Part shown: in pieces, positions 1 to 64,000 of the stretch | How the letters are laid out: every line of letters starts with the position of its first letter | Numbering within the stretch: the stretch's first letter is position 1 | Source: Candidatus Thorarchaeota archaeon | GTDB taxonomy: Archaea; Asgardarchaeota; Thorarchaeia; Thorarchaeales; Thorarchaeaceae | Assembly: GCA_021498125.1 (NCBI GenBank) | Contig: JAIZWL010000001.1 | Coordinates: 1,023,434 to 1,087,433 of the forward strand | DNA length: 64,000 bases | Direction: 5' to 3' | The notes under the pieces: model-generated | What the model was told of the DNA's origin: nothing | Database searches by the model: none | What the model saw: only the letters and a program-made list of their open reading frames with translations | Program-made: the position numbers and the translations under genes

Positions 1-1083
1 ATGGTAGGTTACGCGGACATGTCCTTCAGATCGGCAAACGAATACGCTTTCATAAATGCACGAATTCGAGGATTGAAGTCTCGATTATTGACTGTTGGTG
101 ACTATGAACGGATGCTGCAGGCTGGAGGATATTCGGAGTTCCTGAAGTTGCTCATGGGGACTTCCTACGGGCCAATCATCAGTAGAGAACATATTCCGGG
201 TGAGATCTATCCTGATGAGCTATCACTGATTCTCTCCAAGTATTTTGCAGAGGTCAGTCATGCTATTGCCAGTTCTCTCTCTGGTAAGATTCGTGAGTTC
301 TCAGAGACCTACATGAATATGTTTCTGGCTGAGAGTATCAAGTCCATACTTCGTGGGCTTCATGTCAATCTTGACAAGGACGAGATCCTACGATTTGCAG
401 TACCAACAACACCAGAGGAGGCCGCACTGTTCGAGCGTCTTGTGGACATGGGTACTGTTGACCGGATGATTGACGAGCTCCCCTTTGCCGACATGAAATT
501 GGCTCTTCTGACACGTCTCCCGGCATATGACAAGTATAATTCTACCGCTCCTTTGGAGGTGGCTCTGGAGGAATGGTATCTGCATACGATGCATCATGTG
601 CTGAGCGAGTTCTCGCTCTCTGAACACCGCAAGGTGATCTTGGCCCTTGAGACCCGGGTCGCTATGAGAAATCTTCTCACGGCAGTTCGTGCATTGCACT
701 TTGGCCTCTCTGAAGATATTCTGGAGGTCTCGCTCATTCGCTTCACACCGGCCGTGAATCGATTGAATGACTCGATCAAGACAAAGACCAACTGGAAGGA
801 TGTCTTTGCACTGTTTGACGGTACGAAGTACGCCACATTGGTTGGACACTTATCGAGGATATACACAGAGGGTGAAGACCTCTCGGAAGTTGAACTGGCA
901 GTCGAGGACTATCTGGCCCAGGACATACGGAAACAGATGGTGGGGTATCCATTTCATCTTGGAGTGATCTTTGGGTTCCTGACTCTGAAATATTATGAGG
1001 TTCGAAATATTCGGTCCATCGCTGTAGGGATTGAGAGAGGCGAACCAGCCGAAACAATAAGACGGATGATCAACATATTCTAA
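1..1083 (+). CDS. atpC: A/V-type ATPase subunit C
   Basis: Subunit C (the eukaryotic V-ATPase d type) sits as a socket between the central rotor stalk and the membrane c-ring. The 360-residue protein has the family's N-terminal signature (a FRSANEYAFINARIRG-like stretch at residues 9-24), is almost wholly helical and has no membrane span. Length matches the usual 340-370 residues. The ATG is the first base of the window, so an earlier in-frame start cannot be excluded, but the N-terminus already aligns with known subunit C starts. It is followed 12 nt later by the proteolipid gene, which has a GGAGG ribosome site, so the two are probably cotranscribed. Confidence 0.9.
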   Translation: MVGYADMSFRSANEYAFINARIRGLKSRLLTVGDYERMLQAGGYSEFLKLLMGTSYGPIISREHIPGEIYPDELSLILSKYFAEVSHAIASSLSGKIREFSETYMNMFLAESIKSILRGLHVNLDKDEILRFAVPTTPEEAALFERLVDMGTVDRMIDELPFADMKLALLTRLPAYDKYNSTAPLEVALEEWYLHTMHHVLSEFSLSEHRKVILALETRVAMRNLLTAVRALHFGLSEDILEVSLIRFTPAVNRLNDSIKTKTNWKDVFALFDGTKYATLVGHLSRIYTEGEDLSEVELAVEDYLAQDIRKQMVGYPFHLGVIFGFLTLKYYEVRNIRSIAVGIERGEPAETIRRMINIF

Positions 1084-1095
1084 CGGAGGAATTGA

Positions 1096-1482
1096 ATGAT
1101 GAAATTGAACAAACGGACAAGCAGCCTGTTGATGTTCATTTTGGGCGTTGTCGTATTTGCGCTCATATTCGCCACGTTCATACTGCCAATCTCTGCTTTG
1201 GAAGTCCCCGGCCAGGGGTTCATGCCATTGCAGACTGGAACTGATGTAGGTGGGGCCATCGGTGGTATCGCCATTGGTGCTGGCCTTGCTGTTGGTCTGG
1301 CAGGTGTTGGCGCAGGCATTGGTATGGGCACTGCATCAGCAGCAGCACTTGGAGCAATCACAGAAAAACCTGAGACCTTTGGTAAATCCATCCTCTATGT
1401 TGTATTCATTGAGGTCATTGCCATCTACGGATTTGTGATCGCATACATGTTGATGGGTTATCTTCCAGGACTGATGTCCTAG
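1096..1482 (+). CDS. atpK: A/V-type ATPase proteolipid subunit K (c-ring)
   Basis: This is the c-ring subunit that carries the coupling ion across the membrane. The 128 residues comprise an N-terminal hydrophobic segment (about 10-34, probably a cleaved signal or extra helix) and then two glycine/alanine-rich helices forming one hairpin. The ion-binding carboxylate is Glu106 in helix 2 (FIEVIAIYG). The first hairpin helix has no Gln, and Glu106 is followed by Val, not Ser or Thr. Sodium-coupled rings normally carry those extra polar ligands, so proton coupling is more likely; this is an inference. The start has a GGAGG site just upstream. Confidence 0.92.
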   Translation: MMKLNKRTSSLLMFILGVVVFALIFATFILPISALEVPGQGFMPLQTGTDVGGAIGGIAIGAGLAVGLAGVGAGIGMGTASAAALGAITEKPETFGKSILYVVFIEVIAIYGFVIAYMLMGYLPGLMS

Positions 1483-1508
1483 TTAACATCATACAAAAAG
1501 AGCTTAGA

Positions 1509-1543
1509 GGAGAGGCATTGCCTCTCTCTCCATATTTTATTTT
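1509..1543. terminator. Hairpin terminator between convergent ATPase genes
   Basis: A perfect 7-bp stem (GAGAGGC, loop ATT, GCCTCTC, at 1510-1526) is followed on the plus strand by a T-rich stretch at 1532-1543. It lies between the stop of atpK and the stop of the opposing atpE, so it probably ends the atpC-atpK transcript. Confidence 0.6.
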
Positions 1544-2169
1544 CATTCTCTTTCCGTGAACAAGATCGAGGCGATCTTATCTCTGATGGCTGACTGAAGG
1601 CGTTCGTAGCGTGCCTCAATCGTATTGTCCACCCACATGTCCCCATCCGTTGTGCGTATGATGGCTCCACCAGATGCCTGAGTGTGTTCCTTTGCAATGC
1701 TCAGTTTGGTCTTCTTACCAGTCGTCTTCTCGATCTCCTTGACCAGTTCCGTGAGATCAAGTGTCATCTTACTGCTCTCTGGAACAACAAGTTCTAGTTC
1801 CGGTGATGCAAGAGCAATTCCCGCTTCGATTATCAGCCTTTTCAGAATTGGCTCAAACTCCTTCTTCCCTGCGAGATCAGTAGCCTGTGCAAGAACCTCG
1901 TTCATAATCGAAGTGATGAATTCATCTTTTGCACGAAGGATCTGTTGTTTGGCCTTGAGCTTTGCATTCGCCTCATATCTCTTAATGACCGTCTGAGCCT
2001 CACGACGTGCCTCGGCCTCTATCTTTGTCCGGATCTGCTTTGCTTCTTCCTTTGCCGACTCGAGTCTCTTGGCCTTGTACTCCTCGGCCCTCTTGATGAT
2101 GGTATCAACGCGATCCTGAGTCTTCTTGTTGATCATCTCGATGATATTGTCAATACCGCTCACGATCAT
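1543..2169 (-). CDS. atpE: A/V-type ATPase peripheral stalk subunit E
   Basis: Subunit E pairs with subunit H to form the peripheral stalk that holds the catalytic head still. The 208-residue protein has a long charged coiled coil (about residues 10-95) and a C-terminal globular domain (about 100-200) with the conserved GGAIIRTTDGD segment and an ARYERL-type helix near the end, as in archaeal subunit E. Length is normal (about 190-210). Its ATG overlaps the stop of atpH in an ATGA, and a GGGGAGAGGA ribosome site lies inside the end of atpH, so the two stalk subunits are translationally coupled. The strand is opposite to atpC-K and atpI. Confidence 0.92.
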   Translation of the reverse strand: MIVSGIDNIIEMINKKTQDRVDTIIKRAEEYKAKRLESAKEEAKQIRTKIEAEARREAQTVIKRYEANAKLKAKQQILRAKDEFITSIMNEVLAQATDLAGKKEFEPILKRLIIEAGIALASPELELVVPESSKMTLDLTELVKEIEKTTGKKTKLSIAKEHTQASGGAIIRTTDGDMWVDNTIEARYERLQSAIRDKIASILFTERE

Positions 2170-2489
2170 TCCTCTCCCCAGAATAGCTTGAGTGCCTCTT
2201 GAGTGGCGCGTTCCCGCCTCTCATCAGTACGAGCCTTGAGGCTTGTGATTGTCTTTTCCGTTTCCTTCTGGATCTGGGTGACTACATCGTCATGTTGGTT
2301 CTCCAGTTCCGCCCGGATCTTGATGGCCCGCTCATTGGCTTCTTGTTCCGCCTTGGCCAGGATACGCTTCACTTCGGCATCTGCGCCGTCACGTATCTCT
2401 TTTGCTTTCTTTTCAGCGTCTGCAATCTGCTGATGAGCCTCAATCTCTGCTTTGTGGATCCTGTCCATCGCGTCGTCTTTAGCTTCCAT
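2166..2489 (-). CDS. atpH: A/V-type ATPase peripheral stalk subunit H (coiled coil)
   Basis: A 107-residue protein that is almost entirely one charged heptad coiled coil, rich in Ala, Glu, Lys and Arg. This is the archaeal AhaH/AtpH architecture, which forms a right-handed coiled coil with subunit E in the peripheral stalk. Sequence alone gives little beyond the coiled coil. The assignment rests on size, on the ATGA overlap with atpE and on the divergent atpI gene. The ATG has a GAGGTG ribosome site 6-7 nt upstream. Confidence 0.8.
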   Translation of the reverse strand: MEAKDDAMDRIHKAEIEAHQQIADAEKKAKEIRDGADAEVKRILAKAEQEANERAIKIRAELENQHDDVVTQIQKETEKTITSLKARTDERRERATQEALKLFWGEE

Positions 2490-2537
2490 TTACAGCACCT
2501 CAGAGCACGAAGGGCTTGCTGTGTGCCTGAGTCTCTC

Positions 2538-2573
2538 TTGATAAAGATTGACCTATGTCATAAGCTTTATCAA
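2538..2573. promoter_or_regulatory. Mirrored TATA-like boxes of the atpHE / atpI divergent promoter
   Basis: The intergenic region holds TTGATAAAG (2538-2546) and its exact reverse complement CTTTATCAA (2565-2573), separated by 18 nt. Read outward, each strand carries the same CTTTATCAA element heading toward its own gene: about 50 nt before atpH and about 87 nt before atpI. This fits a pair of back-to-back archaeal TATA-like elements. A second symmetric motif (GGGGTC-G-GACCCC, 2625-2637) lies between the box and the atpI start and could be a regulator site. Function is inferred. Confidence 0.45.
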
Positions 2574-2659
2574 CGGTGCCAGAAGCGTCACCTCACTCCG
2601 CAATGAGTCTGACTTTCGACCGTGGGGGTCGGACCCCTTGACCTAAGGTGATGTGAGAA

Positions 2660-4837
2660 ATGGGTTTGTCCATGTCCCCGGCCAAGATGGTGATCGCTAA
2701 GATCGTAACTCACAAGGATCTTGAGCGTGAGGTGCTTCTATCACTCGAAGAGTTTGGTCTACTGGAATTCATTGATATTCGTCAGCAGACTGGTGTCTTT
2801 GAGATTCCTCCCTCTTCAGGCGAGGAGGCGGCATTGAATCTCTTAGATCGTCTGACCCATATTGCCTCGTCATTGGGTCTGGATCTCAGTCGCCGAATAG
2901 GCAGATTTGCTGAGGTTGACGATCAGACCTTGGACGCTACACTCAAGCAGGCCAATGAGGTCCTCAAGTCGATTGAGGCAGAGGTACTGGACATTAGTCG
3001 AGACACTGCGGTGGCACAGCTCGAACTTCAGAAACAAGTGAATCTTCGAGATGTCGCATTATCACTCGAGCCTCTTGGAATCAGTCTTGATCTCATTGGG
3101 GCTACTGACTTTACTTATACCACGGCTGGAGTTGTACCTCTGGAGAACCTCTCCAAGCTCGAATGGAGCATCAAAGAGGTCACTGAGGGCTCTTTTGCCA
3201 TGCGCTCGGTCTCAGGAGGAAAGAGCCGTTCTATTATCTCATTGACAGTTCCAATAGATCTCAAGCCGGGAGTTGACAGGATTCTCTCCGCCCTTGGATT
3301 TGAACACTTCACCTTACCTGAAGAATCGGAGGGGCGTCCGGAAGCGATTATTGCCGAGGCTGAGACGAGCATCGCTAAGATCGAGGCCACACTTGCTCAG
3401 CTAGAGGCGCGCCGTAAACTGCTAGCCAAGGAGTGGGGGCCACGAGTTCTTGTTGCTTGGGAACTGATGGAGATCGAACGGCATAGGATCGAGATAAAGA
3501 ACTACATGTTCTTCACCGAGCAGGCCCTCAAGCTCTGGGGATATGTTCCCGCAAAGGATGCAAAACGGCTGGAGGAGATTCTCCGCCGACGTATTGGTAA
3601 ACCTCTTGAGGTCACGTTTGAGGATCCTGATTTTGTGGAGGCCGATTCGCCAACCTACCTTCGTAATCCCTCTTTCATGAAGGCAACAGAGGATGTTGTC
3701 GGCTCTTATGGTATTCCATCCAAGCATGACCTTGACCCGACAAAGATCATGTGGCTGACCTTCCCTCTGATTTTTGGACTCATCTTTGCAGACGTGGGCC
3801 AAGGCTTTCTTATCCTGCTCATTGGTATCTTTGCATGGCGTGCTGACAAGAAGGGTCAGGACTGGGGTTCGACCCTTGGGTATGTCCAGAAGGGTGCACT
3901 CGGCCTGATCATGTTAGGGATATTTGCGATGTTTGGTGGTTTCCTGTTTGGAAGCTTTTTTGGGTCCGAGACCGTGATTGAACCACTCTGGCCTATCTTT
4001 GCACATACTCTGCCAAACGGAGAACCTAATCTATTCCGTGCAACTCACATGTTGAAGCTCTCGATTGAGGTGGGTGTCCTTCAGATGTCTATGGGCATCC
4101 TGCTCAACCTGTACAACAGTCTGAAACATCGCGAGTATCGAGAGGCCACAGTCGCCTTGAGCTATATCTGGCTCTATCTCGGTTTCGTCAATCTGCTCTT
4201 TGGGGTCAGCAGTAATAGTATCTCAAAATGGTTCAACCCCTCTGGCAATGTCAATCTCTGGGTTCCACTACTAGGGATTGGTCACGGTTCCGGAAATAAT
4301 GGGGTCTATCCAACACTCCCGCTCAGCCCACTCATCTTTAGTGTTCTCTGCTTTGTCATTCCCTTCATCATTTTGGGGATATCTTCGCTTAAGGGTGGCA
4401 TGGACGGCTTTGTGGAGTTCCTTGAATATGCAATCGGGATGATCAGCCATACTGTTTCCTATGCTCGAATCTTCGCCCTTAACGCTGTTCACATGATCCT
4501 CAGCGGGCTCTTCTTCCAACTCCTTCCACCGCTTGTTGTGATCCCCATGCCTCATGTTGTTCTCTTTGGTTTCGAATTGATTCCTGAGCATATCATGGAG
4601 CACGGGCATTTGGTCCAACCATATCTTCCATTACTTGGGGCGATTGTTGGCACATTTGTAGTAGGCTTTCTGGAGGGTCTGGCTGCATTCATGCATACGC
4701 TTCGACTGCACTTTGTTGAGTGGTTCAGCAAGTTCTATCATGCTGGTGGGATTCCGTTCCGGCCCTATCAGATAACTCGACTGTTCACTAGGCCGGTCTA
4801 TGAAGTGGCAACGGTTCAAGTTGCCACAACGAACTAG
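2660..4837 (+). CDS. atpI: A/V-type ATPase subunit I (a-subunit)
   Basis: Subunit I is the membrane stator whose half-channels pass ions to the c-ring. The 725-residue protein has a soluble N-terminal half (about 1-350, with coiled-coil stretches near 90-120 and 230-260) that docks on the peripheral stalks, and a C-terminal half with about seven to eight membrane helices. The essential arginine is visible as Arg603 in SYARIFALNAVH, equivalent to the SYLRLWALSLAH motif of eukaryotic a-subunits. Length is in the usual 620-730 range. It is transcribed divergently from atpH-E. The catalytic subunits A, B, D and F are not in this window. Confidence 0.93.
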   Translation: MGLSMSPAKMVIAKIVTHKDLEREVLLSLEEFGLLEFIDIRQQTGVFEIPPSSGEEAALNLLDRLTHIASSLGLDLSRRIGRFAEVDDQTLDATLKQANEVLKSIEAEVLDISRDTAVAQLELQKQVNLRDVALSLEPLGISLDLIGATDFTYTTAGVVPLENLSKLEWSIKEVTEGSFAMRSVSGGKSRSIISLTVPIDLKPGVDRILSALGFEHFTLPEESEGRPEAIIAEAETSIAKIEATLAQLEARRKLLAKEWGPRVLVAWELMEIERHRIEIKNYMFFTEQALKLWGYVPAKDAKRLEEILRRRIGKPLEVTFEDPDFVEADSPTYLRNPSFMKATEDVVGSYGIPSKHDLDPTKIMWLTFPLIFGLIFADVGQGFLILLIGIFAWRADKKGQDWGSTLGYVQKGALGLIMLGIFAMFGGFLFGSFFGSETVIEPLWPIFAHTLPNGEPNLFRATHMLKLSIEVGVLQMSMGILLNLYNSLKHREYREATVALSYIWLYLGFVNLLFGVSSNSISKWFNPSGNVNLWVPLLGIGHGSGNNGVYPTLPLSPLIFSVLCFVIPFIILGISSLKGGMDGFVEFLEYAIGMISHTVSYARIFALNAVHMILSGLFFQLLPPLVVIPMPHVVLFGFELIPEHIMEHGHLVQPYLPLLGAIVGTFVVGFLEGLAAFMHTLRLHFVEWFSKFYHAGGIPFRPYQITRLFTRPVYEVATVQVATTN

Positions 4838-4857
4838 TGGCGCTCCCCCGACGCGGA

Positions 4858-7173
4858 CTATTGTCCAGCTGCGCCAAGATAGAGTGCCGCTAGTTCAGTA
4901 TCGCCAAAGTAAGTTGGTTCCTCGTCACGAGAGATCTTCTGTTTGCTATCCCAGACACTGCGAGCCAGTAGATCAGCGGTCTTAGCCTTCATGCCCACTG
5001 ATTGGGCGGCCTCCATATTGCCCATTGCTTGGAACGTCTGGGCTGCGACTGTGTAATTACCAACAGCCTCGCGTAGCTTGTCACTTGCTTCAGTGAAGTA
5101 CGTTCGGGCCTTTGTCTTGTCGCCCTTCTTTGAGGCGAACTCTCCAAGGAAGTTGCTCTTTGCCGCCTGAAGGCGCATGAGATCTCCCTTGAATTTCATG
5201 ACGACCCCCTGAAGCTGTTTGATCTGCGCATCAACATTGTTCTTTAATCGAATGTTCGAACCTGCTACATGTTGGAGTTCCAGTATTGATGCCTCAAATG
5301 CTGCTACTGCATGTTGGATCCTCTCAATGGTGTTGTCATGTGCCTTTATTGCATCGCTCATGTCTTCATTAATGTCCATGTCTGCAATATCCGCTTCCAT
5401 TCTGTTGAACATGCTTGCTCGCTCTAGCTGTGTTCTGAAGGCCCATTGTTCTGACTGTTTTGCAAAGACTTGCGCTTCTGAGGCGCAGGATGTTGCAACT
5501 GCCAGTCTGCCAAAGTCACGCAGTTCTGTTGCCTTGTCTTTTGCCCCGATCTTTTGATAATACTCCGCAGCCTCTTCGGCGTGTAGATTTTCGAGAATCC
5601 GTGAGACCATGAATTTGATTCCCTGCTGAAGCTGTCCGCTGAGCTGGAATTGGATTACATACTTGAGGTTCTTGAGAACCGCAATAGTTCTGTTTCTCAG
5701 TCCTCTGATCTCATCATCTTCTTCCTGAAGGCTCAGTAAGATCCCCAGACTGGTCAGTCCTTCACGGATTGATACCAGTGCATCAGAGGGTGCACTCTCC
5801 ATCTGTGCCACAGCCGAATCGATTGCCTTGTTAATATCCTGTACCAAACCCTCACGGCGGATGCTCTTTGCCAAATCGATCTGATCTATGATTCCGCTCA
5901 TGGAGTCGCTGTTCTTCTTCAGCTTGTCTTCAATAAACGCAAAAATCCTCAAGTTCTCCCGAATCGCTCCCGTGAGTTCTCTACTCTTTGACAGTTTCTC
6001 GGCCTTTCTGAGGCTCTTGAAGATGTCCTTGAGCGTGGTGATCGCGCTGTCACGATCTTCGCTCTTTAGCAGGTCTGTTAGATTCCCTACAGTGGCCTCG
6101 GCCTTGCAGAACAATGCCTGTGCCTTATTGTGGTCCTTATCAGCCTGTGCCTGACGAGCATTGATCTCCAGTGCTGCAGTTTCAGAGAAACACTTTTCGG
6201 CTCTGCCAAAGGAGTCCGATGCCATCTGATACAACTTGGCAGCGTCCTCAAGATTTCCGGCACGCATCTGGGCATTTGCAATATCATTGTACGTCATGCC
6301 AAAATAGACTTCCGCCAGTCCTGATGTATTCGCCTTCCACGACTTGATCTTCTCAATCTCCGACTTTTCCGCGCCCGCTTTCTTTAGAGTCGGGATTGCT
6401 CCATTGTACAGGTCGGTTGCCTGTTCGTAGATGAATGCGTAGAGAATATCACGCCATACGAGTTCGTCAAAAGGATTGAATGCCTGCCTGAATGTGCTCT
6501 CATATCCTATTAACTCGTTGAGAAACTCATCATAGAACTCTGCCTCAGCGACGTTGTTCTTCCCCAAGATTTCGTCCAGCTTGGTCTCGACCTTGTCCCC
6601 TGATTCTTTGATGAGTTGATGGATCATCTTTCCAAGGGCCACTCGTCTGAGTTGCTGCGTGCCATCGGTCTTGACAGGAATCGCGCTGAACGATTTCTCT
6701 AACATAGTGTAGACCTGTGCCAGATGTTGTAATGCCGCCTTTTCCTTGTCCTCATGTTCTTCCTCGCTAAATGGTCCTGAGGCAGCAGCAGCCTGATGAA
6801 GCCACGACATTACTCTAGCCATCCAGATATCGGCAAGATTGTTCTGAAGTTCGGTCTCCAAGTCTGTGAGTGCCTTCTCAAGCTGTGCTTTTGTTTCACC
6901 CTCCGCATGCTTGATACGTTCTCGCAAATAGGCAATGTCAAAATCAACACCCATGACATTTTCGCTAAAATTGGCCAGTTCGTCATAGAGCTTTGTGAAA
7001 GCATCATGCATCTTGATGCGCCGTTTTTCAAGGCCCTCCTCATCGTCTATGTCATGCTGTGAGAATTCTCGTACAGCCTCCTGTGCGGCCTTGTTTAATG
7101 TGTATAATCTCTTTGTGTAGACAGTTATGTCCGATTTGGGAGTGGAACCTTTTTTGGATAGGGTGTTTGGCAA
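4858..7173 (-). CDS. Large TPR-like helical repeat protein, function unknown
   Basis: A 771-residue soluble protein made almost wholly of amphipathic helices. The stretch around residues 275-360 reads like TPR hairpins (repeated A-x-x-Y/L-x-x-A patterns such as AAKLYQMASDSF and AQALFCKAEA), somewhat like alpha-SNAP-type solenoids, and another repeat-like segment lies near residues 690-735. No enzyme motif, signal peptide or membrane span is seen. I place the start at a TTG (7171-7173) because a perfect AGGAGG sits 9 nt upstream; an upstream ATG at 7305 would add 44 low-quality residues with no ribosome site. The gene converges with atpI, 20 nt away. It is probably a scaffold or adaptor; no function is claimed. 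Confidence 0.7.
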   Translation of the reverse strand: MPNTLSKKGSTPKSDITVYTKRLYTLNKAAQEAVREFSQHDIDDEEGLEKRRIKMHDAFTKLYDELANFSENVMGVDFDIAYLRERIKHAEGETKAQLEKALTDLETELQNNLADIWMARVMSWLHQAAAASGPFSEEEHEDKEKAALQHLAQVYTMLEKSFSAIPVKTDGTQQLRRVALGKMIHQLIKESGDKVETKLDEILGKNNVAEAEFYDEFLNELIGYESTFRQAFNPFDELVWRDILYAFIYEQATDLYNGAIPTLKKAGAEKSEIEKIKSWKANTSGLAEVYFGMTYNDIANAQMRAGNLEDAAKLYQMASDSFGRAEKCFSETAALEINARQAQADKDHNKAQALFCKAEATVGNLTDLLKSEDRDSAITTLKDIFKSLRKAEKLSKSRELTGAIRENLRIFAFIEDKLKKNSDSMSGIIDQIDLAKSIRREGLVQDINKAIDSAVAQMESAPSDALVSIREGLTSLGILLSLQEEDDEIRGLRNRTIAVLKNLKYVIQFQLSGQLQQGIKFMVSRILENLHAEEAAEYYQKIGAKDKATELRDFGRLAVATSCASEAQVFAKQSEQWAFRTQLERASMFNRMEADIADMDINEDMSDAIKAHDNTIERIQHAVAAFEASILELQHVAGSNIRLKNNVDAQIKQLQGVVMKFKGDLMRLQAAKSNFLGEFASKKGDKTKARTYFTEASDKLREAVGNYTVAAQTFQAMGNMEAAQSVGMKAKTADLLARSVWDSKQKISRDEEPTYFGDTELAALYLGAAGQ

Positions 7174-7379
7174 ATGGCGCAACCTCCTTGACGCTTGATC
7201 ACATTTGGCATCCTTGCCAATTCTATTGGTTCTTTGGTGGCATTCACTTAAAGACATGAAGGTATGAGAACGGTATGTCCCGCTCGTAATCAATGTCATC
7301 GTCATGCGTGTCTTGGCAACGGATTCAGATGTGATTAACTAGAACACTTACTCTTGTACTTAAGACTAACTAGGATTGA

Positions 7380-7400
7380 GTAAAACGAAAAATAGTGGAT
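7380..7400 (-). terminator. T-rich terminator after the winged-helix gene
   Basis: On the minus strand a run reading TATTTTTCGTTTTAC lies about 35-50 nt after the stop of the winged-helix gene. Archaeal RNA polymerase commonly stops on such T-rich tracts without a hairpin. It lies in the 257-nt space (7174-7430) before the TPR-like gene, in which I see no other gene. Confidence 0.35.
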
Positions 7401-7430
7401 TGATGGCTGCGGCTCATCATCCTCCGGTAT

Positions 7431-7805
7431 CTATTCTTTGATCGGTCGAAATCTGATCTCTCTACCGTCTCTGTACTTGACCAGCATCCCTTCCTCGACG
7501 AGTTTGTTGAGAACCTCACTCGTTCGAGATCGTGACTTCCCCCATCGCTTGGCCAACTCGGCCGCAGTCAGTCCCGTGTCTGCTCTCGTCAAGAGGTTGA
7601 GCAGTCGTCCCCAACTAGCATCTTCCAAGATCTTGTTCAAGCCTACTGATGTGTCATAGATTCCTGTGCTTACTTGAGGTGTCCCTCTCTTGGGTTCATC
7701 AATTTTCTGGGTGAGTCGAGTGACCGTGTCTCTTAAGGTCTGGACCGTCCTACGAAGCTCAATGATTTCCTGTTTGAGACGCTTGATCTCGCTACTCTCA
7801 CTCAT
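7431..7805 (-). CDS. Winged-helix DNA-binding regulator with N-terminal coiled coil
   Basis: This 124-residue protein begins with a heptad coiled coil (about residues 4-38, probably for dimerisation) and ends with a winged helix-turn-helix (about 62-122). The HTH core reads AAELAKRWGKSRSRTSEVLNK, followed by a wing (EEGMLVKYRDGREIRF). The fold resembles MarR/ArsR-type or archaeal HTH regulators, but the effector is unknown and no metal or ligand motif is visible. It lies 10 nt after the unknown gene at 7816-8199 on the same strand, so the two form a likely operon. Confidence 0.75.
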   Translation of the reverse strand: MSESSEIKRLKQEIIELRRTVQTLRDTVTRLTQKIDEPKRGTPQVSTGIYDTSVGLNKILEDASWGRLLNLLTRADTGLTAAELAKRWGKSRSRTSEVLNKLVEEGMLVKYRDGREIRFRPIKE

Positions 7806-7815
7806 CCTGCTCCCT

Positions 7816-8199
7816 CTACATGTCCGAATAATCGATGTCTGTGATTACCCTGTTACTGTGCTTACGTTTCTTGATGTACGACTCGGGAAGTTCCTCGATC
7901 GAGAATGTCACTTCTAGAGAAGTCTTGTAGTATTCTGTTCCAGCCCCGTCTTCTGTGGCAAGAGTCATCTGTTCTCCTTCTGGAATCGAATCGGTCTCCT
8001 CCTCCAGAATTTGTTCAGCCTCACTTGTTAGAACATTTCCGCTCATCTGCGACTTGACTATTGCCTCTGTGGGGCTAGTCACCTGTATTGTTTCAGTTGA
8101 TGCAAGCAGTTCGTATTCTGTCCGTCTTGACATCAGAACGTTTTGCAATATTTCTCGAGTGTCTTTCGAACACTCCTCGTGTTTGTGATGATATCCCAT
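7816..8199 (-). CDS. Conserved-looking hypothetical protein, acidic, no known domain
   Basis: A 127-residue protein I do not recognise. It starts with a His-rich MGYHHKHEEC segment, has an acidic middle (many Glu and Thr) and ends in a basic-acidic tail (KKRKHSNR then DIDYSDM). No membrane span is visible. I chose the ATG at 8199 because a GGTGG-type site lies 9 nt upstream and because the 22 residues in front of it would be encoded by a 10-bp tandem repeat that looks like leader DNA. It shares a likely transcript with the winged-helix gene 10 nt downstream. Confidence 0.5.
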   Translation of the reverse strand: MGYHHKHEECSKDTREILQNVLMSRRTEYELLASTETIQVTSPTEAIVKSQMSGNVLTSEAEQILEEETDSIPEGEQMTLATEDGAGTEYYKTSLEVTFSIEELPESYIKKRKHSNRVITDIDYSDM

Positions 8200-8210
8200 T
8201 GTGTTGCGCC

Positions 8211-8260
8211 ACCGCCGACAATTATCGACAACAATCGACAACAATCGACAATCAACAACA
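8211..8260 (-). repeat. 10-bp tandem repeat in the leader of the 7816-8199 gene
   Basis: On the plus strand the register reads ATTATCGACA, ACAATCGACA, ACAATCGACA (8221-8250), flanked by degenerate units (ACCGCCGACA at 8211 and ATCAACAACA at 8251). A TATA-like TTTATATC on the minus strand (8273-8280) would place transcription start near 8250, so the repeats lie at the start of, or within, the leader. Ten base pairs is about one DNA turn, so the copies face the same side of the helix, which would suit cooperative binding of a regulator. The neighbouring winged-helix protein is a candidate binder (inference). Confidence 0.55.
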
Positions 8261-8272
8261 ATCACACTTCAT

Positions 8273-8280
8273 GATATAAA
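8273..8280 (-). promoter_or_regulatory. TATA-like box upstream of the 10-bp repeats
   Basis: The minus strand reads TTTATATC here, about 75 nt before the ATG of the 7816-8199 gene and immediately upstream of the tandem repeats. This is a good match to an archaeal TATA box. No mapping data are available. Confidence 0.45.
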
Positions 8281-8314
8281 CCTTTGTACCTGTCACATAC
8301 TGTCGGTGGTGATC

Positions 8315-8770
8315 TCACGTAAGCGAAGTCACTTGGCCGCTTGTCAGATCACTCGGTCTAATTCCCTGATAGAGTGCGCTGACCCACCGTTCGACGGCCT
8401 CTTGGTCCTGAAAACCGTCCATGCGCGAAACCGGCATTCCCTTCTTGAAGGCGATGGTGAGGGGTACCCCGAGGATCTTGAACCGATCGATTGGATCTTC
8501 AACGTTGTCGATATTCACTTTGGCAAAGAACACCTTCGATCTATATGTCTTGGCCAGTTCCTCAAGTACGGCCATCATCTGTCGGCAGTAGGGGCATGTG
8601 GTCCTGTAGAATTCCACAATGGAAGTTCGCGCCTGTCTTATTTGGTCTTGGTAATCTGCCTCTAGCTCATTCAGTTCGCCATTAGCTAGATTCTCGGAGC
8701 CGGACTGCATGGCCGCCTCCAAGCGTCGTGCCATTGAATCGATCTTTGAGCGGTCCTTTTCTTCGTTCAT
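8315..8770 (-). CDS. Thioredoxin-like protein with CPYC motif
   Basis: A thiol-disulfide oxidoreductase-like protein. After about 45 residues of charged helical N-terminus comes a thioredoxin fold with the redox motif CPYC in VEFYRTTCPYCRQMM and the cis-proline region GVPLTIAFKKG. The protein is cytoplasmic, since no signal peptide is present. Starting at the ATG at 8770 gives 151 residues; an upstream TTG at 8830 would overlap the methyltransferase stop and add 20 residues without a good ribosome site. CPYC is more typical of glutaredoxins and oxidising thioredoxin-fold proteins than the CGPC of classical thioredoxin. Its substrate is unknown. Confidence 0.8.
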   Translation of the reverse strand: MNEEKDRSKIDSMARRLEAAMQSGSENLANGELNELEADYQDQIRQARTSIVEFYRTTCPYCRQMMAVLEELAKTYRSKVFFAKVNIDNVEDPIDRFKILGVPLTIAFKKGMPVSRMDGFQDQEAVERWVSALYQGIRPSDLTSGQVTSLT

Positions 8771-8816
8771 TTTCTTCCCGTGTCTTTCAAAATGTGACCT
8801 GATTAATGTTGTTAGG

Positions 8817-9596
8817 TCATTCCTCAGCAAGACTGCGGGCGAAGGTCATGTATCCTGTGTGGGCGACCATCCACGTTGTTGGGCGGGTCTTATTCTCGCG
8901 TACCATGATCTCTCGTTCCATGATCTCAAGTGTCTTGACCATACCCCATTTTCCGCTCTCACCCATTGCCTTGCAGGTCTTCATGACCTGTTCGATGGTG
9001 GGACTATAGCTGGCAAGCACATGACTTGGCTTGAGTGCCCTGTGTGCCTCGTCAACAAGGAGCCAAGGCGTTGCAAGATCGAGAACAACAGCGTCCACCT
9101 CGGTCTCGTGGATGCCCTCAAGGATATCTTGGTTGTACATGGTCACATTATCAGTGAGTCCGTATTTCTCAAGGTTCTTCTTTGCGCCGCGATACATGTC
9201 TTCACGGATCTCATATGTGTAGACTTGCCCCTCTCGACCGACCGCTCTTGCAAGAATTCCTGTTAGGGCTCCTGAGCCAGTACCTGACTCTACGACACGT
9301 GAGCCTGCACCAATACCCGTCTGAATAAGAATGGTGGCCGCATCCTTGGGATAGACTATCTGAGTGTTTCTTCCCATAGCGATCTGGACATCGGTTGGGC
9401 TTGGTCTGTGGATCTGAAACTCGTGACCCGAATGGCTCCGGACCCTGATCCCATACGGTCGGCCAATGAGGTCGTCATATTGAATGATCCCCTTGTTCGA
9501 ATGGAATCCTTCTCCCTCCTTGACTCTACGTATCCAATTGCGTTTTGCGTCAAGGAAGATGTAGACAAGCGAGCCATCTTGAATAGTATCTGGCAT
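8817..9596 (-). CDS. trmI: tRNA (adenine-N1-)-methyltransferase, TrmI family
   Basis: A SAM-dependent enzyme that makes 1-methyladenosine in the T-loop of tRNA (positions 57/58 in archaea). The 259-residue protein has the small N-terminal beta domain (about 1-75) and then a Rossmann methyltransferase: motif I reads VVESGTGSGALTG, followed by an acidic residue in TYEIRED and the catalytic-loop region VVLDLATPW, where most family members have D-x-P. A family-typical IYPKD-like segment (QIVYPKDAATI) precedes motif I. I begin at the ATG at 9596 because the 29 residues before it do not resemble the family. Confidence 0.88.
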   Translation of the reverse strand: MPDTIQDGSLVYIFLDAKRNWIRRVKEGEGFHSNKGIIQYDDLIGRPYGIRVRSHSGHEFQIHRPSPTDVQIAMGRNTQIVYPKDAATILIQTGIGAGSRVVESGTGSGALTGILARAVGREGQVYTYEIREDMYRGAKKNLEKYGLTDNVTMYNQDILEGIHETEVDAVVLDLATPWLLVDEAHRALKPSHVLASYSPTIEQVMKTCKAMGESGKWGMVKTLEIMEREIMVRENKTRPTTWMVAHTGYMTFARSLAEE

Positions 9597-9709
9597 AGTC
9601 AAACCGTTATCCGATTGGTTTTGAGTCTTACTTATTGGGACTGACGCGCCATGAGGGAACACAGCAAAAACACTTATCGCCATAAGGGTCAGTTGAGAAC
9701 CGATGTGGT

Positions 9710-11752
9710 ATGGGCGAACGTGATCCCGACAAGGTTCCCAGCAATCAACCTGATGATCTCATTCCTCTCATCTCGGAAGAGGTCCTTCCGTATCATCCTC
9801 CAGTCTTTGACCCTCTACAGCTCATTGTAGATCCCGAATTAGGCGTCATTGTCGGAAGGGCAAAATCTGACCATGCGACCTATGGTGCTAGGGGTCTTGG
9901 TTTCATTGGTGCTATTACGGAGTCGCACGAGGATATCTTGGAATCCCTGTATCGTACCCCCGTGCACCTCGATCTCAGTGATCCTCATGTGCTATTCGTT
10001 GCGGGAATTCGAGGTTCTGGAAAGTCCTATACCATGGGCGTTGTCGTGGAAGAGCTTGCACGTGCAATGAATCGTAGTGAGATCGAAGTTGCCGTAGTAG
10101 TGGTTGACACTGTTGACGTATTTCGACAGATGGTGGAGCCGAACAATGAACAGAGTGTACTATTGAAAAAGTGGGGTCTCTCGCCTACTCCGTTTCCGGC
10201 TAATATTTTCATTCCAAAGAAGGTGTACGATCGTCTTCCGGATGATGTCATCAAGCAGGGCCATCTCTCGCCTCTCTCTATTAGTCCTCGGTATCTCTCC
10301 CCATCTGATTGGGCCTTTGTCATGGAGAAGAGTGGGAGTCTCTCGACAACAATGGAGAATCTTCTTGGTGAGGTGATCGAGAGCCTCACGAAAGGTTATA
10401 CGCTCGATGATGGTGAGCGAGTCCCCCCCAACCCCGACTACAGTATTGGGGACATGATGCGCTGTATACGCATGAATCCCGCCCTTGATGAGTTTTACAA
10501 GAAGGCCACTCGTATCGCATTAATTCAACGGCTCAGAAGCGCGCTCCGCTATGGTGTCTTCAGTCCCGGTGGGGTGAGCGCTGAAGATCTTGCAGTTCCC
10601 GGTCGGATAACGATTATTGATGTTGCTCCAATTGGTGACGCTGCCGACAGGGTCTTGGCCATTCTAACGAATCTCCTATGTCGCCAAATCCTACGAGCGC
10701 GTATGGAGTGGACTCCCGAAGGTTCTAGTGCACGCGATATTCTGCCACCGACTTGGTTGGTCGTTGATGAGGCACATACACTTGTACCTCGTTCTGGAAA
10801 CACCCCTGCAAAGGATGCGATCATCAGCTATACGAAACTCGGCCGTCGTTTTGGTTGTAGTCTTGTACTGGCCACTCAGCAGCCCTCAGCAGTTGCGGAT
10901 GAGGCGATCTCCCAGGCGGATCTGCTTGTGGCACATGCTCTCTCGTATGAGAGTGATATCACTGCCTTACAAAAACGTGCACCCGCTGTCATGCCCGAAG
11001 CGTTTCGTGACAAGTCCTTCATCAGTAGCCTTCCACGTGGTGTTGCTCTCGTCTTTGATCAGACCACCGAGAATAAACGTGGATTTATGATTCAGGTCCG
11101 CCCCCGATTATCACGGCATGGTGGCGATGATAGGCTCTCCTTCCTCTTTGCAGAACCTGCGCCTCCTGGTATTGAAGAGGTCTTGGATGAGGACATTACT
11201 CTTGAAGACTTGGGTTTCGAGGAGGAAGATGAGGAAGAAGAGAGTGAGGTTGCGGATGATGTGGTTGAAGAACCCCCTGCGCCTCTAGAGATCCCGCCTG
11301 AGCCAATCGTATCCTCTACTCCACCAGAGGCGAGTATTGATTCATTGCCGGAACCACCATCTATTGACCTCTCATCACTGGAATCTCATGAGTTCGGCCC
11401 GATGCCACAGGACCTGCTGGTGAAGGCGATAGTACGGCAACTACTCTACTCACCATTCTCGCATAAGTTTCTATTTGAGTTTGGTGCGAAGATTCATGAA
11501 GAACTCACGGTCTGCCGTGAGGGTGCCGATCCATTCAACCTTGCCAATGAGGTCCTTCAACAGTTTGTGAGTGCTGGGCTGCGGTTGGACTCGCTGATAC
11601 ACCAACATGGCTTTTCCTTTGTATTCGCTTCAAATGACGATCTGCGTGTTGCAGTGACAGTGGCCCACACATCACGGCGCTCCTGTGTAGCAATAGTCAT
11701 GGTCGGCCCACGAAGGGCGATTAACTCCCTGATGCAGAAACTAGACGAGTGA
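9710..11752 (+). CDS. HerA/DUF87-type ATPase with acidic linker and C-terminal domain
   Basis: A P-loop ATPase of the HerA-FtsK superfamily. Walker A is GIRGSGKS (residues 99-106) and Walker B lies near residue 350 in TWLVVDEAHTL, followed by the sensor-like TKLGRRFGCSLVLATQQPS, which is typical of HerA-like enzymes. The N-terminal 90 residues resemble the HAS-barrel region. After the ATPase core comes a very acidic, proline-rich linker (about 490-560) and a separate C-terminal domain of about 115 residues that I do not recognise. HerA normally works with the nuclease NurA in DNA end resection, but no nurA is seen nearby. The 680 residues are longer than classical HerA (about 500), so this may be a specialised paralog. 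Confidence 0.8.
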   Translation: MGERDPDKVPSNQPDDLIPLISEEVLPYHPPVFDPLQLIVDPELGVIVGRAKSDHATYGARGLGFIGAITESHEDILESLYRTPVHLDLSDPHVLFVAGIRGSGKSYTMGVVVEELARAMNRSEIEVAVVVVDTVDVFRQMVEPNNEQSVLLKKWGLSPTPFPANIFIPKKVYDRLPDDVIKQGHLSPLSISPRYLSPSDWAFVMEKSGSLSTTMENLLGEVIESLTKGYTLDDGERVPPNPDYSIGDMMRCIRMNPALDEFYKKATRIALIQRLRSALRYGVFSPGGVSAEDLAVPGRITIIDVAPIGDAADRVLAILTNLLCRQILRARMEWTPEGSSARDILPPTWLVVDEAHTLVPRSGNTPAKDAIISYTKLGRRFGCSLVLATQQPSAVADEAISQADLLVAHALSYESDITALQKRAPAVMPEAFRDKSFISSLPRGVALVFDQTTENKRGFMIQVRPRLSRHGGDDRLSFLFAEPAPPGIEEVLDEDITLEDLGFEEEDEEEESEVADDVVEEPPAPLEIPPEPIVSSTPPEASIDSLPEPPSIDLSSLESHEFGPMPQDLLVKAIVRQLLYSPFSHKFLFEFGAKIHEELTVCREGADPFNLANEVLQQFVSAGLRLDSLIHQHGFSFVFASNDDLRVAVTVAHTSRRSCVAIVMVGPRRAINSLMQKLDE

Positions 11753-12177
11753 GCAATGTTGAACAACTCGTCATCACGGAAGCTGTGAAAAGTTCACAGC
11801 CTTGTATTGGTGTAGGTAAACTAGATACTACGTAGTTTCAAGTCCGATAAACTCGTAGTTCGCCTTGGCCTACCACGTATCTGCTTATCGACTGTTCATG
11901 CAGAGCCTTGAAAAGCGGAGCAGTGGGGAATTACAGAAGATATAGGCCTTTGTAACACCACTTTTGGGACACCTTTTTATCTTCTTCTCTCGTATCTCTC
12001 TATCCGCTTCGCACTCCAGTACAGCTCTCCTTGCATCCGGTTCATCAGGAATGTGTGTGGCCGCTCTCGTCTATACGGTCCTTAATCGCTCGTTTACCGA
12101 CTTTTTTTATGCAGAGTGGTACTATCTGCAGTTATCTAATATGTTATTTTCAAGAATAAAAATCCGAGAATTATCGG

Positions 12178-12194
12178 TATATATATATATATAT
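12178..12194 (+). promoter_or_regulatory. Strong TATA box of the secreted-protein gene
   Basis: A 17-nt alternating TA run lies 64 nt before the ATG at 12258. An archaeal TATA box here predicts transcription starting about 25-30 nt after its centre, which is very close to the base of the hairpin at 12218. Confidence 0.55.
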
Positions 12195-12217
12195 CTCATT
12201 ATGATGCATATCTACTC

Positions 12218-12238
12218 GAATCAAGGTTCGCTTGATTC
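12218..12238 (+). promoter_or_regulatory. 5' leader hairpin before the secreted-protein gene
   Basis: A perfect 8-bp stem (GAATCAAG / CTTGATTC) closes a 5-nt GTTCG loop. It ends 19 nt before the ATG, with the GCGAGGG ribosome site between hairpin and start. Given the TATA run upstream, it would sit at the very 5' end of the mRNA and may stabilise it. Alternatively it is a two-fold operator. Confidence 0.5.
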
Positions 12239-12257
12239 ATACTAGCGAGGGAATAAC

Positions 12258-12866
12258 ATGAAAAAAAGGGGAATATTTTTCCTGATAGTGGTTGCTCTAA
12301 TATGGACTATTGCCAATATTCAAGGAGCGGCCGCGTATTCGAATACTGTAGCAAAGCCCTACGATTATGAAAACCACGATACAGGTTGGGGTTGTACCGC
12401 TGATGCGGACAAAACAACAGGTCTGACTCTTGCGCATGTGAATTGTTGGGGATCACCAACAAATGGTTGGGGCTCTGTTGGAGTAAATACAACTATTGGA
12501 ACTGCGCATTATGTGACAGTATCATCAAGTGTCGAAATTACTGCATATCTGTCTACAGGTATTTTTGGTCATGCACAAGTTGATGTTTGGATTTACATCT
12601 ATCAAATCAATAACGACAAGTCACTGACAGAACTATGGCATCATTGTGCTTGGACCAGTGGGGATATTGGCTCTTCACATACCAAGGCATATACCAGTTT
12701 TGCACCCTCTGTTTCAGCTACTACTGGTGATAGAATCAGTGGCCAGATATGCATCTGTATACGATTTGTTGCAGGCGGTGCTTATGGTGCCACCGTAGCA
12801 CATACATCATCTGATCTGACAGGTTCTGCACGGATGATCGTGAGTTCCATAACGTGGTCGTATTGA
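12258..12866 (+). CDS. Secreted beta-rich protein, function unknown
   Basis: A 202-residue protein with a clear signal peptide: KKR at residues 2-4, a hydrophobic core at about 6-22 and a probable cut after AAA near residue 26. The mature part is rich in Thr, Ser, Gly and aromatic residues in short alternating strands, which suggests an extracellular beta-sandwich. It has several cysteines (two in the GWGC and VNCWG region, one in HHCAW and two in ICICI) that could form disulfides. No anchor is seen at the C-terminus. I do not recognise the family. Its strong TATA box, leader hairpin and own terminator point to a highly expressed single-gene unit. Confidence 0.7.
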   Translation: MKKRGIFFLIVVALIWTIANIQGAAAYSNTVAKPYDYENHDTGWGCTADADKTTGLTLAHVNCWGSPTNGWGSVGVNTTIGTAHYVTVSSSVEITAYLSTGIFGHAQVDVWIYIYQINNDKSLTELWHHCAWTSGDIGSSHTKAYTSFAPSVSATTGDRISGQICICIRFVAGGAYGATVAHTSSDLTGSARMIVSSITWSY

Positions 12867-12899
12867 GGGACTACAGACCCGATAGTAAGCTAATTAAAT

Positions 12900-12950
12900 G
12901 GTGGGAGGTTGGTCACGACCGACTGTTCCACCCCACTTTTATTTGATAGG
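12900..12950 (+). terminator. Hairpin terminator of the secreted-protein gene
   Basis: A long inverted repeat starts at GGTGGGAGGTTGG (from 12900) and returns through CCGACTGTTCCACC (to about 12933), followed by CTTTTATTT. It lies 34 nt after the stop codon, and stem plus T-tract is a classical intrinsic terminator layout. Confidence 0.55.
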
Positions 12951-12978
12951 TCATTTGAGGATATTGGGAGGAATCTGA

Positions 12979-13914
12979 TTGAACATTGAAATACAGGATG
13001 TTTCCAAGGTATTCGGTCGTGGCAAACAGAGAGTTCAAGCACTGAACGGTGTCACTTTAGAGGTCGAGGACCAGATCTTTGGGCTCATCGGCCCCAATGG
13101 TGCAGGCAAGACCACGCTCATTCGGATGCTATGCGGGCTTCTCAGACCTAGTTCTGGACGCCTCACAATTGGCGGTCTTGATTGCTGGGGCGATTCATTT
13201 AGAATAAAGAGACACGTCTCATTTCTTCACGAGAATGCCGAGTACCCCGCAGGAGTGTCCGCAGAAGACTATCTTGTTTTTGTGGGTCGTATCAGGGGCA
13301 TGACTAAAACAGAGGCCGAATCACAGGCCTGTGAGTTGCTTGAATATCTTGGGCTCTCAGAGAACAAGGACCGCTGGATCATTAAATTCTCAAAAGGGAT
13401 GCGCCAACTTGTCGGGATTGCCGCCAGTTTCATGGGTTCACCGAACCTCATCATCTTAGATGAACCTACTGCGAATCTCGACCCGAACGGAAGATTTCTG
13501 GTCCTGGATCTTGTGAGGCGCCAGCATGACGAGGAAAATACAGGATTTTTGATATCCAGTCACATTCTCCATGAACTTGAGAAGATCAGTACCGAGGTGG
13601 GCTTTCTCTTTCAGGGTCACATTATGGCCCGTGGGCGCCTCTCAGAGATCATCAAAGACCTGCCCTCCGGGAACATCATAGTCCGGGCCACCAAAATGGA
13701 GCAACTCTATGAGCTTGTCAAGTCACAATACGCTGAGGGAACAGTCCGGCTGCATGATGATGAACTCATTATCTTACATTCCGATACTCAGGAAGTCTCT
13801 CGAACGATCAATCGGGCCTTGCAAGAATGTGGCGGGGTCTTGATCGAGTTCCGACATGAAGAAGGGGATCTTGAACGGGCGTTTAAAGAACTTGCAAGGA
13901 GGTTGTCGGAGTGA
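12979..13914 (+). CDS. ABC-2 type exporter ATP-binding protein
   Basis: The ATPase of an exporter encoded with the next two genes. The 311-residue protein has Walker A GPNGAGKTT (about residues 37-45), a signature region KFSKGMRQL that replaces the usual LSGGQ, Walker B LIILDEPTANLD and a switch histidine in ISSHIL. The last 90 residues form the C-terminal domain seen in drug/antibiotic exporter ATPases of the CcmA/DrrA group. The start is a TTG with GGGAGGAAT 6-10 nt upstream. The stop overlaps the start of the permease gene. The substrate is unknown. Confidence 0.9.
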   Translation: MNIEIQDVSKVFGRGKQRVQALNGVTLEVEDQIFGLIGPNGAGKTTLIRMLCGLLRPSSGRLTIGGLDCWGDSFRIKRHVSFLHENAEYPAGVSAEDYLVFVGRIRGMTKTEAESQACELLEYLGLSENKDRWIIKFSKGMRQLVGIAASFMGSPNLIILDEPTANLDPNGRFLVLDLVRRQHDEENTGFLISSHILHELEKISTEVGFLFQGHIMARGRLSEIIKDLPSGNIIVRATKMEQLYELVKSQYAEGTVRLHDDELIILHSDTQEVSRTINRALQECGGVLIEFRHEEGDLERAFKELARRLSE

Positions 13915-14816
13915 TGCGCGCCATACTGGCCCGACTACGACACAGGCCCTTCGAGAGGCTGATCCTCTCCTCGGAGACCCGACTCCAGTTCCTCCTCACG
14001 CTCAGGCTCACGTTCAAGTCCGTGTTCAATAGGAAATATGGTCTCCGCCTCGTCGTCCTGTTTACCATTCTGTTGTTGATGACTATTACCACTACAAGGT
14101 TTTATGCCCATTATCAGACCACTTTAGACGTATTTTTCATGTTCGTGGCGCAATATACTCAGTTCTCCTACTATGTGTTATACACCGTGATCCCAGTTAC
14201 AGGCATGCTGTTCTCGTCTAAGGCCTTCAGGGCTCAGGTCCCGACCCTGACCTCTCATCCAGTTTCGAAAAAGATGCTCTTTGTGTCACGTATACTCGTA
14301 GTGGTCACTGTGACTGCGGTCTTTCAAGCGGTCTGTGGTATTGCAATACTAATCGAGAGGTGGACCCTGAATGGTAGTGGGCGATTATGGACTGTTGAGC
14401 CCTCTGGCATCTTCTCGTTTCTCGTCCCGATCATGATCACATCGGTCATAATCGGGATAGTCTTTACCAGTGTCATGACGCTCATCCCCCTATTTTTCAA
14501 GAAGACAAGTATCGCCTACGTCCTGAACCTCTTCCTATTATGGTCCTGGGACGGTCTTGCTGGTATCTGTCTGCTTGATGGCCTGTACAATAAACAGATC
14601 ATCTTTGCGCCGGTAAGCCCGGCCGCCCTGACGCGGAACCTGTTCGTCCAGATGATGTATCCCGGTCAAATCCCCATCTCGGTGGTTGAAGGACACTTTG
14701 GATTTCAGTTCACACCCGCATTCCTGCTCGTCCAGATCGTGGTGACGGTTCTTCAGGTGGGTCTTTGTCTCTATATTGGCTGGCGTCTATTCGACCATAA
14801 GAGCCGAACGTGGTGA
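13914..14816 (+). CDS. ABC-2 type exporter membrane subunit (first)
   Basis: A 300-residue polytopic membrane protein with about six hydrophobic helices (around residues 45-65, 75-105, 125-150, 170-205, 208-232 and 268-292) and an N-terminal amphipathic region. It begins within the stop of the ATPase gene (TGATG overlap), so it is translationally coupled. Layout and the second membrane gene downstream suggest that the exporter is a heterodimeric ABC-2 transporter. No substrate is evident. Confidence 0.75.
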   Translation: MRAILARLRHRPFERLILSSETRLQFLLTLRLTFKSVFNRKYGLRLVVLFTILLLMTITTTRFYAHYQTTLDVFFMFVAQYTQFSYYVLYTVIPVTGMLFSSKAFRAQVPTLTSHPVSKKMLFVSRILVVVTVTAVFQAVCGIAILIERWTLNGSGRLWTVEPSGIFSFLVPIMITSVIIGIVFTSVMTLIPLFFKKTSIAYVLNLFLLWSWDGLAGICLLDGLYNKQIIFAPVSPAALTRNLFVQMMYPGQIPISVVEGHFGFQFTPAFLLVQIVVTVLQVGLCLYIGWRLFDHKSRTW

Positions 14817-14826
14817 TGGGAACACG

Positions 14827-15687
14827 ATGAAGGCCTCCTCCTCATCCGCGCGTACAGACCACGGTGCAATGAGCGCGTCACGGATACTATACCTGTTAGT
14901 ACTACGGCTGAGATCGCTCAAGAGGCCCTCCATACTGGCGGGCTATTTGGCTGCGCCCATTATCATTGCGATTGTGTTCAAGACGATATCAAAAATGGGC
15001 GAGATAGCCCTTGAGGACCCATTTTTACGAGTTCTCGCAAAATCGTTCCAGTTGAATATGGCCTGTTTATTGTTCCAGGCAGCAATCAGTTCCATCTTCA
15101 TTGTGGACATCCTTGGTGGCGAGAGCAAGCATAACGAGGATCTGACGCTTCTATCAACACTACCACTCAGAAAAAGTGATCAGTTCATTACCGACTTTCT
15201 CTTGGGGCTACTGTGTGTATTTGTCCAGATGGGCATTCTCAATGCGACAATCGTCATAGTCTGTTCTTCAAGTAATACAATGTACTTGATCCCGTTGACT
15301 ATCTGCGTGCTGTGGGCAGGTTCTGTTGGGCCGACAGTATTGATCGTTGCATTGACCCTCATGTTCATTGAACTGCTCTCGGGAACCGTTGCATATTTTG
15401 CAGCACCGATGGTATTCGTATCATGGCGGCTTCTCATCATTTTCATAGTCACCCACTACGAGACCATGTGGTCTGTCTTTGTCCTGCCCTCTACAATGAT
15501 CTTGATGTTCGTAGCGACTCTCCCTGGTATATCTGGGACGGCTCTTATCGGCATAGTCTATCCTACAGTGACCACCACAGGCTATCTTACACAAGCACAG
15601 GGTATGTTATGGTCGCTTACTGTAGTGAGTCTCTGTGTGGCCGCATTAGTACACGAAGTAAAGCGGCATCTGGAGCGATTTACCTGA
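14827..15687 (+). CDS. ABC-2 type exporter membrane subunit (second)
   Basis: A 286-residue membrane protein with about six hydrophobic segments. It is probably the partner of the permease ending 11 nt upstream. I use the ATG at 14827, preceded by GGTGATGGG; an earlier TTG at 14776 would overlap the first permease by 41 nt. Polar loops such as RSLKRPS after the first helix and the segment GGESKHNEDLTLLSTLPLRK resemble the cytoplasmic loops of ABC-2 permeases that contact the ATPase. Confidence 0.72.
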   Translation: MKASSSSARTDHGAMSASRILYLLVLRLRSLKRPSILAGYLAAPIIIAIVFKTISKMGEIALEDPFLRVLAKSFQLNMACLLFQAAISSIFIVDILGGESKHNEDLTLLSTLPLRKSDQFITDFLLGLLCVFVQMGILNATIVIVCSSSNTMYLIPLTICVLWAGSVGPTVLIVALTLMFIELLSGTVAYFAAPMVFVSWRLLIIFIVTHYETMWSVFVLPSTMILMFVATLPGISGTALIGIVYPTVTTTGYLTQAQGMLWSLTVVSLCVAALVHEVKRHLERFT

Positions 15688-15996
15688 ATAGGCTATAGCG
15701 ATCGTCTTGTGCACCTTTCTGATAAAGCCACGATCGACCGAGTACGAAGTCCCCTCAGTCAAAGCCTGTGTTCCATTGTTCCAGCGATATGGTCACACTA
15801 TGAGGGATATACTCTTAACGTTCAGTCCACTGTGAGCCTAGTCGAGACAGACTTTAATGGACCTGATGAAGGTGCCCCTGCACAACATCGAGCGGCTCAA
15901 CTTCCTGGAGTGTAACGGGAGGTGAGTTTTCACACATAGTTGTCATCACGTCATTGCTTATAAGTAAAATACTGACCTGAGAAATTGGTGTACACT
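15688..15996. other. 309-nt intergenic region
   Basis: No gene that I can support. A possible 22-codon frame at 15858-15926 begins ATGGACCTGATGAAG and ends just before GTGAGTTTTCACAC; it has no ribosome site and is not called. The right end holds the palindromic TATA-like box CTTATAAG (15957-15964), about 33 nt before the next ATG, so the downstream mRNA would have a very short leader. Confidence 0.4.
15957..15965 (+). promoter_or_regulatory. TATA-like box before the 15997 gene
   Basis: CTTATAAGT lies 32 nt before the ATG. Transcription would start about 10 nt before the start codon, giving a near-leaderless message. This also supports choosing the ATG at 15997 over a TTG at 15985. Confidence 0.45.
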
Positions 15997-16347
15997 ATGA
16001 GTGACCTTCGTCCACCCGTTAACCTGAAGATTGCAACGATGGTTGATCTTGCGAGAATGCTGGCAACATGGTCCCAGCGCGACCACCCTGCATCTCTGAT
16101 ACATTTCGAGAATGAGGGCAAACACATCTATGGCACCCTTCTCTCTCATCATGGGTATTATGAGATGTACGGCCTACCGTTATGGATCTATGTTGAGACC
16201 GATGAGGCTCCTGCGGGAAGCTTTCTGTCGTACAAGTCTCGACCAAAAGAAGAGATTCGTTTTGTTGAGACCATAGAGTCAGAGCCTATGGTGCTACATT
16301 TTCCGCTGGTCAATCTCTCAGAAAAGCTCTCTATCCTTGATCTGTAG
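15997..16347 (+). CDS. Small conserved-looking hypothetical protein
   Basis: A 116-residue soluble protein I do not recognise. The sequence is mixed alpha/beta, with a central segment (YGTLLSHHGYYEMYGLPLWIYVETDE) alternating strands and turns. There are no cysteines, no signal peptide and no catalytic motif I can name. Its last 17 nt overlap the end of the convergent Nudix gene. It has its own promoter-like element. Confidence 0.55.
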   Translation: MSDLRPPVNLKIATMVDLARMLATWSQRDHPASLIHFENEGKHIYGTLLSHHGYYEMYGLPLWIYVETDEAPAGSFLSYKSRPKEEIRFVETIESEPMVLHFPLVNLSEKLSILDL

Positions 16348-16783
16348 AGCGTGACCGCGTGGACCAAAAGGTCCCTTTTGACCGTAGCCACTCACGTAGG
16401 TTTCGAAGAATCAGACCATGGTCGAAACCAAGATCCATGGTCTCCGTTTCTTTTATTTTAAACCACTTTGCCTCAGCAGCATCGTCGCCGCCCACTGGTT
16501 CTCCTTCAATCCGTTCGGCCACAAATACAACGGTCAATATGTGTTTTCGAGGATCTCTCTCAGGCGCACTATAGACTCCCAAGATGTCTACAAGCCTGAC
16601 CGAGACCCCGGTCTCCTCAAGGACCTCCCTGACTGCGGCCTCCTCGGCGGTCTCACCATATTCGATAAATCCACCCGGCAATACCCATGAGCCCTTGTGC
16701 GGTTCGTGGCCGCGTTTCACGAGAATGATATTCTCTCCGTCTATGATTGCAACATCGACTGTTGGTGTGGGACTACGATACAT
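16331..16783 (-). CDS. Nudix hydrolase
   Basis: A 150-residue hydrolase that cleaves a nucleoside diphosphate linked to another group. The complete Nudix box is present at about residues 37-59: GGFIEYGETAEEAAVREVLE followed by ETGV, with all the metal-binding glutamates. The N-terminal strand (PTVDVAIIDGENIILVKRG) and the LPGGF lead-in resemble ADP-ribose or ADP-sugar pyrophosphatases and house-cleaning MutT types; the exact substrate cannot be told. The ATG at 16783 shares a base with the stop of the upstream membrane-protein gene, so the two are coupled. A longer frame upstream to 17047 only overlaps that gene. Confidence 0.88.
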   Translation of the reverse strand: MYRSPTPTVDVAIIDGENIILVKRGHEPHKGSWVLPGGFIEYGETAEEAAVREVLEETGVSVRLVDILGVYSAPERDPRKHILTVVFVAERIEGEPVGGDDAAEAKWFKIKETETMDLGFDHGLILRNLREWLRSKGTFWSTRSRSTDQG

Positions 16784-17826
16784 CAATACATCTCCCTTGG
16801 TGATGCTCTGGCAAAGTTGACAAGTGTGATTATTGCAAAGATTAGAAATGCAAGCCAGACGACTAATGTGACGATGAGTAGATTGGTCTTGAAGAAGATC
16901 TCGACGAGCAGGAACAGCACGACTATTGTGAGGTTCGAGGCCCCGCCTAGGGTGCTGCTGTCCGCGACACCGAGAGCACGCTTGACGATTATCAGAATCA
17001 CGACGATTCCGAGGGATACCCAGTTGATGTAGGTTGTAAAGACCCATGACATATCAAGGAATGGCAACACACCAAATGGCGTAATGATTGGTGGTAGGTA
17101 GACTATGGTGAACACGATAAAGAGAAGTGCCTCCATCAGTCTGATACGCCCTGTTGGTGGTTCAGTGTAGATGGTGCCAAGGAGTCCCTTTTCATACTGC
17201 TGAGCCCCGAAATAGATGAAGTGGATGGGTGCTCCGATACTTAAGGCGTTGACGAGGCACTGTGCTATCCCGTATACGATTCCAAATCCTGATGTGCTCC
17301 ACGTCGTTAACATGAGATTCCAGATCTGGAGATACTGTGGGATGAACGCAAGCATGATGTACCCCGGGAGGATGCATAGTGCAATTGCGATGATTCCCGT
17401 GATGATGGCGGCGAACCTTCCAAGATTGAATTTTCCTACAGCGATCGCGTGTCCCATATTTCCTGCAAAGACCAACCCACCTATTACTGCAATCGGCGCA
17501 CTAATGATGGGCATTACAAAGAAGATCATCACAAAGGCCGCATTGAGTCCGTAAAACACCCTCCAGCGGAGAGGGACTGCTGTTGTGCTCTCTCTCAACA
17601 GATAGATCGTATTTGATATACGGTATCGATTGAAATAGAGAATTCCCACCCATGTCACCGAAAAGACTGTCGGGACGATAATATTGTTGAATAATATATT
17701 GAGCAGTGGCTCCCCAAATGGTGTGATCTGAAAGGGGAGTACAAACATGAGCAGGAAGAAATAGAACGGTGTGGCAATCCACAGTGCTACAACAATAACG
17801 CGAGTCATTAACCAGTCTGGGCTCAT
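16783..17826 (-). CDS. Polytopic membrane protein, function unknown
   Basis: A 347-residue membrane protein with about eight to nine hydrophobic helices and short polar loops. No transporter or enzyme signature is recognisable. A soluble-looking loop near residues 210-230 (QQYEKGLLGTIYTEPPTGRIRL) separates two membrane blocks. It overlaps the Nudix gene by one base and so probably shares its transcript, but the link between the two is unknown. It is divergent from pyrF, with 83 nt between starts. Confidence 0.65.
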   Translation of the reverse strand: MSPDWLMTRVIVVALWIATPFYFFLLMFVLPFQITPFGEPLLNILFNNIIVPTVFSVTWVGILYFNRYRISNTIYLLRESTTAVPLRWRVFYGLNAAFVMIFFVMPIISAPIAVIGGLVFAGNMGHAIAVGKFNLGRFAAIITGIIAIALCILPGYIMLAFIPQYLQIWNLMLTTWSTSGFGIVYGIAQCLVNALSIGAPIHFIYFGAQQYEKGLLGTIYTEPPTGRIRLMEALLFIVFTIVYLPPIITPFGVLPFLDMSWVFTTYINWVSLGIVVILIIVKRALGVADSSTLGGASNLTIVVLFLLVEIFFKTNLLIVTLVVWLAFLIFAIITLVNFARASPREMY

Positions 17827-17909
17827 CCGACCACCGTTCTAAAGGAGTCCTCCGCATCTCATATAAGTATGCTCGACATTGTATTAGATAGCATTACGGA
17901 GGGTTCTCA

Positions 17910-18701
17910 ATGCTAAAGAGGAAGCTCTCGGCCGCCGCATATGTTCGAAAGACACGGCTTATCGTGGGTCTTGACCTGACAGTCTCCTTTCCTGTTGGGG
18001 GCGGGCCAATCGTCGAGTCAGAGAAGCAGCGTATTGAAAAGGATGCACTGAAGATCATCTCGGAGACTGCGGAGTCTGTCGTGGCCTTCAAGATCAATCG
18101 TCATCTTCTTCTCCCCTTGGGGCTGTTTGATCGGATTCCACGAATACTTGATGCAATTCATGATCAGGGTCTTCCCGCAATCATGGACTGTAAGATCAAT
18201 GATATCGGGAACACGAACGAGGTCATCACTCGCTATTATCTTGATGCGGGTTTTGACGCAGTGATAGCGAACCCTTTTGTGGGTTGGGATGGGGGTCTCG
18301 CACCCGTGTTCAAGACCGCCCGTGATCGCAAGAAGGGTGTGATTCTCCTATGCTATATGTCGCATCCCGGTGCCAGTGAAGGATATGGACTCATGGTTGC
18401 CACTGATGAGAAGAAGAAAAAGCATGATGCTTTCTATAGGGTCTTTGCCAAGAATGCTCTACAATGGGAGGCTGATGGGGTCATCGTTGGTGCGACAGCG
18501 CCGGACAAGATACGTGAGGTACGACAGATTCTTGGTGATGAGGTTCCTATCATCAGTCCCGGTGTTGGGGCACAAGGTGGAAGCGCCGCCGATGCCATCA
18601 ATGCGGGGGCCAGTTACATCATTGTTGCACGTTCGATCATCAATGCCCCTGATCCACGGGCGAAGGCACAGGAGATCGCAGCTCAGACTTGGAGCCAGTA
18701 A
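17910..18701 (+). CDS. pyrF: Orotidine 5'-phosphate decarboxylase
   Basis: The enzyme converts OMP to UMP, the last step of pyrimidine synthesis. The 263-residue TIM barrel shows LIVGLDLT near the N-terminus (first Asp), the catalytic tetrad motif MDCKINDIGNT (D-x-K-x-x-D), GVIVGAT, and the phosphate-binding ISPGVGAQGG. It is longer than the compact archaeal enzyme (about 210-230) because of extra N-terminal residues and an insertion near EKKKKHDAFY, more like the longer (PyrF type 2) enzymes. The ATG follows a CGGAGGG ribosome site. Confidence 0.9.
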   Translation: MLKRKLSAAAYVRKTRLIVGLDLTVSFPVGGGPIVESEKQRIEKDALKIISETAESVVAFKINRHLLLPLGLFDRIPRILDAIHDQGLPAIMDCKINDIGNTNEVITRYYLDAGFDAVIANPFVGWDGGLAPVFKTARDRKKGVILLCYMSHPGASEGYGLMVATDEKKKKHDAFYRVFAKNALQWEADGVIVGATAPDKIREVRQILGDEVPIISPGVGAQGGSAADAINAGASYIIVARSIINAPDPRAKAQEIAAQTWSQ

Positions 18702-18888
18702 GATGTCTTTCATTTGTTGGTGTGCCTCTTTTCATATGTACACTCTTGTACAACGACGCTCGGATAGTAGCAGTCCATTGTCATCCCCATCAGAAACAGA
18801 TAAAGGACTCATACGTTCGCCACACCTGTACATGACTATGTATCCGTTTAGCGCAAGTGTTTTCTCACACTATGGAGCGGACAGATAA

Positions 18889-20160
18889 ATGAATGGTGAA
18901 AATAATTTTGCTCTGGCCACTTGGACCAGCTTTATTGCAGAATCACAGATTCGTGCTCTCTTAAAGTACAAAGTGAAATATTATTTTGCTGGTGGGAAGC
19001 CCGGTGTTATTCCCACTGATGCCTTTTCACAGATCCTGGCTGATCTCAGCGAGCTGTATAAAGAGAATCCCGCTCTTGCCATCGAGGACCTCAATTATGG
19101 GCCGACTGGTGGTCAACCGTGGTTTCTCAAGACTCTTGCAAAGCGTCTTCATGATGTACGTGGCATCCACATAGATCCCGAGACCGAATGGGATGCTGTG
19201 TCGATCACAAATGGGTCACAGCAGGCGCTCTATACCCTGTTGGACACGTTGATTGATCCCGGCGATGTCATCATCACTCCCTCTCCCTCATACCTTGGCT
19301 TTCTCGTTCCAGCAGTCAAACTTGGCGCGAGGTTAGTCACGGTGCCAACCGACCTTGATGGTATCATCCCCGAATTTGTTGAGAAGGCTATCCAACTATC
19401 AATGATCAAGTTCGGCAAGACTCCAGACATGCTCTATGTTGTCTCGGACTCTGATAACCCCAAGGGCACTACATTGCCTATGGACCGCCGACGGGCTCTC
19501 TTTGATATCTGTGAGAGTCATAACATACTTCTTGTTGAGGACTCTGCTTATGCGGAGATCCAGTTCAAGAAGACACCCCCTGCCATCAAGACCCTTGACA
19601 AGGAGAATTCTCGGGTGGCTTATCTGGGTACTACCAGCAAAGAGGCTGCGGTACTTCGGGTTGGCTATTCAGTGTTACCTCCAGCCATCAAAGAACAGGT
19701 CTTGAAAGACAAGGGCTATCTCGATCTATGTACATCCACTCTTGTCCAACGCATCTTGGATGAATACTACTCCAAGTATATCGACGAGGCCATGCGGAAA
19801 GGCGTTCCTGAATACGAGCGTCGGTACCGCGCTATGGCAAAGGCGATGGACGAATCGTTCCCTGCTGGTGATAGGACCGATCCCACTGGTGGCTTCTTTA
19901 TCTGGTGGGAGAGTGAAAAGAAGGACTTTGACAGCAAGAAGTTCATGATGGACGTTGCCATACCAAATGATGTCCTCTTCGTGCCAGGAGGTCCCTTCTA
20001 TCCGATTACAGGCTATAGCATAACCGAGGACGGTACCGATTTAGTTGAGAGCAAGGCCGAACCTAACACAATGCGTATTGGTTTCTCCTATGCGACAGAA
20101 GATATCATTGAGATGGGTATTCCCCGTCTTGGTAAACTCTTGACAAAGGAACTCGGATAG
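18889..20160 (+). CDS. PLP-dependent aminotransferase, class I/II
   Basis: A 423-residue fold-type I aminotransferase of the 2-aminoadipate/aromatic (LysN/ARO8-like) group. Visible features are a GGKPGVIPTDAF-like start, YGPTGG (substrate region), SDNPKGTTLP in place of the usual NPTG, VEDSAYAEI with the PLP-binding Asp and Tyr, and the Schiff-base lysine in LGTTSKEAAVLRVGY, with the phosphate-binding Arg just after it. The C-terminal RIGFSYA holds the carboxylate-binding Arg. Substrate is uncertain: 2-aminoadipate, aromatic or branched-chain acids are possible. GGAGCGGAC lies about 6-14 nt before the ATG. Confidence 0.88.
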   Translation: MNGENNFALATWTSFIAESQIRALLKYKVKYYFAGGKPGVIPTDAFSQILADLSELYKENPALAIEDLNYGPTGGQPWFLKTLAKRLHDVRGIHIDPETEWDAVSITNGSQQALYTLLDTLIDPGDVIITPSPSYLGFLVPAVKLGARLVTVPTDLDGIIPEFVEKAIQLSMIKFGKTPDMLYVVSDSDNPKGTTLPMDRRRALFDICESHNILLVEDSAYAEIQFKKTPPAIKTLDKENSRVAYLGTTSKEAAVLRVGYSVLPPAIKEQVLKDKGYLDLCTSTLVQRILDEYYSKYIDEAMRKGVPEYERRYRAMAKAMDESFPAGDRTDPTGGFFIWWESEKKDFDSKKFMMDVAIPNDVLFVPGGPFYPITGYSITEDGTDLVESKAEPNTMRIGFSYATEDIIEMGIPRLGKLLTKELG

Positions 20161-20194
20161 AGATCATCTCTCTGTCCGTTTCTTCTTTCTTTTA

Positions 20195-21910
20195 TTATAT
20201 CGAGAAATTGATGAATTGGGTTCCACCATTTTTCAGTTCACTAATGTATGCTCTCTCATACGGCCCAAAGAGATCCGGGAACCCCGAATTGATCGCCCAC
20301 TCTATCCATGACCATGACGACTCCTGTGACATCTTCCCTGTTGCCCATCGTCCAAAGGCCCAGCTGAGGTATCGCTGAACGTCCCTTCGGTCTTTGAGTA
20401 GAGTTTCTTGTTCCTCTCCATTCATCTCAGCAAGCCTCTCTCTCAGTGAGTTCTCAAAATCATTTATCTCTGCATACCGCGTATAGATGAATGAATGGAG
20501 TGCGAGGGCTGCCTCGTTCATCTCATCGAATCGTTTCTTTCTTCTGAATTTACTGATCTTCCCGACAAGTTTGAACAGGCCCCCTTCATGTAAGGTGGGA
20601 ATCCCCCTCTCTAAGAGGCTCTTTCCCAACCGCTCGCCCCATGGAGTATTGAAGAATAGGCGTGTGTATTTTACAAAGGCCGGATACGGTACACCAATAT
20701 CTCTTGCAGTAGGAATCACTTGGCCATAGTATGCGGTCTCACCGGGTCCCCCCACATGGACCGCCACAGGAATGATCGTGTCAATGACAAATTGCCTTGA
20801 ATCAACTCGTAGTGAGAGATCCTGTGCGTATTCGCTCAGATCCGGATCGTTCTTTGAGACCTCAATCTCGATGGTAGAGTCGCAGACGGGGCATTTTCCG
20901 TACAGTACTGCGCGGTCCCCCTCTGTTCTGTAATGTAACCGGGCTCTTGCACGATTGCACTCTTTTTCAGGGCACTCGTAAAAGAAGGGGACATAATCCT
21001 TCTCTCTCCGCCCCAGCCCCGTCTTGAAACCATTCTCGAGAATTAGATCTGTGGCCCTCTGTTGCGAACGAAGGAATTTTTCTCTCACATCTGCTCGTAG
21101 CATGAATTCTAGGCCCTTGACCAATAGCGGTCGAATCTTCGGATTGGCCGCAGGAAAGAGCGGCATTCCAAGATCTCCATTTATGTTGAGGAGATGCCCA
21201 ATTATTCTTGCACCCCACTCACCAAGGCTCTGTGAATTGACAAAGGCCCATCTACACACGGAGAGTGCCTGTTCAAGTCGTTCTTCAAATAGGTCTCGCA
21301 CATGACCATCCAAGAGCTTGAAGAGTGGTCTATATCCCTCACGAATGTTGTCCTCTACAGTCCGGTACCATTCTATATCTGGCAATGGCAATGCATAGAC
21401 TGGTGAGTTCTCATACCCTTCTGGCACGGGAATGCGGGCAAGAGTCCCCTCATGTCCATATAGCGGGGTCCTCATGTGTGTCAGTTCTGGTTGCACTTCA
21501 TCATAATCTGCTACACAAAAGTATGCGCCTGCTGAGATCCCCTGCTTGTTGGCAAGGGATGCGATTTTGAATGCGGTTGCAGCCTTATTGAGAATAAATG
21601 CGGGGCCTCCAAGAGTCACACTCTGATGTGCTGCCTCTATCCCTCCATTTGTCAATTGTACTATGGTCTTCTCGACCTTGGGAGTCAAGACACCCAATCT
21701 CTTGTTGGCCGCTCGGATCCCTCTCTGAATCTGCCGAGTTCTCTCTTCAGAGAACCAGTCCATTTGTCTATATCGCTCAATAATTGGTGGAATTCGTTCA
21801 ACGGTTTCCTGCATCGTCTTGGGAGGCAAGTCATAGATCTCTCTTGCTAGTTGCTCGTGTTCCCCCTTCCAGATGAATGCATCATAGACTGAAACAATGC
21901 TGGGTTGCAT
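20195..21910 (-). CDS. bshC: BshC-like cysteine ligase (bacillithiol synthesis), with zinc-ribbon insert
   Basis: BshC joins cysteine to glucosaminyl-malate, the last step of bacillithiol synthesis. The 571-residue protein has the family hallmarks: HQSVTLGGPAFILNKAATAF (about 95-114, matching the G-Q-Q-x-G-x-x-x-GP...KxxxA block), FCVADYDEVQ (matching the WVAGEDHD region), GGPGETAYYGQV (387-398, matching AGPGEINYWGEL) and a coiled-coil C-terminal part. Unlike bacterial enzymes that I recall, it carries four cysteines (313, 318, 340, 343; C-x4-C...C-x2-C) that look like a zinc ribbon. The ATG at 21910 is preferred because AGAGGAG lies 8 nt upstream. It sits 15 nt after bshA. Family assignment is fairly secure, the exact reaction less so. 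Confidence 0.8.
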   Translation of the reverse strand: MQPSIVSVYDAFIWKGEHEQLAREIYDLPPKTMQETVERIPPIIERYRQMDWFSEERTRQIQRGIRAANKRLGVLTPKVEKTIVQLTNGGIEAAHQSVTLGGPAFILNKAATAFKIASLANKQGISAGAYFCVADYDEVQPELTHMRTPLYGHEGTLARIPVPEGYENSPVYALPLPDIEWYRTVEDNIREGYRPLFKLLDGHVRDLFEERLEQALSVCRWAFVNSQSLGEWGARIIGHLLNINGDLGMPLFPAANPKIRPLLVKGLEFMLRADVREKFLRSQQRATDLILENGFKTGLGRREKDYVPFFYECPEKECNRARARLHYRTEGDRAVLYGKCPVCDSTIEIEVSKNDPDLSEYAQDLSLRVDSRQFVIDTIIPVAVHVGGPGETAYYGQVIPTARDIGVPYPAFVKYTRLFFNTPWGERLGKSLLERGIPTLHEGGLFKLVGKISKFRRKKRFDEMNEAALALHSFIYTRYAEINDFENSLRERLAEMNGEEQETLLKDRRDVQRYLSWAFGRWATGKMSQESSWSWIEWAINSGFPDLFGPYERAYISELKNGGTQFINFSI

Positions 21911-21925
21911 CTGCATCTCTCCTCT

Positions 21926-23089
21926 TCATTGCAGGACTGATTGAAAGACCTGTTCATACATCGGGACGATCTTGGAGGCTGCAAACGACTCTTCGACACG
22001 TCTCCTTCCGGCCTTGCCCAATGCCTCTCGTTTGGAATCGTTCTCGAGTAATTCAATGATTGCTCCTGCAAGCTCTTCTGGTTCGAAGGTCTTTGTGACT
22101 ATTCCATCAATTCCCGGGCGGACCAGCTCAGGGATCCCTCCTGCTGGCGTGGTGATCACCGGCAGACGGCAGCTCATTGCTTCAAGGAGGACAAGTGGCA
22201 TGCCTTCCAGGGTTGAGTTGAGAACGAACAGATCAGCCGAACACATGATCTCTCGCATATTGCTCTTGATGCCAAGCAAGTGGACATTATCACAGAGGCT
22301 GAGTTTCTCAATCCTCCTCTCGACATCGATACGTGTTGGGCCATCACCTGCGATTATTAGTCTGGTTCGAGGATGATGATCGACCACGATTCTCATCACA
22401 TCGATCAGGTCCACTACACGTTTGACAGGTCTAAAGTTAGAGGCATGAAGGATGACCTTTTCTTTCGGGTCGATATTCTGTGTGTCATCTCTTAGCGAGA
22501 CGCAGCCGCTCTCTACAGTCAGTCGTATTCCCTCAAGATGTGTGAACTTTGAGACATCAATGAAGTTCGGAATGACATGTATCTCTCGTTCGATTCCCAG
22601 CTCGTCGTATGCTTTTTCTCTGAGAAACTCCGAGACCGCAGTAACTGCATTAGCCTGCTCAATCACGTATTTGACAACTGGTCTATATGCCGGATCCACT
22701 CCAAGTGTGTGAACATCCGACCCATGAAGCGTGACCACATAGGGAATGCCCGTTATCTCACGAGTCATGAATGCAGACATAGCATGTGGAATTGCGTAGT
22801 GGGAGTGGATGAGGTCCAGATTGGCGCTCCGTACGATCTTGATTATCTTAGAGGCAAGTGCCATAGAATACGGCGATCCCACATCCTTGAACAGTGGATA
22901 GTCGAAATTGTCCACAAGATCAACATAGACTCGTGGGGTCTGCTCCCACATGAGAGAGAATGGTCGTTGGTACGAGATGAAATGAATCGTATACCCTATC
23001 TCAGCAAGGTGTTGTCCAAGTCGTGTGGCCACATAGCCCGAGCCACCTACAGATGGATATAGATTCACTCCTATTCTCACATAGTTCAC
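21926..23089 (-). CDS. bshA: BshA-like glycosyltransferase (GlcNAc-malate synthase)
   Basis: BshA transfers GlcNAc from UDP-GlcNAc to L-malate, the first step of bacillithiol synthesis. The 387-residue GT4 enzyme closely follows the BshA pattern: IGVNLYPSVGGSGYVATRLG at the N-terminus (the bacterial enzyme has CYPSVGGSG), HSHYAIPHAMSAF, VTLHGSDVHTLG (bacterial HGTDITVLG), ALTAVS-type VTAVS, VIPNFIDVSKF and the donor-site E-x7-E region LEGMPLVLLEAMSC. The start codon is GTG. A generic GT4 enzyme with another acceptor is the alternative, but the YPSVGGSG and HGSD signatures and the neighbours bshC and bshB argue against it. Confidence 0.85.
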   Translation of the reverse strand: MNYVRIGVNLYPSVGGSGYVATRLGQHLAEIGYTIHFISYQRPFSLMWEQTPRVYVDLVDNFDYPLFKDVGSPYSMALASKIIKIVRSANLDLIHSHYAIPHAMSAFMTREITGIPYVVTLHGSDVHTLGVDPAYRPVVKYVIEQANAVTAVSEFLREKAYDELGIEREIHVIPNFIDVSKFTHLEGIRLTVESGCVSLRDDTQNIDPKEKVILHASNFRPVKRVVDLIDVMRIVVDHHPRTRLIIAGDGPTRIDVERRIEKLSLCDNVHLLGIKSNMREIMCSADLFVLNSTLEGMPLVLLEAMSCRLPVITTPAGGIPELVRPGIDGIVTKTFEPEELAGAIIELLENDSKREALGKAGRRRVEESFAASKIVPMYEQVFQSVLQ

Positions 23090-23178
23090 CTACTGAAGTC
23101 TACTCCCTCTACTCCCTCCCGATAATAAGCACAATGATATGGTCAACATTGATTAAGCGCGACCGCTACCTTCTTCTC
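23090..23178. promoter_or_regulatory. Divergent promoter between bshA and bshB
   Basis: The 89-nt space separates bshA (minus) from bshB (plus). A TATA-like GCTTATTATC on the minus strand (23123-23132) would start bshA transcription about 10 nt before its GTG. TTGATTAAG on the plus strand (about 23147-23155) could serve bshB, giving a nearly leaderless message. Shared control of the three bsh genes is implied but not shown. Confidence 0.4.
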
Positions 23179-23844
23179 ATGCCAGCCTCTGATGACTCGA
23201 TCCTTGTTGTCTGCGCACATCCCGACGACGAATCTATAGGGGGCGGAGGCACTATCGCCGCACATGCCGCACAGGGTCATTCTGTAGATGTCCTCTGTCT
23301 GACCGGGACCGAGGTGAGAAACAGGGAGCTACGAGAGGCTTGCCGTGTTCTTGGAGTGCGCGACCTGTACGCGTGTCTTCGTGCCGATTTTGAGATCGAT
23401 CTGTCACTGGTTGATGACGTGGCTCAGACAATTCTCAAATCCCGCCCTCGGATCATACTCACGCATTCTCCCTCTGACTACAATCGTGGGCATGTGATGT
23501 GTTCGCAGATCGTGAACGAGGCAGTGGAATGGGCCTCACATACCACAATGTTCGAGAACGCTCATCGAGTTGAGCAGGTCTATCATATGGAGATCAACTC
23601 GTTGCTCAATCGTCCTACGGTCATGGTTGACATCACGCTCCATTATGAGACCGCATTACAGGCATTGCAATGTTATTCCTCACAGATACAGAAGGCCGAT
23701 GGGTTCTATCCGCGACTCTACGATTCCCGAACTAGACTTCGTGGAGTTCAAGCAGGATGTCAACGGGCCGAGGCCTTTTCATTACACGTACCAATTCATG
23801 CAGGGCCGTTCTATCCATCAAATAATGTGCGTTCTCTGTTCTGA
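23179..23844 (+). CDS. bshB: BshB-like GlcNAc-malate deacetylase (LmbE/PIG-L family)
   Basis: A zinc-dependent N-deacetylase that would free the amine of GlcNAc-malate for cysteine addition. The 221-residue protein has the LmbE motif AHPDDES (His14, Asp16, Asp17), a glycine-rich GGGGTIAAHAAQGH following it, a second metal-ligand region at YNRGHVMCSQIV, and the ELREACRVLGV segment typical of BshB/MshB-type deacetylases. I use the ATG at 23179; another ATG at 23134 would add 15 residues. Many LmbE proteins act on other sugars, so the specific role rests on the divergent bshA-bshC pair 90 nt away. Confidence 0.8.
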   Translation: MPASDDSILVVCAHPDDESIGGGGTIAAHAAQGHSVDVLCLTGTEVRNRELREACRVLGVRDLYACLRADFEIDLSLVDDVAQTILKSRPRIILTHSPSDYNRGHVMCSQIVNEAVEWASHTTMFENAHRVEQVYHMEINSLLNRPTVMVDITLHYETALQALQCYSSQIQKADGFYPRLYDSRTRLRGVQAGCQRAEAFSLHVPIHAGPFYPSNNVRSLF

Positions 23845-23859
23845 GAACTGTTCGGCACT

Positions 23860-24258
23860 CTATTCTTCTGTTGCCTTCTGTCTTCTGGCAGCCAATAGCA
23901 TCTTTAATTCGCCCATCATTGTCGTGGGTCCGCTTGGTGCCTTTGGCGGAGGTGGTTTGGGTGTAGCAGCAGCGGCAACTGGTGCGGCAGCCCCTGCACT
24001 GGGTGTTGAACCACCACTGGCAGCAGTAGCAGGTGCGGTCCTGAGATTTGCGATCTTGTTCTGTAAGGTATCAATTCGAGAATCGAGGGTCTGCATTTGT
24101 TTCTGGACCTCGTATACCTGAACCTGAAGTTCGCTAATTGCCTCTACTAGTTTCTTTGTAATTGTACTGACGACCTCTCCAAGACTACGAAGTTTCTCTT
24201 CGGTCGGATCTTGCAAGGCCCATTCAAATTCTTCTTTAATGAAGTCGTCGTCACCCAT
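23860..24258 (-). CDS. Coiled-coil protein with polyproline linker and short C-terminal helix
   Basis: A 132-residue protein with an acidic helical start (FIKEEFEWAL), a clear coiled coil (about residues 35-75), an Ala/Pro/Gly-rich linker containing TPKPPPPKAP, and a C-terminal amphipathic helix (MMGELKMLLAARRQK). The layout (coiled coil, polyproline, short basic helix) resembles eukaryotic actin-assembly adaptors such as WASH-complex subunit CCDC53 or WH2-type tails. That is an architectural likeness only; I cannot show homology. Asgard genomes encode profilin and actin, which polyproline segments could serve. It converges with bshB, 15 nt away. Confidence 0.65.
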   Translation of the reverse strand: MGDDDFIKEEFEWALQDPTEEKLRSLGEVVSTITKKLVEAISELQVQVYEVQKQMQTLDSRIDTLQNKIANLRTAPATAASGGSTPSAGAAAPVAAAATPKPPPPKAPSGPTTMMGELKMLLAARRQKATEE

Positions 24259-24511
24259 TTTGCAGACCGTCCATATGCAGTGTTCAGCCTTGGACACGAG
24301 ACCCCGATGCGCCCAAGAACAGTGTTAGATCTTGGCAGGAACGGTCGTGTTCATTTTCGTTCGACCTCTGCAATGTATCTCCCACCGGAGTATCTGAGCA
24401 TCCGCTGTCCTTCTGTCCAAGTATGTTCACGTGTGTTGCTATTTGCAACCTATTATCAAATTGAATCTTCCCGTTCTTGCTATAAACATTGTTGGGAGGG
24501 CTATGCTCTTT

Positions 24512-25882
24512 TCACGATACGGCCTCTTCGACGACTCTTTTTGCGCGATCTAGAATGTCATCGACTATCTCTGCTCGTGGCCCCTCGCAGGTGATACGGA
24601 TCACTGGTTCTGTGCCTGAGGGTCTCACAAGCACCCATCCCTCTTTCAGAGTCATTCCCAGCCCGTCAACTGTCAAGAGATCAACAAGGTCGGGCATCTG
24701 TTGAGGGAATAGTTCTGCCAACTGTCTCATGACCTCGCTCTTGCGCTCATTCGGGCACGGGATCTTTGTCTTTTTCAATGGGTAGACCGGTATCTCTGAG
24801 ATGAGGTCTCCAAAAGAGCGTCCAGTTAGCGCCATCAGTTCAAGGATCTTACAGGCCGCGAGGAACGGTTCTGGAGCCATATGCAACTCTGGAAAGATGA
24901 ACACTCCACAGGCCTCGCCTCCAAAGATGGCGTTGGTCTCCTCCATCTTGATCGCCACTTGGATATCACCGACTGGAGTGCGAATGATCTTGCCACCCGC
25001 TTCTGTCACGGTCTCATCAAGGGCCAGTGAACTGTCTACGGTTGTCACAATGGTCTTGTTCTTGGACTCCTTGAGCATGGTCTTTGCCAAGAGCGCTATT
25101 GTCCTGTCGCTCCGGATCACCTCTCCCTCTTCGGTCACAAAGACAACACGATCCGCGTCCCCATCGTGGGCAATTCCCAAGTCGGCACCTGCTGTCTTGA
25201 CAAGGTTGGCAAGGTCGCCCAATGATGACTCATCGGGTTCGGACTTGCGACCGGGAAAATGGCCATCCGGTTGACTGTTGATACTGATGACCTTGCATCC
25301 GAGTCGCTGGATCAAATAGGGGGTCAGAACGCAGGACGCACCATTTCCCGGGTCTACTACGACCTTGAATTGTCTCTGTGCAATTGCCTCACTATCACAG
25401 TGACCGAGCAACTGCTCGATATGTTCGTCTACAGCGGTCTCTATTATGCCCCTTCGCCCAAGGCTGTTCCACTCGGCGACCTGAAACTGTCTGCTGGTGT
25501 AGATCTCTTCAAGTCTTCGTTCTTCTTCTGGTGCATATCCTCTGCTATCTCCTCTCCAGAACTTGATCCCGGTATATTCAGGAGGATTGTGAGATGCTGT
25601 GATCATCACACCTGTATCAAACTCGTGGAGTCTGGTGGCGAAGGCAAGCGTGGGCGTCGGTAGAAGCCCTGCATACTCAACATTCACTCCGGTGGACATG
25701 ATTCCCGCAGCCATTGCATCCGCGATCATCTTCCCCGTCATGCGTGCATCATGTGCCAAGAGCACGGTTCCATCTTTCAAGTATGTGCCAAGAGCCTTCC
25801 CGAGATCAAGAGCCATCTCGATATCAAACTCTTTTCCATAGATCTTTCTGATACCTGTGGTGCCAAATAGCTTCCCGGTCAT
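24512..25882 (-). CDS. glmM: Phosphohexomutase, GlmM/ManB-like
   Basis: An alpha-D-phosphohexomutase that moves phosphate between C6 and C1 of a hexose or hexosamine. The 456-residue protein has all four signature sites: the phosphoserine loop TASHNPPEYTGIKF, the magnesium loop DGDADRV, the sugar-specificity loop GGEACGVFIFPE and the phosphate-binding RPSGTEPVIRI. The start MTGKLFGTTGIR is standard. The G-E-x-x-G form fits archaeal phosphoglucosamine mutases, but phosphomannomutase activity cannot be excluded. As GlmM it would supply GlcN-1-P for UDP-GlcNAc, the donor used by BshA 1.4 kb away. Confidence 0.85.
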   Translation of the reverse strand: MTGKLFGTTGIRKIYGKEFDIEMALDLGKALGTYLKDGTVLLAHDARMTGKMIADAMAAGIMSTGVNVEYAGLLPTPTLAFATRLHEFDTGVMITASHNPPEYTGIKFWRGDSRGYAPEEERRLEEIYTSRQFQVAEWNSLGRRGIIETAVDEHIEQLLGHCDSEAIAQRQFKVVVDPGNGASCVLTPYLIQRLGCKVISINSQPDGHFPGRKSEPDESSLGDLANLVKTAGADLGIAHDGDADRVVFVTEEGEVIRSDRTIALLAKTMLKESKNKTIVTTVDSSLALDETVTEAGGKIIRTPVGDIQVAIKMEETNAIFGGEACGVFIFPELHMAPEPFLAACKILELMALTGRSFGDLISEIPVYPLKKTKIPCPNERKSEVMRQLAELFPQQMPDLVDLLTVDGLGMTLKEGWVLVRPSGTEPVIRITCEGPRAEIVDDILDRAKRVVEEAVS

Positions 25883-25998
25883 GGTCGCTCGTAATATGCA
25901 CTGTTGCCCCTGGTCAAAAAGATAACTCAAGGGACTTTTCATAATATCCCGAATACATCTATATTCAGACCAAAATGTCTCTCACTCAGTGATCTTCT

Positions 25999-26799
25999 AT
26001 GCCGTTCTTTGAATACAATGGTCTCAAGCTTCATTATATAGATGTGAACAACTGTGACTCTCAGTGTGGTCTTCCAGTAGTTCTCGTTCACGGCGCTGGA
26101 TCATCACATACGATCTGGACTCTTCAAATCGAGGAGTTCAGCAAGAACCGCCGAGTCATCGCGCTTGACCTCTCTGGTCATGGCCAGTCTGAAAAGGCTC
26201 AAGGCGAGGCTGACATCATTAATGGGTTTGGCCTTGAGATTGGCGCCCTTCTTGACAATCTTGGACTTGAGAAGTTTGTGTTGGTGGGGCACTCAATGGG
26301 CGGTGGTGCCGTTATGGCCTATGTTCTGAGTCGTCCACAACGTGTACCAGTTGCGTTAGGTCTTGTTGATACTTCTCCTGATCTCGACCTCTCCAAACTG
26401 GCACCTGGCCTCTTTATCGAGACCATAGAGAGCTACCTGTTTCTCATTAAGAAACGAGTGACCGACAAAGAGTCAATGGCATACAAGATCTGGAAGGCCG
26501 AGGAGGATCGTAAACGGGAGCATCCTGAGATGGTTCAGCGGGATCTGCGGGCGTGTGATCGGTTTGACATCTCCGACCGGGTGCATGAGATTGACCTTCC
26601 AGTCTTTGTCATTCATGGGGATGATGACGACATTATTCCCCCTGTGATTGCAGAACAGCTTGTCAAGGAACTGCCCCGTGCGGATATTGCTATTGTCCGA
26701 GGCTCGGATCACTGCCCTATGGTTCAGCAACCCACGGAGTTCAATAGATTACTTGGTAAGTTTTTAACATGGGCCGACCGTAAATTTCTCGGGCAATAA
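25999..26799 (+). CDS. Alpha/beta hydrolase
   Basis: A 266-residue alpha/beta-hydrolase-fold enzyme. The oxyanion region is VHGAGSS, the nucleophile elbow is GHSMGG (Ser near residue 98), the acid is in IHGDDDDIIPP, and the catalytic His is in GSDHCPM. There is no signal peptide, so it is cytoplasmic. It may be an esterase, lactonase or C-C hydrolase; the substrate cannot be told. It is followed by the Rab-like GTPase on the same strand after 113 nt, which contain a TATA-like AT-rich stretch, so they are probably separate units. Confidence 0.85.
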   Translation: MPFFEYNGLKLHYIDVNNCDSQCGLPVVLVHGAGSSHTIWTLQIEEFSKNRRVIALDLSGHGQSEKAQGEADIINGFGLEIGALLDNLGLEKFVLVGHSMGGGAVMAYVLSRPQRVPVALGLVDTSPDLDLSKLAPGLFIETIESYLFLIKKRVTDKESMAYKIWKAEEDRKREHPEMVQRDLRACDRFDISDRVHEIDLPVFVIHGDDDDIIPPVIAEQLVKELPRADIAIVRGSDHCPMVQQPTEFNRLLGKFLTWADRKFLGQ

Positions 26800-26912
26800 A
26801 TTGATGTGCAACGAAGTGTTGTTAATATTGTCAAAGTAGTTGGCCACAAAAGATTATTAACGCGGGAATAGACCTAAGCAGTTAGTCGTCCCAACCAATA
26901 GGTGAATATGGA

Positions 26913-27455
26913 ATGAGTAGTACCTATGATTACCTCTTCAAGGTCGTTGTATTAGGCGAGGGCGCTGTTGGAAAGACGGCAATTGTTACTCGTTTCTCAC
27001 ACGGTTTTTTCAGAACTGACTATCGCACTACCATTGGAAGCCAATTTGCCGTGAAAAACCTCGAGATTGCCACAAAAGAGGGTCGCCTTACTGTTAAATT
27101 ACAGATATGGGACGTAGCGGGGCAGTCGCGTTTTCAGATCCTTAGACCCATGTACTATCGTGGTTCGAGTGGTGGGCTTCTGGTATATGATGTGACTCGT
27201 CGAAGGACGTTCATTGTTCTTGAAGAGTGGCTCTCAGAACTTGAAAAGGCAGTGGGAAAGACCATACCTCTTGTTCTCGTTGCTAACAAGACCGATCTTC
27301 CTGACAGAGTCATCTCGGTCGAAGAGGGGCGTGAGTTCGCAAAGAGCCATAACATGCCCTATGTGGAATCTTCAGCAAAGACGGGTGAGGGCATCTTGGA
27401 TGTCTTTGAGCAGCTTGCGAAGATTCTCGTTGATAACCGTCAAAAATCCCATTAG
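26913..27455 (+). CDS. Rab/Ras-like small GTPase
   Basis: A 180-residue small GTPase of the Rab/Ras group, an Asgard hallmark. All G motifs are intact: G1 GEGAVGKT (15-22), G2 threonine at 40 in RTTIGSQF (Rab-like TIG-x-x-F), G3 WDVAGQ (66-71) with the catalytic Gln71, G4 NKTD (125-128) and G5 SSAKT (153-157). WDVAGQ and the following RFQILRPMYYRG are close to the Rab WDTAGQERF...YYRGA pattern. The C-terminus (DNRQKSH) has no cysteine, so lipid anchoring by prenylation is not expected. Partners are unknown; Roadblock and longin-like proteins elsewhere in the window are candidates. Confidence 0.93.
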   Translation: MSSTYDYLFKVVVLGEGAVGKTAIVTRFSHGFFRTDYRTTIGSQFAVKNLEIATKEGRLTVKLQIWDVAGQSRFQILRPMYYRGSSGGLLVYDVTRRRTFIVLEEWLSELEKAVGKTIPLVLVANKTDLPDRVISVEEGREFAKSHNMPYVESSAKTGEGILDVFEQLAKILVDNRQKSH

Positions 27456-27499
27456 CAAGCGATTATTACGTACCAGCCATTTTACAGGTAGAGACTACC

Positions 27500-28081
27500 A
27501 TGGCCAATCCTGACGAATACTATGCAGCTAATACTATCCCCCCTATCGCTTGGGCTCTTGACCTCTATCTAAAACATAAGGGGCGTTTCAAAGAGCAGAA
27601 GATACTGGAGATCTCCTTTCCAGCGGGGCATCACAAAGAGATGATGAAAAAGAAGGGGGCTCATGAGATTGCTGTCTGGACCGCGCACAGTCAGATCTGG
27701 GCACGGGCCCGCTGTACGGTCACTAAGGATTGCAAGTTCAATAGTCAGCGTGTTAATGGTGCAGATCGTGAGGGGATCAAGTCCTTACCGTGGGACGAGA
27801 TAGATGGGCAGAAATTCTTTCCTGCTATCCGCAGATGGCTCCTTAAGATGGATCTTGACTTTGCCCTGTTTATTCGAGCACTCAATACGGTCTGCGATAA
27901 GCGGGTGGAGCTTCCCCTGACGACCCAATATGGCAAGACTTTCGAGAAGTTTGATGCTTACCGAAGAAAGCGATGGCCTAAGGATGTGACTCCGGCCGAT
28001 AAGGAGAAATTTCTGGAAGAGGTACTCTTGCGTGTTGCGTTCTGGTTCCAGACGGCTGCTATAGTGGGGGCGTTGAAGTAG
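27500..28081 (+). CDS. Hypothetical basic protein
   Basis: A 193-residue soluble basic protein that I do not recognise. It is mostly helical with many Lys and Trp residues (FPAGHHKEMMKKKGAHEIAV near residues 40-60; a basic tract YRRKRWPKDV near 153-162). There is no signal peptide or nucleotide motif. It starts 44 nt after the Rab-like GTPase on the same strand and may be cotranscribed. A TACAGGTAGAG stretch upstream gives a modest ribosome site. Confidence 0.55.
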   Translation: MANPDEYYAANTIPPIAWALDLYLKHKGRFKEQKILEISFPAGHHKEMMKKKGAHEIAVWTAHSQIWARARCTVTKDCKFNSQRVNGADREGIKSLPWDEIDGQKFFPAIRRWLLKMDLDFALFIRALNTVCDKRVELPLTTQYGKTFEKFDAYRRKRWPKDVTPADKEKFLEEVLLRVAFWFQTAAIVGALK

Positions 28082-28239
28082 TCATCACCAGTCACTGTAA
28101 TGATCTAAATTCTCCAATTCGTTTCAACAAGCTAACATCCCTTACAAGATCGCTGCAGCTGCTGATGTATGGGCTCACTAAACGAATAGAACTCGGTCTT
28201 GCGATAGAGTAATTTTGGAATGCCGATGCTACTTCATCC

Positions 28240-29058
28240 ATGGCTGACTATTCTCTTCTTCATAAACAGGCGCGTCATGATATTCGTGTCTGTATTCAGG
28301 CGTGGTCTGAGACATTTCGCGGCATCCTTGGTGACTCGGTCGAGTACATGTATGCTAAAGGCTCCGCGGTCAAGGCGTGGGATTCCCCTATTGACTATGT
28401 GCCTATGCTGAGCGACGTGGATATCCACATCTACTTTCGAGATGACACGGATTTTTTCACAGGCCATGATGATCCACTTCAACGGTCGCTTGATATCCTT
28501 GTGGAGCATGAACGACGTTTCAAGGCAATCGAGCCGCATCCTCTCCATTATCCGCGGTCTCAGATCACAGTCCTCAACACAATGATGCATGAAGAGTGGT
28601 ACACACCACCTCGGCTCGCGGATATTCGCCCCGTCTTTGGTACTCTCCCTCCCGAGAAGCAAGTCCCCCCTGAAAAAGTCCGATTCGTGGACCGGTGGCG
28701 TATCGAAGAGTACGAGCCAATCGTCCAGGGGATTCCTCTCAGTCTTGTAGATCGGTCCGGTCCTGACTACTGGGTCCTTGTCCGACGGTTGAGCTGGCGA
28801 GTGTCTCCTGCACCATTCCGTCTGCTCACACAATCTCATCCTGATCCGCTTGAGGTATGGAGCTGGAACCGAACACGCATTCTGCAAGAGCTTGAGGCGA
28901 GAGGGTATGATGATCTCGCCTCTCACTATCGTCAATATTACGAGGCTGGCTGGGATCTATTTTTGTCTGGTCTTGAGAGTACCACTGCCTATAGACAGAT
29001 CGTGGCTCATGGTTATCATGTGCTACAGGAGACCCTTCGTATTCTTGGTAGACTGTGA
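28240..29058 (+). CDS. Nucleotidyltransferase-fold protein
   Basis: A 272-residue protein with a polymerase-beta-like nucleotidyltransferase core at the N-terminus: YAKGSAVKAWDSPIDYVPML followed by SDVDIHIYF matches G-S-x(n)-D-x-D, the two metal-binding aspartates. The remaining 200 residues are helical with many Trp, Arg and Pro and would form the substrate-side domain. The spacing between GS and DVD is longer than in aminoglycoside-type enzymes because of an inserted WDSPIDYVPM. It could modify RNA, a small molecule or a protein. It lies 158 nt after the previous gene, where a distant inverted repeat (ATTCGTTT at 28117 and AAACGAAT at 28180) is visible. Confidence 0.65.
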   Translation: MADYSLLHKQARHDIRVCIQAWSETFRGILGDSVEYMYAKGSAVKAWDSPIDYVPMLSDVDIHIYFRDDTDFFTGHDDPLQRSLDILVEHERRFKAIEPHPLHYPRSQITVLNTMMHEEWYTPPRLADIRPVFGTLPPEKQVPPEKVRFVDRWRIEEYEPIVQGIPLSLVDRSGPDYWVLVRRLSWRVSPAPFRLLTQSHPDPLEVWSWNRTRILQELEARGYDDLASHYRQYYEAGWDLFLSGLESTTAYRQIVAHGYHVLQETLRILGRL

Positions 29059-29127
29059 TGTATGTGCTCATCACAATGGATATAGCCTCAGCAGACACTC
29101 AAACGTTCCTTGGTGGAGGTCTAACCA

Positions 29128-30258
29128 ATGAAACTAGGTCTTCTTGTAAATCCAATCGCCGGAATGGGCGGCCGAGTCGGACTGAAGGGTACAGATGGTG
29201 TTCTTGATGAGGCGATCAAGCGAGGGGCAGAACCAGTTGCTCCAATTCGTGCCAGCGAGTTTCTTCAAGCACTCAAGTCCTTAGGTTCTATCCAAGATAT
29301 GCAATTGAATATCATCACTTGTCCCGGCGCAATGGGCGAAGACCATGTACAAGCGAGCGGTCTGCCCTTTGAGACGGTCGATGCCTCCATTGGCCAACCA
29401 ACCTCTTCGGCCGATACGCGAGCGTGTGTTGCAGCTCTCTATGCAGCAGGAGTTCGCCTTCTCATCTTTGTTGGCGGTGATGGGACCGCCCGCGACATTC
29501 TTGATAGTGTAAATGAGAACGGTCTTGATGATCTACTTGTCTTGGGTGTCCCCTCCGGAGTCAAGATGTACTCAGGCATCTTTGTCGTCAATCCCAAGGA
29601 TGCAGCTGAGGTCGTCCGGCTGGTCTCTCAGGGAACCGCCCATCCTGCCGACTTTGAGATTATGGACGCTGATGAAGAGGCTTACCGTCAAGATCGATTT
29701 GTCATCAGATTGTATGGTTATCTCAAGGCTCCCGCGGTCCCTGCTCGTTTTCAGGGCGCCAAGCAGGCAAGCCCTGAGACCGTCAACGAACATGAGGCGC
29801 AGGAATCAATTGCGCGTTATATAATTGATAATATGGAATCCGGCGAGATGTATATCCTTGGCCCTGGCACGACAGTCAAGACACTTGCTGATCTACTTGA
29901 GATCAAAAAGACAGTCCTTGGAGTCGATGTCTATCACGATGGAACCGTCTATAATGACGTGAACGAGAAGCGCTTGCTTGAGTTGGTCAAAGACCCCAAA
30001 ACGACATGGATCGTGGTCTCGCCAATTGGTCATCAGGGTATGCTGTTTGGTCGTGGTAACCAGCAGATTAGCCCCAAGATCATCCGGCTGGTCGGTAAGG
30101 ACCGGATTCGCGTTCTTAGTACTCCGGGCAAGTTGAAGGGGATTGAGGGGAAGACCCTGAAGGTTGATACAGGCGATCCCGAGGTCGATGAGATGTTGAG
30201 AGGGTACATCCGAGTCATCACTGATTACAATGAGGTTCGTCTGGTGAAAGTAGAATAA
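29128..30258 (+). CDS. ATP-NAD kinase family protein (AcoX-like)
   Basis: A 376-residue member of the ATP-NAD/AcoX kinase family (the COG3199 type). It shows the start LGLLVNPIAGMGGRVGLKGTDG and the nucleotide-binding FVGGDGTARDI (GGDGT near residue 115), followed by GVPSGVKMYSG, where NAD kinases have G-x-x-N-D-F. This branch is longer than PpnK NAD kinases (about 280), and its true phosphate acceptor is not settled. An S-adenosylmethionine-acting enzyme follows 38 nt downstream. Confidence 0.82.
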   Translation: MKLGLLVNPIAGMGGRVGLKGTDGVLDEAIKRGAEPVAPIRASEFLQALKSLGSIQDMQLNIITCPGAMGEDHVQASGLPFETVDASIGQPTSSADTRACVAALYAAGVRLLIFVGGDGTARDILDSVNENGLDDLLVLGVPSGVKMYSGIFVVNPKDAAEVVRLVSQGTAHPADFEIMDADEEAYRQDRFVIRLYGYLKAPAVPARFQGAKQASPETVNEHEAQESIARYIIDNMESGEMYILGPGTTVKTLADLLEIKKTVLGVDVYHDGTVYNDVNEKRLLELVKDPKTTWIVVSPIGHQGMLFGRGNQQISPKIIRLVGKDRIRVLSTPGKLKGIEGKTLKVDTGDPEVDEMLRGYIRVITDYNEVRLVKVE

Positions 30259-30296
30259 GGATGATGTTCCAATTATCCCATATTCGAGGTGATTGG

Positions 30297-31028
30297 ATGA
30301 TCGTGCTCATGTCCGACTTTGGCGAGTCCGAATATGTTGGGATGATGAAGGGAGCAATCTATGGCATCTGCGAAGATGTCCGTATTGTTGATCTGACTCA
30401 CTCTATCACACCGCAATCTGTGATCGAGGGTGCATGGGTCCTCTTCAGGAGCTACAAATTTTTCCCGCCACGAACGATCTTCGTAGCAGTGGTGGATCCA
30501 AGTGTTGGAAGTGGGCGAGGTTCGGTCTTGGTCAAGACAAAGAATTACTCCTTTATTGGCCCTGACAATGGACTACTGTTCCCTGCTGCGATGGATGACG
30601 GTATCGAACAGGTATTCTCAATAAAGGTCTTGGACTCCGATGCACCGACCTTTCACGGGCGAGATGTGTTTGCAAGGATGGCCGCCTATCTGTATAAAGG
30701 TGGAGCGAGTCGTAGACTGGGAGAATACATTGATGGTCTGAAGGTCCCACTGGAGTTTCATCTTGATGGTCGTGAGGGTCAAGTTGTGCGGATCGACCGA
30801 TTTGGGAACATTGTCACTAATCTACCGCCTCTCAATAAGGCAACATACTCTCTTCGTCTGAATGATGTTACGCGTGATATCTCATGGCACCCAATCTATG
30901 CAGAAGGCCCTGATGATGATCTGTTCCTTATCACAGGCAGTGCTGGCACTTTGGAGATCTCTATGAAGAACTCGTCGGCCGTTAAGGTACTGGCAACACA
31001 ACCTGGTGATATTATCCGGATCAAATAG
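30297..31028 (+). CDS. SAM hydroxide adenosyltransferase (DUF62 family)
   Basis: This enzyme hydrolyses S-adenosylmethionine to adenosine and methionine and belongs to the family of chlorinase/fluorinase relatives. The 243-residue protein begins MIVLMSDFGESEYVGMMKGAI (the conserved DFG...Y-x-G-x-x-KG), continues with VVDPSVGSGRG and FIGPDNGLL, has the FHGRDVFA motif that carries the Asp-Arg-His water-activating set, and has DRFGNIVTN in the C-terminal domain. I start at the ATG at 30297, which has CGAGGTG 5-11 nt upstream; an ATG at 30261 would add 12 residues. Its role in archaea is not settled (SAM salvage or adenosine release). Confidence 0.88.
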   Translation: MIVLMSDFGESEYVGMMKGAIYGICEDVRIVDLTHSITPQSVIEGAWVLFRSYKFFPPRTIFVAVVDPSVGSGRGSVLVKTKNYSFIGPDNGLLFPAAMDDGIEQVFSIKVLDSDAPTFHGRDVFARMAAYLYKGGASRRLGEYIDGLKVPLEFHLDGREGQVVRIDRFGNIVTNLPPLNKATYSLRLNDVTRDISWHPIYAEGPDDDLFLITGSAGTLEISMKNSSAVKVLATQPGDIIRIK

Positions 31029-31135
31029 GTGACCTATATTGAACCATGGCCTCTCCGTGATTGGAGATTCAGCCACATTAGTCTTAAAAAGTATCATTTA
31101 TGATTAAATCTGTTCAACTAATTTGGATGATATCT

Positions 31136-31477
31136 ATGTCAATTGAAGACGCAATCAAGGTTGCCCAGCGTCACTATGATCTTCTACAACAAGAGGACAA
31201 GGTGAAGTGGGCCGAGACTATCTGCAAGAGTAGACGAAAAGGCGCTGTTAACAGGACACGTGGTGACTCCGCGGACTTCTGGTGGGATACTGGTCGTCGC
31301 TATTGGGAACAGTATGGTGTATACTACAAATTTGATCACGTGGACCGTGAGAAACCTGACTACTGCAAACTATTCTTTAAACGTTTCAATCGTGATGGCT
31401 CTCAAAGGGGTCAGCCAGTTCCTATCCACCTCATCAAGGAAGATGGAGAGTGGAAGGTCGAGACCGGCTCGTATTAA
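31136..31477 (+). CDS. Small hypothetical protein, possibly NTF2-like
   Basis: A 113-residue soluble protein. It begins with a helix (IEDAIKVAQRHYDLLQQED) and ends with strands (KLFFKRFNRDG..., PIHLIKEDGEWKVETGSY). A helix followed by a curved sheet that ends in EDGEWKV is common in NTF2/SnoaL-like folds, so this is a weak fold guess. The ATG at 31136 is chosen because GGATGAT lies 4-10 nt upstream. Function unknown. Confidence 0.5.
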   Translation: MSIEDAIKVAQRHYDLLQQEDKVKWAETICKSRRKGAVNRTRGDSADFWWDTGRRYWEQYGVYYKFDHVDREKPDYCKLFFKRFNRDGSQRGQPVPIHLIKEDGEWKVETGSY

Positions 31478-31486
31478 CAGCTTCTT

Positions 31487-31522
31487 CTGACGGACTTGTG
31501 GTTCGTCAGTGTTTCCTTTTTT
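31487..31522 (+). terminator. Hairpin terminator after the 31136 gene
   Basis: A 9-bp stem (CTGACGGAC, loop TTGTG, GTTCGTCAG; one G-U pair) at 31487-31509 is followed by GTTTCCTTTTTT. It starts 10 nt after the stop codon. This is a good intrinsic terminator. Confidence 0.65.
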
Positions 31523-31589
31523 CAAAAAATTGATGGCCGATAGAGCATAGCTTATGAGCAATTGTGCTTTTTTTGTACACAATACCTCC

Positions 31590-33218
31590 ATGAGGTCTGA
31601 ACAGCTGGTGTCCTTTAGCATGAAGCAAATAACTGAGGTAGCAGAGCGGGCTGGAATCCCCGCTGAATTTATCGAGCCTTATGGTAAATACATGGCAAAG
31701 ATCGATCTCCGTCTACGCAAGACCCTTGGCGAACGAAAGGGGAAGCTCATTCTGGTGACTGCAACCACCCCTACCAAGGCAGGTGAGGGTAAGACTACGA
31801 CATCGATCGGCCTCTCAATGGCCCTCAATAAACTGGGTCATAATACAGTCGTCACTCTCCGCGAGCCTTCGCTCGGCCCGGTCTTTGGCGTGAAGGGCGG
31901 AGCTGCTGGAGGCGGCAAGTCGCAAGTGCTTCCTGCTGAGAGAATCAATCTCCTGTTCACTGCGGACTTTCCGGCAGTGAGTGCAGCACACAGTCTTCTC
32001 TCGGCGATGATTGACAATCACGTGTATCACGGAAACGAACTCGGTATTGATGTTCGTCGTATCTATTGGCCTCGCGCAGTGGACATGAATGACAGAGCAC
32101 TACGTAACATCATAGTCGGTCTAGGTGGTCGGAAGAACGGGTATCCCCGAGAGGAGTCGTTTGTCATCACGCCCGCCTCTGAGATCATGGCCATTTTAGC
32201 ACTCGCCAAGGACTATCCTGATCTCAAAGAGCGATTGGGTCGTATCCTTGTTGCGCGAAATCATGATCTCAAAGAGGTCTTTGCACGAGACCTCAGAGCA
32301 GAGGGTGCCATGAGCGTCATACTCCGAGATGCAATGAAACCCAACCTTGTACAGACCTCCGAGGGCACTCCTGCAATAATTCATGCAGGACCATTTGCAA
32401 ACATTGCCCACGGTACTAATTCTGTGGTCGCTACAGACATTGCACTCAGGCTCTTTGACTATGTGGTCATTGAGGCCGGTTTTGGTGCGGATCTTGGTGC
32501 TGAGAAGTTCATCAATATCGTGACCCGTGCCGGAGGCTATTCACTTGATGGTGTTGTTGTCGTGACGACCATGCGCGCTCTCAAGCTTCATGGGGATGGT
32601 GACCTGAAGGCCGGTCTTCCCAATCTTGAGAAACATATGGAGAATATTGCCGCATTTGGTCTTCCTGCTGTTGTGGCTCTAAACAAATTCCCTGATGATA
32701 CCGACGAGGAGATAGACATTCTCAGATCATATTGTTCTGAGCATGGCTGGAGCATGGAGGTTTCCGAGGTCTATGTCAAAGGCGGTGACGGAGCTCTTGA
32801 CCTTGCCTCAGCAGTTGTCAAGACTCTCGAGAACAGCTCGGCAGATATGAAGTACACATACGATCTGGAGGATGGTCTTGCCACGAAGATCGAGAAGGTT
32901 GCAACCAAGGTCTACGGGGCCGATGGTGTCACTTTTGGTGACGGTGTAAAACGTAAGATTCGCTCTCTAGAGAAACGCGGGTACAAGTCACTTCCTATCT
33001 GTATTGCCAAGACCCAATACAGCCTCTCAGACAATCCCAAACTGATCGGTCGTCCTTCTGGCTTCAAGGTCTTCGTGAGAGATGTTGATGTCAGTGCTGG
33101 TGCAGGGTTTGTCATTGTCTATATGGGTGATGTGAACCTCATGCCCGGTCTGCCCAAGGAGCCGTCAGCCTTTGGAATGTCACTTGATGATGATGGAACA
33201 ATCAATGGAGTATTCTAA
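31590..33218 (+). CDS. fhs: Formate-tetrahydrofolate ligase
   Basis: The enzyme joins formate to tetrahydrofolate with ATP, making 10-formyl-THF. The 542-residue protein matches the family throughout: TPTKAGEGKTTTSIGL (P-loop), REPSLGPVFGVKGGAAGGG, ALRNIIVGLGG, KPNLVQTSEGTPA, FANIAHGTNS, EAGFGADLGAEKF, and MAKTQYS-type IAKTQYSLSDN. Length is usual (about 550). The start is uncertain: ATGs at 31554, 31590 and 31620 are in frame. I prefer 31590 because a TATA-like GCTTATGAG near 31550 would place transcription start just before it. It is followed 12 nt later by folD. Confidence 0.92.
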   Translation: MRSEQLVSFSMKQITEVAERAGIPAEFIEPYGKYMAKIDLRLRKTLGERKGKLILVTATTPTKAGEGKTTTSIGLSMALNKLGHNTVVTLREPSLGPVFGVKGGAAGGGKSQVLPAERINLLFTADFPAVSAAHSLLSAMIDNHVYHGNELGIDVRRIYWPRAVDMNDRALRNIIVGLGGRKNGYPREESFVITPASEIMAILALAKDYPDLKERLGRILVARNHDLKEVFARDLRAEGAMSVILRDAMKPNLVQTSEGTPAIIHAGPFANIAHGTNSVVATDIALRLFDYVVIEAGFGADLGAEKFINIVTRAGGYSLDGVVVVTTMRALKLHGDGDLKAGLPNLEKHMENIAAFGLPAVVALNKFPDDTDEEIDILRSYCSEHGWSMEVSEVYVKGGDGALDLASAVVKTLENSSADMKYTYDLEDGLATKIEKVATKVYGADGVTFGDGVKRKIRSLEKRGYKSLPICIAKTQYSLSDNPKLIGRPSGFKVFVRDVDVSAGAGFVIVYMGDVNLMPGLPKEPSAFGMSLDDDGTINGVF

Positions 33219-33230
33219 GAGGGTAATCCT

Positions 33231-34166
33231 ATGGCATTGCTAGATCTTCGGCCTGAAGACTATTGTGAGGCACATGTTATCAATGGTAAGGCTCTGTCAA
33301 AGAAGATTCGCAAGGAAATAGGTATCGAGGTAGAGCGCCTCACAGAGCTTCATAGCATACCTCCCAAGCTGGTCACGGTCATAGTGGGTGATAATCCCGC
33401 ATCTCAGATGTATGTCCGCATGAAGCACAAAGCGTGCAAACGTGTGGGCATACTCTCTGAGGGCCACAATCTCCCCGAGGATACTACTCAAGACGAGCTT
33501 CTCAATCTGATACGCCGGCTCAATACCGATCCCAATGTTCATGGGATACTTGTCCAGCTTCCTCTCCCCAAGCATATAGACGAGGAGACGATCATCAGTG
33601 CGATTCATCCCGACAAGGACGTTGACGGGTTCTCGCCACAAAACATCTATCGTCTGTTCTATGGGAGTGAGCTTCTCAGTGCAGCCACCCCACAGGGGAT
33701 TGTCACGATGCTTGACCATCTTGGGATCGACCTTGCAGGGATGCATGCCGTGATCGTGAATCGGTCAACCATTGTGGGCAAACCGCTCATTATGCTGCTT
33801 CTAAATCGTAACATCACCGTGACAGTTGCGCACTCGCGTACAAAGGATCTCCCCTCGATCACACGTCAGGCGGACATTCTCATCAGTGCAGTGGGCCGTA
33901 GAACATCGGTTGATGACCCCTACTTTATCACAGCAGACATGGTGAAGGAGGGTGCAATAGTCATTGATGTGGCAAGTCCCTTCGGCGATTGTGATTTTGA
34001 GGCTATCAAATGTAAGGCCGCATATATCACTCCTGTCCCGGGAGGTGTGGGGCCAATGACGATCGCCATGCTTCTCAAGAACGTCCTTGCAGCATACTCG
34101 TTCCAGATGGCCAGAACTAATATTCTGACCTCGGATGCAATTGGTTATGGACTGTTTGTAAGCTAA
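33231..34166 (+). CDS. folD: Methylene-THF dehydrogenase / methenyl-THF cyclohydrolase
   Basis: The bifunctional enzyme links 10-formyl-, 5,10-methenyl- and 5,10-methylene-THF. The 311-residue protein shows YVRMKHKACKRVG with the catalytic Lys (E. coli Lys56), VQLPLPKH with the active-site Gln, PDKDVDGF, the NAD(P)-fold loop VNRSTIVGKPL and the C-terminal TPVPGGVGPMT. The usual PCTP turn is AATPQG here, so the Cys of that motif is missing; other family members also vary there. About 20 extra residues lie at the N-terminus before INGKALSK. A GAGGGTAAT ribosome site precedes the ATG. Confidence 0.92.
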   Translation: MALLDLRPEDYCEAHVINGKALSKKIRKEIGIEVERLTELHSIPPKLVTVIVGDNPASQMYVRMKHKACKRVGILSEGHNLPEDTTQDELLNLIRRLNTDPNVHGILVQLPLPKHIDEETIISAIHPDKDVDGFSPQNIYRLFYGSELLSAATPQGIVTMLDHLGIDLAGMHAVIVNRSTIVGKPLIMLLLNRNITVTVAHSRTKDLPSITRQADILISAVGRRTSVDDPYFITADMVKEGAIVIDVASPFGDCDFEAIKCKAAYITPVPGGVGPMTIAMLLKNVLAAYSFQMARTNILTSDAIGYGLFVS

Positions 34167-34193
34167 GTGCTCACCTACTGTACTAGTGGGCAC
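34167..34193 (+). terminator. Hairpin after folD
   Basis: An 8-bp stem (GTGCTCAC / GTGGGCAC, one G-U pair) with an 11-nt loop begins directly at the folD stop and is followed by TTCATTATTTCTC. It could end the fhs-folD message or attenuate read-through into ftcD. Confidence 0.45.
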
Positions 34194-34245
34194 TTCATTA
34201 TTTCTCAATCCCAAATCCTTTTCAATGCGGGCGAACGGTGCGCGC

Positions 34246-35820
34246 ATGGTGAGCCCGTTGAAGATCGTCGAATGTGTGCCGAACTTTTCCGAAGGCCGAA
34301 GAATGGACGTGATCAATGCTCTGACTGAAGCTGTCAAGAGCGTTGAGGGAGTGCGCCTCCTTGATGTTGAACATGACCCAGATCATAATCGGTCTGTCTT
34401 CACATTCATTGGAGAGCCTCAGAAAGTAAAAGAGGCTGCCTTGCGTGCAGCCGAGGTCGCTATCGAGAAGATCGACCTCAACAAGCATGAGGGTGCCCAT
34501 CCACGGATGGGTGCTGTTGATGTTGTGCCTTTCATACCCCTCCACGGTGTGACAATTGGCGAGTGCATTGAGCTCTCTAAAGAGTTCGCTGAAGAATACT
34601 CTTCACGATTCAATGTTCCTGTCTATCTCTACGCAAAGTCAGCCACACGCCCTGACCGCGTTGACCTGCCAAACATTCGTGCTGGTGAGTTCGAGAGACT
34701 GCGTGAGCTGATAGGTACCGACCCCGCTAAGGATCCTGACTATGGCCCGAAAAAGATCCATCCGACTGCTGGGTGTACAGCCACTGGAGCTCGTAATTTT
34801 CTCATCGCATTCAATGCTAATCTAAACACCACCGATGTCCGTGTTGCTCAGGCCTGTGCTGATGCCGTTCGCGCGACAAGTGGTGGATTTGTCTATGTTC
34901 AGGGAATGGGCCTTGACCTCCCCGACAAGGGCATGGTGCAGGTCTCAATGAATCTCACACACCCAAGCCGAACAAAGATTCATCAGGTACTTGAAGTCGT
35001 CAGGAACGAGGCACGCCGGTTTGGTGCCACCGTTGTGGAGACCGAGATTGTGGGAATGATCCCTCTCTTTGCAATTCTTGATGCGTTCAAGTATTATGTT
35101 CAGCCCGAGAAGTTGGACGAGTCCATGATCCTCGACCTGTACTATCTTGGTGGAGGTGCCGATCCCACTGACAAGTCGTTCACTGAGATGTCACTTATTG
35201 AGTTCGGAAATCAGATCCGTCGCGCCCGTCCCACTCCTGGAGGTGGCAGTGTTTCCGCACTCCTCGGTTCGTATGGTGCTGCGCTGGTCTGCATGGTGAC
35301 AGGGCTCTCGCTCTCTGGCCGCAAGTTTGCAGCTGTCAAAGAGGAGATGCTAAAGCACAGACATGCTGCGGAGAACGATCGTGGTGTTCTCATGGGTCTG
35401 ATCGAAGAGGACTCTGCTGCCTTCGATCACCTGCTAAAGGCCTTTAAAATGCCTGATGATACCTCTGAGGAGAAAAAGGCCAAAGAAGAGGCACTGGACA
35501 AGGCCGCAAGAGGTGCTGCTGAGGTCCCGTTAAAGACGATGCGTCAGTCCCTTGATGCACTCACCCACGCAAAGGTCGCTGCTGAAAAGGGCAATATTAA
35601 CGCCGTGACCGATGCTGGTGTGGCAGCACATGCTCTCATGGCTGCGATTGAGGGTGCTGCTCTCAACGTCCGGATCAATCTCGGAAATGTTCAGGATGAA
35701 CAATTTGTGAAGAAGGTCTCTGCGGAGATCGAACAAATTCTCACTGACGGGCGCAAGCTCAAGGAAGAGGTTCTCGAACTAGTAGAGGCCCGCCTAAAAG
35801 AGCTTGCAGAGAGCAAGTAA
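34246..35820 (+). CDS. ftcD: Glutamate formimidoyltransferase / formimidoyl-THF cyclodeaminase
   Basis: A bifunctional folate enzyme that moves the formimino group of formiminoglutamate to THF, then releases ammonia to give 5,10-methenyl-THF. The 524-residue protein holds both domains: transferase (about 1-300; KIVECVPNFSEGRR, EHDPDHNRSVFTF, HEGAHPRMGAVDVVPF with the catalytic His, PTAGCTATGARNFLIAFN) and cyclodeaminase (about 310-524; EFGNQIRRARPTPGGGSVSAL, NAVTDAGVAAHALMAAIEGA). Length equals the fused animal and bacterial enzymes (about 540). The start at 34246 puts KIVECVPNFSEG five residues in, as in other members. It follows fhs-folD, which use the product. Confidence 0.92.
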   Translation: MVSPLKIVECVPNFSEGRRMDVINALTEAVKSVEGVRLLDVEHDPDHNRSVFTFIGEPQKVKEAALRAAEVAIEKIDLNKHEGAHPRMGAVDVVPFIPLHGVTIGECIELSKEFAEEYSSRFNVPVYLYAKSATRPDRVDLPNIRAGEFERLRELIGTDPAKDPDYGPKKIHPTAGCTATGARNFLIAFNANLNTTDVRVAQACADAVRATSGGFVYVQGMGLDLPDKGMVQVSMNLTHPSRTKIHQVLEVVRNEARRFGATVVETEIVGMIPLFAILDAFKYYVQPEKLDESMILDLYYLGGGADPTDKSFTEMSLIEFGNQIRRARPTPGGGSVSALLGSYGAALVCMVTGLSLSGRKFAAVKEEMLKHRHAAENDRGVLMGLIEEDSAAFDHLLKAFKMPDDTSEEKKAKEEALDKAARGAAEVPLKTMRQSLDALTHAKVAAEKGNINAVTDAGVAAHALMAAIEGAALNVRINLGNVQDEQFVKKVSAEIEQILTDGRKLKEEVLELVEARLKELAESK

Positions 35821-35822
35821 GC

Positions 35823-36899
35823 CTATTCGATTAGAGTTGCGCCTCGCCCAATAGCAACGGGAAGAGGTGCACCCTCCGCTTCTTTTATGGCATCCATTAC
35901 AGCCGTTTCTTTTCCGGGCGCATACGCAAGCATTGAGCCACCACCGCCGCTACCGTTTATCTTGCAGCCAAGGGCTCCGGCCTGCTTAGCGGCCTCGATC
36001 AGCCTCTCGATCTTCGGAGTCGATCTCTCAAGGCCATCTCTAAGAATTGTATGATGCTCATCAATCAGCGCACCTATAGACTCAGGACTCGGTGTCGGTG
36101 AGCGCATTAGCGCATAAGCACGTGCTGTCAGGTCTCGATTTTGAAGGGTCGCGATGGTCATCTTCCTGCATCGGTCTGATATCGATTCCGCGTGTTCGAG
36201 CACGGTTCTGATGGATGTTGTTTGTGGATTAAAGCCGGGTATGCTCTCTCTTAGAGCAGCGTATCCCTCTTCCACAATCGACCGGATGCGTTTCAAATCT
36301 CCTACTGTATCACTTTTCTGTTCCTTGGAATCCCCAATGATCAGTCCTTCTATCTTGGCTGGCAGTGGAGTGACCTTTTGTAGTTCCGAATTAAGGTGGA
36401 TGAGACCTCCATAGACCGATGCGATATGATCCTGATTTCCGCCTCTCTCTTGAAACTCCTCCACCTCTGCTTGATAGGCAAGGTTCACTACAGTCCTTCT
36501 CTCAATGTTCTTCTTGCCCAGATGTGCAGCTGTGAGGACTGCTGCTACAGTTAATGCTGAAGAGCTTGAGAGGCCAGCTCTCAGTGGAATTGTCCCTGTC
36601 ACCTCAATCTCCGCGCCAGTGGTTGGGGTGCCTCCAATGGCACGCATGGCATTGAATGCGGCTCTGACATAATCTCTATGATCTTTGTACTCCACCCGCT
36701 CATCTGTCTGGAACGTATCTTCCTTGTTCAGATCAAGATACCTGACCGTTATCTGTTCAGACTTGGTGGGAACCACGCGCATAGTTATGGTGAGATTAAT
36801 TGCTGCTGGAATCACATCAAGTCCTAGATAATCACTATGTTCCCCAAAAATACAGACTCGCCCGGGGGCTCTTACTGTAAAAGGCTTTAATGTCGTCAT
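35823..36899 (-). CDS. GHMP-family sugar kinase, galactokinase-like
   Basis: A 358-residue GHMP kinase. Motif 1 is VRAPGRVCIFGEHSDYLGLDV, close to the galactokinase PGRVNLIGEHTDYNGG; the ATP loop is RAGLSSSSALTVAA; motif 3 is GCKINGSGGGGSM. The segment GGNQDHIASVYGG carries the catalytic Asp but is nearer to heptose or fucose kinase types than to the C-G-x-x-D-Q of galactokinase, so the sugar is uncertain. The alternative ATG at 36968 overlaps the upstream Roadblock stop as ATGA and would add 23 unusual residues; translational coupling favours it, homology favours 36899. Confidence 0.78.
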   Translation of the reverse strand: MTTLKPFTVRAPGRVCIFGEHSDYLGLDVIPAAINLTITMRVVPTKSEQITVRYLDLNKEDTFQTDERVEYKDHRDYVRAAFNAMRAIGGTPTTGAEIEVTGTIPLRAGLSSSSALTVAAVLTAAHLGKKNIERRTVVNLAYQAEVEEFQERGGNQDHIASVYGGLIHLNSELQKVTPLPAKIEGLIIGDSKEQKSDTVGDLKRIRSIVEEGYAALRESIPGFNPQTTSIRTVLEHAESISDRCRKMTIATLQNRDLTARAYALMRSPTPSPESIGALIDEHHTILRDGLERSTPKIERLIEAAKQAGALGCKINGSGGGGSMLAYAPGKETAVMDAIKEAEGAPLPVAIGRGATLIE

Positions 36900-36964
36900 T
36901 TGGTTGTGAGCACACTCACATTCAGTGGTTCTTTTTTCCAAAGAACTTGATGAGGTCACGAACC

Positions 36965-37333
36965 TCATTCAAAAAGTACCTTTCGAATATTCTCAATTGC
37001 GTTTGACAACTCAAATCTGATTAATGCAATTCCCGAGTCGATGGGGGCTGTTCCGATCAGTACTGCCTTCCCTATACCCATGATAATAATTGTCTTTTCT
37101 GCTCCGTCAATTATCATGATCTCTGGCGTTCCCGCATCTAATTCTCGTGTCACCCTATCTGCGACGGACTGAAGCGATGCAGCCATAGCTGAAAAAGCCT
37201 TTTCGGTTATGGTCTGAGGAATCAGTGAGCACACCATTTGCCCTTTCGTGCTTACAATGGCAAGAGCTTCAAGATCACACTTTTGAATCAGGTCTCTAAG
37301 AATTGTTTCAAGTTCTATTAGTTTGAATGCCAA
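36965..37333 (-). CDS. Roadblock/LC7 domain protein (fourth of the array)
   Basis: A single-domain Roadblock/LC7 protein of 122 residues. Such proteins dimerise and bind small GTPases (MglB, Ragulator, dynein light chain). The pattern is standard: helix LIELETILRDLIQKC, strand EALAIVSTKGQMVCS, helix TEKAFSAMAASLQSVADRVTREL, then strands PEIMIIDGAEKTIIIMGIGKAVLIGTAP and a C-terminal helix. It is the sixth gene of a seven-gene minus-strand array, 27 nt after the previous gene, with its stop overlapping the long start of the sugar kinase. Confidence 0.88.
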   Translation of the reverse strand: MAFKLIELETILRDLIQKCDLEALAIVSTKGQMVCSLIPQTITEKAFSAMAASLQSVADRVTRELDAGTPEIMIIDGAEKTIIIMGIGKAVLIGTAPIDSGIALIRFELSNAIENIRKVLFE

Positions 37334-37360
37334 TACCCCAACACCTCTTTATGTTACCCT

Positions 37361-37783
37361 CTATTCTTCTAAAATCTTTTTAGCCTTCAATGCGGCTTCC
37401 CTCATGTAATCCTCACTGTTTTTCTTTCGGAACAATCCTCTAAACGATGCGATTTTTGGTAAGATTCCACGTTCCAATAATGCTCCAATCCTGTACCTTC
37501 GGTTCTTTACCAAAAACTCGTTGATCACAAACGTTCCTTCACGTCCCTCAATTTTAATCGCCTCATGCGGCGCAATCTCAACATGTGTGGAAATTCGCTG
37601 CGCCGAGTCTGATGCTAATGAGATCATGGCGGCTGCACGTTCATTCTCAAACTGTTCGTTCTTGAGAGTTGCCATGATGAGGCCTCTCTCATTTGTTATA
37701 AGACAATTTTTCAGGCGATGGCCAAGGTGTTTCTCTAGTTCATGGATGACACCTTCCAATCTTGTTCCTTTTGATACTGTCAC
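37361..37783 (-). CDS. Roadblock-like protein with basic C-terminal tail
   Basis: A 140-residue protein with a divergent Roadblock-like layout: helix RLEGVIHELEKHL, strand LKNCLITNERGLIMATL, helix ERAAAMISLASDSAQRIS, strands EAIKIEGREGTFVINEFLVKNRRYRIGALLE, and then a long basic tail (FRGLFRKKNSEDYMREAALKAKK) absent from ordinary Roadblock proteins. The tail could bind membrane or a partner. It starts 10 nt after the upstream gene in the array. Confidence in the fold is moderate. Confidence 0.7.
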   Translation of the reverse strand: MTVSKGTRLEGVIHELEKHLGHRLKNCLITNERGLIMATLKNEQFENERAAAMISLASDSAQRISTHVEIAPHEAIKIEGREGTFVINEFLVKNRRYRIGALLERGILPKIASFRGLFRKKNSEDYMREAALKAKKILEE

Positions 37784-37793
37784 ATTATATCAC

Positions 37794-38246
37794 CTATGTC
37801 AATGTTTCACTGTGGAGTTTTACATCCCACTCCGAGATTATCTCTCGGATTTCTTTCCTCAAATTTTCGACCTCGAATGTCAACAGACCTAATTGGGTAG
37901 TACGTGGAAATATGCATGCAATCAAAACATTGTCAGCGATATTGCCGAGAAACACCGAAAAACCTGGCCCTCCTGATTCATCAACAGAATCCACTAGTAC
38001 ATCCTTGAAGACCTTTGCAGCATCAATCATTCTGATGAAGTCTTCCGATATTGTGATCAGACCCGCAGACATGCTGCTTATGGCCATCTCAATGCCCTCG
38101 GGGATCTGACCTGAGCTGTGATGGGCAATTACATATCCATCAATAGTGAACACCATCACGCCCCAAACGGAAACACGTGAACCAAAATCGATGAGTCGAT
38201 CATGGATCTTTTGTACTGGTGGGATTGGATTTCTATCATCACTCAA
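37794..38246 (-). CDS. Roadblock-like protein directly after the GTPase gene
   Basis: A 150-residue protein with a Roadblock/longin-like pattern: an N-terminal helix (VQKIHDRLIDFGSRV), strand WGVMVFTIDGYVIAHHS, helix GIEMAISSMSAGLITISEDFIR, then strands FKDVLVDSVDESGGPGFSVFLGNI and DNVLIACIFPRT, and a last helix. The start is a TTG at 38246 with GAGAGG 9-14 nt upstream; a longer frame to 38324 would lie inside the GTPase gene. Only one base separates it from the GTPase stop, which strongly suggests coupled translation and a direct partnership (inference, by analogy with MglA-MglB). Confidence 0.7.
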   Translation of the reverse strand: MSDDRNPIPPVQKIHDRLIDFGSRVSVWGVMVFTIDGYVIAHHSSGQIPEGIEMAISSMSAGLITISEDFIRMIDAAKVFKDVLVDSVDESGGPGFSVFLGNIADNVLIACIFPRTTQLGLLTFEVENLRKEIREIISEWDVKLHSETLT

Positions 38247-38247
38247 T

Positions 38248-38922
38248 TTAATTCGCCTCTCTAATCGTAGATGCGTCGATAGATCCCTCTGAACCCTCTC
38301 CTGTCTCGGATTTAGTTTTTTCAAGTTTCTGAAGTAATTTAATCAATGCATCCTTTGTCGCCTCGCGCTCTCTTGCACTGATTCCTGTGGCGTTTTCTAC
38401 GCCTAACCACGATGCTACTTCCTCTGGTGTTGCTGCATCATCCCTGTCTTGTTTATTGGCGATCACTTCAATTGGGATATCGCCAAATGCTGCCACAGTT
38501 TCCGCAAGAATTGCACTTGCGTCTCCGATCTTTCCATAATCTGAGGAATCAACAACCATCAATACGCCATCCGTATTTGCTCTCATAGTATCTCGCACAA
38601 ACTTGAAGTGTAACTGTCCTGGAACTCCTCGGAGTTCGATCTCTCTGGTTATCCATCCTTCGTATTCCGCCTTTTCAGCCTCATACTCGGCCTTTGGGAC
38701 GATGAGGCCACCATGTGATAGCTCCTTTCGTACCCATATGATCCGTCCAAGATCGAACCCCGTGGTTGTAGTCCCTTTTTCACCCCTATATTCCTCCCGC
38801 ATCTCTCGCTCAATAGAGATTGCTTTCGGATCGAGTGTATGAATGAGCGTAGTTTTCCCTGCTTGGAATGGTCCTGTTACATAGACCTTGTAGTCGTAGG
38901 GCTTTAGAGTAACTGCGGGCAT
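38248..38922 (-). CDS. Small GTPase with non-canonical switch II (Arf/MglA-like)
   Basis: A 224-residue P-loop GTPase. G1 is GPFQAGKTT (17-25), G2 the threonine run TTTTGFD (51-57), G4 NKQD (156-159), with a G5-like TGISARE. The G3 motif reads GVPGQ (99-103): the usual Asp of D-x-x-G is Gly, though the following Gly-Gln is kept. A charged insertion (about 65-92) lies between switch I and G3, and the C-terminus is a long acidic tail. Lack of the G3 Asp would alter magnesium binding or catalysis. It sits between Roadblock genes in a seven-gene array. Confidence 0.82.
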   Translation of the reverse strand: MPAVTLKPYDYKVYVTGPFQAGKTTLIHTLDPKAISIEREMREEYRGEKGTTTTGFDLGRIIWVRKELSHGGLIVPKAEYEAEKAEYEGWITREIELRGVPGQLHFKFVRDTMRANTDGVLMVVDSSDYGKIGDASAILAETVAAFGDIPIEVIANKQDRDDAATPEEVASWLGVENATGISAREREATKDALIKLLQKLEKTKSETGEGSEGSIDASTIREAN

Positions 38923-38988
38923 TTTCGGGGGGTCTCCTCAACAAGTATTGTATGTATGTATGTGTCGCAACTATTATTCTTAGTTGTT

Positions 38989-39351
38989 TCATAGAGTTTC
39001 CTTGATGTCCTGTACTGTCTTGTCCATCTCAAAATCGATGAGGCCTACTTTTGCATCCGCAGGTGCTGTGGCTATGATGACGGCCTTCTCGATGCTTCGA
39101 ACAATGACCATCTTCTGCTCGCCCTCAATGAGGATTCCCTTTGGATTCCCTGAAGCAAGTGCGGTTCCAACACGATTTCCAATTGACAGGAGGGCTGCAG
39201 CCATGGCCGAAACAGCCTTCTCATCGACTTCCTTACTTAGCTGAGCAGCCATTAGTTGGCCTCTAGTGCTTACGAGAGCACAGCCATCGACCTCACTATC
39301 TGCTATCAATTGACTCAGGATTTCTGAGAGTTTCTTTATCTTTGCGCTCAT
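38989..39351 (-). CDS. Roadblock/LC7 domain protein (second gene of the array)
   Basis: A 120-residue classic Roadblock/LC7 domain: helix KKLSEILSQLIAD, strand VDGCALVSTRGQLMAAQL, helix DEKAVSAMAAALLSIGNRVGTAL, strands PKGILIEGEQKMVIVRSIEKAVIIATAP, and terminal helix LIDFEMDKTVQDIKE. It is similar to the protein at 36965-37333, which suggests duplication within the array. It follows the V4R gene by 13 nt and precedes the GTPase by 66 nt. Expected role: homodimer or heterodimer that regulates the adjacent GTPase. Confidence 0.9.
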   Translation of the reverse strand: MSAKIKKLSEILSQLIADSEVDGCALVSTRGQLMAAQLSKEVDEKAVSAMAAALLSIGNRVGTALASGNPKGILIEGEQKMVIVRSIEKAVIIATAPADAKVGLIDFEMDKTVQDIKETL

Positions 39352-39364
39352 TGTGTATTATCTC

Positions 39365-40015
39365 CTACTTGTTGATATATTCATCAATTCGTTCCATGTA
39401 TTCCATCCTCTTACTTCGCGGGAACATAATGAAACGGCATGCTTTGTCGCCTTTCGCCTCACAGAGGATTTCTTCTGCCTCAAGTTCAACTCCGGATGCT
39501 ACCGAACACCAGCCTGATGAATACCCTGCATTAAAGAAGCAAATGGGCTCCGTTGATGTTCGACCCTCTTTCAGCCAATGAACAGCCTCGAAGTTATTGG
39601 GGTGCTCGTAGAAGAGAAAGTAGTTGTCGTTTGGCTCTAGAACTGAACCAGGTAATAGTCGGACTCTTACAAATCCTGAATAGGCCGCCCAGATTGGACC
39701 CGCAGCTATTCTTGCAGGAAGGTCTTCTAATCCCAGCTTTGGAAGCAAACGTTCAGCCTCGGATCTACCGAAAGACTGTCCGAGTCTATAGATCAACAGG
39801 TTTCTTCCTGCCTCTCCGAGTACTTGATCAAGTTCATCTTTCAGGTCGATGGCTATTGCCTTGAGACCTATGAACATTGCCTCACTACCAAGAAGATGAA
39901 TTCGACTTGTTTCCGGTTTGAAGATTAGTTCTGTCTTGAGGAGTTCCTCATACTTTTGCTCGATCGTTTCAATTAGATCATGCATTTCTGGGGGTGCTTC
40001 TACTGTCTTTACCAT
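39365..40015 (-). CDS. V4R-domain protein (TRAPP Bet3-related fold)
   Basis: A 216-residue protein with a V4R (4-vinyl-reductase) domain, the fold related to TRAPP subunit Bet3 and to ligand-sensing domains of XylR-type regulators. Diagnostic is the C-terminal block: CFFNAGYSSGWCSVASG followed by the acid- and Cys-containing E-E-I-L-C-E-A-K-G-D-K-A-C-R-F, where paired cysteines could bind a metal. The N-terminal helix region (ETIEQKYEELL) precedes the domain. It is the first gene of the array and probably sets its transcription. V4R is proposed in the literature to be the ancestor of Bet3, which acts on Rab GTPases. Confidence 0.82.
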   Translation of the reverse strand: MVKTVEAPPEMHDLIETIEQKYEELLKTELIFKPETSRIHLLGSEAMFIGLKAIAIDLKDELDQVLGEAGRNLLIYRLGQSFGRSEAERLLPKLGLEDLPARIAAGPIWAAYSGFVRVRLLPGSVLEPNDNYFLFYEHPNNFEAVHWLKEGRTSTEPICFFNAGYSSGWCSVASGVELEAEEILCEAKGDKACRFIMFPRSKRMEYMERIDEYINK

Positions 40016-40330
40016 TGTAATCTACTCCAGAATCCGAAGGCCGTGACCATTTCTGGTGCTATTTTCTGTTGCATCATATTACGTAAGTGATTACATAGCA
40101 GATTGTATCTGTCGAATATCCATTTCATGGATTAGTCCCTAATGTTTCGAGTACCGTTGGCCCTCGGAGTCTAACTTGCGTCACTATTCTCCAGCATATT
40201 ATGGCATATAAACAAATTCTGGATGGATTTTTGTGCTATATTTTCTTTACAAAATGGCACTTCGTGACGAATGTTGCGGAGAGGGGCTAAAGCATATATC
40301 TATGACGCACGCAGCAGGGCTTGAAATTCT
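40016..40330. promoter_or_regulatory. 315-nt divergent promoter region between the array and an ABC exporter
   Basis: No gene is seen. Minus strand: GTTTATATG (40205-40213) is a good TATA match for the V4R-Roadblock array, implying a leader of about 160 nt. Plus strand: GCATATATC (40292-40300) is a TATA match 31-39 nt before the ABC gene ATG, implying a short leader. An 8-bp palindrome TTACGTAA lies near 40080, close to the array start, as a possible regulator site. Confidence 0.45.
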
Positions 40331-41101
40331 ATGATTGAGGTTCAGGAACTGACCAGGATTTTTGGTGAACTGAAAGCTGTTGATGCCATTAATTTCACGG
40401 TGAACTCTGGTGAGATGTATGGTCTCCTAGGACCAAACGGTTCGGGCAAGTCTACAACTATGAGAATGATCCTTGGCCTTCTCAAGCCCACATCGGGTAC
40501 TGCACGGGTCCTTGGTCATGATATTCGTACCGAGAGTGTGGCAGCTAAACATGTCATGGGGTATGTTCCTGAGGAACCTGTGCTACCTGAGAGCCTCACT
40601 GGCTGGGAGTACATCAACTATGTTGCAGATATCTGGCGTATTCCCCGAGGCCCCGAGCGTGATGCGGAGATTGAAGAACTGTTACAGCTTTTGGACATTT
40701 ATGATGCGAGTGATGATCTTATCTCAACGTATTCTAAAGGAATGTCCCGAAAGACGAGCCTGGTCGCTGCACTGATTCACAAGCCTCGTGTCCTCATTCT
40801 CGATGAGGTGCAGGCCGGAATTGACCCAAAAGGTGCGGCAACGATCAAGGAGATACTCAATGGTCTTCGTAGCCGCGGGGCCACTATTCTCTTGTCAACA
40901 CATGTGCTTGAGATTGCCGAGCGAATGTGTGACCGAATTGGAATCATTGATCATGGCAAATTGATTGCTGAGGGGACAATAGACTCACTTCGTCAGAAGG
41001 CCAAAGGACTGAGTTCCCTTGAGGAGATATTTCTCTCATTGACTGGCGGCCCTGATGTACAGCAGATCGCAAAGTTCTTGGAGGAAGTGGGTGGCGAGTG
41101 A
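40331..41101 (+). CDS. ABC-2 type exporter ATP-binding protein
   Basis: A 256-residue ABC ATPase with Walker A GPNGSGKST (about residues 35-43), signature region TYSKGMSRK (a variant of LSGGQ also seen in the exporter at 13 kb), Walker B VLILDEVQAGIDPKG (Glu-Val-Gln in place of the common Glu-Pro-Thr) and STHVLEIAERM with the switch His. It overlaps the permease gene by 4 nt (GTGA). It resembles multidrug/lipid or antibiotic exporters of the ABC-2 class. Substrate unknown. Confidence 0.9.
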   Translation: MIEVQELTRIFGELKAVDAINFTVNSGEMYGLLGPNGSGKSTTMRMILGLLKPTSGTARVLGHDIRTESVAAKHVMGYVPEEPVLPESLTGWEYINYVADIWRIPRGPERDAEIEELLQLLDIYDASDDLISTYSKGMSRKTSLVAALIHKPRVLILDEVQAGIDPKGAATIKEILNGLRSRGATILLSTHVLEIAERMCDRIGIIDHGKLIAEGTIDSLRQKAKGLSSLEEIFLSLTGGPDVQQIAKFLEEVGGE

Positions 41102-42810
41102 CGCTCTCCGAGATCTGGTTTCTACTTCGGTTGGACCTCACACAGCATGGTCGTATCTCTCCGCCCGGAAAACGGTCCAAGAAGAAACGGAATTGGGGAG
41201 TGGTCTTCAGTATCGTTCTCTTCCCGAGTATCGCGATTGTTGTCAGTGTGATCTCCTTCCTAGTCCTCTCTTTATTTGACTGGGCCACCGTCAGTCAATT
41301 CGTCGTGAATGGGACCGACTTTTTCGCTATGCTTCTAAATGTCCTCTTGGTCTTCTCGTTTATTGGCTCTATTATGTTCGCAGCCACAACAGTTGGTAAC
41401 AGCGGCCGAATGGAATACCTTCTTGTGATGCCTCTGCGTACTCGCACGATATTTCTTGCCAAGAGCATTGTTCTGGTCATCTGGAGCTCTCTGTTCTGGT
41501 TCTCTATCTCATTGCCCATTATCATCATGCTGGCTTGGTATTCCCCATTTGTGCTGGCCGTGATCTCAGTTCCTCTCTATGTCATCTTTCTTTTTTCACT
41601 GAATGTCTTTGGAGTAGGAGTTGGTGGTCTAGTAGGTCTGGGGATCTCACGGCTCGTCGCTGGTCGTCGATTGCTGAGAGAGGCGGGGTACTTTGTGCTG
41701 ACATCCTTGGCAATTCTGTTCAGTGCATTTTATTACTATTTTATCTACTTTAGCAGTGATGACTCCCATGTTTTCGATCAGTTCATCCAATTACTTGCTT
41801 CCTTTGGCCTCTCATCCAGTATTACTCCTGGTTACATCCAAAGTCGCATTATTATCTCCCTGCTGACCGGACAGTCCGTTGCCATGACCGAGATCCTCCT
41901 TGGAGGTCTCTTCTTGTTGGGTGCCTGTCTGGTATTGTATATTGATGCGATTGTCTCAGAAAAGGCACACTACGAAGGCTGGCTCAATGTTTTCACTCGA
42001 CGAAGTTCCTCTCGGAAGATTACAATAAAGCATACCAGCTGGGATCCACAGCCTTTCAGGTTTATCCATCTCTCGCAGACCATTAGTGTTTCTTTCTGGT
42101 ACAATATCACGTCTATCCGGCGTGAGGGACGGGTACTGGCCCAATATCTGCTCAATCCTCTTCGTTTTACAATATTCTTTCTTTTTCCTATATTCACTCT
42201 CAGCGAAGAGATTGGTCCGCTCTCCTATCTTGGCCTGATGTTGGTTGTCATACAATTTGCCACATCGTATGGGATTGCTTTTGCCGGGTACGAGACAGTC
42301 TATGAGGGAAGTAACTTGATGAATCTACAGTTAGCCGCGGCAAATATGGAAGAATATGTTCGTGGTAAGGTGTATAGTGCCCTACCCTTCATCCTAGGGG
42401 TCTCGATCATTACCTCGGTGTTTGTCATCATTCTTGCTCCAATGTATGCGATCTATGTACCCTTGCTCATTATTGCCACGGCCTTTACGACCCTTGCATC
42501 TGGGGCCTACGCAGCAAAACAGGCAGCGACTGGAGGGGACTTCAAGGCTCAACGGATGATTCTTCGGCAGCGAGGGGCAGCGGTCCGGCCTCCAATGAAA
42601 GGATGGTCTGCCATCAAGACACAACTGGTACCGCTCATCTTTGGTTTCGGCGGCATGATTGTATTGCTTGGAGTTGGTGTTTTCATCAGCCCGCTTCTAG
42701 CTTACTTCGTATTGGCTGGTTATGCATTCCTCTGTTATCGAATCGAGCATAGTTACTCTTACAGTGCAGGGGTCGCTCTTGCAACGATCGATGCTGAAAA
42801 GTATCTGTGA
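41098..42810 (+). CDS. ABC-2 type exporter membrane protein, fused double length
   Basis: A 570-residue polytopic protein with two blocks of about six hydrophobic helices (about 40-280 and 350-560), separated by a hydrophilic stretch near residues 290-330. The double length suggests that both halves of the channel are in one chain, unlike the two-gene exporter at 13.9-15.7 kb. It starts with GTG four bases inside the ATPase gene. GNSGRMEYLLVMPLRTRTIFLAK in the first loop fits ABC-2 coupling helices. Confidence 0.78.
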   Translation: MTLSEIWFLLRLDLTQHGRISPPGKRSKKKRNWGVVFSIVLFPSIAIVVSVISFLVLSLFDWATVSQFVVNGTDFFAMLLNVLLVFSFIGSIMFAATTVGNSGRMEYLLVMPLRTRTIFLAKSIVLVIWSSLFWFSISLPIIIMLAWYSPFVLAVISVPLYVIFLFSLNVFGVGVGGLVGLGISRLVAGRRLLREAGYFVLTSLAILFSAFYYYFIYFSSDDSHVFDQFIQLLASFGLSSSITPGYIQSRIIISLLTGQSVAMTEILLGGLFLLGACLVLYIDAIVSEKAHYEGWLNVFTRRSSSRKITIKHTSWDPQPFRFIHLSQTISVSFWYNITSIRREGRVLAQYLLNPLRFTIFFLFPIFTLSEEIGPLSYLGLMLVVIQFATSYGIAFAGYETVYEGSNLMNLQLAAANMEEYVRGKVYSALPFILGVSIITSVFVIILAPMYAIYVPLLIIATAFTTLASGAYAAKQAATGGDFKAQRMILRQRGAAVRPPMKGWSAIKTQLVPLIFGFGGMIVLLGVGVFISPLLAYFVLAGYAFLCYRIEHSYSYSAGVALATIDAEKYL

Positions 42811-42821
42811 ATCCATCCATG

Positions 42822-43541
42822 TCACAGCTGAATCTTGGAGATGACCTTTGCTGGTGGCACTACAATGTCCGTGTCAAAGTAGAGACCTACCATAGTCCCA
42901 TCGATCATTATCGGACTCAGATCATCCCGCGGTCCGCTCTGGATCTCTATTTCCACGTCTCCTGAGCGACCGTTCTTGATCGTGTATTCAAGGAATGCTG
43001 CTGTGATCTCTGCGACAGAATGGCCTTTCGCGCTTGCCTCTGGTATCAGGTGAGCATTGACATTTGGACCACTATCGATCCATTCGCCTTCCTCCTCCAG
43101 TTTGCATGTGGCCTTCAGGAGAGTCACACCATCCCGAACAACCTTTGCTACTAATGTGTCGTCCTCGAGTTCTAATGAGGTTTCTGCGATTTTACGTGGA
43201 TATCCCCAGATTTCTCGCCCGGCCGCTAAGGCCACATCAGTATTGACCCAGTCGTGCACGAAGTACACTCCCACTTCTTCTTCACCGGACTCGGGATTGT
43301 CAAAGATGCATTGAGCAAGAACGGATCCTTCAGTAAAAGTTCCTGTTTCTCTACATGGTTGTTCCGCAAAGAGCAGAGCCATCAGTGGCATATCTGGTGG
43401 CCTGAGTGGTGCTGGGAGTATACCTGCGAGTGACTCCTCTGGTGCGTAGAAGAGGGCAAGGAATAATCTCGCATCATCATAATGATATGGTGGTGGTGGA
43501 TACAGGGGACTTGTCAGCGGTGTACTAAATTGTTCTTTCAA
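42822..43541 (-). CDS. Acetoacetate decarboxylase family protein, Schiff-base lysine replaced
   Basis: A 239-residue member of the acetoacetate decarboxylase (ADC) superfamily. It begins KEQFSTPLTSPLYPP, like the bacterial start, and holds GREIWGYPRKIAE at the active-site position. In the Clostridium enzyme the aligned segment is YPKK, where the first Lys (115) forms the Schiff base; here it is Arg, the second Lys is kept. The enzyme is therefore probably not a true acetoacetate decarboxylase. Start: TTG at 43541 with GGGAGG 7 nt upstream. It lies 13 nt after the PAP2 gene. Confidence 0.82.
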   Translation of the reverse strand: MKEQFSTPLTSPLYPPPPYHYDDARLFLALFYAPEESLAGILPAPLRPPDMPLMALLFAEQPCRETGTFTEGSVLAQCIFDNPESGEEEVGVYFVHDWVNTDVALAAGREIWGYPRKIAETSLELEDDTLVAKVVRDGVTLLKATCKLEEEGEWIDSGPNVNAHLIPEASAKGHSVAEITAAFLEYTIKNGRSGDVEIEIQSGPRDDLSPIMIDGTMVGLYFDTDIVVPPAKVISKIQL

Positions 43542-43554
43542 TTGTTTACCTCCC

Positions 43555-44430
43555 TTAGAGATTGATTTTCTTGAATACTGCAGGCCAGATGAATACGCCA
43601 ATGACCACGACTGTGAAGTATCTGACAGCTCTTAGCCATACTTTGGCTGACGGAAGCAATGGGCTGAGACCTATCATTATTCCAAGGACCAGTACAAATC
43701 CTATGATTGCACGTAATGCGAGTCGCCACCTCTGACCATTTGGAGCCTCTGTATCAAACCCAACATACCGCTCTTCTAGTGGAAATGCCACCGCCAATCC
43801 CATGGTCAGGCCTCCCAGAGCACCAAAGTTGTCACCAGGAGGGAGCGGGATCAGATAAGTGGTTATGAATGTGATCAAAAATCCAATGAGGAAGAGTGTC
43901 AGATATAGATACTCTGAACGAAATCTCCCAAAGAATTCGGTGAGAGGTTGTTGGAGTCTGTATAATACTGCTAAGAGTACAAATCCGATCGCCCATCCAA
44001 TGAGAATGTCTTCCAGATAGTGAACTCCAAGATACACCCTTGAGATCCCTATCAACACGATCAGGACAAGCGAGGTGATTGTGATCCACAGGTTCTTTGA
44101 CTTGAGGGAGATCCACCCAAAGAGCATTGATGTGTTCTGCGCATGGCCACTGGGAGTACTATAGTTGGTGGCCTCTACACCGGGATACCAATTAGTCGGA
44201 TCTGGTCGAGGATTGGCGATGGCCAATTTGATGAGGTAGTTCGAAACTACTGCTGCAAGTAGCACATAAGCCAGCACCATGGACTCACGTTTTCTGTAGA
44301 CCCAAAACCCCGTTAATATAAACCCAACAAAGAAGAGTTCCGAGCCCAGTTCTGTAATAGCTCGAAAGAATAGTCCTGCCCAAGGCATGAGGTCTCTCAG
44401 TAGATCTGTGACTCCGGGATCAAAGAACAT
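43555..44430 (-). CDS. PAP2-family membrane phosphatase
   Basis: A membrane lipid-phosphate phosphatase of the PAP2 superfamily. All three catalytic blocks are visible: K-x6-RP in KLAIANPRP, PSGHAQN, and SRVYLGVHYLED (S-R-x5-H-x3-D). The 291 residues include the five-helix PAP2 core (about 1-150), followed by four or five more membrane helices. Likely substrates are phosphatidate-like or polyprenyl phosphates, as needed for archaeal lipids or glycan carriers. It is followed by the ADC-like gene on the same strand. Confidence 0.88.
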   Translation of the reverse strand: MFFDPGVTDLLRDLMPWAGLFFRAITELGSELFFVGFILTGFWVYRKRESMVLAYVLLAAVVSNYLIKLAIANPRPDPTNWYPGVEATNYSTPSGHAQNTSMLFGWISLKSKNLWITITSLVLIVLIGISRVYLGVHYLEDILIGWAIGFVLLAVLYRLQQPLTEFFGRFRSEYLYLTLFLIGFLITFITTYLIPLPPGDNFGALGGLTMGLAVAFPLEERYVGFDTEAPNGQRWRLALRAIIGFVLVLGIMIGLSPLLPSAKVWLRAVRYFTVVVIGVFIWPAVFKKINL

Positions 44431-44589
44431 GTCTTAATCACTCCTCTTATCCCTATTGACTCGGCGATAGAAAAATCTGTGGTGTCCTCTCTGCAAGGCA
44501 CCAGTTGATACAGGCTCTCTCTTATGATTGCTTGACAATCCTCTCATTTATCGATTTATGGAAGATATGACTTTCTGTCCAATAATCTG

Positions 44590-45531
44590 TTACAACGTTA
44601 TGGACTCACCCGGAGATCTTGGAAATAGTGTGACCTCTCTTATGTGTGACCGTTTGGTCAGAAATCGGACCAGTCGCTCAATACCAATCCCCCCTCCTGC
44701 ACTGGGCCCGAGAACTCCTTTTCTAGCAAGTTCAAGATACGCTGCGAAATCTTGAGGCCTCTGACCTCTCTCTTTTAGTTTTCTGACCAAGACATCATAT
44801 TTGTAGTCACGTTCTCCTCCAGAGAGTGCTTCACCATATCCTTCAGGATAGACAAGATCATAGTTTAGATAATGACCTCTGCGCTTCTCGTCCTCGCGGT
44901 CGTAAAACTCTCTCTCATAGTCAGTTATCCATACAGGTTCTTTGCTGGTCTTAGAAATGTATGATTCAAAGTCAGGTCCCAGATTTTCTTGGAGTTCTCT
45001 GCTTGAATAGACCTGAAATGGGCGCTTAGGAATTTGGATCTCTGCCCCTAGCATCTCCAGCTCACTGCGGCATGTTCTTCTCACGCGCTTAAAGATATGG
45101 GATAGTAAGTCTTCCATGAATCTCATAAACTTCTGGGCAGATGCGCTCTTCAGTTCAATATCAAGCTGTGAGAATTCGATGAGGTGTCTGTTCGATCCCA
45201 CTTCTTTTTCCAATCTCACGTTTGGCGAGATGATGTAGATTCCTCTAATGTCTAAAGACGAGATGGCTACTTGCTTGTGCAGAATCATACTCTTTGTGAG
45301 TTGAAGTTTCTGGCCGAGATAGTTTATGGACGCATCATAAACCGAGTGGTTTAGTGGATCAGTCACTGGGGACAAGATTACTGGCATTAATTGTTTTAAT
45401 CCCATTCTTCTCAGGAACTGATGAGTTGCAAATAATGCCTCGGTCTGGATTTTAATTATTTCTTCGTAATGTGTCGGCGGTTCAATTCCCGCTTCAGTTA
45501 CAATTGTAGTTCGAGAAGATGTCACTTCCAT
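44590..45531 (-). CDS. Archaeal asparagine synthetase (aaRS-related, AsnA-like)
   Basis: This class II synthetase core lacks an anticodon-binding domain. The family (AS-AR, studied in Pyrococcus) makes asparagine from aspartate and ammonia with ATP. The 313-residue protein shows the ATP-binding motif 2 region SPNVRLEKEVGSNRHLIEFS, QLDIEL, and the motif 3 GGGIGIERLVRF near the C-terminus. Length is close to the Pyrococcus protein (about 294). It is divergent from an AsnC/Lrp gene 94 nt away, which fits asparagine control. The start at 45531 has GTGAT 5-9 nt upstream. Confidence 0.85.
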   Translation of the reverse strand: MEVTSSRTTIVTEAGIEPPTHYEEIIKIQTEALFATHQFLRRMGLKQLMPVILSPVTDPLNHSVYDASINYLGQKLQLTKSMILHKQVAISSLDIRGIYIISPNVRLEKEVGSNRHLIEFSQLDIELKSASAQKFMRFMEDLLSHIFKRVRRTCRSELEMLGAEIQIPKRPFQVYSSRELQENLGPDFESYISKTSKEPVWITDYEREFYDREDEKRRGHYLNYDLVYPEGYGEALSGGERDYKYDVLVRKLKERGQRPQDFAAYLELARKGVLGPSAGGGIGIERLVRFLTKRSHIREVTLFPRSPGESITL

Positions 45532-45625
45532 TTGTATCACGTCAGTAGTGTGAACTGCACCAATCAAAAACAGAGCGGTGATTTTGTCGTAGAGTTAGCA
45601 ATAATAGCATGATTCTTAAGCAATT

Positions 45626-46093
45626 ATGGAAAATTATTCCATTATGTACGAGCTTGATGAAAAAGACATCAAGATCATAGAGTTGCTACTGGACAATGCT
45701 CGGCTCACAACTACACAGCTCTCAACTCTACTAGATCTTCCTCAGACGACCGTTCACAATCGTATCAAGCGATTAAGACGACGTGGGATCATCAAACGGT
45801 TCACAATTGAACTTGACAAGAAAAAACTTGGAAGAGGTCTGATTGCTTATATCTTCTGTACGGTCTCGTATCGATCAACAAAGGGTAAAATGATTGACCA
45901 GTACAAAATTGCTCAGGCTGTCAAACAGTTCCCTGAAGTGGAAGAGGTATCTATCCTCACAGGCGAGGTCGATCTTCTCGTGAGAGTCGCACTGAAGGAT
46001 GTTGATGCATTGAATGAGTTTGTAATCTTCAAGCTCCGCAATATAGATGGAATCGAGAAGACCACTACGAGTGTTGTGCTTATGGGGATCTGA
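45626..46093 (+). CDS. Lrp/AsnC family transcription regulator
   Basis: A 155-residue Lrp/AsnC regulator. An N-terminal HTH (about residues 9-60; DEKDIKIIELLLDNARLTTTQ, LSTLLDLPQTTVHNRIKRLRRRG) is joined by a linker strand (RFTIELDKKKLG) to a RAM ligand-binding domain (about 70-155; VEEVSILTGEVDLLVRVALKD). It is divergently arranged with the asparagine synthetase gene, as asnC is with asnA in E. coli, so it may sense asparagine. That is an inference from context. Confidence 0.9.
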   Translation: MENYSIMYELDEKDIKIIELLLDNARLTTTQLSTLLDLPQTTVHNRIKRLRRRGIIKRFTIELDKKKLGRGLIAYIFCTVSYRSTKGKMIDQYKIAQAVKQFPEVEEVSILTGEVDLLVRVALKDVDALNEFVIFKLRNIDGIEKTTTSVVLMGI

Positions 46094-46173
46094 ATCGGGG
46101 GGAATCGCTCATTGTGGTCATCCGAAAGAATATTTGTCTTTTCAGTTGTTCATTGATCGAGGAGAGATTGTCA

Positions 46174-47046
46174 ATGCGTATTATCCCATCTAAAGAAAAG
46201 ATGCGGCTTTGGGCATTACTGGGAATCGTGATGTTAGTGGGACTGTATTGTATTCCTCCATCCATGATACATGTACTCCCAGAGTCTGATGAGTCAACCA
46301 CCACCAATGATGCTCATGTGTTGTCAGGTCATTTGTATGAGGATTTTTGTGATCTGCATATTATCGGGGGGTCTTGCGAGTTGGTGGCTCCACTAGGTTT
46401 CGTGTTCGAGGTTCCGAGATTGGACTCGAATATGACCAATATTACTTCGTGGTTTTTCGATTATCGTCTTAACACCTCTTCAGCTCCAGCCCTTGACGGC
46501 TCTCACGTATTGATCGATAGAGTACGCAGCTATCCATTCTTGTATACCGACGGGACGAAAATCTACGACCGTTATTTGGACGGCTCCTCGGCAAGTGATA
46601 TTGATTTGACCTATGATCAATGGTTCACAAATTTGGGCGAGGGATTTCCTAATCATCTGACCGTTGATATAGGCAATCTCAGTCATTATGTGAGCATGGG
46701 GATGTATCTTCTTCTCGAGGGGATCTCGGTCAAGAATGGTACCACACTTTATACCTGCAATCCATCTACGCTTCTATTCAAAGTAAATTGGTCATGGTCT
46801 CCGACTGCCAACATCGATGTGATCCCTTTTACCAATCGCGGGATAACGGTATGGGACTCATTCAATCAAACACATGAGATTGAGGTACAGGATATCCCTG
46901 GATCTTTGCATCCCGGGATATATGTACAGGCCAACTTCCCTCAGACTGAGAGTTCTCCTAATTATCTTGGAGGCGCAATCATCATCGGCATCGGTGTAGT
47001 GGCCATTCTGTGTATTATCTGGTTGAAAAGACGCAGGAGGTCATGA
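46174..47046 (+). CDS. Surface-exposed protein with N- and C-terminal membrane segments
   Basis: A 290-residue protein with an N-terminal hydrophobic segment (about 10-30, signal or anchor), an extracellular region of about 225 residues with several Asn-x-Ser/Thr sequons and two cysteines near CDLHIIGGSC, and a C-terminal transmembrane helix (GGAIIIGIGVVAILCIIW) followed by KRRRRS. This is a typical archaeal anchored surface protein. The family is not recognised. The ATG at 46174 follows GAGGAGAG, so an earlier ATG at 46114 is not used. Confidence 0.7.
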   Translation: MRIIPSKEKMRLWALLGIVMLVGLYCIPPSMIHVLPESDESTTTNDAHVLSGHLYEDFCDLHIIGGSCELVAPLGFVFEVPRLDSNMTNITSWFFDYRLNTSSAPALDGSHVLIDRVRSYPFLYTDGTKIYDRYLDGSSASDIDLTYDQWFTNLGEGFPNHLTVDIGNLSHYVSMGMYLLLEGISVKNGTTLYTCNPSTLLFKVNWSWSPTANIDVIPFTNRGITVWDSFNQTHEIEVQDIPGSLHPGIYVQANFPQTESSPNYLGGAIIIGIGVVAILCIIWLKRRRRS

Positions 47047-47167
47047 GCTCTCTAAACAGATTGTCAGATCTTAAGACCGACGTTTTCTCTTGATGTATGG
47101 TCTGATGTTGCGGTAGTGCAACTCTGTCAACTTAACAACTCTTATACACTATGGAGTAGTCCTCCGC

Positions 47168-48691
47168 ATGGAGGATAGAACAGTGGTTCTTGAAAAACTC
47201 GAGCCAACGATTGTCTGGGACATCTTCGAACACGTTCTTGCGGCGACGCCCCGTGAGTCAAAGAAGGAAGATCGAATTCGTGAGGTCATTAAGGATTGGG
47301 TGACCCAGCAAGCAAAGGCGCACAATGTCAATGTTACAATTCATGAGGATGATGTGGGAAATATTCTTCTCAAGATTCCCCCCACTCCGGGTTTTGAGTC
47401 ATGTCCGCCAGTGATGTTACAGGGTCATCTGGACATGGTCTGTGAGACCGATCGCCCGAAAGGATTTGATTTTGACAATAGCCCCATTCCTGTGAACATT
47501 GAAGAGAACAAGGAGTGGGTGACTGCTGAGGGCACAACACTGGGTGCTGACAATGGGATTGGTGTGGCCATGGCGCTTGCTCTTCTTGTTGATGAGGATG
47601 CTGTACACGGGCCCCTTGAGATCCTCTTGACCATTGATGAGGAGACCGGACTCACTGGTGCCTTTGGCCTTGACGTTGACAGGCTTGATCCTCAATCTCG
47701 CCTCCTCCTCAATCTTGACTCTGAGGACTTTGGCGTGATAACTATAGGTTCGGCGGGTGGTGGAGAGGTAGCGTATTCCCGTGATCTCGACTTTATCGAG
47801 CCTACTGACGAATACGTCTTTCTAAAAGTGACTGTGAGCGGTCTTCGTGGTGGCCATTCCGGTGGTGATATTCATCGACATCGCGCGAACGCACACAAGC
47901 TTATCGCTCGACTCGTATCCGCTGTTACTAATGGTCATGAAGTTGTTCTCTCTTCTTGGAATGGTGGGAGCAAGCATAATGCAATTCCCCGTGAATCAAC
48001 GGCAGTCATTGGTGTGAAGAGTAATGAGATCGGCTCGGTTCGGGATATTCTCCATCATGAACGAGAAGCGATCATCGATTACTATCACAATGAGGGGACA
48101 GAAGGTGTACTGGAACCAGAGATCAGGATCTCTTTCAGTGAGGTCGCTCGTGAAAAGCATCTGAGTCCGGAAATCTCCCGAACGATCATATGGACCATCA
48201 ATGCGCTTCCACATGGCCCAAAGGACTTCTCTCCACAGATTCCTGATCTTGTAGAAACCTCTACTAATCTTGCCATCATCAAGACCTCAGAGTCGGCGAT
48301 GACCCTTCACGAGTCTGCCCGGAGCAATGTAGATGCCGAGCTTGAGGCCTTTCGCCGATCGCTTGCTGACATTGGCTATCTTGGAGGCTGGAAGGTCGAA
48401 CTTGATCAGGCATATCCCGGTTGGACACCCAACCCCAATAGCCCGTTTCTGAAATTTGTTCGCGAGCAGTACGAGCGTGTAGTTGGAGGGAAGGTGCGAG
48501 TTGAGGCCGTCCATGCAGGACTAGAGTGTGGGATCATCGGTTCGCGGATCATCGGAATGCAGATGGTCTCAGTAGGTCCTACGATTCAAAATCCCCACAC
48601 CCCTGATGAACGTGTGAATATCAAGTCAGTTCAGCAGTTCTATAGTTTCCTTAAGGTGCTCTTACGAGAGCTACCAAGTGCTGCTCTATAG
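47168..48691 (+). CDS. pepD: Aminoacyl-histidine dipeptidase (PepD, peptidase M20)
   Basis: A zinc aminopeptidase that cleaves dipeptides such as Xaa-His. The 507-residue protein shows the M20 ligands: HLDMV (His), GADNGIG (bridging Asp), IDEETGLTGA (catalytic Glu pair) and LNLDSED, with GLRGGHSGGDIH in the dimerisation domain. Length is near that of E. coli PepD (485). A TATA-like CTTATACAC near 47140 would make the mRNA nearly leaderless. It supplies amino acids to the fermentation genes nearby. Confidence 0.92.
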   Translation: MEDRTVVLEKLEPTIVWDIFEHVLAATPRESKKEDRIREVIKDWVTQQAKAHNVNVTIHEDDVGNILLKIPPTPGFESCPPVMLQGHLDMVCETDRPKGFDFDNSPIPVNIEENKEWVTAEGTTLGADNGIGVAMALALLVDEDAVHGPLEILLTIDEETGLTGAFGLDVDRLDPQSRLLLNLDSEDFGVITIGSAGGGEVAYSRDLDFIEPTDEYVFLKVTVSGLRGGHSGGDIHRHRANAHKLIARLVSAVTNGHEVVLSSWNGGSKHNAIPRESTAVIGVKSNEIGSVRDILHHEREAIIDYYHNEGTEGVLEPEIRISFSEVAREKHLSPEISRTIIWTINALPHGPKDFSPQIPDLVETSTNLAIIKTSESAMTLHESARSNVDAELEAFRRSLADIGYLGGWKVELDQAYPGWTPNPNSPFLKFVREQYERVVGGKVRVEAVHAGLECGIIGSRIIGMQMVSVGPTIQNPHTPDERVNIKSVQQFYSFLKVLLRELPSAAL

Positions 48692-48700
48692 TTGAGTCAG

Positions 48701-48740
48701 CTCCCCTGTGATTACCAAGTGACGGGGGAGTCATCTCTCT
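48701..48740. terminator. Bidirectional hairpin terminator between pepD and AOR
   Basis: CTCCCC (48701-48706) pairs with GGGGAG (48725-48730) across an 18-nt loop, between two convergent stops. The plus strand continues TCATCTCTCTTTTATT. Confidence 0.5.
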
Positions 48741-48741
48741 T

Positions 48742-50562
48742 TTATTCGAGATCTACAAGACCAAGGGCCTCTAGTTGCTCGTGTGGTGGACGGCCAGTTG
48801 ATCTGTCCCAGCCGCGATAGTCGTACCATTTGCTGAGATGTGCCTCAACATCTGGAACATGCCCTTCTGTGGGGCCCTCCAATGGATGAAGAACGATCTC
48901 TGGGAGTTGCTCGTCCTTGGGATCGTATCCCATCTTCAGGTTGAACAGGCGCATCATAGTGAATATTCTCTCACCTGTGGTCTTTAGTTCCTCTAAGGTG
49001 TAATCCCATCCCACGACAAGACGGAGTAGATTGACCAATTCGTCCGCCTGTATCGGATAGAAATTACAGATTAGTATCGAGTTGGTGACTGCTCGAAGGT
49101 CTTGAAGTCGCGCAGCGATATCGGCCTCATTCTCGAACCTATCCATACTCACAATGTCCCATGCTTCATCCTCTATCCCCATTTGAACATTGTACATATC
49201 TGCGGTCATGTGACAGGCACCACGTGGAGAGGTCGCATAAGCAATGGTCATTCCCGAGAAGGCTCGCGGATCATGCTGCGGTAGCTCCATTCTATTGACC
49301 TGTGGTGCAAGATGCGGCACTCCAAATCTCTCACCTAGAGCAAGGCTTCCATCCGCCATCACGTTACCTATCCCTTCACGGTGCGCTATCTTGTGGATGA
49401 ATGCAATTGCAGGATCAGGGTCCCCCCATTTCGGCTCTATGCCATCCAAGTCGTCAGCAGTTACATACCCCTCGTTATAGAGATAGTATGCAAAGGCAAT
49501 TGTATTTCCCCCACTGATCGTATCAAAGCCATAGAGATTCATCTGCTTGTTGATGAACGCGAGTGCCTCAAGGTTGTTATTGAGGATCAGTGTTCCCATT
49601 GTGCCTGTGACTTCCAGTTCCGGTCCTGCGAAGCGTCCAGTCGCATATTTTCCCTCATTGATCTCAATGACGCGCCCACAGGCTATTGGGCATCTGTAGC
49701 AGGCCTTCTTTCCTACGAGAATGGTCTCTTTGACAGTTGCGCCTGAGATGTTGAATGCATCAACCTCTCCCTCAGTATAGAACTGTGCGGGAAGCGATCC
49801 CCACATCGCTGTGGCCATGTCAACGAATCCCGCAGTTCCGACATCAGAATACATCTGAAACGTTGCGGTCCCCTGTTTATCCTCATTTAATCTTGTACAG
49901 TATTCTTCAAGGCCCTCAGGATCTGCCACAGGTACCTCTCTATTCGTACCATGAACTACAATTGCCTTTAGATGTTTGGCCCCCATGACCGCACCAATTC
50001 CTGTGCGCCCCGCTGCTCTGTGGTGGTCTATGATTACACTTGCATACTTGACGAGACCTTCTCCAGCAATACCAATTCGTGCGATACCAGCTCTCTCGTG
50101 GCCTGTTTCCTTCTTTAACAGGTCCCACGTCTCCTCTGTATCACGACCCCAGAGATGAGATGCATCTCGAATTTCCACATGGTCGTCCTCGATGAGTAGA
50201 TATGATGGTCTTTTCGCATTGCCTATGATGAGTATTCCATCATGGCCCGCAAATTTCAGGTCCGCCCCAAGATGCCCTCCAAAGGTACTATGCGCCCACA
50301 GACCAGTAAGCGGTGAGCGTGTGGCGAATGTGGCCTTACTTCCTGTAGGGACTGGGGTTCCTGCGAAGGGGCCGGTCAGTAACAAGAGGGGATTCTCAGG
50401 GCTTAGCGGAACGGTGTCTGAATCGATCATAGTGTATAGGAGTCTGCTTGCCAGTCCGGCGCCCCCAAGGAACTGACGTGCCAGTGTCTCATCAATTGGC
50501 ATCTTGGAGATCGATTCAGTCGAGAGATCCACTTTGAGAATATGACCATGATACCCCTTCAT
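48742..50562 (-). CDS. aor: Aldehyde:ferredoxin oxidoreductase (tungsten pterin enzyme)
   Basis: An AOR-family enzyme that oxidises aldehydes to acids and reduces ferredoxin. The 606-residue protein begins GYHGHILKVDLS, contains ATRSPLTGLWAHSTFGGHLG, and has the 4Fe-4S ligands C-x2-C-x3-C in KKACYRCPIACG (about 288-295), with the fourth Cys in SILICNFYPI. Length equals Pyrococcus AOR (605). GAGGTGAGAG precedes the ATG. It lies 9 nt after the iron-ADH gene on the same strand, so the pair could interconvert alcohol, aldehyde and acid. Confidence 0.92.
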   Translation of the reverse strand: MKGYHGHILKVDLSTESISKMPIDETLARQFLGGAGLASRLLYTMIDSDTVPLSPENPLLLLTGPFAGTPVPTGSKATFATRSPLTGLWAHSTFGGHLGADLKFAGHDGILIIGNAKRPSYLLIEDDHVEIRDASHLWGRDTEETWDLLKKETGHERAGIARIGIAGEGLVKYASVIIDHHRAAGRTGIGAVMGAKHLKAIVVHGTNREVPVADPEGLEEYCTRLNEDKQGTATFQMYSDVGTAGFVDMATAMWGSLPAQFYTEGEVDAFNISGATVKETILVGKKACYRCPIACGRVIEINEGKYATGRFAGPELEVTGTMGTLILNNNLEALAFINKQMNLYGFDTISGGNTIAFAYYLYNEGYVTADDLDGIEPKWGDPDPAIAFIHKIAHREGIGNVMADGSLALGERFGVPHLAPQVNRMELPQHDPRAFSGMTIAYATSPRGACHMTADMYNVQMGIEDEAWDIVSMDRFENEADIAARLQDLRAVTNSILICNFYPIQADELVNLLRLVVGWDYTLEELKTTGERIFTMMRLFNLKMGYDPKDEQLPEIVLHPLEGPTEGHVPDVEAHLSKWYDYRGWDRSTGRPPHEQLEALGLVDLE

Positions 50563-50571
50563 TCTCTCACC

Positions 50572-51744
50572 TCAAAAGTCTACCCGCGTGCCCTCGTACA
50601 TCCGATTGTAGATTTCGCGGATCTCGTTCTCGTTGACATCTCGCGGTGTCATGGTGATGCTCGAATCCATCATTGCAAATTCCACAAGCTTGTCAAGTCC
50701 CTCCTCAAAGTCAGTTTTCGAGATGCCAGCTTCTCGGAGGCTCAACGGAAATCCGATCTGTCTCTGGAGATCCCGTATTCTCTCCGCAAATGCTCTTTCA
50801 GCGGTCTCTCCACTGCCTGTAATTCCCACCAGCGATGCAAGACTTGTGACATGTGCGGCAGTATCAGGATTACCATGAATTGCAAACTCAATTGTGAGTG
50901 GCAGTGCCATTCCAACCGCAAGACCATGATGAACTCTGAGGACTGAACCAAGGCTATGACCTAAGGAATGTGCAAGACAGACTTGTGAGTTGCTAAATGC
51001 CATCCCAGCAAGGTTGGCCGCGACCAGCATCTTCTCACGTGCTTCGAGGTTTCCCAGATCGTTTACCGACTTCGGAAGCCACTCGAACACAAGTTGAATC
51101 GCCTGTAGTGACGCTGCGTCCGAGAAGGGGTTCTTCCAGATCGAGATAAACGCCTCAACAGCATGTGTGAGCGCATCCATTCCCGTGTATGCAGTGAGGT
51201 CTCGCGGAAGGCGTTCCACCATCTTTGGGTCAAGAATTGCCATGTCAGGGATCAATTCCGGATTGATCGATGCGAACTTGCGACCGGTCTCATCTTCTCG
51301 GATGACCACAGCTCTTGTCGCTTCAGAACCAGTCCCCGCTGTTGTCGGTATGCAATAGAGCCTTGCATTGTCTCTCAGGCCGAGTGCATCAAATGGGTTC
51401 AACGCTTTGAGGTCATAGTTGGGGTTTTCGTAGAGTATCCATGCAGCCTTTGCAGTGTCCATCACGCTCCCCCCACCTACTGCAACTATCATATCGGCAT
51501 TGGCCTCTTTCAGAGCGGCAGCCGCATCCTTTACTATTGAGATTCTGGGATCCGGTTCTGCGCCGTCCCAGACCGTTACTGTTCTCTCTCCACGTTCTAG
51601 GATGTCCTTTACACTATCGATGAGCCCTAATCCACTGATGACCTTGTCTGTAATTATCACTGCCCTCTTGCCAGATTCCATCGCCAATTCTTCCAGAGCA
51701 TCCTCACCAAAGGCGACCTTTGGAATATCAAACCACCAGACCAT
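50572..51744 (-). CDS. Iron-containing alcohol dehydrogenase
   Basis: A group III (iron-dependent) alcohol dehydrogenase of 390 residues. Signatures are VAVGGGSVMDTAKAAW (NAD(P) binding), CIPTTAGTGSEATRAVV, ALTHAVEAFIS with one metal-ligand His, CLAHSLGHSLGS with another, and HHGLAVGMALP. The ATG at 51744 is preferred over a TTG 12 nt upstream. Cotranscribed with aor, it may reduce or oxidise aldehydes for redox balance. The SCP2-like gene lies 87 nt upstream. Confidence 0.9.
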   Translation of the reverse strand: MVWWFDIPKVAFGEDALEELAMESGKRAVIITDKVISGLGLIDSVKDILERGERTVTVWDGAEPDPRISIVKDAAAALKEANADMIVAVGGGSVMDTAKAAWILYENPNYDLKALNPFDALGLRDNARLYCIPTTAGTGSEATRAVVIREDETGRKFASINPELIPDMAILDPKMVERLPRDLTAYTGMDALTHAVEAFISIWKNPFSDAASLQAIQLVFEWLPKSVNDLGNLEAREKMLVAANLAGMAFSNSQVCLAHSLGHSLGSVLRVHHGLAVGMALPLTIEFAIHGNPDTAAHVTSLASLVGITGSGETAERAFAERIRDLQRQIGFPLSLREAGISKTDFEEGLDKLVEFAMMDSSITMTPRDVNENEIREIYNRMYEGTRVDF

Positions 51745-51831
51745 TCTCTGTCCCAACTATATTGTCCCTTTTTTACACGAAACAATATGCTAAGCATTGG
51801 GGCTCGGTGGCTCTTATTCTTGGCGCATGGC

Positions 51832-52251
51832 TTATTCATCAAGAAACTTTGTTGGAATTGATGCCGCAGTAGCTACCAGTTCCATTGCCGCTTTGGTTGC
51901 ACGCATGACCTTCCCGTAATTTCCCGTAAGGGCAAATTTACGTTGCATGATGCCCTTGATGGGATGCACCTTTCCTGCAAAGAGTGCTTTCCAGCTGCTA
52001 TATGCCCCCGCATATACAAATTCTGCTGTATCATCAGGACCTGCCATTCTTGCCGCTTTACACTTCCCGTGCCAGAGATCCAGATAGAACCGGATGGGCT
52101 CTTTGATGATCTCCCCGTCTGCATCGATCTGGAAGATGAAGTCACCCTCCCATGTCTTTGCTGCCTCTTCATATGCACTACTGGAATTTAATGCCTCCAT
52201 GTATTTTGCGATCCACTCTTCTGAAGGAAATACAAGCTTCTCTTCGGACAT
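51832..52251 (-). CDS. SCP2 sterol-transfer-like protein
   Basis: A 139-residue protein with the SCP2 lipid-binding pattern: an N-terminal helix EEWIAKYMEALNSS, strands FIFQIDADGEI and RFYLDLWHGKCKAA, and a C-terminal KGIMQRKFALTGNYGKVMRATKAAMELV helix region like the SCP2 G-K-x-K-x-x-G-x-x end. It probably binds a hydrophobic ligand. It lies upstream of the Fe-ADH and AOR genes on the same strand, so the ligand might be an aldehyde or fatty-acid substrate (inference). Confidence 0.8.
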   Translation of the reverse strand: MSEEKLVFPSEEWIAKYMEALNSSSAYEEAAKTWEGDFIFQIDADGEIIKEPIRFYLDLWHGKCKAARMAGPDDTAEFVYAGAYSSWKALFAGKVHPIKGIMQRKFALTGNYGKVMRATKAAMELVATAASIPTKFLDE

Positions 52252-52382
52252 CTATTTACCTCCACTTGATGAAACGTTGTGAACGGCAAACAAAAAATGT
52301 TCTGGTAGGCTCTAATCTATCCATCATGAGGTATTACATCATAGATTTCTCAGGTTGCTAATTGTCTTAATGCAGATAGTGG

Positions 52383-54515
52383 TTACCACTCAGCAACATC
52401 GCTGAACTTTCTTCTGAAGTTCTCGGCCTTCGTTTCAAAGCCGTACTTGTTCCATGCTTCCATACATGCTCTATAGATCTGCACAGCCAGTTTTTTGTAT
52501 CTATGATCCCCCAATCGAGCTGCTGCGACCTTCAATATATCAATGAATGGGCTGGCAAGCATTGGAACTTCATAATCATACTGATCAATATTTCGAATTG
52601 CAATCAAATTGAGGGCAATCACTTGATCCATGACCCGTTTTAATTTCTCATCTGGCAGTGTATCGGCTCCCAGTAGCGCATGATTGGTCGCTGATCTAAT
52701 ATCATCGCGGCAGACAACACCTCTTGCTAAGAATCCCGTATGCGTTTCAAGAGTGACGTGGATGCAATATGCGAGGACCTTTTCTCGAACCTCTCCCATT
52801 AGAAGACGATCGGCAAGGGCGGTCAGAGATGTTATCACATTTCCGAGATTGGTAGCATACTGAATTGGTTTCGTGTACTGCATAGCATCAATAGTATCAA
52901 CATCAAGGCTCTTCATTGCGATGATCATCAGTCTGATCTCTTCGTCTCGTAGCATCTCTGCTTTGGTCAATATCGGGAGAAGGGCATTCCCAATGACTGT
53001 TAGAGAGAACTGTAGATGTGGTTTTGGCCATTCGCTATCCATCATTGTAAAGATCTGTTGAAGGAAATCTATAATTCTCCTAACATGTTTCTTTCTCTTC
53101 TGACCTGTGACAATATGATAATATTCTGCAAGTGCAACACTCAGACTCTGAAATACACTATCGATTGTAAATACAAAGAGTGGAACTCCCACTTCTATGA
53201 GTTTCAGAAAGCGTTTCTCGTATAGTGTTATTACCTCCTTGAGAATCTCCTCTCTGTCCCCAAGTGCCAGTATTGGTGATTCGCAGAGGGCTGTTAAGAG
53301 CGCGATGTAGTTTTGAAGATGGAAAGATGATGCAATTCCTGCGCTGGTGTACAAATTATGCAACGGGTCGCTCTCACCATAATGCGCAGTGATCTCGTCA
53401 ATCCGTTTCAAGACGTCTCTCATACGTGTCTTGTAGACTGCCAGATTTCCACGAAAGGCCTCAAAACTAGTAATTGAGTAAAGATTTTCAAAAATGCGTC
53501 CTCTCTCAAGTATGCCATTGACAAATGCATCTACAATCTCGGTCTTGTCTGCGTAGAGTTTTTTCAATTCTTCTGTAAACTTGGGGAATCTCACAACACG
53601 GTTGTCTAAGAAGAGAAAACCCGTGAGTATATCCTCTTCCGTGTCTTTCAGTTCTGTCTTCTGTATGGCTCCACGAAATGCTCTTGTGTAGTCTGCTGGA
53701 ATGGCATCCTTGTTTAGATTCAAGACCAATTTTTCTGCAAGATCATAGAGTGCGTGATCCTTTGGAAGTTCAGAAACAAGTCGTTGCAACAATTGCTGAG
53801 GTGGTGCATGTGTGTTTGCCATGGATAGTGATAGTGTCCCCATCTTTATCGCAAAGAGTTTGGCTGCTGTCCCTTCCAACTTGATTGAAGCCGCACATGC
53901 ATAATCAAAAGCCCCCCGATATGCATACTCCAATGCCAATGGAAGTGAGGTTTCCACCTTTGAAGCGAACTCGTTCCACTCATCAGTACGTTCTGGCCGG
54001 TTCAAGAGTTCCTGAACCTCATTGTATACTTCGCTAAGATGCTCGTCCTCCTGAATTGTCCGAAGGATTGGTTTCCACACTTTGGTAATAACATCCGGGA
54101 AGGGGGTCTCGATGTCTTGCAAGATATACGTGTTCATGATCTCTTCTACATCATCTTGATAGTCTGATATGACGGTTCCATCAGCTTTTGGAATGGGTGA
54201 GTAGTCTAACGCCTCTGCAAGGATCTGAAGCAGTCGTTCCATATAGCTCTCAGCCTTATTCACGAGCATCACGATAGTATATCCCTTCTCGGATTCTGTC
54301 ATGAGCAGAGTGTCATCCTTGAAAGCTATGTTCCGAACTTGACCACTCCCAATCAAGGCGCTAAGACTTTTTGATGCCTCAATCAATGCACCCAGGAGCA
54401 TCTCACTCTCTGTCCCGCCAACGCTCTTCACATAGACGGGAACGCCTCCGGTCGAGAGCACACATACCAGTTTGATCACGTATTCACATCCAATGTATAG
54501 TTCACTCTTTGCCAT
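52383..54515 (-). CDS. Large helical protein with longin/Roadblock-like N-terminus
   Basis: A 710-residue soluble protein. The first 95 residues show an alternating strand-helix pattern (LVCVLSTGGVPVYVKSVG, then helix EMLLGALIEASKSLSALI, strands VRNIAFKDDTLLMTESEKGYTIVMLVN, helix AESYMERLLQILAEAL), like a longin or Roadblock domain that senses GTPases. The rest is a helical solenoid (TPR/HEAT-like) with no catalytic motif. A longin head with a solenoid tail resembles eukaryotic GTPase-associated proteins, but I cannot prove homology. A single-gene unit. Confidence 0.65.
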   Translation of the reverse strand: MAKSELYIGCEYVIKLVCVLSTGGVPVYVKSVGGTESEMLLGALIEASKSLSALIGSGQVRNIAFKDDTLLMTESEKGYTIVMLVNKAESYMERLLQILAEALDYSPIPKADGTVISDYQDDVEEIMNTYILQDIETPFPDVITKVWKPILRTIQEDEHLSEVYNEVQELLNRPERTDEWNEFASKVETSLPLALEYAYRGAFDYACAASIKLEGTAAKLFAIKMGTLSLSMANTHAPPQQLLQRLVSELPKDHALYDLAEKLVLNLNKDAIPADYTRAFRGAIQKTELKDTEEDILTGFLFLDNRVVRFPKFTEELKKLYADKTEIVDAFVNGILERGRIFENLYSITSFEAFRGNLAVYKTRMRDVLKRIDEITAHYGESDPLHNLYTSAGIASSFHLQNYIALLTALCESPILALGDREEILKEVITLYEKRFLKLIEVGVPLFVFTIDSVFQSLSVALAEYYHIVTGQKRKKHVRRIIDFLQQIFTMMDSEWPKPHLQFSLTVIGNALLPILTKAEMLRDEEIRLMIIAMKSLDVDTIDAMQYTKPIQYATNLGNVITSLTALADRLLMGEVREKVLAYCIHVTLETHTGFLARGVVCRDDIRSATNHALLGADTLPDEKLKRVMDQVIALNLIAIRNIDQYDYEVPMLASPFIDILKVAAARLGDHRYKKLAVQIYRACMEAWNKYGFETKAENFRRKFSDVAEW

Positions 54516-54648
54516 CAGCGAACAAAAACATTATTGGCGTTAAGTTCAACTTGTAACTCGCTCCCGGGTTGATATGTCTTCAGGTCGACATATTAGTCAT
54601 CTATTTTGGTGCTGTTTATGTTATACTAAGATCATGCGGTCATTATTG

Positions 54649-55404
54649 CTACACTGCAAGTGCTTGGATCATTATAATGATCGAGATTGCAAGAAGTACC
54701 GTGCCAAATATTGCACGTACGTGTTTGGGCCGTGCATGATGTGCCATGACTCGTGATCCGATTTGGCTTCCCAAAAACACAGCTAACGCACTGGCAATCC
54801 AAATATCCCATTGTGGCTGAGCCGCGAACACCAAGTGCGAGATGAAGCTCGACGTTCCGGAGCAGGTGACTATCAATGCGGATGTGGCTGCTGCAATCTT
54901 TGGATCGAGACCGACGATGTATAGAAGTGGTACAACAAAGCTGCCTCCTCCACGGCCGATGAGCCCTGCAATGAATCCTAGTCCTGCACCTCCGATTATA
55001 CCTATGATCGTCTTTTCATGGGAGTTCAATTCTCCACGCGATGGCTTCCAACCACTCAGCATCAATAGAGCTGCTGCTCCTGTAAAGACCGCAAAGACAA
55101 TGAGCAACGCTCCAGTTGGAACGGCAATATTGAGCAGTGTGCCGATTGGTGCAAAGATGATCATAGTGAGTGCAAATGGAAGTGCGACTCGCCATTCTAT
55201 GAGTTTCTTTCTGTGATACGTTGTAGCGGCTGATGAGCTATTGACCACATTGAGGAGCATACCAAGTGGTATTGCCTGAGTCTTGAAGTCCATTCCGAAC
55301 CAGAAGAGAATTGGGATATACAGCTGAGAGCCGCCCATTCCCAGCATTGAGAAAACTAGAGCAATTAGAAAGAAGACAATTGGTATAATTATTGTAAATT
55401 CCAT
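54649..55404 (-). CDS. TauE/SafE family membrane exporter
   Basis: A 251-residue polytopic protein with about eight hydrophobic helices in two repeats. The first repeat has GMGGSQLYIPILFWFG and the second IGRGGGSFVVPLLYIVG, the pseudo-twofold G-x-G-G-S/G-x-x-x-x-P-x-L motif of the TauE/SafE family of sulfite/sulfonate or organic-anion exporters. Length is standard (about 250). Substrate unknown. It runs toward the longin-like gene on the same strand after 133 nt. Confidence 0.85.
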   Translation of the reverse strand: MEFTIIIPIVFFLIALVFSMLGMGGSQLYIPILFWFGMDFKTQAIPLGMLLNVVNSSSAATTYHRKKLIEWRVALPFALTMIIFAPIGTLLNIAVPTGALLIVFAVFTGAAALLMLSGWKPSRGELNSHEKTIIGIIGGAGLGFIAGLIGRGGGSFVVPLLYIVGLDPKIAAATSALIVTCSGTSSFISHLVFAAQPQWDIWIASALAVFLGSQIGSRVMAHHARPKHVRAIFGTVLLAISIIIMIQALAV

Positions 55405-55640
55405 GATCTCACCATCAATGGATTGACTGCAGCCATACCTCTGCTCAGTCTTGGACTCCGATGGTACCTACAGTATTTAGGCTCGTCCAGCGGCAATTGC
55501 GTGCATATGCCTATTTACGTGTCGTGATGCTGGCATATCGAGAGTTCTCTATCAAAAGAAGTGGCATTACAGAAAATACATAAGCATCGTGCAATCGAAG
55601 CCACCGAGAGGCATCTCTGGACCTGACGAGATGATCAACA

Positions 55641-56216
55641 ATGGCGCTAGATTTCGCAAAGGGAATAACAGAGTTCCGCTGGCATGGGCGCGGTGGCCAA
55701 GGTGTGGTCACTAGCAACCAAATGCTTGGCAAGGCTGCACTTGAGGAAGGCCGTTATATTCAGGCCTTTCCAGAGTTCGGCCCTGAGCGGACAGGCGCTC
55801 CAGTGAGAGCGTTTTTGAGAATCAGCAAAGATCCCATCCAAATCTATGCCCAGGTCTACCACCCAGACATCGTGGTCTGTATTGACCCGACTCTGCTCGA
55901 AGTGGTAAATCCGACCGAGGGCCTGAAAGAGGATGGTATACTTGTGCTTAACACTACGATGAGTCCTGCCGAGGTGCGGGACAAGTTCGGGTTCAAGACC
56001 GGTACGGTAGTGACCGTTGACGCAAGCACAATTGCGATGGAGATCCTGGGTCGCCCATTCTACAACATGCCCACAATGGCAGCTGCGGTAAAAGCAACTG
56101 GGATTGTGAAGTTGGAGACCGTAATCCAGACAGTTCTCAACCGCTACCCTGGAAAGGTCGGTGAGCTGAACAAGGCCGCAATGGAGCGAGCATCAGAGGA
56201 GGCGCAGATCGGATGA
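55641..56216 (+). CDS. porG: Pyruvate:ferredoxin oxidoreductase gamma subunit
   Basis: This is the gamma subunit of the four-subunit ferredoxin-dependent 2-oxoacid oxidoreductase. The 191 residues begin EFRWHGRGGQGVVTSNQMLGKA, the family's RGGQG start, followed by FPEFGPERTGAPVRAF. It overlaps porD by 4 nt (ATGA). The order gamma-delta-alpha-beta is the usual por order, which favours pyruvate over other 2-oxoacids. A TATA-like ACATAAG lies near 55580. Confidence 0.92.
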   Translation: MALDFAKGITEFRWHGRGGQGVVTSNQMLGKAALEEGRYIQAFPEFGPERTGAPVRAFLRISKDPIQIYAQVYHPDIVVCIDPTLLEVVNPTEGLKEDGILVLNTTMSPAEVRDKFGFKTGTVVTVDASTIAMEILGRPFYNMPTMAAAVKATGIVKLETVIQTVLNRYPGKVGELNKAAMERASEEAQIG

Positions 56217-56509
56217 GCGAGAAATTCAATGATATCCCGATGGCTGGTAATATACTCGAGCCCGGCAATGCAACAAAATACAAGACAGGTGGCTGGCGTG
56301 CGATGCGCCCAGTGCATAATGACGAGACCTGCCTTTGGATGAAGAATGGTACTTGTGGTCTGTGCTGGATATTCTGTCCTGATGATGCTATTCGGCTCAT
56401 TGAGAAGGATGGTAAGTACACCTACGAGTATGATTACGACTACTGCAAGGGCTGCGGGATCTGCGCAAATCAGTGCCCGACCAGCAGCATCAAGATGGAG
56501 AGTGAGTAA
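56213..56509 (+). CDS. porD: Pyruvate:ferredoxin oxidoreductase delta subunit (2x[4Fe-4S]), expanded Cys spacing
   Basis: A 98-residue ferredoxin-like delta subunit with two cluster motifs. The second is standard (YCKGCGICANQCP; C-x2-C-x2-C-x3-CP). The first reads CLWMKNGTCGLCWIFCP, giving C-x7-C-x2-C-x3-CP, whereas the usual form is C-x2-C-x2-C-x3-CP. The YKTGGWRAMRP segment is typical of PorD. The start overlaps the porG stop. Five extra residues between ligands one and two are unusual and may be a lineage trait. Confidence 0.9.
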   Translation: MSEKFNDIPMAGNILEPGNATKYKTGGWRAMRPVHNDETCLWMKNGTCGLCWIFCPDDAIRLIEKDGKYTYEYDYDYCKGCGICANQCPTSSIKMESE

Positions 56510-56513
56510 ACAG

Positions 56514-57719
56514 ATGACAGCTGTTGAAAAGATTCCTGCTGACAAGATCAAGATTGAAGGACTGACAGGTGACGCAGCCATTGCCCATGCTTTCAAGCAG
56601 TGCGATATCGATGTAATGGCCGCATACCCTATCACCCCCCAGACTATCATCGTAGAGGACTTTCAGAAGTTCGCTGCAAACGGTGAGGTTCAGACCAAGG
56701 TGATCACGGTCGAGTCCGAGCACAGTGCGATGTCTGCCTGTATCGGCGCATCTGCGACTGGAGCACGTGTTGCAACAGCAACCGCCTCTGCAGGTCTGGC
56801 TCTGATGTGGGAGGTCCTTTACTGTGCAGCCTCAATGAGAATGCCAATTGTTCTCACGGTCGCTAATAGAGCACTGAGCGCCCCAATTAATATTCACAAT
56901 GATTGGTCCGATTCTTATGGTGCCCGTGATTCTGGTTTTATCCAGCTCTATTGTCAGAACAGTCAGGAGGCCTATGACACGACGATCATGGCCTTCAAGC
57001 TGGCCGAGGACCATCGTGTGCTATTGCCCGTGATGGTATGTATTGATGGTTTCATTCTGAGTCACAATGTAGAGCGTGTCGAGATGCTCCCTGATGAGGC
57101 TGTCAAGTCATTCTTGGGTGTCAGAGAACCCGTGCAACCACTCGACCCCGATAATCCGCTCACGATGGGACCGCTGGCCCTGACAGATTATTACTTCGAG
57201 TTCAAGGAGCAGCAGGATCGTGCTATCCATGCAGTCCCAGACGTCTTCAAGGAGGTCGAAGAGGCATTCAAGAAGATGACCGGACGATCCTACGGGATGG
57301 TCGAGGACTACAAGACTGAAGATGCTGATATCATCTTACTGACCCACAGTACCCCTGCTGGGACTGCTAAGGTTGTAGCAGACACGCTTCGCGAGCAGGG
57401 TGAGAAGGTCGGTGTTCTTCGTCTGAAGATGTTCCGTCCATTCCCTGTCAAAGAGGTTGTTGAGAAGATCAAGCATGCAAAGGCAGTGGCTGTCTTTGAG
57501 AAGTGCCTCTCCTTTGGTGCGGTCTGTAATCCACTGGCTCTTGAGCTGCGTTCCGCACTCTATGACCTTGACGAGCGACCTATGGTCACTGACTTTGTCA
57601 TCGGACTGGGTGGCCGTGATGTACCGCCTACTACGATTGTGGACGGTTACAACAAGACAAAGGAGTATCTTGCAAAAGGCAAAGCTCCATTGTATGAGAC
57701 CTTGGGGGTGCGAAAATAA
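56514..57719 (+). CDS. porA: Pyruvate:ferredoxin oxidoreductase alpha subunit
   Basis: The alpha subunit, 401 residues, forms part of the active site that decarboxylates pyruvate to acetyl-CoA. Signatures: GDAAIAHAFKQCDIDVMAAYPITPQT near the start, VESEHSAMSACIGASATGARVATATAS, and LRLKMFRPFPVKEV in the C-terminal domain. The ATG at 56514 follows GGAGAGTGAG at the end of porD; the longer frame upstream is out-of-frame reading of porD. It overlaps porB by one base. Confidence 0.93.
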   Translation: MTAVEKIPADKIKIEGLTGDAAIAHAFKQCDIDVMAAYPITPQTIIVEDFQKFAANGEVQTKVITVESEHSAMSACIGASATGARVATATASAGLALMWEVLYCAASMRMPIVLTVANRALSAPINIHNDWSDSYGARDSGFIQLYCQNSQEAYDTTIMAFKLAEDHRVLLPVMVCIDGFILSHNVERVEMLPDEAVKSFLGVREPVQPLDPDNPLTMGPLALTDYYFEFKEQQDRAIHAVPDVFKEVEEAFKKMTGRSYGMVEDYKTEDADIILLTHSTPAGTAKVVADTLREQGEKVGVLRLKMFRPFPVKEVVEKIKHAKAVAVFEKCLSFGAVCNPLALELRSALYDLDERPMVTDFVIGLGGRDVPPTTIVDGYNKTKEYLAKGKAPLYETLGVRK

Positions 57720-58660
57720 TGACAGTCAAACTCAAAGAAATGCTACAGAAACCACAAATCCTCTCTTCGGGGCATCGTATGTGTGCAGGTTGTGCAGCAC
57801 CCACGATCATCAAGCTTGTGGGCATGGCACTTCGCGGGCCGACCGTATTCTGCAATGCAACTGGTTGTCTTGAGGTCGCCACGACCATCTATCCGTATAC
57901 TGCATGGAAGGTCCCATGGATCCATGTGGCCTTTGAGAATGCCTCCGCAGTAGCATCGGGTGTGATCGAGGCTTACAAGGCGATGGCCGAAAAAGGCCGG
58001 AGCAAGTTTGAGCATGTTGATGTTGTAGCAATCGGTGGAGATGGTGGTACCTTCGATATCGGTTTTGGTTCTCTCAGCGGCGCACTTGAACGTGGTCATG
58101 ATTTTGTCTATTTGGTCTATGACAATGGTGCATACCAGAACACTGGCATTCAGAGATCCGGTGCAACACTGCCCGGGCAGGAGACCACGACCTCATGGGC
58201 CGGAACGGTAGAACCCGGTAAGCGACAGAAAAAGAAGCCTCTGGCAGAGATCGTTGCAGCCCACAGGATCCCCTATGTGGCGACTGTGGCTCCATACTAT
58301 TATCGTGACTTTATTACAAAGTTCAGGAAGGCCTTAGAGGTCGAGGGACCTGCGTTTGTACACGCACACTCTTCGTGTCCTCGTGGTTGGAGATCTGATA
58401 CTTCCAAGTCTATTGAGCTGTCCAAGCTTGCTGTCGAGACTGGTCTGCATCCTCTCTATGAGGTGATTGATGGTACTAAATACGTCATGTCTGGCCCGAG
58501 TAAGCGACTCAAAGAGCTCAAGCCCGTAGACGAGTACTTCAAGTTGCAGGGGCAGTTCAAACATCTCTTCACTCCACAATGGGAGGACTTCCGCAAAGAG
58601 ATCCAAGAATGGGTCTATCAGGACTGGGAGCTTCTCCGTAAGAAGTGCGGCCTCGATTAG
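57719..58660 (+). CDS. porB: Pyruvate:ferredoxin oxidoreductase beta subunit (TPP-binding)
   Basis: The beta subunit, 313 residues, binds thiamine diphosphate and the proximal [4Fe-4S] cluster. It shows SGHRMCAGCAAPT (two cluster cysteines, C-x2-C), CNATGCLEV, the TPP motif IGGDGGTFDIGFG with YDNGAYQNTG following at the right distance, and HAHSSCPRGW. The final gene of the por operon, with a hairpin terminator just downstream. Confidence 0.94.
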   Translation: MTVKLKEMLQKPQILSSGHRMCAGCAAPTIIKLVGMALRGPTVFCNATGCLEVATTIYPYTAWKVPWIHVAFENASAVASGVIEAYKAMAEKGRSKFEHVDVVAIGGDGGTFDIGFGSLSGALERGHDFVYLVYDNGAYQNTGIQRSGATLPGQETTTSWAGTVEPGKRQKKKPLAEIVAAHRIPYVATVAPYYYRDFITKFRKALEVEGPAFVHAHSSCPRGWRSDTSKSIELSKLAVETGLHPLYEVIDGTKYVMSGPSKRLKELKPVDEYFKLQGQFKHLFTPQWEDFRKEIQEWVYQDWELLRKKCGLD

Positions 58661-58666
58661 TCCATA

Positions 58667-58700
58667 GGATTGGAGCTCTTGCTCCTATCCCCTCTTTTTT
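58667..58700 (+). terminator. Terminator of the por operon
   Basis: GGAT-T-GGAGC, loop TCTT, GCTCC-T-ATCC (58667-58690) forms a hairpin with one symmetric mismatch, followed by CCTCTTTTTT. It starts 7 nt after the porB stop. Confidence 0.7.
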
Positions 58701-58929
58701 CCTCAAAAAATATTCTGTATTAATGGCTCTTTACTGACGGTTTCTGAAAAGTCGAGATTGAAACGTATGTATACGAGTGACTTGCACTATGATATTGTCG
58801 GGCTCGAAACTCCGCAGAATCTGTTTCACCTTGACTGATTCATGGTTGTGGTCTTTTTACACACAACGCCCACAAATCAGTAAGGTTTATTTACATTTGG
58901 TCTATTGGTTGTTTGAGGAATGAATTCTC

Positions 58930-60027
58930 TTGAGTGAAATGGGGATAATGGGACGTGTACTTGGTACACGAGTGGGCTATGCCAGTCGGTCGGTCGGTCG
59001 TCATAGACGTGATTTTTTGAAACTGAGGACTGCGCTGCTTGTGATCGCAGTGTTATCACCATTGTGGGTCATGCCGCTCTCGGCACCTGTGGTCTCGGAT
59101 GTTGTAGTGGTCATGCACCACGATAGTGCGGTGAGTACTGCGGTTCAGACAATCGTGGCGAATGATCCGCATGTGCAGGTGGTGGACTATGGGTCACTGG
59201 AGTATGCACTGACCATCCATCGGACAGTCAGAAGAGTCGTATGGGTATCTCATGGATCTAAACAAGGAATTCTTGCAGGTTCGCAGGTACTCAGTTGGCA
59301 AGCGTTCAGCAATCGAATCCAGATGACTCCAGGGAAAGATATTGTATTAGCATGTGACTCGAGTGAGGTAAATAAATACGTTTCTTCGGCATCAGTAGTT
59401 GGTTTTAATGGGGTAATAGACGCGCGATTAGCTGGCTTTCTTGGATCTTTTCTCATTCTCTCTCAAGATCCAAATGTGCCATCATCTACTATTCACGGAA
59501 TATTGTCAGCTGCTAATGACTTGCTTGTAGGTTTATTTTCAGGTGCACTTGATTTACTACCGTTAGGGGAGATACCTGCATGGTGGGGAGTACTAAAAGC
59601 TCTATTGATCGCAAGTATCACAGTGGTCTATTTCGCTTCAGGTGAATCCCACATCCCGAGAGTCCTTGCGACTCGGTCGCATCCTATTCTATTAGGTGGA
59701 TTTCTCGCCTTTATTATGACACTCGTTGGATATACTGCATACTGGGTTCTTAATTCATACTTTACGTCGTATCCCGAATTCTGTAATGTGATGTATCTTA
59801 TTTTTGGTGCCGCTTTTGGAGTTGTACTCTCATTAATACTTAAAGGAGCGCTTCCGGGCGCATCATATATCATATTACTTATTGGGGGGTGGATTGCCTC
59901 CTTGTTTGGACTAAACGCGTCGTGGGCAGCACCATGGTCACGTGCAGCCTTTGCAGCGTCCGCGGCGATCTTTCTTGTTACTATTGCGGATGTCTTGCTT
60001 ACGGCCTACTGGACATTTATGACATAA
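58930..60027 (+). CDS. Membrane protein with possible caspase/CHAT-like extracytoplasmic domain
   Basis: A 365-residue protein. An N-terminal hydrophobic segment (about 33-52, signal or anchor) is followed by a soluble domain (55-200) and then about five membrane helices (200-360). The soluble domain has RRVVWVSHGSKQG (His108-Gly109 after a hydrophobic strand) and KDIVLACDSSE (Cys142 after another strand). This is the layout of clan CD cysteine peptidases (caspase, gingipain, CHAT: strand-HG and strand-AC). The spacing of 34 residues is short for the clan, so the call is tentative. The start is a TTG (58930) with GAGGA 9-13 nt upstream; ATGs at 58939 and 58948 are alternatives. The membrane-protein gene 36 nt downstream may belong to it. 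Confidence 0.5.
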   Translation: MSEMGIMGRVLGTRVGYASRSVGRHRRDFLKLRTALLVIAVLSPLWVMPLSAPVVSDVVVVMHHDSAVSTAVQTIVANDPHVQVVDYGSLEYALTIHRTVRRVVWVSHGSKQGILAGSQVLSWQAFSNRIQMTPGKDIVLACDSSEVNKYVSSASVVGFNGVIDARLAGFLGSFLILSQDPNVPSSTIHGILSAANDLLVGLFSGALDLLPLGEIPAWWGVLKALLIASITVVYFASGESHIPRVLATRSHPILLGGFLAFIMTLVGYTAYWVLNSYFTSYPEFCNVMYLIFGAAFGVVLSLILKGALPGASYIILLIGGWIASLFGLNASWAAPWSRAAFAASAAIFLVTIADVLLTAYWTFMT

Positions 60028-60062
60028 CACTGGAAAAATAAAATAGTAAGGACTGGGTATCA

Positions 60063-61061
60063 TTGGACGGAAATGACGGAGATACAAGTGTTCAAAGTGT
60101 TTCGGACTTCATTCAAGAGGTCAAGGATGCCTTCCATCAAAAACAGATTCCCAGTCCTTCAGAAGTATGTATTAAAAATATGAAAAAGAAAAGGTATTCA
60201 CTCTCATTATGGGTCACTCTTGCACTGGTCGAGTCAATAGTAATGAGCCTATTATTATTACATCTGGAGTGCCATCCTTTTCCTGGGGATGGAGTGCCTG
60301 AAGGTATACCGGGTCTATTGTCAGTACCCTTTGTATCATCTATGGTCATATTATTATTTATCCTGATGATTACCGCATTCGCTACTTTAGTAGTTTATCT
60401 CCAGATTTGTTTACATCACTCACTTGGTATTTCACTTGTGATTGATCAAGTAGGGATCGATTCCCCAGAATTCCCCCGCATATATAGATGGGCATATAGT
60501 GGTCCTTTTCAAAATGCATATGGGACGCGGGCTCTATCCGTCCTCTCGATCCTTAGTTCTATATTGACACCAGTAATCGTTGTATTTTACGATGGCTATA
60601 CCTTCTCTGAATTCTTTAGTATGATGGTATTTATCAATATTCTATGGTCCGTTACATATGGAATAGTAATATCGGAATACATGATAAATTATAGCCGGAC
60701 AAAGATTGATTCCATGAGCGATGAGGAGTTACGTCGTGATGCAGCATCATTTCAGGAGAAGGATCGCACACGGGCATTACGATGGATACGGAGTCAGGTT
60801 AGGATGAAGGGGATAACTATTCCAAAAGACCCAACACTGGAACAACAGGTCCTCGAAATCTGGTATAACGGTTATCTCTTTCGAAACGTTGATCCTATTG
60901 ACGGATACACACCGATAATACTTGCACTTGCAAAGAGCACTCAGAACCGTCTGATTAACGCATTGGTCCTGTTCGGACTCACACTCTCTATTATATGGTT
61001 CATAAATAGTCTGCTGATCGTGTTCTTACCAATTCCCGCACCTGCACCGCGCATTTTTTAA
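60063..61061 (+). CDS. Membrane protein downstream of the CHAT-like gene
   Basis: A 332-residue protein I do not recognise. It has an acidic cytoplasmic-looking N-terminus (about 1-45), hydrophobic helices at about 48-68, 88-120, 155-180, 185-208 and a last one at about 300-325, and a soluble stretch at about 215-285 (SDEELRRDAASFQEKDRTRAL). The TTG start at 60063 is preferred because AAGGA lies about 10 nt upstream; no ATG fits near it. Same strand as the His-Cys membrane protein, 36 nt apart, so the two may function together. Confidence 0.6.
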   Translation: MDGNDGDTSVQSVSDFIQEVKDAFHQKQIPSPSEVCIKNMKKKRYSLSLWVTLALVESIVMSLLLLHLECHPFPGDGVPEGIPGLLSVPFVSSMVILLFILMITAFATLVVYLQICLHHSLGISLVIDQVGIDSPEFPRIYRWAYSGPFQNAYGTRALSVLSILSSILTPVIVVFYDGYTFSEFFSMMVFINILWSVTYGIVISEYMINYSRTKIDSMSDEELRRDAASFQEKDRTRALRWIRSQVRMKGITIPKDPTLEQQVLEIWYNGYLFRNVDPIDGYTPIILALAKSTQNRLINALVLFGLTLSIIWFINSLLIVFLPIPAPAPRIF

Positions 61062-61536
61062 TAGATATATATGATATATTCAACTATCAATGTTTTTCGT
61101 GGTGTATTAGGTGTCGCATTAATGGCAATTTATCTTGGTGGCAAAGAGCAGAATTGGTCGATTGGCTGATTTCGTATGTTATTGAGTATTCTAAGTTCCG
61201 GTTGCTCATGGACGGTTGATAGTCGTAACTTAGCGGTTCGTTCAGAGATTCCACCAGCGGTCTGTTGCCATTCTTGTATGGACAATAAATGATTGTGTGA
61301 TACTGAATTATCTGATTCATATTGGCGCTGAGGTGGTCATTATGTTCCATCTTTATTGCGTTAAGTTATGAAGGCGCAGGCTCTGCTCTAAATAAAGGTG
61401 AATTTTATCGCAATATTTTTATTTACTCCATACTAGCCGAATAAGCTTAATATGCACCGAATCTAGCAATTATCATTGTCAATTCCTCGTTATCAAATGA
61501 GGCAAGATTGACAATTCAGTATGTGAGGTTGGACCA
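61062..61536 (+). other. 475-nt intergenic region with a leader hairpin
   Basis: No gene is supported. A minus-strand frame (61087-61350) has no ribosome site or recognisable sequence. The right end holds a TATA-like CTTAATATG (about 61445-61453), then a long stem-loop at 61475-61515, a GAGGTTGGA ribosome site, and the ATG of the cysteine-rich protein. Confidence 0.45.
61475..61515 (+). promoter_or_regulatory. 5' leader stem-loop before the cysteine-rich small protein
   Basis: ATTGTCAAT (61475-61483) and ATTGACAAT (61507-61515) are exact reverse complements, and inside them CCTC (61485-61488) pairs with GAGG (61499-61502). The element ends 21 nt before the ATG and starts near the predicted transcription start. 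It could stabilise the mRNA, act in attenuation, or be a two-fold operator. Confidence 0.5.
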
Positions 61537-61668
61537 ATGACCTGTCCCGAGTTTAATGCAGAAGAAAATAAATGTGGTGTCGATGGTTTCAAGTTTTATG
61601 AGGGTATGAATAAGCCCTGCGAGACTCCTGGCATGACGAAAGACAAGTGCCCTCGTTTCATGAAATAG
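61537..61668 (+). CDS. Tiny cysteine-rich protein (43 residues)
   Basis: A 43-residue protein beginning MTCPEFNAEENKCGVDG and ending KDKCPRFMK. Four cysteines (3, 13, 28, 38) are spaced as two pairs (C-x9-C and C-x9-C), so a small metal-bound or disulfide fold is possible. A GAGGTTGGA ribosome site lies 5-13 nt before the ATG, and a promoter-like box and hairpin lie upstream, which argues for a real gene despite its size. No known family. Confidence 0.6.
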   Translation: MTCPEFNAEENKCGVDGFKFYEGMNKPCETPGMTKDKCPRFMK

Positions 61669-61848
61669 CGACATTACATCGACTAAAATAAAATGGGCTG
61701 GGCCTGTCGCATCTGCGCCAAGCTCGGTCCCATTCAGTGCTTTTGTAGATTCCCACATAATCTGCGCGAATTATTTTTATTAGACGTATCATTTTCAGGA
61801 AGAGTTATACGACCAACAACCTCTGTTGATTGTGATGGTGATATTCCC

Positions 61849-62112
61849 ATGGTCAAAGCATATGTTCTGATCAAGATGGAGAGCGGCAAAGAAGAAGAGG
61901 TCACACGCGAGATACTGGACCTCCCCGTCACTGAAGAGGCCCATACGGTCTTTGGCGAGTTCGACTTGGTCGTAGAGATTCGTGGGCGCGATATGGAGAC
62001 CCTTGTCGAGTTTATTACTCAGCGCATCAGACGGATTCCCGGTATTGCAGACACACAGACACTCTTGGTTGTTGACGTAGAACTTGATATGACCTCACGT
62101 CTTGCCTCGTAG
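61849..62112 (+). CDS. Stand-alone Lrp/AsnC ligand-binding (RAM) domain protein
   Basis: An 87-residue protein that consists only of the RAM (alpha-beta sandwich) domain of Lrp/AsnC regulators, without an HTH: VKAYVLIKMESGKEEEVTREI, AHTVFGEFDLVVEIRGRDMETLVEFI, IPGIADTQTLLVVDVE. Such proteins bind amino acids as octamers and can modulate full Lrp regulators. The ATG at 61849 has GGTGAT about 7 nt upstream, and a longer frame upstream is not supported. A partner could be the Lrp/AsnC regulator at 45.6 kb. Confidence 0.85.
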   Translation: MVKAYVLIKMESGKEEEVTREILDLPVTEEAHTVFGEFDLVVEIRGRDMETLVEFITQRIRRIPGIADTQTLLVVDVELDMTSRLAS

Positions 62113-62230
62113 TTGGTTCATCCGCGATTCTGTTAAAAGCACGAACAGCCTCTATCAGAATTGGGACCAACACATACGGAGAGTGTAAGGGATTCCGGTC
62201 AAGACATTATCAAGAAAGCCATTTCTACTT

Positions 62231-63001
62231 ATGCTTCAAGATGACGCGGGCGTACTCTCTGAGGTACGTCTTGATTCCAGCTTGGTCAATAGTGATACGG
62301 CTGTGATTCTGCTCGATGAATATAACGATACATGTTGGGTCTGGGTCGGTAAGAATGTAAATATGCCCACCCGCATGCATACATTGCGAATGGCGCGAGC
62401 AGTTCAGAAGAGTGGGCACCAAGTGGGTGTCACGACAATTGGACGCTCCACATCCAAGTTTGTAGAGATGATGGAGAAGGATGCCGGGGACCCAGAGGTG
62501 GCTGCTAACATCAATACTTTCAAAGAGATCCTCTCCAAACCTTGGAAGTTTGAAGATGAGGTTCTTGCTTATGATGAGGCGCTTGCTGCTCAGTATGAGG
62601 CAGCCCCTGTAAAGATCCGCGATACGGCTGTGAGTAGCGCACCATCACCGCCACCTGCCAAGACAAAATCCGCTCCAGCAACGAGACCACCTCCTCCGCC
62701 TCCACCGCCGAAGACCGCTCCGGCTGCTAAGGCAAGGACGGCACCCGCACCTTCAGGAGGTCTGGCTGAACACAAGATTGCATATCTTCTCTATGCAGTA
62801 GTGAAGAACTCTGACCTTGTCTATACTGAGCGGTTCACCCGTGGTGGTAAACTGGGAATCAAGATCGAGTCGCCGGGCACAATGGTCATTGAGGCACTTC
62901 TTGATGGCGATGAACTCCGCATTAACCCTCCTGAGTTTGGCGACAATGCTGATGCCAAGAAGATCAAGACCGACTACGAGTCTTGGACCGCAAAGTTGTA
63001 A
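62231..63001 (+). CDS. Gelsolin-like domain protein with polyproline linker
   Basis: An actin-regulatory-type protein of 256 residues. Residues 20-110 match a gelsolin-like domain: TAVILLDEYNDTCWVWVG, then KNVNMPTRMHTLRMARAVQ as the long helix, and GHQVGVTTIGRSTSKFVEMM. A linker (about 135-175) contains eight consecutive prolines (153-160). The last 75 residues form a separate alpha/beta domain that I do not recognise (HKIAYLLYAVVKNSDLVYTE). Asgard gelsolins are known to act on actin, and the polyproline stretch could recruit profilin. This is the clearest cytoskeletal gene here. Start: ATG at 62231, no strong ribosome site. Confidence 0.85.
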   Translation: MLQDDAGVLSEVRLDSSLVNSDTAVILLDEYNDTCWVWVGKNVNMPTRMHTLRMARAVQKSGHQVGVTTIGRSTSKFVEMMEKDAGDPEVAANINTFKEILSKPWKFEDEVLAYDEALAAQYEAAPVKIRDTAVSSAPSPPPAKTKSAPATRPPPPPPPPKTAPAAKARTAPAPSGGLAEHKIAYLLYAVVKNSDLVYTERFTRGGKLGIKIESPGTMVIEALLDGDELRINPPEFGDNADAKKIKTDYESWTAKL

Positions 63002-63017
63002 ACGACTATTCGGGGGC

Positions 63018-63797
63018 TCACTTGGTGAGACTCCCATCCTCGCTATTTTTTAATAATCTATACCAATACGTATAGACTGTGGCAAACCCCATCTGCTCGT
63101 ACAGTTTGATTGCAGGAATGTTATCGGTCTCAACCTGTAGATAGGCCTGTCTTGCCCCGACAGACTCACCCCATGAGATCAACGCTTTGCTCACTGCTGT
63201 GGCAGCACCCCTTCGTCTGAATTCTTTTCGCGTCGCTATGCCGAAGAGGCCAACCCATTCGCCAGTCACAACTCCAAATCCCACGGCTGCTGGTGTACCA
63301 TCTACCTTGGCAAGTGCATACCCCTTATGATCCCTTACCCGCTCCATGATCTTTAGTCGTGCATGGATTGACTGCTCTGAGTATCCTGTTGCTTGAGTAT
63401 AACCTCTCATCCATTCTTTATCTGGTGTGGGTGTTACAGATGATTTCGCTTCGGTTTTGGCTGATCTGGTCTTTGAGGTCTCGATGGTCTGTACATGAAC
63501 AGTCAGCTCCCTCTCGTACCCCATCGACTCTAGCACATCATCAAGTTCCTGTGGTTGGCTTGCCTCTGTCATTTGATAGTAGATAGGTAACCCCCGCTTG
63601 GTATAGAAGCGTGCTGCTTCTTCAATTGCTCTCTCAAGTGACGACCCCTCAAATCGGGTTGGGAGAACGCTATTCGCTCTTCTCGTTATTCCCATATCTG
63701 CTCTCAGAATCCACCCATATAGCGCGACCTCTTCACGAGCAGGCCACGCACGAGATCCGGTCTTTTCGAGTTCTATAATGAGTTCAGAGTTGGTCAT
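63018..63797 (-). CDS. GNAT-family N-acetyltransferase
   Basis: A 259-residue protein with a complete C-terminal GNAT domain: EWVGLFGIATRKEFRRRGAATAVSKAL carries the acetyl-CoA loop (R-R-x-G-x-A), followed by AYLQVETDNIPAIKLYEQMGF and YTYWYRLL, the standard GNAT end. The N-terminal half (about 1-130) is shaped like a degenerate second GNAT domain. The ATG at 63797 is chosen because upstream reading frames overlap the divergent galT gene. Substrate unknown. Confidence 0.85.
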   Translation of the reverse strand: MTNSELIIELEKTGSRAWPAREEVALYGWILRADMGITRRANSVLPTRFEGSSLERAIEEAARFYTKRGLPIYYQMTEASQPQELDDVLESMGYERELTVHVQTIETSKTRSAKTEAKSSVTPTPDKEWMRGYTQATGYSEQSIHARLKIMERVRDHKGYALAKVDGTPAAVGFGVVTGEWVGLFGIATRKEFRRRGAATAVSKALISWGESVGARQAYLQVETDNIPAIKLYEQMGFATVYTYWYRLLKNSEDGSLTK

Positions 63798-63898
63798 TGT
63801 AGTTTCTCGATACCCATACGTAATCTTAATCTCATCGCTAGTGGCGTTGCCGAATGATTCTAATTGTTCTCTATTCCCCTTAGGATGAGGTCGTGCGT

Positions 63899-64000
63899 GT
63901 GAGCACTCTACGATGGAATCTTCTGCTTGGCGAATGGGTGATCGTGACACCGGGTCGTGCTGCAAGACCCTTTCAAGACCCTGATCGTCATTGCCCATTT
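63899..64000 (+). CDS. galT: Galactose-1-phosphate uridylyltransferase, 5' end only
   Basis: The first 34 codons of galT run to the end of the window. The GTG start at 63899 has GAGGT 7 nt upstream. The peptide reads STLRWNLLLGEWVIVTPGRA and then ARPFQDPDRHCPF, matching the GalT N-terminus (RWNPLTGEWVxVSPHRxxRP, followed by the zinc-binding C-P-x-C). GalT makes UDP-galactose and glucose-1-P in the Leloir pathway. The galactokinase-like gene at 35.8 kb may be its partner, though it is far away. Confidence 0.75.
   Translation, partial: MSTLRWNLLLGEWVIVTPGRAARPFQDPDRHCPF

What the first reader, a model, noticed from the sequence alone, without database searches (positions are those of the whole stretch)
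62231..63001. Gelsolin-like domain joined by eight prolines to an unknown C-terminal domain
Most Asgard gelsolins described have one or two gelsolin domains. Here one domain is linked by P8 to a 75-residue alpha/beta domain. A polyproline linker could dock profilin, allowing one protein to bring profilin-actin and gelsolin activities together.
Basis: partly seen in the sequence, partly recalled or inferred. Interest (0 to 1): 0.65.

Follow-up and report, generated by a model that had tools for sequence, protein, structure and literature searches.

The report
Asgard one-domain gelsolin with partner domain
A Thorarchaeota gene encodes an actin-regulator-like (gelsolin) domain joined by a loose proline-rich string to a small domain found only in Asgard archaea; the protein is widespread and conserved, but the eight-proline run that caught the eye occurs only in this species, and the gene seems to start at an unusual AUU codon.

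Summary
The ORF is real. It encodes one gelsolin-fold domain, a disordered Pro-rich linker carrying P8, and a confident alpha-beta4-alpha C-terminal domain ("X"). X is not a degenerate gelsolin repeat: its topology differs and profile-profile probability is 0.5%. The architecture is not peculiar to this genome. It is a single-copy orthologue in Thorarchaeota (41 of 47 genomes, all 13 high-quality ones), with homologues of the same layout in other Asgard families. It probably corresponds to the named but uncharacterised "1DGelX" class. P8 is a real outlier in this genome (the only run of 5 or more prolines in 368 gene proxies), but it is not conserved: 28 of 30 Thor orthologues have no run above three. 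A profilin dock can therefore be at most a lineage-specific extra. I propose a calcium-independent actin-binding (ProGel-like) domain flexibly tethered to an Asgard-specific partner-binding domain; actin binding is inferred, not shown. In the two Odinarchaeota-like genomes checked, the gene sits beside the profilin gene. That is perhaps the most surprising point.

The parts
62178..62181 (+). Shine-Dalgarno-like GGAG, 10 nt before the ATT; most orthologues have GGAGG 8 nt before it
   Evidence: sequence; spacing table in orthologues
62192..62230 (+). N-terminal extension IPVKTLSRKPFLL beginning at a putative ATT (AUU) start codon; its end is part of the first beta strand
   Evidence: in-frame and conserved in 38 Thor loci; third-position divergence 0.55 against 0.13 at second position, flat upstream; strand E12-18 in the model
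62222..62590 (+). gelsolin-like domain (residues 11-133 of the extended protein)
   Evidence: AF2 pLDDT about 95; Foldseek to gelsolins and ThorProGel; hhalign to Asgard 2DGel/ProGel prob 96.7, E 3e-10
62591..62746 (+). flexible proline-rich linker, predicted disordered
   Evidence: pLDDT about 60; 31% Pro, low conservation
62687..62710 (+). P8 tract, species-specific
   Evidence: only run of 5 or more prolines in 368 gene proxies; absent from orthologues
62747..62998 (+). domain X: alpha-beta4-alpha, Asgard-specific as far as searched
   Evidence: AF2 pLDDT 94.3, pTM 0.84; found in 111 of 180 Asgard genomes; Thor against non-Thor hhalign prob 95
61849..62112 (+). conserved upstream neighbour: stand-alone Lrp/AsnC ligand-binding domain (start taken at ATG 61849)
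   Evidence: Pfam PF01037; same position in most Thor loci
63018..63998 (-). conserved convergent downstream neighbour: GNAT acetyltransferase (Rv0428c-like)
   Evidence: Pfam; synteny

Best explanation
This is the Thorarchaeota orthologue of an Asgard-wide '1DGelX'-type protein. An N-terminal, calcium-independent gelsolin/ProGel-like domain binds actin (inferred), and a long disordered Pro-rich tether (42-105 residues in orthologues) links it to domain X, which binds a second, unknown partner or itself. The tether lets one molecule connect an actin subunit or filament to whatever X binds, so it works as an adaptor or linker and not as a calcium-triggered severing machine. The proline-rich character serves mainly as an extended spacer; in this species the P8 run could in addition be a weak profilin site. 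Shown here: the domain architecture, its conservation and distribution, the loss of the Ca-site glutamate, and coexistence with actin, profilin, 2DGel and ProGel. Inferred: actin binding, partner binding by X, and the role of the tether.
For: Gelsolin homology: Foldseek top hits are gelsolins, with ThorProGel-actin 7c2f at TMt 0.79; hhalign 96.7% against Asgard 2DGel/ProGel; one f4 homologue reaches the Pfam gelsolin cut-off. The long helix after the W-x-G motif (PTRMHALRM), the equivalent of gelsolin's actin-contacting helix, is the best conserved stretch, with T60, R61, M62, H63 and R66 invariant in 30 orthologues. The Ca-site Glu present in both domains of this genome's 2DGel is Thr in all 30, as it is lost in ProGel. 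The gene is single-copy and retained in 41 of 47 Thor genomes and 13 of 13 high-quality ones; domain X is found in 111 of 180 Asgard genomes, in ORFs of about 240-364 aa apart from short contig-edge frames. In both Odinarchaeota-like genomes the gene is the convergent neighbour (19-28 nt) of a profilin gene; in one the product matches PDB 5zza. Two folded domains and a disordered linker.
Against: No actin complex could be modelled or assayed. The gelsolin domain also resembles the Sec23 gelsolin domain, which, as far as I know, is not an actin binder. Profilin adjacency is seen in one genus only. No partner of X is known and its fold has no PDB match, so 'partner binding' is a generic guess.
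Confidence: 0.5

Rival explanations
1. One reading: the polyproline tract docks profilin-actin, so the protein combines profilin-actin recruitment with gelsolin activity, as Ena/VASP or formins do.
For: P8 is unique among 368 gene proxies here. The genome has tandem profilins, the first 70% identical to a Thor profilin matching 7pbh, and a Thor profilin binds VASP polyproline at about 250-500 uM (PMC8410842). In Odinarchaeota-like genomes the gene neighbours profilin.
Against: Runs of 5 or more prolines in only 2 of 30 orthologues; 28 have at most 3, and neither of the two other genus members aligned here exceeds 3. [quoted passage not shown]
Confidence: 0.15
2. The gelsolin fold has been repurposed, as in Sec23/24: the protein is an adaptor or scaffold with no actin role.
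For: Sec23 gelsolin-domain structures match with E-values comparable to gelsolins. Sequence divergence from 2DGel/ProGel is high: below the Pfam cut-off in the window. The WH2-like L(K/R)(K/R)(V/T) motif of 2DGels is absent from all 30 linkers.
Against: Profilin neighbourhood in Odinarchaeota-like genomes; conserved equivalent of the actin-contacting helix; best domain-length structural match is ThorProGel bound to actin.
Confidence: 0.25
3. The C-terminal part is a degenerate second gelsolin repeat (a diverged 2DGel).
For: Size is similar to a gelsolin repeat and 2DGels are common in these genomes.
Against: Topology is H-EEEE-H; no gelsolin among the 50 best Foldseek matches of X; hhalign of X against gelsolin profiles 0.5% and 0.2%.
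Confidence: 0.02

Closest known systems
Asgard 1DGelX (named in PMC9433394, citing Akil et al. 2020 PNAS)
   Same: By its name and the counts given (two in Prometheoarchaeum MK-D1, three in Loki GC14_75), a one-gelsolin-domain Asgard class distinct from 2DGel and ProGel; the architecture here fits that name
   Different: The defining paper is not held, so identity with this family could not be checked; no function or structure has been found for it
Thorarchaeota ProGel (PDB 7c2f)
   Same: Single gelsolin/cofilin-like domain, no Ca-site Glu, TM 0.79 to our domain
   Different: ProGel is about 94 aa, with no linker or domain X; this genome encodes ProGel separately
Asgard 2DGel (7c2g, 7whf, 7whg)
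   Same: Gelsolin family, Asgard, actin regulators
   Different: Two gelsolin domains, Ca-binding residues and a WH2-like LRRV motif; the protein here has one domain, no Ca-site Glu and no LRRV motif
Ena/VASP and formin proline-rich regions
   Same: Polyproline of a kind that binds profilin, beside an actin-binding module
   Different: P8 is not conserved; no EVH1, FH2 or WH2 element was recognised; the fold is gelsolin-like
E. coli infC (IF3) AUU start, from my own knowledge
   Same: Conserved AUU start codon with a good Shine-Dalgarno sequence, not a general start codon in the genome
   Different: A gelsolin-like gene in an archaeon, not an initiation factor; no evidence yet of autoregulation

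Membership tests
Gelsolin family (PF00626) | Gelsolin fold | tested here: met
   AF2 + Foldseek, top matches gelsolins, prob 1.00
Gelsolin family (PF00626) | Pfam profile score above gathering cut-off (21 bits) | tested here: not met
   14.3-14.5 bits in the window protein; an f4 homologue just reaches 21.0
Gelsolin family (PF00626) | Profile-profile homology to bona fide Asgard gelsolins | tested here: met
   hhalign prob 96.7, E 3.2e-10 over 52 columns
Calcium-regulated gelsolins | Type II Ca-site glutamate in the long helix | tested here: not met
   Thr60 in 30 of 30 orthologues, Glu in both 2DGel domains of the same genome
2DGel | Two gelsolin domains | tested here: not met
   X unrelated to gelsolin
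1DGelX | One gelsolin domain joined to a non-gelsolin domain X | tested here: inconclusive
   Architecture fits, but the defining paper is not held, so it is unknown whether its X is this X
Actin-binding proteins | Binds or regulates actin | not testable with these tools
   Needs an assay or complex modelling
Profilin-docking polyproline proteins | Uninterrupted polyproline run (5 or more), conserved in orthologues | tested here: not met
   Present here (P8), absent from 28 of 30 orthologues
Profilin-docking polyproline proteins | Host encodes a profilin of the polyproline-binding type | tested here: met
   Tandem profilins, the first 70% identical to a Thor profilin matching 7pbh; Thor profilin binding data in PMC8410842

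The most novel reading that the evidence does not exclude
In Thorarchaeota this gene is initiated at an AUU codon (GUU in one genus) conserved across nine genera at Shine-Dalgarno spacing, although the genome otherwise shows no excess of such starts. The weak start codon would make output of this actin adaptor depend on initiation-factor stringency, as infC does for IF3. Its domain X would be an Asgard-only partner domain of the actin system.
Probability: 0.35. Interest if true: 0.7.

Novelty: new member of a known kind. Interest (0 to 1): 0.45.

Why it matters
[quoted passage not shown] Biochemical work so far has covered 2DGel, ProGel and profilin. This family is widely kept across Asgard lineages, carries a domain seen nowhere else in the searches made, and lacks the calcium site, so it is a tractable untested component. 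The probable AUU start means that gene calls limited to ATG, GTG and TTG starts would truncate these proteins in about half of the Thor loci examined, and that is directly testable.

Tried and rejected
(1) X as a second gelsolin repeat: rejected. (2) X as a known Pfam, PDB or viral fold: no significant match; weak hits to Ralstonia lectin, Utp9 and others are below significance. (3) P8 as a conserved feature: rejected. (4) A DNA-pattern search for X in viral contigs could not be run because the alignment is too diverse. (5) PF00235 missed this genome's profilins; a Thor profilin query found them. (6) AUU as a general Thor start codon: a tally after GGAGG gave 39 canonical, 14 without any start and 10 near-cognate starts, the near-cognates at roughly the chance level by my estimate. 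(7) An apparent internal stop in the actin hit was checked: a single intact 368-aa actin ORF.

Full report
WHAT IS THERE. The ORF at 62231-63001 is real. The window comes from a Thorarchaeota-type Asgard genome: all 14 named relatives found are Thorarchaeota or an unnamed archaeon MAG of the same family. The protein has a gelsolin-like domain, a Pro-rich linker containing P8 (62687-62710), and a C-terminal domain of about 80 residues (X).

THE START. The same peptide, (I/M)PxKTLSRKPFML, precedes the Met in Thor orthologues. Codons K4-L13 diverge mainly at third positions (0.25, 0.13, 0.55 differences per site at codon positions 1, 2, 3), while the 30 nt further upstream diverge evenly (0.69, 0.70, 0.65), so the stretch is translated. 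A strong GGAGG lies 8 nt before an in-frame ATT in most genera that lack ATG, GTG or TTG there. ATT sits at 8-10 nt spacing in genera g1, g2, g3, g4, g7, g9, g10, g12 and g13; g11 has GTT, g8 has ATG, and most g5 members have ATG 11-12 nt from the SD, with an ATT or ATA 6-9 nt from it in most. In the window the SD is GGAG at 62178, 10 nt before ATT 62192. A tally of GGAGG-led ORFs in 404 kb of this genome gives 39 canonical starts and no clear excess of near-cognate ones, so AUU is not a general start codon there. Several other Asgard homologues also appear to lack an ATG at this place, using TTG or GTG or having only ATA/ATT. Archaeal aIF1 is reported to discriminate against non-AUG starts (PMC6237735), which makes regulation conceivable; that step is speculation.

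DOMAIN 1. Pfam gelsolin scores 14.5 bits, below the 21-bit cut-off. AF2 with 30 orthologues gives pLDDT about 95, and the PDB search returns gelsolins, fragmin, severin, villin and, with the best domain-length match, ThorProGel bound to actin (7c2f, TMt 0.79); Sec23 follows. A profile of 23 Asgard family members aligns with a profile of 2DGel/ProGel domains at 96.7% probability, E 3e-10, and one f4 homologue just reaches the Pfam cut-off. It is therefore a divergent member of the gelsolin family. The Ca-site glutamate in the helix (DEKF and REKF in this genome's 2DGel) is Thr60 in all 30 Thor orthologues. The helix itself (PTRMHALRM) is the best conserved stretch.

LINKER. Lengths run from 42 to 105 residues with 13-36% proline. 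Longest Pro run: 1-3 residues in 28 of 30 orthologues, 6 in one, 8 here. In this genome it is nevertheless exceptional: the most Pro-rich 50-mer of 368 gene proxies and the only run of 5 or more prolines. P8 is thus a real but recent, species-level feature on a conserved Pro-rich tether.

DOMAIN X. AF2 on 52 family members gives pLDDT 94.3 and pTM 0.84, topology alpha-beta4-alpha. There is no significant PDB, viral-structure, Pfam or PDB-sequence match. It is not gelsolin (hhalign 0.5% and 0.2%). Thor and non-Thor versions, aligned independently, match at 95%, E 3.5e-8 over 80 columns. X is found in 111 of 180 Asgard genomes at least 80% complete, in ORFs of about 240-364 aa apart from a few short contig-edge frames. 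The roughly 30 ORFs read out in full nearly all carry gelsolin-like domain, low-complexity linker and X. Whether X occurs outside Asgard was not tested beyond one genome scan with the single sequence, which found Thorarchaeota only.

DISTRIBUTION AND CONTEXT. Single-copy in 41 of 47 genomes of the family and in 13 of 13 good ones; an HMM finds it in 108 of 197 Asgard genomes, with no match in listed members of some families such as f17. Upstream lies an Lrp/AsnC ligand-binding ORF and downstream a convergent GNAT gene, both conserved in most Thor loci. The genome also has one actin, 2DGel and ProGel, and tandem profilins, the first 70% identical to a Thor profilin matching 7pbh. In two genomes of family f3 the gene is the immediate convergent neighbour of profilin; in one of them that profilin matches PDB 5zza, the Odinarchaeota profilin from my own knowledge. 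This is the best genomic hint that the family belongs to the actin-profilin system, but it comes from one genus.

MECHANISM. Most likely a calcium-independent actin-binding domain tethered to a second binding domain: an adaptor. Shown: architecture, conservation, loss of the Ca-site Glu, genomic company. Inferred: actin binding and the partner of X. Profilin docking by P8 is possible in this species only; a Thor profilin binds VASP polyproline with Kd about 250-500 uM (PMC8410842).

COMPARISON. PMC9433394 counts '1DGelX' proteins in Loki genomes separately from 2DGel and ProGel, without describing function in the passages read. The present family fits the name, but the defining paper is not in the library, so membership stays unproven. 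Verdict: a genuine, widespread, uncharacterised member of a known kind. The AUU start and the orphan domain X are the points worth following.

Noticed in passing
62178-62230 (+) and the same place in about 20 Thor orthologues (e.g. L017, L021, L054): Conserved non-canonical ATT (GTT in g11) start codon with strong Shine-Dalgarno spacing; gene callers limited to ATG/GTG/TTG would place the start 39 nt too late.
   Followed up: yes
L079:3762-4929 and L136:3282-4413: In both Odinarchaeota-like genomes the gelsolin+X gene is convergent with and 19-28 nt from a profilin gene; in L079 the profilin matches PDB 5zza.
   Followed up: partly
61849-62112 (+) and L134:2488-2721: A stand-alone Lrp/AsnC ligand-binding-type ORF lies next to both the gelsolin+X gene and the tandem profilin genes of this genome.
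   Followed up: no
G000:C3:105694-109939 (L155, L001): The single actin gene and the 2DGel gene lie within about 3 kb of each other.
   Followed up: no
L084 and L118 (family f9): Cluster of three related ORFs: two gelsolin+X proteins side by side and a divergent third gelsolin-like protein of about 320 aa on the other strand.
   Followed up: no
L171 (genome G029, family f6): A 219-aa ORF with one ProGel-like gelsolin domain, a linker and a different-looking C-terminal domain; possibly another one-domain-plus-partner architecture.
   Followed up: no
L073 (G054): Linker expanded to 105 residues by tandem repeats of a unit like EPIAGAPKPKPVYD, showing rapid length change of the tether.
   Followed up: no
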